Source: Candidatus Sumerlaeota bacterium (GTDB lineage: Bacteria; CG03; SLGR01). From it: a stretch of DNA of 11,920 nucleotides. Below, piece after piece: positions 1 through 11,920 of the stretch (the first letter of the stretch is position 1; each line of letters starts with the position of its first letter). The notes under the pieces are model-generated. The model was not told where the DNA came from. It saw only the letters and a list, made by a program, of their open reading frames with translations, and searched no databases. Made by a program: the position numbers and the translations under genes. The stretch lies in NCBI GenBank assembly GCA_007136585.1, contig SLGR01000012.1, forward strand, positions 1-11,920. Direction: 5' to 3'.

Positions 1-129
1 GATCCTCCCCGCCTTGCCCGGGGGGCAAAATCAAGGCAGGAGGCCCTGGGCCATTACAGGCGCGTACGGGATGAGATAAGAGCCTTCGTGGAGGAGCTCC
101 CCGGGGCTCTTTTCGGGGAAAGGAAATAA
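1..129 (+). CDS. ArsC-like low-molecular-weight phosphatase/arsenate reductase, C-terminal end (partial)
   Basis: The gene is open from the window edge, with 42 codons before TAA at 127-129. The visible end begins DPPRLARGAKS and continues through YRRVRDEIRAFVEELP. This resembles the C-terminus of thioredoxin-coupled, low-molecular-weight-phosphatase-fold ArsC proteins, which have an Asp-Pro near the end and then a helix of the form 'f..vRdei...i..l'. Such enzymes reduce arsenate to arsenite in the cytoplasm. The catalytic Cys loop lies upstream of the window and cannot be checked. The arsenite permease begins 1 nt after the stop, which supports the call strongly. A generic protein-tyrosine phosphatase of the same fold remains possible. 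Confidence 0.75.
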   Translation, partial: DPPRLARGAKSRQEALGHYRRVRDEIRAFVEELPGALFGERK

Positions 130-130
130 T

Positions 131-1183
131 ATGAGCAGAGAAAAATATGATATAAGTTTTTTCGAGAGGTACCTGACTCTCTGGGTCATACTGGGTATAG
201 GCGCGGGGATTACCCTGGGAGGAGTTTTCTCCCGGGCTGCGGATTTCCTGAGTTCCATTTCTATTGAGGGGGTCAACCTCCCCATAGCCGTGCTCTTATT
301 CGGGATGATGTACCCGATAATGGTGCAGATTGATTTCAGGGAGGTCAGGAACGCTGTCAGGGCTCCCGGGCCGGTCCTGCTTACCCTGGTAATCAACTGG
401 GGTGTAAAACCTTTCAGTATGTTATTCTTTGCCTGGCTTTTTATGAGGGTCATATTCGCGGGTCTCCTTCCTTATGATGCGGCGGGTGAGTACCTGGCGG
501 GTATGATACTCCTGGGTATAGCCCCCTGCACGGCGATGGTTCTGGTCTGGAGCTACCTTGCAAAAGGGTTCATGGGACTTACCCTGGTTCTGGTCGCGAT
601 CAACTCCCTGACAATGCTGGTCCTGTACGCCCCTCTGGGAAACTTCCTGCTGGGTGTTGCGGATATGCCCATACCGTTTATGACAATATTCTTCAGCATT
701 ATGCTTTACGTGGGGGTTTCCCTGGTTGCCGGTTATATTTCCCGCACCGCGCTGATACGGAAAAAGGGGATAGAGTGGTATGAATCCGTATTTCTGAAGA
801 ATATGGGCAGTATTTCAAAGGTATCCCTTCTGGCTACGCTTGTCTACCTCTTTATGCTCCAGGGCGGGGTTATTCTCGCCGCGCCCTTCGTGGTTGTGCT
901 TATAGCCGTACCGCTTACCGTACAGACACTGGTCATATTCAGCCTGGGATACTGGGCTGCCCGTAGACTGGGGTTTCGCTACGAAGAGGCCGCTCCTTCG
1001 GCTATGATAGGCGCCTCCAATCACTTTGAGGTGGCTATAGCTACCGCTGTAACGGTATTCGGGCTGGGTTCCGGGGCCGCGCTGGCTACAGTAGTCGGGG
1101 TCCTAATAGAGGTCCCGGTGATGCTCCTTCTTGTGAGGATCTGCCTGAAGACAAAAGAAAGGTTTAAGCGGGAGTCAGTGTAA
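131..1183 (+). CDS. arsB: ACR3-family arsenite efflux permease
   Basis: This 350-residue integral membrane protein has about ten hydrophobic segments and extrudes arsenite (possibly antimonite) across the inner membrane. The N-terminus FFERYLTLWVILGIGAG matches the ACR3 opening. GIAPCTAMVLVW (about 129-140) carries the conserved TM4 cysteine, C133. GASNHFEVAIATA (about 294-306) carries the TM9 glutamate, E300. Both residues are essential in characterised ACR3 proteins. Length is normal for the family. The ATG lies 1 nt after the upstream arsC-like stop, and AGGAAA inside that gene's end serves as ribosome binding site, so the two are co-transcribed and probably translationally coupled. The 3' end overlaps the convergent TIM-barrel gene by 9 nt. 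The symbol follows common usage; 'acr3' is equally valid. Confidence 0.95.
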   Translation: MSREKYDISFFERYLTLWVILGIGAGITLGGVFSRAADFLSSISIEGVNLPIAVLLFGMMYPIMVQIDFREVRNAVRAPGPVLLTLVINWGVKPFSMLFFAWLFMRVIFAGLLPYDAAGEYLAGMILLGIAPCTAMVLVWSYLAKGFMGLTLVLVAINSLTMLVLYAPLGNFLLGVADMPIPFMTIFFSIMLYVGVSLVAGYISRTALIRKKGIEWYESVFLKNMGSISKVSLLATLVYLFMLQGGVILAAPFVVVLIAVPLTVQTLVIFSLGYWAARRLGFRYEEAAPSAMIGASNHFEVAIATAVTVFGLGSGAALATVVGVLIEVPVMLLLVRICLKTKERFKRESV

Positions 1184-2101
1184 GCCGGGGTCCCGGTTCA
1201 GTATACCCCTGGATTTAAGAAACGGTATGCTGGCGGCCATCCGTGCGAAGCTGTGCCATCTGCCTATCTCGCATACTTTTATGATCCCTTCAGGAAGGTT
1301 CCGTGAGATAAGTTCCCAGTCAAGATCACCTTCTCCTGGCGGGAAGTGGTCTTTTAGCTCTTTCATATCGTGGAGGTGAACCCCTGATAATCGGTCTCTG
1401 AACCGTTCAAACCATTCCAGGTGGGGGGTAAAACCCTCTCTTGCCCTGAACTCCGCGTGCCCCGTATCATGCCAGTACGAGACCCTTTCGGGCGGGAACT
1501 TTTCCAGGAGCCGGGACATCTCGTCCGGGTCTGGTATCTCGTGAAAATTGGCCCTTGTTTCCAGGGCGATACTAATATCCTTTTTTTCGGCATACTCCGT
1601 TATCCGGGAAAGTGAGTCTTCCGCAAAGCGGAAACACCTGGCGGCCTGCTCTTCTCTTGTTCTGATCAGCTCTTTCCTGAGCGCACCCTGCCGGGGCGCT
1701 TCCTTTAAACCTTCCAGGCAGCTGCGCCGCAGCTGCTTCTCCAAGTCCGTATCAATATCATAATCCCCGGCGTGGAGAACTACTGTTTTCGTGTTAAGGG
1801 AAGCGGCGGTCTCAATTGTTTCCAGCACCCCGCGCACGGCTTCCTTCCTTTCCTGCCGGTCTTCGGAGCTCAGGGAGAGTTCGGAAAGCCGCCCCCCTCC
1901 GGAAAGAAAAGGGTTGGGTATGGGGGCATGAAGAGTTGAGATCTTAAACCCGCCGGATTCGAGAAGCTCATCAAGGAGTTCCCCGGTGAGAAGGTTGTTG
2001 AGGTCTATATGGGTGAACCCGGCAGCAGAGGCGGCTTCAAGAAAACCCCTCATACTATCGTAGGCCGGGCTGTACATTGTTGATAGGGCGATATCCGTCA
2101 T
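1175..2101 (-). CDS. Xylose isomerase-like TIM-barrel protein (sugar phosphate isomerase/epimerase, AP endonuclease 2 family)
   Basis: The 308-residue soluble protein belongs to the metal-dependent TIM-barrel superfamily of AP endonuclease IV and xylose isomerase. Likely metal-site motifs appear in the expected order: VLHAG (H110), ALETR (E181), YWHDTGH (D212, H215), GVHLHD (H242, H244), GEGDLDW (257-262) and KVCEIG (E278). Family members isomerise or epimerise sugars or act on related small molecules; the substrate here cannot be read from the sequence. An insertion at about 114-155 is charged and helix-rich. It is the last gene of the minus-strand transporter operon, 67 nt after the T-component/NTPase fusion, with AAGGTT just before the ATG and GGGAGGGAG further upstream. 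It may process an imported ligand or be a bystander. Its end overlaps the arsenite permease convergently. Confidence 0.8.
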   Translation of the reverse strand: MTDIALSTMYSPAYDSMRGFLEAASAAGFTHIDLNNLLTGELLDELLESGGFKISTLHAPIPNPFLSGGGRLSELSLSSEDRQERKEAVRGVLETIETAASLNTKTVVLHAGDYDIDTDLEKQLRRSCLEGLKEAPRQGALRKELIRTREEQAARCFRFAEDSLSRITEYAEKKDISIALETRANFHEIPDPDEMSRLLEKFPPERVSYWHDTGHAEFRAREGFTPHLEWFERFRDRLSGVHLHDMKELKDHFPPGEGDLDWELISRNLPEGIIKVCEIGRWHSFARMAASIPFLKSRGILNRDPGLH

Positions 2102-2168
2102 AACCTTATGGTAACAGTTATGCTCCCTCCCTGCCAGAGTCCGGCGGGGCCGGGTTAAAGGGCGTCTC

Positions 2169-3164
2169 TCAGGCCTTTACCCTGCGGACCCTGTGATTCG
2201 GGAAGAACTTGGCGGCTGTCTTCCTGGCGCAGCTCCTCCTTGATGTTATGTATATTATGGCCGCTTTGGATCGCGCAGCTTTCTCAATAAGCGGGGCGAA
2301 CCCGCCCCCGGAGAGCTCAAGGGGCCCGGATTCATCTATAAAGAGGGCCGATCCTTCCGGGATATCTTCAAAGAGGGAGCTGACCCAGTCGGCGGTTTCA
2401 CTGCTTAACCTGAACCGTCCGGCCCTCTCCCCTTTTCCGGGGGGCCACCCCGCGCGGGATAGGGGCCTGGTCTCACCGGAGGAAAGGTCCCTTGCGTCAA
2501 ACCCTGTCTTAATGGAGTTCTCATATACCCCTTCGGCGGCAAAACCCATAACCCTCCTTTTCTTTTTCTCCTCCCGCGCGTATCTCAGGAGGCGCCGGGT
2601 TTTTCCGCTGTCGGTCTCCCCCGTTATGAGAACCGTCTCCGGAAGGCTCATCTCCCGTACCTTGAGCCTCAGGCACATTTCCGAGGCGTTCCTCAGCGCG
2701 CACCTTACGGCTGTGGCCGGAAGGGCGGTAAGCGGTACCCTGCGGCGGGAGTTAAGGCTCAGTACCGCCCATCCCGAGGCAAGGTCGTTCCTCATAGAGG
2801 GGAAAAGGTTCATTGAGAGGGAAAGGGATCGGGAGATATCCCTGCCCAGAACGGGAAGGAGAAGATGGTTCAGTCGGGTAAAGTTCAGGTTGGATACGAT
2901 GGAGAGGAACCCGCCGTAAACCGCGATCACCCTCAGGAGTATGCTTAGGGCCATTGATATCCCTTCCCTTCCCGGAAGAATAAGCCCGGGGAGGGCGGCG
3001 AAAAGGATTATGATAAGGTAGAACCCGGCCTTTCGGAGCTCTGCGAACTCCCGGTAGGAAAGGAGGAGCCCTCCGGCCGCGGCGGCAGGAAGAAAATAGA
3101 TGCTCCCTGAGAACGAGGCGGCGATACAGAGAGCCCCGGCATATACACGGGCCTTACCGCTCAT
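2169..3164 (-). CDS. ECF transporter T-component-like membrane domain fused to a THEP1/DUF2478-like NTPase
   Basis: The 331-residue protein has two parts. Residues 1-175 hold about three hydrophobic segments (about 5-35, 47-63, 68-92), then a charged helical stretch with NSRRR (138-142) and LRLKVREM (165-172). This recalls the cytoplasmic coupling helices of EcfT/CbiQ proteins, though the domain is shorter than usual. Residues 176-331 form a P-loop NTPase: Walker A GETDSGKT (182-189), Walker B-like ALFIDESGPLEL (273-284), plus MGFAAEGVYE and TGFDARDL, which resemble the 'Gf.t.E....GF.i.dl' pattern of THEP1-type nucleoside triphosphatases. The ATG overlaps the S-component gene end by 11 nt and has a GGAGG ribosome site. 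The domain assignments come from motifs; the T-domain call relies partly on context. The NTPase may regulate transport or act on the ligand. Confidence 0.7.
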   Translation of the reverse strand: MSGKARVYAGALCIAASFSGSIYFLPAAAAGGLLLSYREFAELRKAGFYLIIILFAALPGLILPGREGISMALSILLRVIAVYGGFLSIVSNLNFTRLNHLLLPVLGRDISRSLSLSMNLFPSMRNDLASGWAVLSLNSRRRVPLTALPATAVRCALRNASEMCLRLKVREMSLPETVLITGETDSGKTRRLLRYAREEKKKRRVMGFAAEGVYENSIKTGFDARDLSSGETRPLSRAGWPPGKGERAGRFRLSSETADWVSSLFEDIPEGSALFIDESGPLELSGGGFAPLIEKAARSKAAIIYITSRRSCARKTAAKFFPNHRVRRVKA

Positions 3165-3693
3165 CCCGGAACCTCCAGGCCGCCAGACCCGCGAGGGCCC
3201 CTATGACCATATGAACCGCGCCGATAACGAGTACAGCCGCAAGGAGAGACCCTTCCAGCCCCGCCCTGCGGATAAACTCAAGGTAATCCCCTCCCAGGAG
3301 AACACCGGTCGCAACCGCCCGCGAGAAGGGGGGCCAGAGCATCGCCAGGGCCCCGGCCAGCATATACCCCGCCGGTTTCCTTCCGCCTGCGAAGATGCCT
3401 GTCTCCGCCAGGAAGGCCTCGGCCATTATGGATATATATATATTCGGCTTCGGAACCATACCCAGGGAAATAAATTTCACCGATGCGCATACAACCCCCA
3501 TTCCCAGGAGGGAACCCCTTGCCTTTCCCGGGATGTACTTGAGCCCGACAAGTATTATCCATACGCCTGCGGCTGCCAGGATACTCCCGGACATTGGAAT
3601 ATGGAGCAGGTGAAGCCAGGTTCCTATGAAGAGTTCGCTGAACCCCCAGAGCATCCCGAAGGCGGCTGTATACGCTATCTTCTTATGCGACAA
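3154..3693 (-). CDS. Small membrane protein, probable ECF transporter substrate-binding S component
   Basis: The 179-residue protein is highly hydrophobic, with about five to six membrane segments (about 7-30, 36-56, 60-80, 85-103, 109-131, 148-172). Size and topology fit an ECF S component, which binds substrate in the inner membrane and docks on the shared T subunit. I cannot match it to a named vitamin or metal family; WGFSELFIGTWLHLLHIP and WPPFSRAV are the most distinctive stretches. A TTG start at 3693-3691 is chosen because the reading frame then overlaps the ATPase gene by 11 nt and GGGGTG lies just upstream; no ATG near the N-terminus does better. It sits between the ATPase and T-component genes, which is the main evidence for the role. 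The substrate is unknown. Confidence 0.65.
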   Translation of the reverse strand: MSHKKIAYTAAFGMLWGFSELFIGTWLHLLHIPMSGSILAAAGVWIILVGLKYIPGKARGSLLGMGVVCASVKFISLGMVPKPNIYISIMAEAFLAETGIFAGGRKPAGYMLAGALAMLWPPFSRAVATGVLLGGDYLEFIRRAGLEGSLLAAVLVIGAVHMVIGALAGLAAWRFRDER

Positions 3694-4864
3694 GGTTCAC
3701 CCCGCAGGTTGCCAGTCTCTCAAGTATCCTTCTGTCGTGGGAGGAGATGAATACTATCCCTCCCCCGGAGCATTTCTCCCTTACCCCCTCAAAGAGTATC
3801 TCCATACTTGCGGCGTCAAGTCCGTAGGTGGGTTCATCCAGAACCATAACCGGGGCGGAGAAAGCCCCTGCTATGGCCAGGCGCTGTTTCTCTCCCGCCG
3901 AGAGGGTCTCTACCGGGCGGTCCATTCCGCCGGATAGGCCGAACCGGGTCAGAATATCCTCCGGTATCCCCCAGGCCCCGGCCTGTTCCCCCGCTGTGCG
4001 CGCCAGGAAAAACCTTCCCGGCTCCTGGGGGACATAGGATACTATCCCCCTGCGTTTCCTGATACCCCTCAACGGTCTCCCCATCCAGGAGCATTTTATA
4101 TCCGCTGCCGATGAGACCCCCGCAATAGAGGCGAGCAGGCTGGTCTTTCCGCTCCCGTTATCCCCGCTTACCCCGACGCAGGATCCGCCCGGAAGGCTCA
4201 ACTCCAGGTCGCCCCTCACCTCCAGGAGCCCGGTCCCTTCAGGTTCCGGCCTGCAGTAATCCGGAATCCTCTCAAGGTACCCGGCAGCTTCCTCCCGTGA
4301 CACCTCCGAGGGGGGGTCCCGGTCAAAGGAGAGGAACCTGTCGGCCGTATCCAGGAACTCGGGGGTATGGTCTATGATAAGTGCTGTTTTTCCGGTTTTT
4401 TTTAGAAGGGAGTCAAGGGCGCTGCGGTTCTCCTTGGAGAGGCAGACCCCGGGTTCGTCCAGGAGAAGTATATCTTTGGAGAAGGCCCCGGCCAGGGCGG
4501 TTATTGTTTTTTCCCCGTGGGAAAGTTCCGTACATCTTCTTTCGTATAGATCTCCGGCCCCGAGCATCTGAAGCTCCTTCATTCCCGCCTCTTCCTTTAC
4601 CCAGTTTCCCATTAGGTCCCAGGTGGGGTTCTGAGAGACCCACCCCGGCCTGGAGGATAGGAAGAGCTCTACCGAGCTCTCCCAGCCCTCGTCTTCGCAG
4701 GCGAGTCCCAGGAGCATCCTGAAGAATGAGCTCTTCCCGCTTCCCGAAGGGCCGGTAATCAGGAGAACCCCGCCTTCTTCAAGGGTGAGGTCCAGGGATT
4801 TGAATATGGAATTTCCCTTTACCGAGAGTCCCCCCCTGCGGAGCTTAAGAGCGGTCTTCTTCAT
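3683..4864 (-). CDS. Double-domain ECF-type ABC transporter ATPase
   Basis: The 393-residue cytoplasmic protein has two fused nucleotide-binding domains that power an ABC/ECF importer. NBD1 has Walker A GPSGSGKS (38-45), Q-loop Q78, signature LSHGE (114-118), Walker B ILLLDEP (132-138) and switch H166. NBD2 has Walker A GDNGSGKT (234-241), Q-loop Q280, signature LSAGE (321-325), Walker B VMVLDEP (339-345) and switch H376. All key residues are present, so both sites look active. The Walker B glutamate is followed by PG in NBD1 and PT in NBD2. The fused arrangement is typical of ECF systems whose two ATPases are encoded by one gene. It starts 11 nt after the receptor stop, with AAAGG directly against the ATG (poor spacing), so translation may depend on coupling to the receptor gene. 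Confidence 0.9.
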   Translation of the reverse strand: MKKTALKLRRGGLSVKGNSIFKSLDLTLEEGGVLLITGPSGSGKSSFFRMLLGLACEDEGWESSVELFLSSRPGWVSQNPTWDLMGNWVKEEAGMKELQMLGAGDLYERRCTELSHGEKTITALAGAFSKDILLLDEPGVCLSKENRSALDSLLKKTGKTALIIDHTPEFLDTADRFLSFDRDPPSEVSREEAAGYLERIPDYCRPEPEGTGLLEVRGDLELSLPGGSCVGVSGDNGSGKTSLLASIAGVSSAADIKCSWMGRPLRGIRKRRGIVSYVPQEPGRFFLARTAGEQAGAWGIPEDILTRFGLSGGMDRPVETLSAGEKQRLAIAGAFSAPVMVLDEPTYGLDAASMEILFEGVREKCSGGGIVFISSHDRRILERLATCGVNLVA

Positions 4865-4875
4865 CCTTTGCGTAT

Positions 4876-6684
4876 TCAGAACTCAGCCCGGGCCCCTACC
4901 GATACCCTGCGCCCCGGCATAGGTTCGCGGAAGTAGAGGGTGTAACTTTTATCGGTGATATTCTCAACCGACGCGTAAACTGAGGCGGCGGGTGTGACCC
5001 GGAGAGTGTAATCAGCCCCCAGGAGTATAAGGTCTTCCATACCTCCCTGCCGTCCGTCAAAGATGTATCTTCCGAACCTTCCGGTTGAGGCTGCCGAGAA
5101 GCGGTGCCTTCCCCCGGAGATGCTCAGGGAGGCTCTCAGGGTATGCCTTGTGGTATGGAAGGTGAGGTCTCCCGGGTCAAGGTAGGTATACCCCAGGAAG
5201 AGTTTAAGCGGACCGGAAATGAGGAGTTCCCCGGAGAACTCAACCCCCCGGTAGCGGGCCTCGGAATCAATATTCATCAGGGCTCTTCGGACCGGATTTC
5301 CTTCGTATGTAAAGGGAGTTTCGGGCTCCCGGGATACGATCATATCCTTCACCCTCGCGGTGAAAACATTTACAGAGGCCTCAACCCTCGGGTTTTCATA
5401 GGAGATACCCGCCTCAAGGTTTTCGGATCTCTCCGGTTTCAGATCCGGATCCCCGAAGAGGCGCAGGTTCCTTGAGAACCTCTCGGCAACTGTAGGGTAC
5501 CTGAACCCTGATCCGTACCCTGCCGAGAGTAAGACCCCTTTAAGGATCCTCCGGCGGAGAGTTATATGGGGGGTGAAGATGCCGTCAAAATCCTCCGTTT
5601 TCCTGTACCTGAGCCCTGCCGAGATATCCCAGTCTTCCAGGGGGAGGTGCCCCTGGATATAGGGAGAGTACCCGGATCGTGTTTCAGTGAGATCTCCCGA
5701 GAACTCTTCCCGCGAGAGTTCCGCCCCTGCGAAGAGGCGCCCGCCTCCTTCTCCTGTAATGTTCCACTCCGCTATTCCGCCCAGGGTGGCGGCATCTTCC
5801 TTCTCAAGGATGGAAGAGCTCTCCCTTTCGGTGTTGCAGTATGCTCTCAGCGATAGGCTGCTCCTGCGGTAATCCCTCCTCCATCCTGCTCTGAAGAGCC
5901 CCAGGAGATGCTCCCGTCCGGTCTCCTTCTCCAGGAACTCTCCCGTTCCGGGGCTGTAAAGGGGGATATCCCGTTCCGAGTAGAACCCCCGCGCCGTAAA
6001 TGAGAAGAGGTTTCTTTCGGCCAAAATCTCTGAGGATGCGGAAAGGTTTACCATAGTAGCGGGGTTGTTCTCGTGCCCCCGGGTATCATAGTATGATGAG
6101 GCAAAGCTGTACCCGGTATTGCCGCTTCTGCGGGAGAGGGATGCCGAAACCCTTCTGCTTCCGAAGCTCCCGCTCATAAGGTCGATCCTGGTTTCCTCCA
6201 GGTGCCCTGTGTCGGATATGACGTTTACGGCCCCCGCCAGGGAACCGGCCCCGAAAAGCGCGGATGCGGGGCCGCGGTAGATATCAATACGTTTTATGGT
6301 ATCGGGGTCAAGGCTTTCAAGAAGGAACCCCCTTCTCATCGTTGCGGCGGGAGCCCCGTCCAGGTAGAGGGCGACCTTGTTATTTGTCTGCCCCCCGGAG
6401 ATGCCTCTTACTGAGAGTCCCGAGATCCCCCCGGGGCCGGCGTAATGCACCTGCATCCCCAGTTTTTTATCCATAATGCTTCCGAGCTGGGGCATACCCG
6501 GGTGTACAAGTTCCCGGCGGGTGAGGGTTTCAACGGAAACCCCGGCACCGGCGGAGAGACGGGGGAACCTCTCTCCCCTTACCTCCACCACTCCCAGGTG
6601 GCCCAGTTCTGAAGAGTCGCCCCGAACCGGAGCGGCAAGAGAGACCGCGGATCCCAGGAGGATAATTTTAATAATGTGTTTCAT
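4876..6684 (-). CDS. TonB-dependent outer-membrane receptor (BtuB/CirA-like)
   Basis: The 602-residue protein has a signal peptide (about 1-22, MKHIIKIILLGSAVSLAAP), a likely TonB box LGVVEVRGE (30-38), a plug domain (about 45-157) with LSVRGISGG, VALYLDGAP, IDIYRGPASALFGAGS and GAVNVIS, then a beta-barrel rich in alternating aromatic strands. It ends in Phe, as outer-membrane barrels do. It would import a large or scarce ligand across the outer membrane using TonB energy. It is slightly short for the family (BtuB is about 600), which suggests compact extracellular loops. It heads the ECF-type operon, so outer- and inner-membrane steps are co-expressed. Upstream are a TTGACA -35 and a perfect inverted repeat ending 1 nt before the ATG. 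There is no Shine-Dalgarno and no riboswitch. A cobamide ligand is the family's usual alternative. Confidence 0.92.
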   Translation of the reverse strand: MKHIIKIILLGSAVSLAAPVRGDSSELGHLGVVEVRGERFPRLSAGAGVSVETLTRRELVHPGMPQLGSIMDKKLGMQVHYAGPGGISGLSVRGISGGQTNNKVALYLDGAPAATMRRGFLLESLDPDTIKRIDIYRGPASALFGAGSLAGAVNVISDTGHLEETRIDLMSGSFGSRRVSASLSRRSGNTGYSFASSYYDTRGHENNPATMVNLSASSEILAERNLFSFTARGFYSERDIPLYSPGTGEFLEKETGREHLLGLFRAGWRRDYRRSSLSLRAYCNTERESSSILEKEDAATLGGIAEWNITGEGGGRLFAGAELSREEFSGDLTETRSGYSPYIQGHLPLEDWDISAGLRYRKTEDFDGIFTPHITLRRRILKGVLLSAGYGSGFRYPTVAERFSRNLRLFGDPDLKPERSENLEAGISYENPRVEASVNVFTARVKDMIVSREPETPFTYEGNPVRRALMNIDSEARYRGVEFSGELLISGPLKLFLGYTYLDPGDLTFHTTRHTLRASLSISGGRHRFSAASTGRFGRYIFDGRQGGMEDLILLGADYTLRVTPAASVYASVENITDKSYTLYFREPMPGRRVSVGARAEF

Positions 6685-6720
6685 GGCGTTATACTTAGTA
6701 AAATATAACGCTTATGTCAA
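6685..6720 (-). promoter_or_regulatory. Promoter of the TonB-ECF operon, apparently leaderless
   Basis: On the minus strand TTGACA (6720-6715) is a perfect -35. A 17-nt spacer then leads to a weak -10, TAAGTA (6697-6692), and 7 nt later the receptor ATG starts at 6684. Transcription would therefore begin at or next to the A of the start codon. An in-frame TAA two codons into the promoter rules out an upstream start. No purine-rich ribosome site is present. Confidence 0.6.
6686..6711 (-). promoter_or_regulatory. Perfect inverted repeat resembling a ModE operator
   Basis: GCGTTATA (6686-6693) and TATAACGC (6704-6711) are exact reverse complements separated by 10 bp. Expressed as half-sites this is CGTTAT-N12-ATAACG. 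From memory, that is the half-site and spacing of the Escherichia coli modA operator bound by ModE-molybdate. The repeat covers the -10 region and reaches 1 nt from the receptor start codon, so a bound protein would block transcription. ModE assignment is inference; another dimeric regulator could use the site. Confidence 0.6.
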
Positions 6721-6826
6721 TCAGATCTTTCCCTTGAACTCTTTAAACCACGGGTTAATTTTGGTAGTATTTGCGTGGCGGCAGTAATTTGCCGGGAGGT
6801 CGGATTCAGAATAAGAGGTAAGATAT
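6721..6826 (+). promoter_or_regulatory. Divergent intergenic region; weak candidate promoter and two leader hairpins of the nitroreductase gene
   Basis: On the plus strand TGGTAGTAT (6762-6770) is a possible extended -10 (TGn plus TAGTAT), with a poor -35 TTTAAA at 6742-6747. Two adjacent inverted repeats follow each other: CCACG (6748-6752) with CGTGG (6774-6778), and CGGCA (6779-6783) with TGCCG (6790-6794). AAGAGG (6813-6818) is the ribosome site for the ATG at 6827. The function of the repeats is unknown and the promoter call is weak. Confidence 0.3.
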
Positions 6827-7399
6827 ATGAGTTTTAGAGAACTTGTGGAAAAAAGGTACAGCTGCCGCAGGTATGAGTCCGCGGGAGTGGAACGGGAGAA
6901 GATAAATGAGTGCGTTAAGGCGGCTCGGTCAGCCCCGTCGGCATGTAACGCCCAGCCCTGGAGGTTCCTTGTGATTGACGATCCCGGAGTCCTTGAGGGG
7001 GCCTGCGCCGCGGCTGTCTCGGGGGTTTACCGGATGAGCAGGTTCATTAAGGGGGCCCCGGTTCTTATAGCGGTCCTTGCGGATAAGGGGAGTTTCCTTT
7101 CAAAGATGGGTTCCCTGGTCAGGGATGCCGGGTTCTACCTTATAGATATAGGGATAGCCTGCGAGCACCTTGTTCTCCAGGCCTCCGAGCTGGGGCTTGG
7201 AACCTGTTACGTGGGGTGGTTTAACGAGAAGGCGCTTAAAAAAAACCTTGGTATCCCAAAGAAGTTAAGGGTCCCCCTGCTTATCTCAATGGGGTACCCC
7301 AGCGAAGAGTACCGCAAGAAGGATCCGATCCGCCGCCGGGCCGGTTCGGAGACCAGGAAAGACCTCAAAGAGATACTTTACTTCAATAGCCTCCGGTAA
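6827..7399 (+). CDS. Nitroreductase-family FMN-dependent oxidoreductase
   Basis: The 190-residue cytoplasmic flavoprotein uses FMN and NAD(P)H to reduce nitro compounds, quinones or similar acceptors; the physiological substrate is not evident. The N-terminal RYSCRRYES (10-18) and APSACNAQPWRF (37-47) are the phosphate- and isoalloxazine-contacting motifs, and ELGLGTCYVGWF (121-132) is the conserved C-terminal motif. RMSRFIKGAPVLIAV (69-83) is also typical. Length is normal for a short single-domain member. It lacks a clear BluB signature, so 5,6-dimethylbenzimidazole synthesis is not supported. AAGAGG with 8-nt spacing precedes the ATG. It is transcribed away from the TonB-ECF operon, sharing a 142-nt intergenic region that contains the ModE-like repeat, so shared regulation is possible but unproven. 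Confidence 0.9.
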   Translation: MSFRELVEKRYSCRRYESAGVEREKINECVKAARSAPSACNAQPWRFLVIDDPGVLEGACAAAVSGVYRMSRFIKGAPVLIAVLADKGSFLSKMGSLVRDAGFYLIDIGIACEHLVLQASELGLGTCYVGWFNEKALKKNLGIPKKLRVPLLISMGYPSEEYRKKDPIRRRAGSETRKDLKEILYFNSLR

Positions 7400-7421
7400 C
7401 TTTCCCGTCTGATTTTTCTAA

Positions 7422-7526
7422 ATGCCCTGCTTTAGGAAAACATAAAATATATTTTACTTTTCCAATTAAGAGCCGGGCATCCTGCTGATTAACCTAAAGA
7501 AGAGTTTAAATACGCGAAAGCTCTTC
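7422..7526. other. Cluster of inverted repeats, possible structured RNA or terminator
   Basis: Within the gap after the nitroreductase gene there are several exact complementary pairs. ATGCCC (7422-7427) pairs with GGGCAT (7475-7480), and CTTTAGG (7430-7436) with CCTAAAG (7493-7499). GGAAAA (7435-7440) pairs with TTTTCC (7458-7463), enclosing the 14-bp palindrome TAAAATATATTTTA (7443-7456). GAAGAGTTT (7499-7507) pairs with AAAGCTCTTC (7517-7526) with one bulge. The first two interleave, as in a pseudoknot; the second and third share bases and exclude each other. No known riboswitch was recognised. No T-run follows, so a simple terminator is not clear. Confidence 0.35.
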
Positions 7527-7558
7527 AGGTTCTCTGCATTCTTTACAGAATAAATCCG

Positions 7559-7577
7559 TTGCGCGGAGTCTGCGCAA
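7559..7577. repeat. Small inverted repeat just upstream of the sulfur-operon promoter
   Basis: TTGCGC (7559-7564) and GCGCAA (7572-7577) are exact reverse complements with a 7-nt loop, ending 6 nt before the -35 box. It is not followed by a T-run on either strand, so it could be a protein site or a weak hairpin rather than a terminator. Confidence 0.3.
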
Positions 7578-7623
7578 TAAAACTTGACAAAAACAATATT
7601 GTTTATTATGTTTATATTAAACA
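7577..7623 (+). promoter_or_regulatory. Sulfur-operon promoter with palindromic operator sites
   Basis: TTGACA (7584-7589), a 17-nt spacer and TATGTT (7607-7612) form a good sigma-70 promoter. The spacer contains a perfect 14-bp palindrome, AAACAATATTGTTT (7591-7604). A second inverted repeat, TGTTTA-TAT-TAAACA (7609-7623), covers the -10 and the expected start site. The block ATAAAACTTGACAAAA (7577-7592) is repeated exactly before the cysteine synthase gene. The arrangement suggests repression by a dimeric regulator. Rrf2-type (CymR/IscR-like) control is plausible because of the sulfur genes, but no regulator is visible in the window. Confidence 0.75.
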
Positions 7624-7679
7624 AAATAACTCATATATATTTTGGGGCCGGAGAATAGAGTATTGCGGAAAGGAAATAA

Positions 7680-8903
7680 ATGAAGAAATTTAGAAATTTA
7701 CAGTGCAGGGAGTGCGGGAGGCGTTTCCCGGCGGAAGCGGTTTACGTATGTGAGTACTGCTTTGGCCCCCTGGAGGTTATCTATGATTACGGGAGTATAG
7801 ATATTTCCCGGGACTCAATCTTAGAGGGGCCGTTAAGCCTCTGGCGCTATAAGCCCCTGCTCCCGGTTCATACAGATTCTCCGGTTACCATCGGGGAAGG
7901 GCTGACCCCCCTCCTCAGGGCCGGCAATCTTGAGAAAGAACTTGGCCTCAAAGAACTTTATATAAAGAATGATTCGGTCAATCCCACTTTCTCTTTTAAG
8001 GACAGGGTGGTTACAGTGGCAGTTTCCAGGGCAAGGGAACTGGGGTTTGATACAGTGGCCTGCGCATCTACCGGGAACCTGGCCTGTTCTGTGGCCGCTT
8101 ACGGGAAAAAAGCAGGCCTGAAAACAGTAGTTTTTATCCCTGCGGATCTTGAGAAGGGAAAAGTCCTGGGGGCCGGCATATACCAGCCCCGCCTGGTAGG
8201 GGTAAGAGGCGATTACGATCAGGTAAACCGCCTCTGCGGAGAATTGGCGGGAACCTTCAAATGGGGGTTTGTGAATGTGAACCTGCGCCCCTATTATGCC
8301 GAGGGGTCAAAGACCCTGGGTTTTGAGGTGGCCGAACAGCTGGGCTTCAGGGCCCCCCGCCAGGTTGTAGTGCCTATGGCCTCGGGTTCTCTCCTTACCA
8401 AGATATACAAGGGGTTAAAGGAGTTTGAAGAGTTGGGAATCATAGAGGAAGCCGGGACCAGGTTTTTCGGCGCCCAGGCATCCGGGGCCGATCCCATAGC
8501 CGAAGCTGTCAGAAAGGATGAGGATATCATAAGGCCTGTAAAAGTAAAAACCATTGCCAAATCTCTGGCGATCGGAAACCCTGCAGACGGTTACTACGCC
8601 TGGGATGTCATAAAGAAGAGCGGCGGTTATGCGGCTTCTGTTACCGACGATGAGATTGTGGAAGGGATAAAACTTCTTGCCTCCACTGAAGGGGTATTTA
8701 CCGAGACCGCGGGGGGTGTGACGGTTGGAGTTCTGAAAAAACTGGTTGAGAACGGGAAGATAGACCCGGAGCTCTCGGTAGTTATATATATAACCGGCAA
8801 CGGGCTCAAGACCCAGGAAGCCGTGGAGAAAAGTGTTTCTAAAATAGAGGAGATAGAACCTTCTCTTAAATCGTTTAAGGAGAGCTGCCCCTGGGCAGTA
8901 TGA
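7680..8903 (+). CDS. Threonine synthase-like PLP enzyme with N-terminal zinc ribbon, in a sulfur-transfer operon
   Basis: The 407-residue protein is a fold-type II PLP enzyme. An N-terminal zinc ribbon (C9, C12, C24, C27) precedes IGEGLTPLL (71-79) and the PLP-lysine motif NPTFSFKDR, with K107; canonical threonine synthases usually have NPTGSFKDR. CASTGNLACSVAAYG and TETAGGVTVG are further family motifs. Threonine synthases convert O-phosphohomoserine to threonine. Here, however, the gene heads an operon with a sulfur carrier, its activating enzyme and a desulfurase, so a beta- or gamma-replacement making cysteine or homocysteine from a phosphorylated substrate and protein thiocarboxylate is an attractive alternative. 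AAAGGAAA precedes the ATG. The tail ends CPWAV. True threonine synthase function cannot be excluded. Confidence 0.85.
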   Translation: MKKFRNLQCRECGRRFPAEAVYVCEYCFGPLEVIYDYGSIDISRDSILEGPLSLWRYKPLLPVHTDSPVTIGEGLTPLLRAGNLEKELGLKELYIKNDSVNPTFSFKDRVVTVAVSRARELGFDTVACASTGNLACSVAAYGKKAGLKTVVFIPADLEKGKVLGAGIYQPRLVGVRGDYDQVNRLCGELAGTFKWGFVNVNLRPYYAEGSKTLGFEVAEQLGFRAPRQVVVPMASGSLLTKIYKGLKEFEELGIIEEAGTRFFGAQASGADPIAEAVRKDEDIIRPVKVKTIAKSLAIGNPADGYYAWDVIKKSGGYAASVTDDEIVEGIKLLASTEGVFTETAGGVTVGVLKKLVENGKIDPELSVVIYITGNGLKTQEAVEKSVSKIEEIEPSLKSFKESCPWAV

Positions 8904-8923
8904 TATAAGAAAGGAGGAAAGCA

Positions 8924-9196
8924 ATGATAAAAGTAAAAATACCCCAGCCCCTGCGAAACCTTACGGACGGGAAAGACGAGGTCTCTCTGGAAGGAAATGA
9001 GATCGGAGAGATTCTTCTGGAGCTGGAAAAGAAGTATCCGGGTATAAAGGAAAGGTTAAGGGATGAAGAAGGGAAGCTGAGGAGGTTTATAAACATATTC
9101 GTAAACGGAGATGATATAAGGCATCTTGAAGGTGAGGCTACGCCGGTAGAGGAAAGGGACGAGGTCTCTATCCTGCCGGCCATAGCGGGAGGCTGA
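8924..9196 (+). CDS. MoaD/ThiS/CysO-like sulfur carrier protein ending in Gly-Gly
   Basis: The 90-residue ubiquitin-fold protein ends VSILPAIAGG, the C-terminal di-glycine that E1-like enzymes adenylate and that then carries sulfur as a thiocarboxylate. The opening IKVKIPQPLRNLTDG, the helix around EILLELEKKYPGIKERL and NIFVNGDDIRHLEG follow the MoaD pattern. Ending exactly at GG means no proteolytic maturation is needed. A strong AAGGAGG lies 6 nt before the ATG, stronger than its neighbours, consistent with a carrier needed in excess. Position between a PLP synthase and a ThiF-like E1 points to amino-acid sulfur transfer, like CysO of Mycobacterium or HcyS of Wolinella, rather than molybdopterin synthesis. 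A MoaD role is the main alternative. Confidence 0.88.
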   Translation: MIKVKIPQPLRNLTDGKDEVSLEGNEIGEILLELEKKYPGIKERLRDEEGKLRRFINIFVNGDDIRHLEGEATPVEERDEVSILPAIAGG

Positions 9197-9197
9197 T

Positions 9198-9443
9198 ATG
9201 GCAAGAATAAAGAAACAGCTTGATCTGATATTTCCCGGGGAGCAGGTAAGAGAACCGGTTATATACAGGGTAAGCAGGGAGTATGATATCGTATTCAATA
9301 TCCGCCGCGCAAAGGTTACTGAAACCACCGGGGAACTGGCCCTGGAGTTCGAAGGAGAGGAGAGCGAGGTGGAGAAGGCGGTAGAGTACCTGGCGGGAAA
9401 AGGGGTAAAGGTTCAGCCCCTGCCCCATGATATAGTGGAGTAA
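9198..9443 (+). CDS. NIL-domain protein
   Basis: This 81-residue soluble protein is a single NIL-type domain, the small ferredoxin-like fold also seen at the end of MetN-type methionine ABC transporter ATPases. RIKKQLDLIFPGEQVREPVIYRV opens it, IVFNIRRAKVTETTGELALEFEGEESEVEKAV carries the typical 'n...a.v....G.l.v.l.G....v..a' pattern, and GVKVQPL closes it. It contains no cysteine, so it does not bind a metal cluster. Free-standing NIL proteins recur with sulfur amino-acid genes and are thought to bind methionine-like ligands or assist sulfur transfer; the exact role here is unknown. The ATG is 1 nt after the carrier-gene stop, with GGGAGG (9187-9192) as ribosome site. It is followed closely by the ThiF-like gene. 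Confidence 0.8.
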   Translation: MARIKKQLDLIFPGEQVREPVIYRVSREYDIVFNIRRAKVTETTGELALEFEGEESEVEKAVEYLAGKGVKVQPLPHDIVE

Positions 9444-9451
9444 GTACAATA
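9437..9451 (+). promoter_or_regulatory. Shine-Dalgarno GGAG and ATA start of the ThiF-like gene
   Basis: GGAG (9437-9440) overlaps the last codons of the NIL gene and lies 8 nt before ATA (9449-9451). This is the only initiator position giving the full conserved N-terminus. AUA is a very rare start codon, so the site may keep expression low. Confidence 0.55.
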
Positions 9452-10468
9452 GATACAGACAGGTATATAAGACAGGAGCTCTTTAAGCCCGTAGGTAAAG
9501 AGGGGCAGCGAAAGCTCAGGGGTTCAAAAGCCGTCATAGTGGGGTGCGGGGCCCTGGGCTCAAGGGTCAGCGAGGAGCTTGCGCGTTCCGGGTGCGGGTT
9601 TCTAAGAATAATAGACAGGGATTTCATAGAGCTCTCAAACCTCCAGCGCCAGGTCCTTTTTACGGAGAAGGATGTCAGGGATAACCTTCCAAAGGCCTTT
9701 GCCGCGCGCAGACACCTGGAGGAGATAAACTCCGGGGTTACTATAGAGGATATAGTGGATGACCTGAATTACTCCACGGCCGATAAATACCTCTCCGGGG
9801 CGGATATAATACTTGACGGCACTGATAACCTGGAAGTGCGGATGCTGATAAACGATTATGCTCAGAAGAACCGTATCCCCTATATTTACGGGGCTGCGGT
9901 CTCATCATACGGAAACTCAATGAATATTATACCCGGCAGAACCCCCTGTCTAAGGTGCCTATTCCCTCTCCTTCCCCCCCCGGGGGAGGTGGATACCTGC
10001 GATACGGCCGGGGTCATATCCCCCATCCCCGGGGTCATAGCCTGTATAGAGGCTGCCGAGGCCATAAAGCTCCTCTCCGGGAACCCCGGAGAGTTAAGAG
10101 AATCCCTTCTTTTCATAGACCTGTGGTCCGGCAGGTTTAATACCTACAGCGTAAAACCCGAACCGGGGTGTGAATGCTGCGCCGCGGGAAACTACGAGTA
10201 TCTTACCCCGGAAAAGGGGAAGAAGATAACAACCCTCTGCGGCAGGAACGCCGTTCAGATAACCCCGGCCTCGGGAGAAAACGTTAACTTTGAAGACCTG
10301 CGTGAAAAGCTTCATCCGATAGCAGAGGTTGAGGGGAATAAGTTCATACTGAAGTTTACCCTGGACGGGTGCGGTATAAGCGTATTTAAGAACGGAAGAG
10401 CCATAATCCAGGGAACCTCAGATGTAAACAGGGCGAGGAGCCTTTACTCAAGGTATATAGGAGAGTGA
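9449..10468 (+). CDS. ThiF/MoeB/HesA-like E1 adenylyltransferase, probable AUA start codon
   Basis: The protein adenylates the C-terminal Gly-Gly of the sulfur carrier using ATP. Read from ATA at 9449 it has 339 residues. The N-terminal DRYIRQELFKPVGKEGQRKL is the standard family opening, followed by the nucleotide-binding GCGALG (32-37), NLQRQ, DGTDN (about 122-126), zinc cysteines CLRC (167/170) and CECC (241-244), and a likely catalytic cysteine in DTCDTAG (C184). A C-terminal extension (about 280-339) resembles the extra domain of related E1s. No ATG, GTG or TTG lies in frame between the stop at 9428 and a GTG at 9539, which is too late: it falls inside the nucleotide-binding loop. GGAG (9437-9440) sits 8 nt before ATA. 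A start-codon sequencing error is the alternative. Confidence 0.88.
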   Translation: MDTDRYIRQELFKPVGKEGQRKLRGSKAVIVGCGALGSRVSEELARSGCGFLRIIDRDFIELSNLQRQVLFTEKDVRDNLPKAFAARRHLEEINSGVTIEDIVDDLNYSTADKYLSGADIILDGTDNLEVRMLINDYAQKNRIPYIYGAAVSSYGNSMNIIPGRTPCLRCLFPLLPPPGEVDTCDTAGVISPIPGVIACIEAAEAIKLLSGNPGELRESLLFIDLWSGRFNTYSVKPEPGCECCAAGNYEYLTPEKGKKITTLCGRNAVQITPASGENVNFEDLREKLHPIAEVEGNKFILKFTLDGCGISVFKNGRAIIQGTSDVNRARSLYSRYIGE

Positions 10469-11622
10469 GCACAGAAAATAAGATAATATATTTTGATAAC
10501 GCGGCCACCTCCTGGCCAAAGCCGGAACCTGTTTATGAGTCTCTCGGAAGTTTTCTCAGGGAAAAGGGGGCCAACCCCGGCCGGAGCGGGCATAGAATGG
10601 CCCAGGCGGCGGAGCGGGCGATCGACGGGACAAGAAACCTGGTCTCTTCCTTTTTAGGGGTCGGGAGCCCGGAGAGGATAATATTTACTCTTAACTGCAC
10701 CGACGCCCTTAATATCGCCATACACGGAACAGTAAAAAAAAGTTCCCATGTTATAACCACCTCGCTGGAACATAACTCTGTAACCAGGGTCCTGAATGAG
10801 CTGAGAGAAAGAAAATCGGTTGAGATTACCATAATTGAGCCCTCGGAAGAAGGGTATATAGATCCGGATAATATAAGAAAGAGTATCAGGAAAAACACCT
10901 CGCTTATAGCTATAAATCACGGTTCAAATGTCACGGGAGCCCTCCAGGATGCCGGGGAGACAGCTCTTATCTCCCGCAAGAAGGGTATCCCCTTTCTCCT
11001 GGATGCTGCGCAGTCGGCAGGGGCGGCTCCTCTTGACCTTGGCGCCCTTGGAGTATCCCTTTGCGCCTTACCCGGTCATAAAGGGCTGCTCGGCCCTACA
11101 GGGACGGGGATTCTTTATGTTTCAGAAGATCTGGAAATTTCTTCTTTCAGGCAGGGGGGGACGGGGACGGATTCCGCCTCCCCCCGTCACCCTGATAAGT
11201 ACCCCTTTCATCTTGAGGCCGGCACCCCCAACACCTCCGGCATAGCCGCCCTGGGTGAGGGGATAAGGTACGTTGCGGATAATTTCGATTCTATCATAAA
11301 GAGAGAAAAGGAGCTGCTCGGCTTCCTCCTTGAGGAACTGGGAAAGACCGGGGGCATAAGAGTATACGGGCCCCGGAGTTCAGAAAAGAGGGTGGGGACG
11401 ATTTCCCTTAACGCCGAGGGATGGTCTCCCGATGACCTGGGGGCGGTGCTGGATGAAAACTTTAATATAGCCGTAAGGACCGGGCTTCACTGCGCCCCGG
11501 GCGCGCACAGGGGCCTGGGCACATTCCCCGAAGGGACCGTGAGGGTCTCCTGCGGCCCGTTTAACACGGAAGAAGAGGCGGAGAAGCTTCTCTCGGCCCT
11601 GAGGGAAGCGGTAAAACTGTAA
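10465..11622 (+). CDS. Cysteine desulfurase-family aminotransferase class V
   Basis: The 385-residue PLP enzyme would take sulfur from cysteine as a persulfide, releasing alanine, and could load the operon's carrier protein. Key residues are in place: H103 (SLEHNSV), D180 and Q183 (LLDAAQSAG), PLP lysine K206 (LPGHKGLLGP), RQGGTGTDS (229-237) and the active-site cysteine C343 in RTGLHCAPGAH. The RTGLHCAP and GGTGTDS motifs point to the group-II-like 'cysteine desulfurase family' near SufS/CsdA rather than NifS/IscS. The GTG start overlaps the ThiF-like stop by 4 nt (GTGA) and GGAG is only 1 nt away, so translational coupling is likely. Selenocysteine lyase activity or another sulfur-amino-acid reaction is possible. 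Confidence 0.9.
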   Translation: MSTENKIIYFDNAATSWPKPEPVYESLGSFLREKGANPGRSGHRMAQAAERAIDGTRNLVSSFLGVGSPERIIFTLNCTDALNIAIHGTVKKSSHVITTSLEHNSVTRVLNELRERKSVEITIIEPSEEGYIDPDNIRKSIRKNTSLIAINHGSNVTGALQDAGETALISRKKGIPFLLDAAQSAGAAPLDLGALGVSLCALPGHKGLLGPTGTGILYVSEDLEISSFRQGGTGTDSASPRHPDKYPFHLEAGTPNTSGIAALGEGIRYVADNFDSIIKREKELLGFLLEELGKTGGIRVYGPRSSEKRVGTISLNAEGWSPDDLGAVLDENFNIAVRTGLHCAPGAHRGLGTFPEGTVRVSCGPFNTEEEAEKLLSALREAVKL

Positions 11623-11658
11623 GGGCTGTATATTAAAACCCGCCGCGCTGTTTTGGGG

Positions 11659-11711
11659 GCAATATATGATGAATTTTATTAAATTACTTAATTTTTAAAT
11701 ATATTGCTTTT
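11659..11711 (+). terminator. AT-rich inverted repeat, possible terminator of the sulfur operon
   Basis: GCAATATAT (11659-11667) and ATATATTGC (11699-11707) are exact reverse complements. Inside, AAATTA (11681-11686) pairs with TAATTT (11689-11694). TTTTAT follows the stem at once. The AT-rich stem makes a factor-independent terminator weak but plausible. Confidence 0.4.
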
Positions 11712-11756
11712 ATAAAACTTGACAAAATAAATAATATTTATTAAAATAAAATATTA
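11712..11756 (+). promoter_or_regulatory. Cysteine synthase promoter, twin of the sulfur-operon promoter
   Basis: TTGACA (11719-11724), a 17-nt spacer and TAAAAT (11742-11747) form a strong promoter. ATAAAACTTGACAAAA (11712-11727) is identical to 7577-7592. The spacer holds AATAAAT-AAT-ATTTATT (11726-11742), and TAATATTT (11732-11739) pairs with AAATATTA (11749-11756) over the -10. Shared sequence and repeats imply a common regulator for both promoters. Confidence 0.75.
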
Positions 11757-11786
11757 TAAGGTTGTAGGATTTATCAGGAGGAAAAA

Positions 11787-11920
11787 ATGAGCAAAGTGTT
11801 TAAGGACATTACGGCGGCCGTGGGAAGGACCCCGGTAGTGGGGCTTGAAAAGATTTCAAAGGGTCTTCCGGGAAGGATCCTGGGAAAACTTGAGTCTTTC
11901 AACCCCCTGGGCAGCGTCAA
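11787..11920 (+). CDS. cysK: Cysteine synthase (O-acetylserine sulfhydrylase), N-terminal part
   Basis: The first 44 codons lie in the window and the frame runs off the edge. The visible protein has FKDITAAVGRTPVVGLEKIS followed by ILGKLESFNPLGSVK, the opening of CysK-type fold-II PLP enzymes, where NPLGSVKDR holds the PLP lysine (K44 is the last visible residue). Such enzymes make cysteine from O-acetylserine and sulfide. A textbook AGGAGG (11776-11781) lies 5 nt before the ATG. The gene has its own promoter, closely related to that of the upstream sulfur operon. A CysM-like or O-phosphoserine-using variant cannot be distinguished from this fragment. Confidence 0.88.
   Translation, partial: MSKVFKDITAAVGRTPVVGLEKISKGLPGRILGKLESFNPLGSV

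Follow-up and report, generated by a model that had tools for sequence, protein, structure and literature searches.

The described systems closest to the locus analyzed here are the ECF transporters (the BioMNY, RibU, and YkoE/ThiT families), with which it shares the S fold, a double-NBD ATPase encoded next to S, and a T-like membrane protein. It differs from them in that its S protein belongs to no Pfam family above cut-off, its T-like domain shows no detectable similarity to EcfT in Pfam or PDB searches, and it possesses a fused THEP1 NTPase and a Mo/W genomic context. The TonB-ECF systems for cobamide uptake also combine a receptor and an ECF module in one operon, and the receptor profile is nearest to BtuB, but here there is a ModE operator in place of a cobalamin riboswitch and the neighbors of the S family are Mo/W enzyme and Moco genes. 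With the ModABC, WtpABC, and TupABC transporters that are under ModE, the locus has in common a ModE-type operator over the promoter; unlike them, its operon includes neither a periplasmic binding protein nor a classical permease, and its S family is enriched in genomes without Moco synthesis. The NTPase shares the THEP1 fold (Z 15.1) and a conserved P-loop with the THEP1 NTPases (1ye8, 2i3b), but is fused to a transporter domain, and its next structural neighbors are thymidine kinases (Z 9–10). Genes for MobB or MobA-like proteins adjoin S in other genomes.

The window (the whole stretch of DNA analyzed, 11,920 bases) is a single contig in the 1.88 Mb, 88% complete assembly of an uncultured Elusimicrobiota bacterium. 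The initial annotation had proposed that a minus-strand set of five genes forms a TonB-ECF uptake operon under Mo/W control, and the set was confirmed, with Pfam support, from position 6684 down to 1175 with junctions of 67 nt or less (from the receptor to the TIM barrel, an 11 nt gap, an 11 nt overlap, a second 11 nt overlap, and a 67 nt gap). The first gene (4876–6684) encodes a TonB-dependent receptor of 602 residues with Pfam Plug and barrel domains, the candidate outer-membrane step, whose nearest solved structure by profile match is BtuB. It is followed by a double-NBD ABC ATPase of 393 residues (3683–4864), in which two ABC_tran stretches provide an A and A′ NBD pair within a single protein, making it a candidate ECF A-A′ subunit; this gene also adjoins S in the genomes G003 and G270.

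The third gene (3154–3693, minus strand) encodes a protein of 179 residues that we regard as the S-component, a predicted substrate-binding membrane protein, based on its predicted fold. It had no Pfam match above cut-off. However, the AlphaFold model (pLDDT 93.7) has the six-helix fold of ECF S-components, and its best four structural matches were all proteins of that kind (Z 14.6 to 8.2), including YkoE (5edl, Z 14.6), BioY (8.9), and RibU (8.4), compared with 7.2 for unrelated entries. The fourth gene (2169–3164, minus strand) encodes a fusion of an N-terminal T-like membrane domain (approximately residues 1–168) with a C-terminal THEP1-family NTPase (approximately residues 175–331; NTPase_1 in Pfam). 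The T-like domain gave no useful match in Pfam or PDB searches. It is weakly homologous to the middle domain in the S-T-NTPase fusions described below and sits beside S and the ABC ATPase. Its part of the predicted model is mostly of low confidence (pLDDT <60), and structure searches with it did not recover EcfT, an absence that does not exclude EcfT. The ECF reading of the initial annotation is supported for S by its predicted fold, whereas the T label is putative and draws on gene context and weak homology. The last gene (1175–2101, minus strand) encodes a TIM-barrel enzyme of 308 residues (AP_endonuc_2 in Pfam) that weakly resembles the cobamide phosphodiesterase CbiR, scoring 41 bits and not reaching the NCBIfam cut-off of 105; a scan of 20 loci revealed no homolog of it near S.

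Downstream of the operon, an ACR3 arsenite efflux pump gene (131–1183, plus strand; 361 bits against a cut-off of 283) is convergent with the TIM-barrel gene and overlaps its end. Upstream, a nitroreductase gene (6827–7399, plus strand), whose product is weakly BluB-like (67 bits against 150), is divergent from the receptor gene, and the intergenic region that they share contains the ModE operator. The remainder of the window (7680–11920, plus strand) encodes threonine-synthase-like, MoaD/ThiS-like, NIL-domain, and MoeB/ThiF-like proteins, a cysteine desulfurase, and the start of a cysteine-synthase-like protein, and looks like a cluster for sulfur-carrier cysteine assembly rather than Moco synthesis. 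Molybdopterin synthesis by its MoaD/MoeB-like genes (8924–10468) was considered and dropped, as the genome has no MoaE and the cluster has the appearance of cysteine synthesis.

The perfect repeat noted in the initial annotation lies over the receptor promoter as a 26-bp palindrome, GCGTTATA-N10-TATAACGC (6686–6711), with a CGTTATA core at 6687–6710 and its end 2 nt from the receptor ATG. None of 200 dinucleotide shuffles of the sequence reproduced it, and the host assembly contains a perfect copy only here. A candidate −35 box read from the sequence, TTGACA (6715–6720, minus strand), abuts the operator directly upstream, and the same arrangement of TTGAC followed by the operator is found in L071 and L078. 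The published ModE consensus is CGNTATATA-N6-TATATANCG, and that given for E. coli ModE is ATCGNTATATA-N6-TATATANCGAT (PMC545781). CGTTATA-N10-TATAACG agrees with the ModE consensus in the outer half-sites and in spacing, and the window operator is identical to the E. coli modA promoter site at 13 of 14 positions. A search for modE in the host genome, as the initial annotation had advised, identified a homolog at G000:C212:16621. This protein of 128 residues consists of the HTH only, with 31% identity to the N-terminus of E. coli ModE and with the GSI, SY-A, and GGxGGGG motifs, and scores 73 bits, which is below the TIGR00637 cut-off of 98.5. Molybdate-binding Mop domains were not found on it, and other single-domain ModE proteins likewise have no known sensor (PMC545781). 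Host-genome sites with two or three mismatches to the operator were not accepted as members of a regulon because chance gives similar numbers (66 forward, 51 in the reversed control).

Near-identical operators occur in other genomes at L071:13027, L078:7340, and L083:6404, as well as before a ModE operon in G009. In G120 (L071) the operator is directly upstream of an operon of ModE, receptor, and the S homolog S2; in G125 (L078) it is directly upstream of an operon of receptor, a fused S-T-NTPase, and ModE; in G270 (L083) it is in the intergenic region preceding a cluster with an ABC-S-T cassette; and in G009 (L031), another Elusimicrobiota genome, it precedes an operon of ModE, moeA-like, and mogA-like genes. 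ModE is thus in one operon with receptor and S homologs in three other genomes, G120, G125, and G011. The last of these is from the order of the host, and in it the ModE gene overlaps a receptor gene (its product 36% identical to the window receptor), followed by S2 and the NTPase. These findings uphold the link to Mo/W that had been read from the repeat and lend good support to the prediction that the host operon is under ModE-type control. Two features of orthologous operons, lack of the repeat and presence of cobalamin riboswitches, had been named in the initial annotation as speaking against the proposed Mo/W-regulated uptake. The first occurs in G003, where the orthologous ABC-S-T-NTPase genes have neither the operator nor ModE; the second was not seen, as neither the window nor any of 27 other loci showed a cobalamin riboswitch. 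Moco riboswitches were also absent near S genes.

A scan of contigs with two S sequences had the G003 locus as its sole match, and a plasmid tblastn search with S, S2, and the receptor had none. A profile built from S and S2 identified relatives in 29 of the 386 genomes searched, and these span many families. A sharper S profile, applied to AOR-positive genomes that had been S-negative, added G325, which appears to be a true member, and G055, a doubtful, partial match. Glutamate 20 (window numbering) is invariant in all 30 aligned S-family sequences. The family also keeps G13, W16-G17, and K73, the W-G stretch and K73 being present in 24 to 26 of the 30, and half of the sequences have a cysteine at the position equivalent to window residue 81, which the topology suggests faces outward. 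The host and G003 proteins are 54% identical for S and 39–41% identical for the fusion protein. In G003, a truncated THEP1 ORF (L020:9242–9535) ends in FSVKNRVIFSDLNLG, which is almost identical to the beginning of the ABC gene downstream and may reflect recombination or an assembly error. The receptors of G120 (L071:10685–12667) and G003 (L020:10259–12181) are from different phyla and match at E 5e-143; that the G003 receptor is closer to the G120 receptor than to the window receptor suggests transfer between phyla.

Fusions of S are found in several loci: to a T-like domain and NTPase in L078 and L081, and to a T-like domain alone in L080 and L100. In L082 (7584–10364) a single ORF of 926 residues has S in frame before the plug and barrel of a TonB receptor, and its product would span both membranes, although it is possible that a start was missed or that there is a frame error. 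Because they are fused in other genomes, the S protein, T-like domain, NTPase, and receptor are suggested to work together.

The neighborhoods of S homologs point to Mo/W enzymes. Tungsten-type aldehyde:ferredoxin oxidoreductases (AOR) adjoin S in five genomes (G084, G225, G311, G335, and G354) and xanthine-dehydrogenase-type (XDH) enzymes in three (G151, G189, and G305), other neighbors being MocA, MobA-like, MobB, XdhC, MoeB/MoaD-like, and DUF364 genes. At eight places S and an AOR or XDH gene were no more than ~5 kb apart, compared with 0.5 expected; none of 400,000 simulations reached eight. Putative heavy-metal chelation proteins of DUF364/DUF4213 repeatedly adjoin S (L076:9334–10092, L081:7523–8326, and L085:8813–9550), hinting that this family may also have a Mo/W-cofactor role.

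To what extent S follows Moco synthesis was determined in the 386 genomes, of which 227 have AOR or XDH and 159 have neither; many of the assemblies are incomplete and related genomes are not independent. Among the enzyme-positive genomes, S was present in 20 of 54 without MoaC, compared with 7 of 173 with MoaC (P = 3.7e-9). The contrast persisted at the level of families (P ≤ 6e-6, with family counts assumed for the S-negative, MoaC-positive cell). Only 3 of the 159 genomes without AOR or XDH had S, and as those lacking both enzyme and MoaC carried S in just 2 of 113 cases (P = 1e-9 against the 20 of 54), the pattern is not one of general gene loss. Wherever MoaC was absent from the S-positive genomes tested MoaA was absent also, MoaE was not found in any S-positive, MoaC-negative genome, and MoeA was not found in 16 of the 20 such genomes that carry an enzyme, including the host, G003, and G011, all three of which have XDH-family genes. 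The host carries an intact XDH operon on C196, which encodes Moco-binding domains, subunits for 2Fe-2S and FAD, and the catalytic KGLGE motif, yet none of moaA, moaC, moaE, and moeA was detected in the 88% complete assembly; a gap in the assembly could account for the lack of a moa cluster in the host, though in the host alone. As 34 enzyme-positive, MoaC-negative genomes also have no detectable S, S is not the sole answer and other routes or errors must exist, and seven S-positive, enzyme-positive genomes synthesize their own cofactor.

That S occurs mostly where Moco enzymes are used but the Moco pathway is missing points to the cofactor itself as the cargo. The reading that we favor, with no better than even confidence, is that the operon salvages a molybdopterin-type cofactor by a TonB-ECF route, the cargo being either the metallated Mo/W cofactor or molybdopterin, the former being favored because MoeA is absent in most carriers. 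We infer the direction of transport and its energy source as follows: the cofactor would pass the outer membrane through the receptor and be bound in the periplasm by the S-component, and its import would be driven by the T-like domain and double-NBD ATPase. The imported form would then be processed or trapped by the THEP1 NTPase of the fusion protein, perhaps together with the TIM barrel. The THEP1 domain may act as a salvage kinase or hydrolase; the TIM barrel, with its weak likeness to the phosphodiesterase CbiR, could, speculatively, remove the nucleotide from dinucleotide forms. MocA, MobA-like proteins, or MobB encoded beside S in other genomes would re-add nucleotides. With enough Mo, W, or cofactor available, single-domain ModE would act through the palindrome to repress the promoter.

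The cargo originally proposed was Mo or W itself, imported through TonB and ECF components as an oxyanion or bound to a metallophore. Catecholate molybdophores are known, ModE operators normally control Mo/W uptake, and the S cassette of G270 has a WtpA-like binding protein beside it, along with permeases, a setting expected of a metal transporter. Such a system should track MoaC or be neutral to it, yet S shows strong enrichment in genomes that do not make Moco, and, as most S-positive, MoaC-negative genomes with an enzyme are without even the MoeA insertase, they would have no known use for the bare metal. We now consider this cargo unlikely. Import of cobamides, as by other TonB-ECF pairs, with the TIM barrel remodeling them in the manner of CbiR, is improbable. 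We retain it because of the receptor's profile match to BtuB and the weak CbiR match, beside which the adjoining nitroreductase is weakly BluB-like, but neither the lack of cobalamin riboswitches in the window and the 27 other loci nor consensus operators with ModE in the same operon are in keeping with it, the neighbors are Mo/W enzymes and Moco nucleotidyltransferases, and no homolog of the TIM barrel was detected near S in the scanned loci. Import of a molybdenum-enzyme substrate such as a purine or heteroaromatic acid is very improbable: several S genes are inside XDH-type clusters, but the family also adjoins AOR, whose substrates are aldehydes, and stands under ModE operators, and enrichment in genomes that lack Moco genes is not expected of an importer of substrates.

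Against cofactor salvage itself are the presence of the operon in G003 without ModE or the operator, the likeness of two components to the cobamide proteins BtuB and CbiR, and the instability of the free cofactor. Approximately 300 prokaryotes have molybdoproteins and no complete cofactor pathway, the "orphan molybdoprotein" cases of Peng and colleagues, for which the proposed answers are unknown synthesis genes or metal-free enzymes (PMC6147048). Bacterial Moco is taken up by nematodes (PMC12479013, PMC9793310) and uptake of molybdopterin has received a brief mention for another outer-membrane family (PMC12282271), and in a literature search limited to open papers we found no described bacterial Moco importer. 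As a tentative generalization, plausible to us but short of an even chance, a widespread and undescribed S family may import finished Mo/W cofactor for molybdoenzymes in organisms without their own synthesis, the inner-membrane unit in some lineages being a single S-T-THEP1 polypeptide with no adjacent ABC ATPase gene. The S protein is a direct target for testing cofactor import. If salvage is true, the importer would be the missing step in, and a third answer for, the orphan-molybdoprotein bacteria, and microbial communities would share Moco as a common good in the way that they share cobamides.
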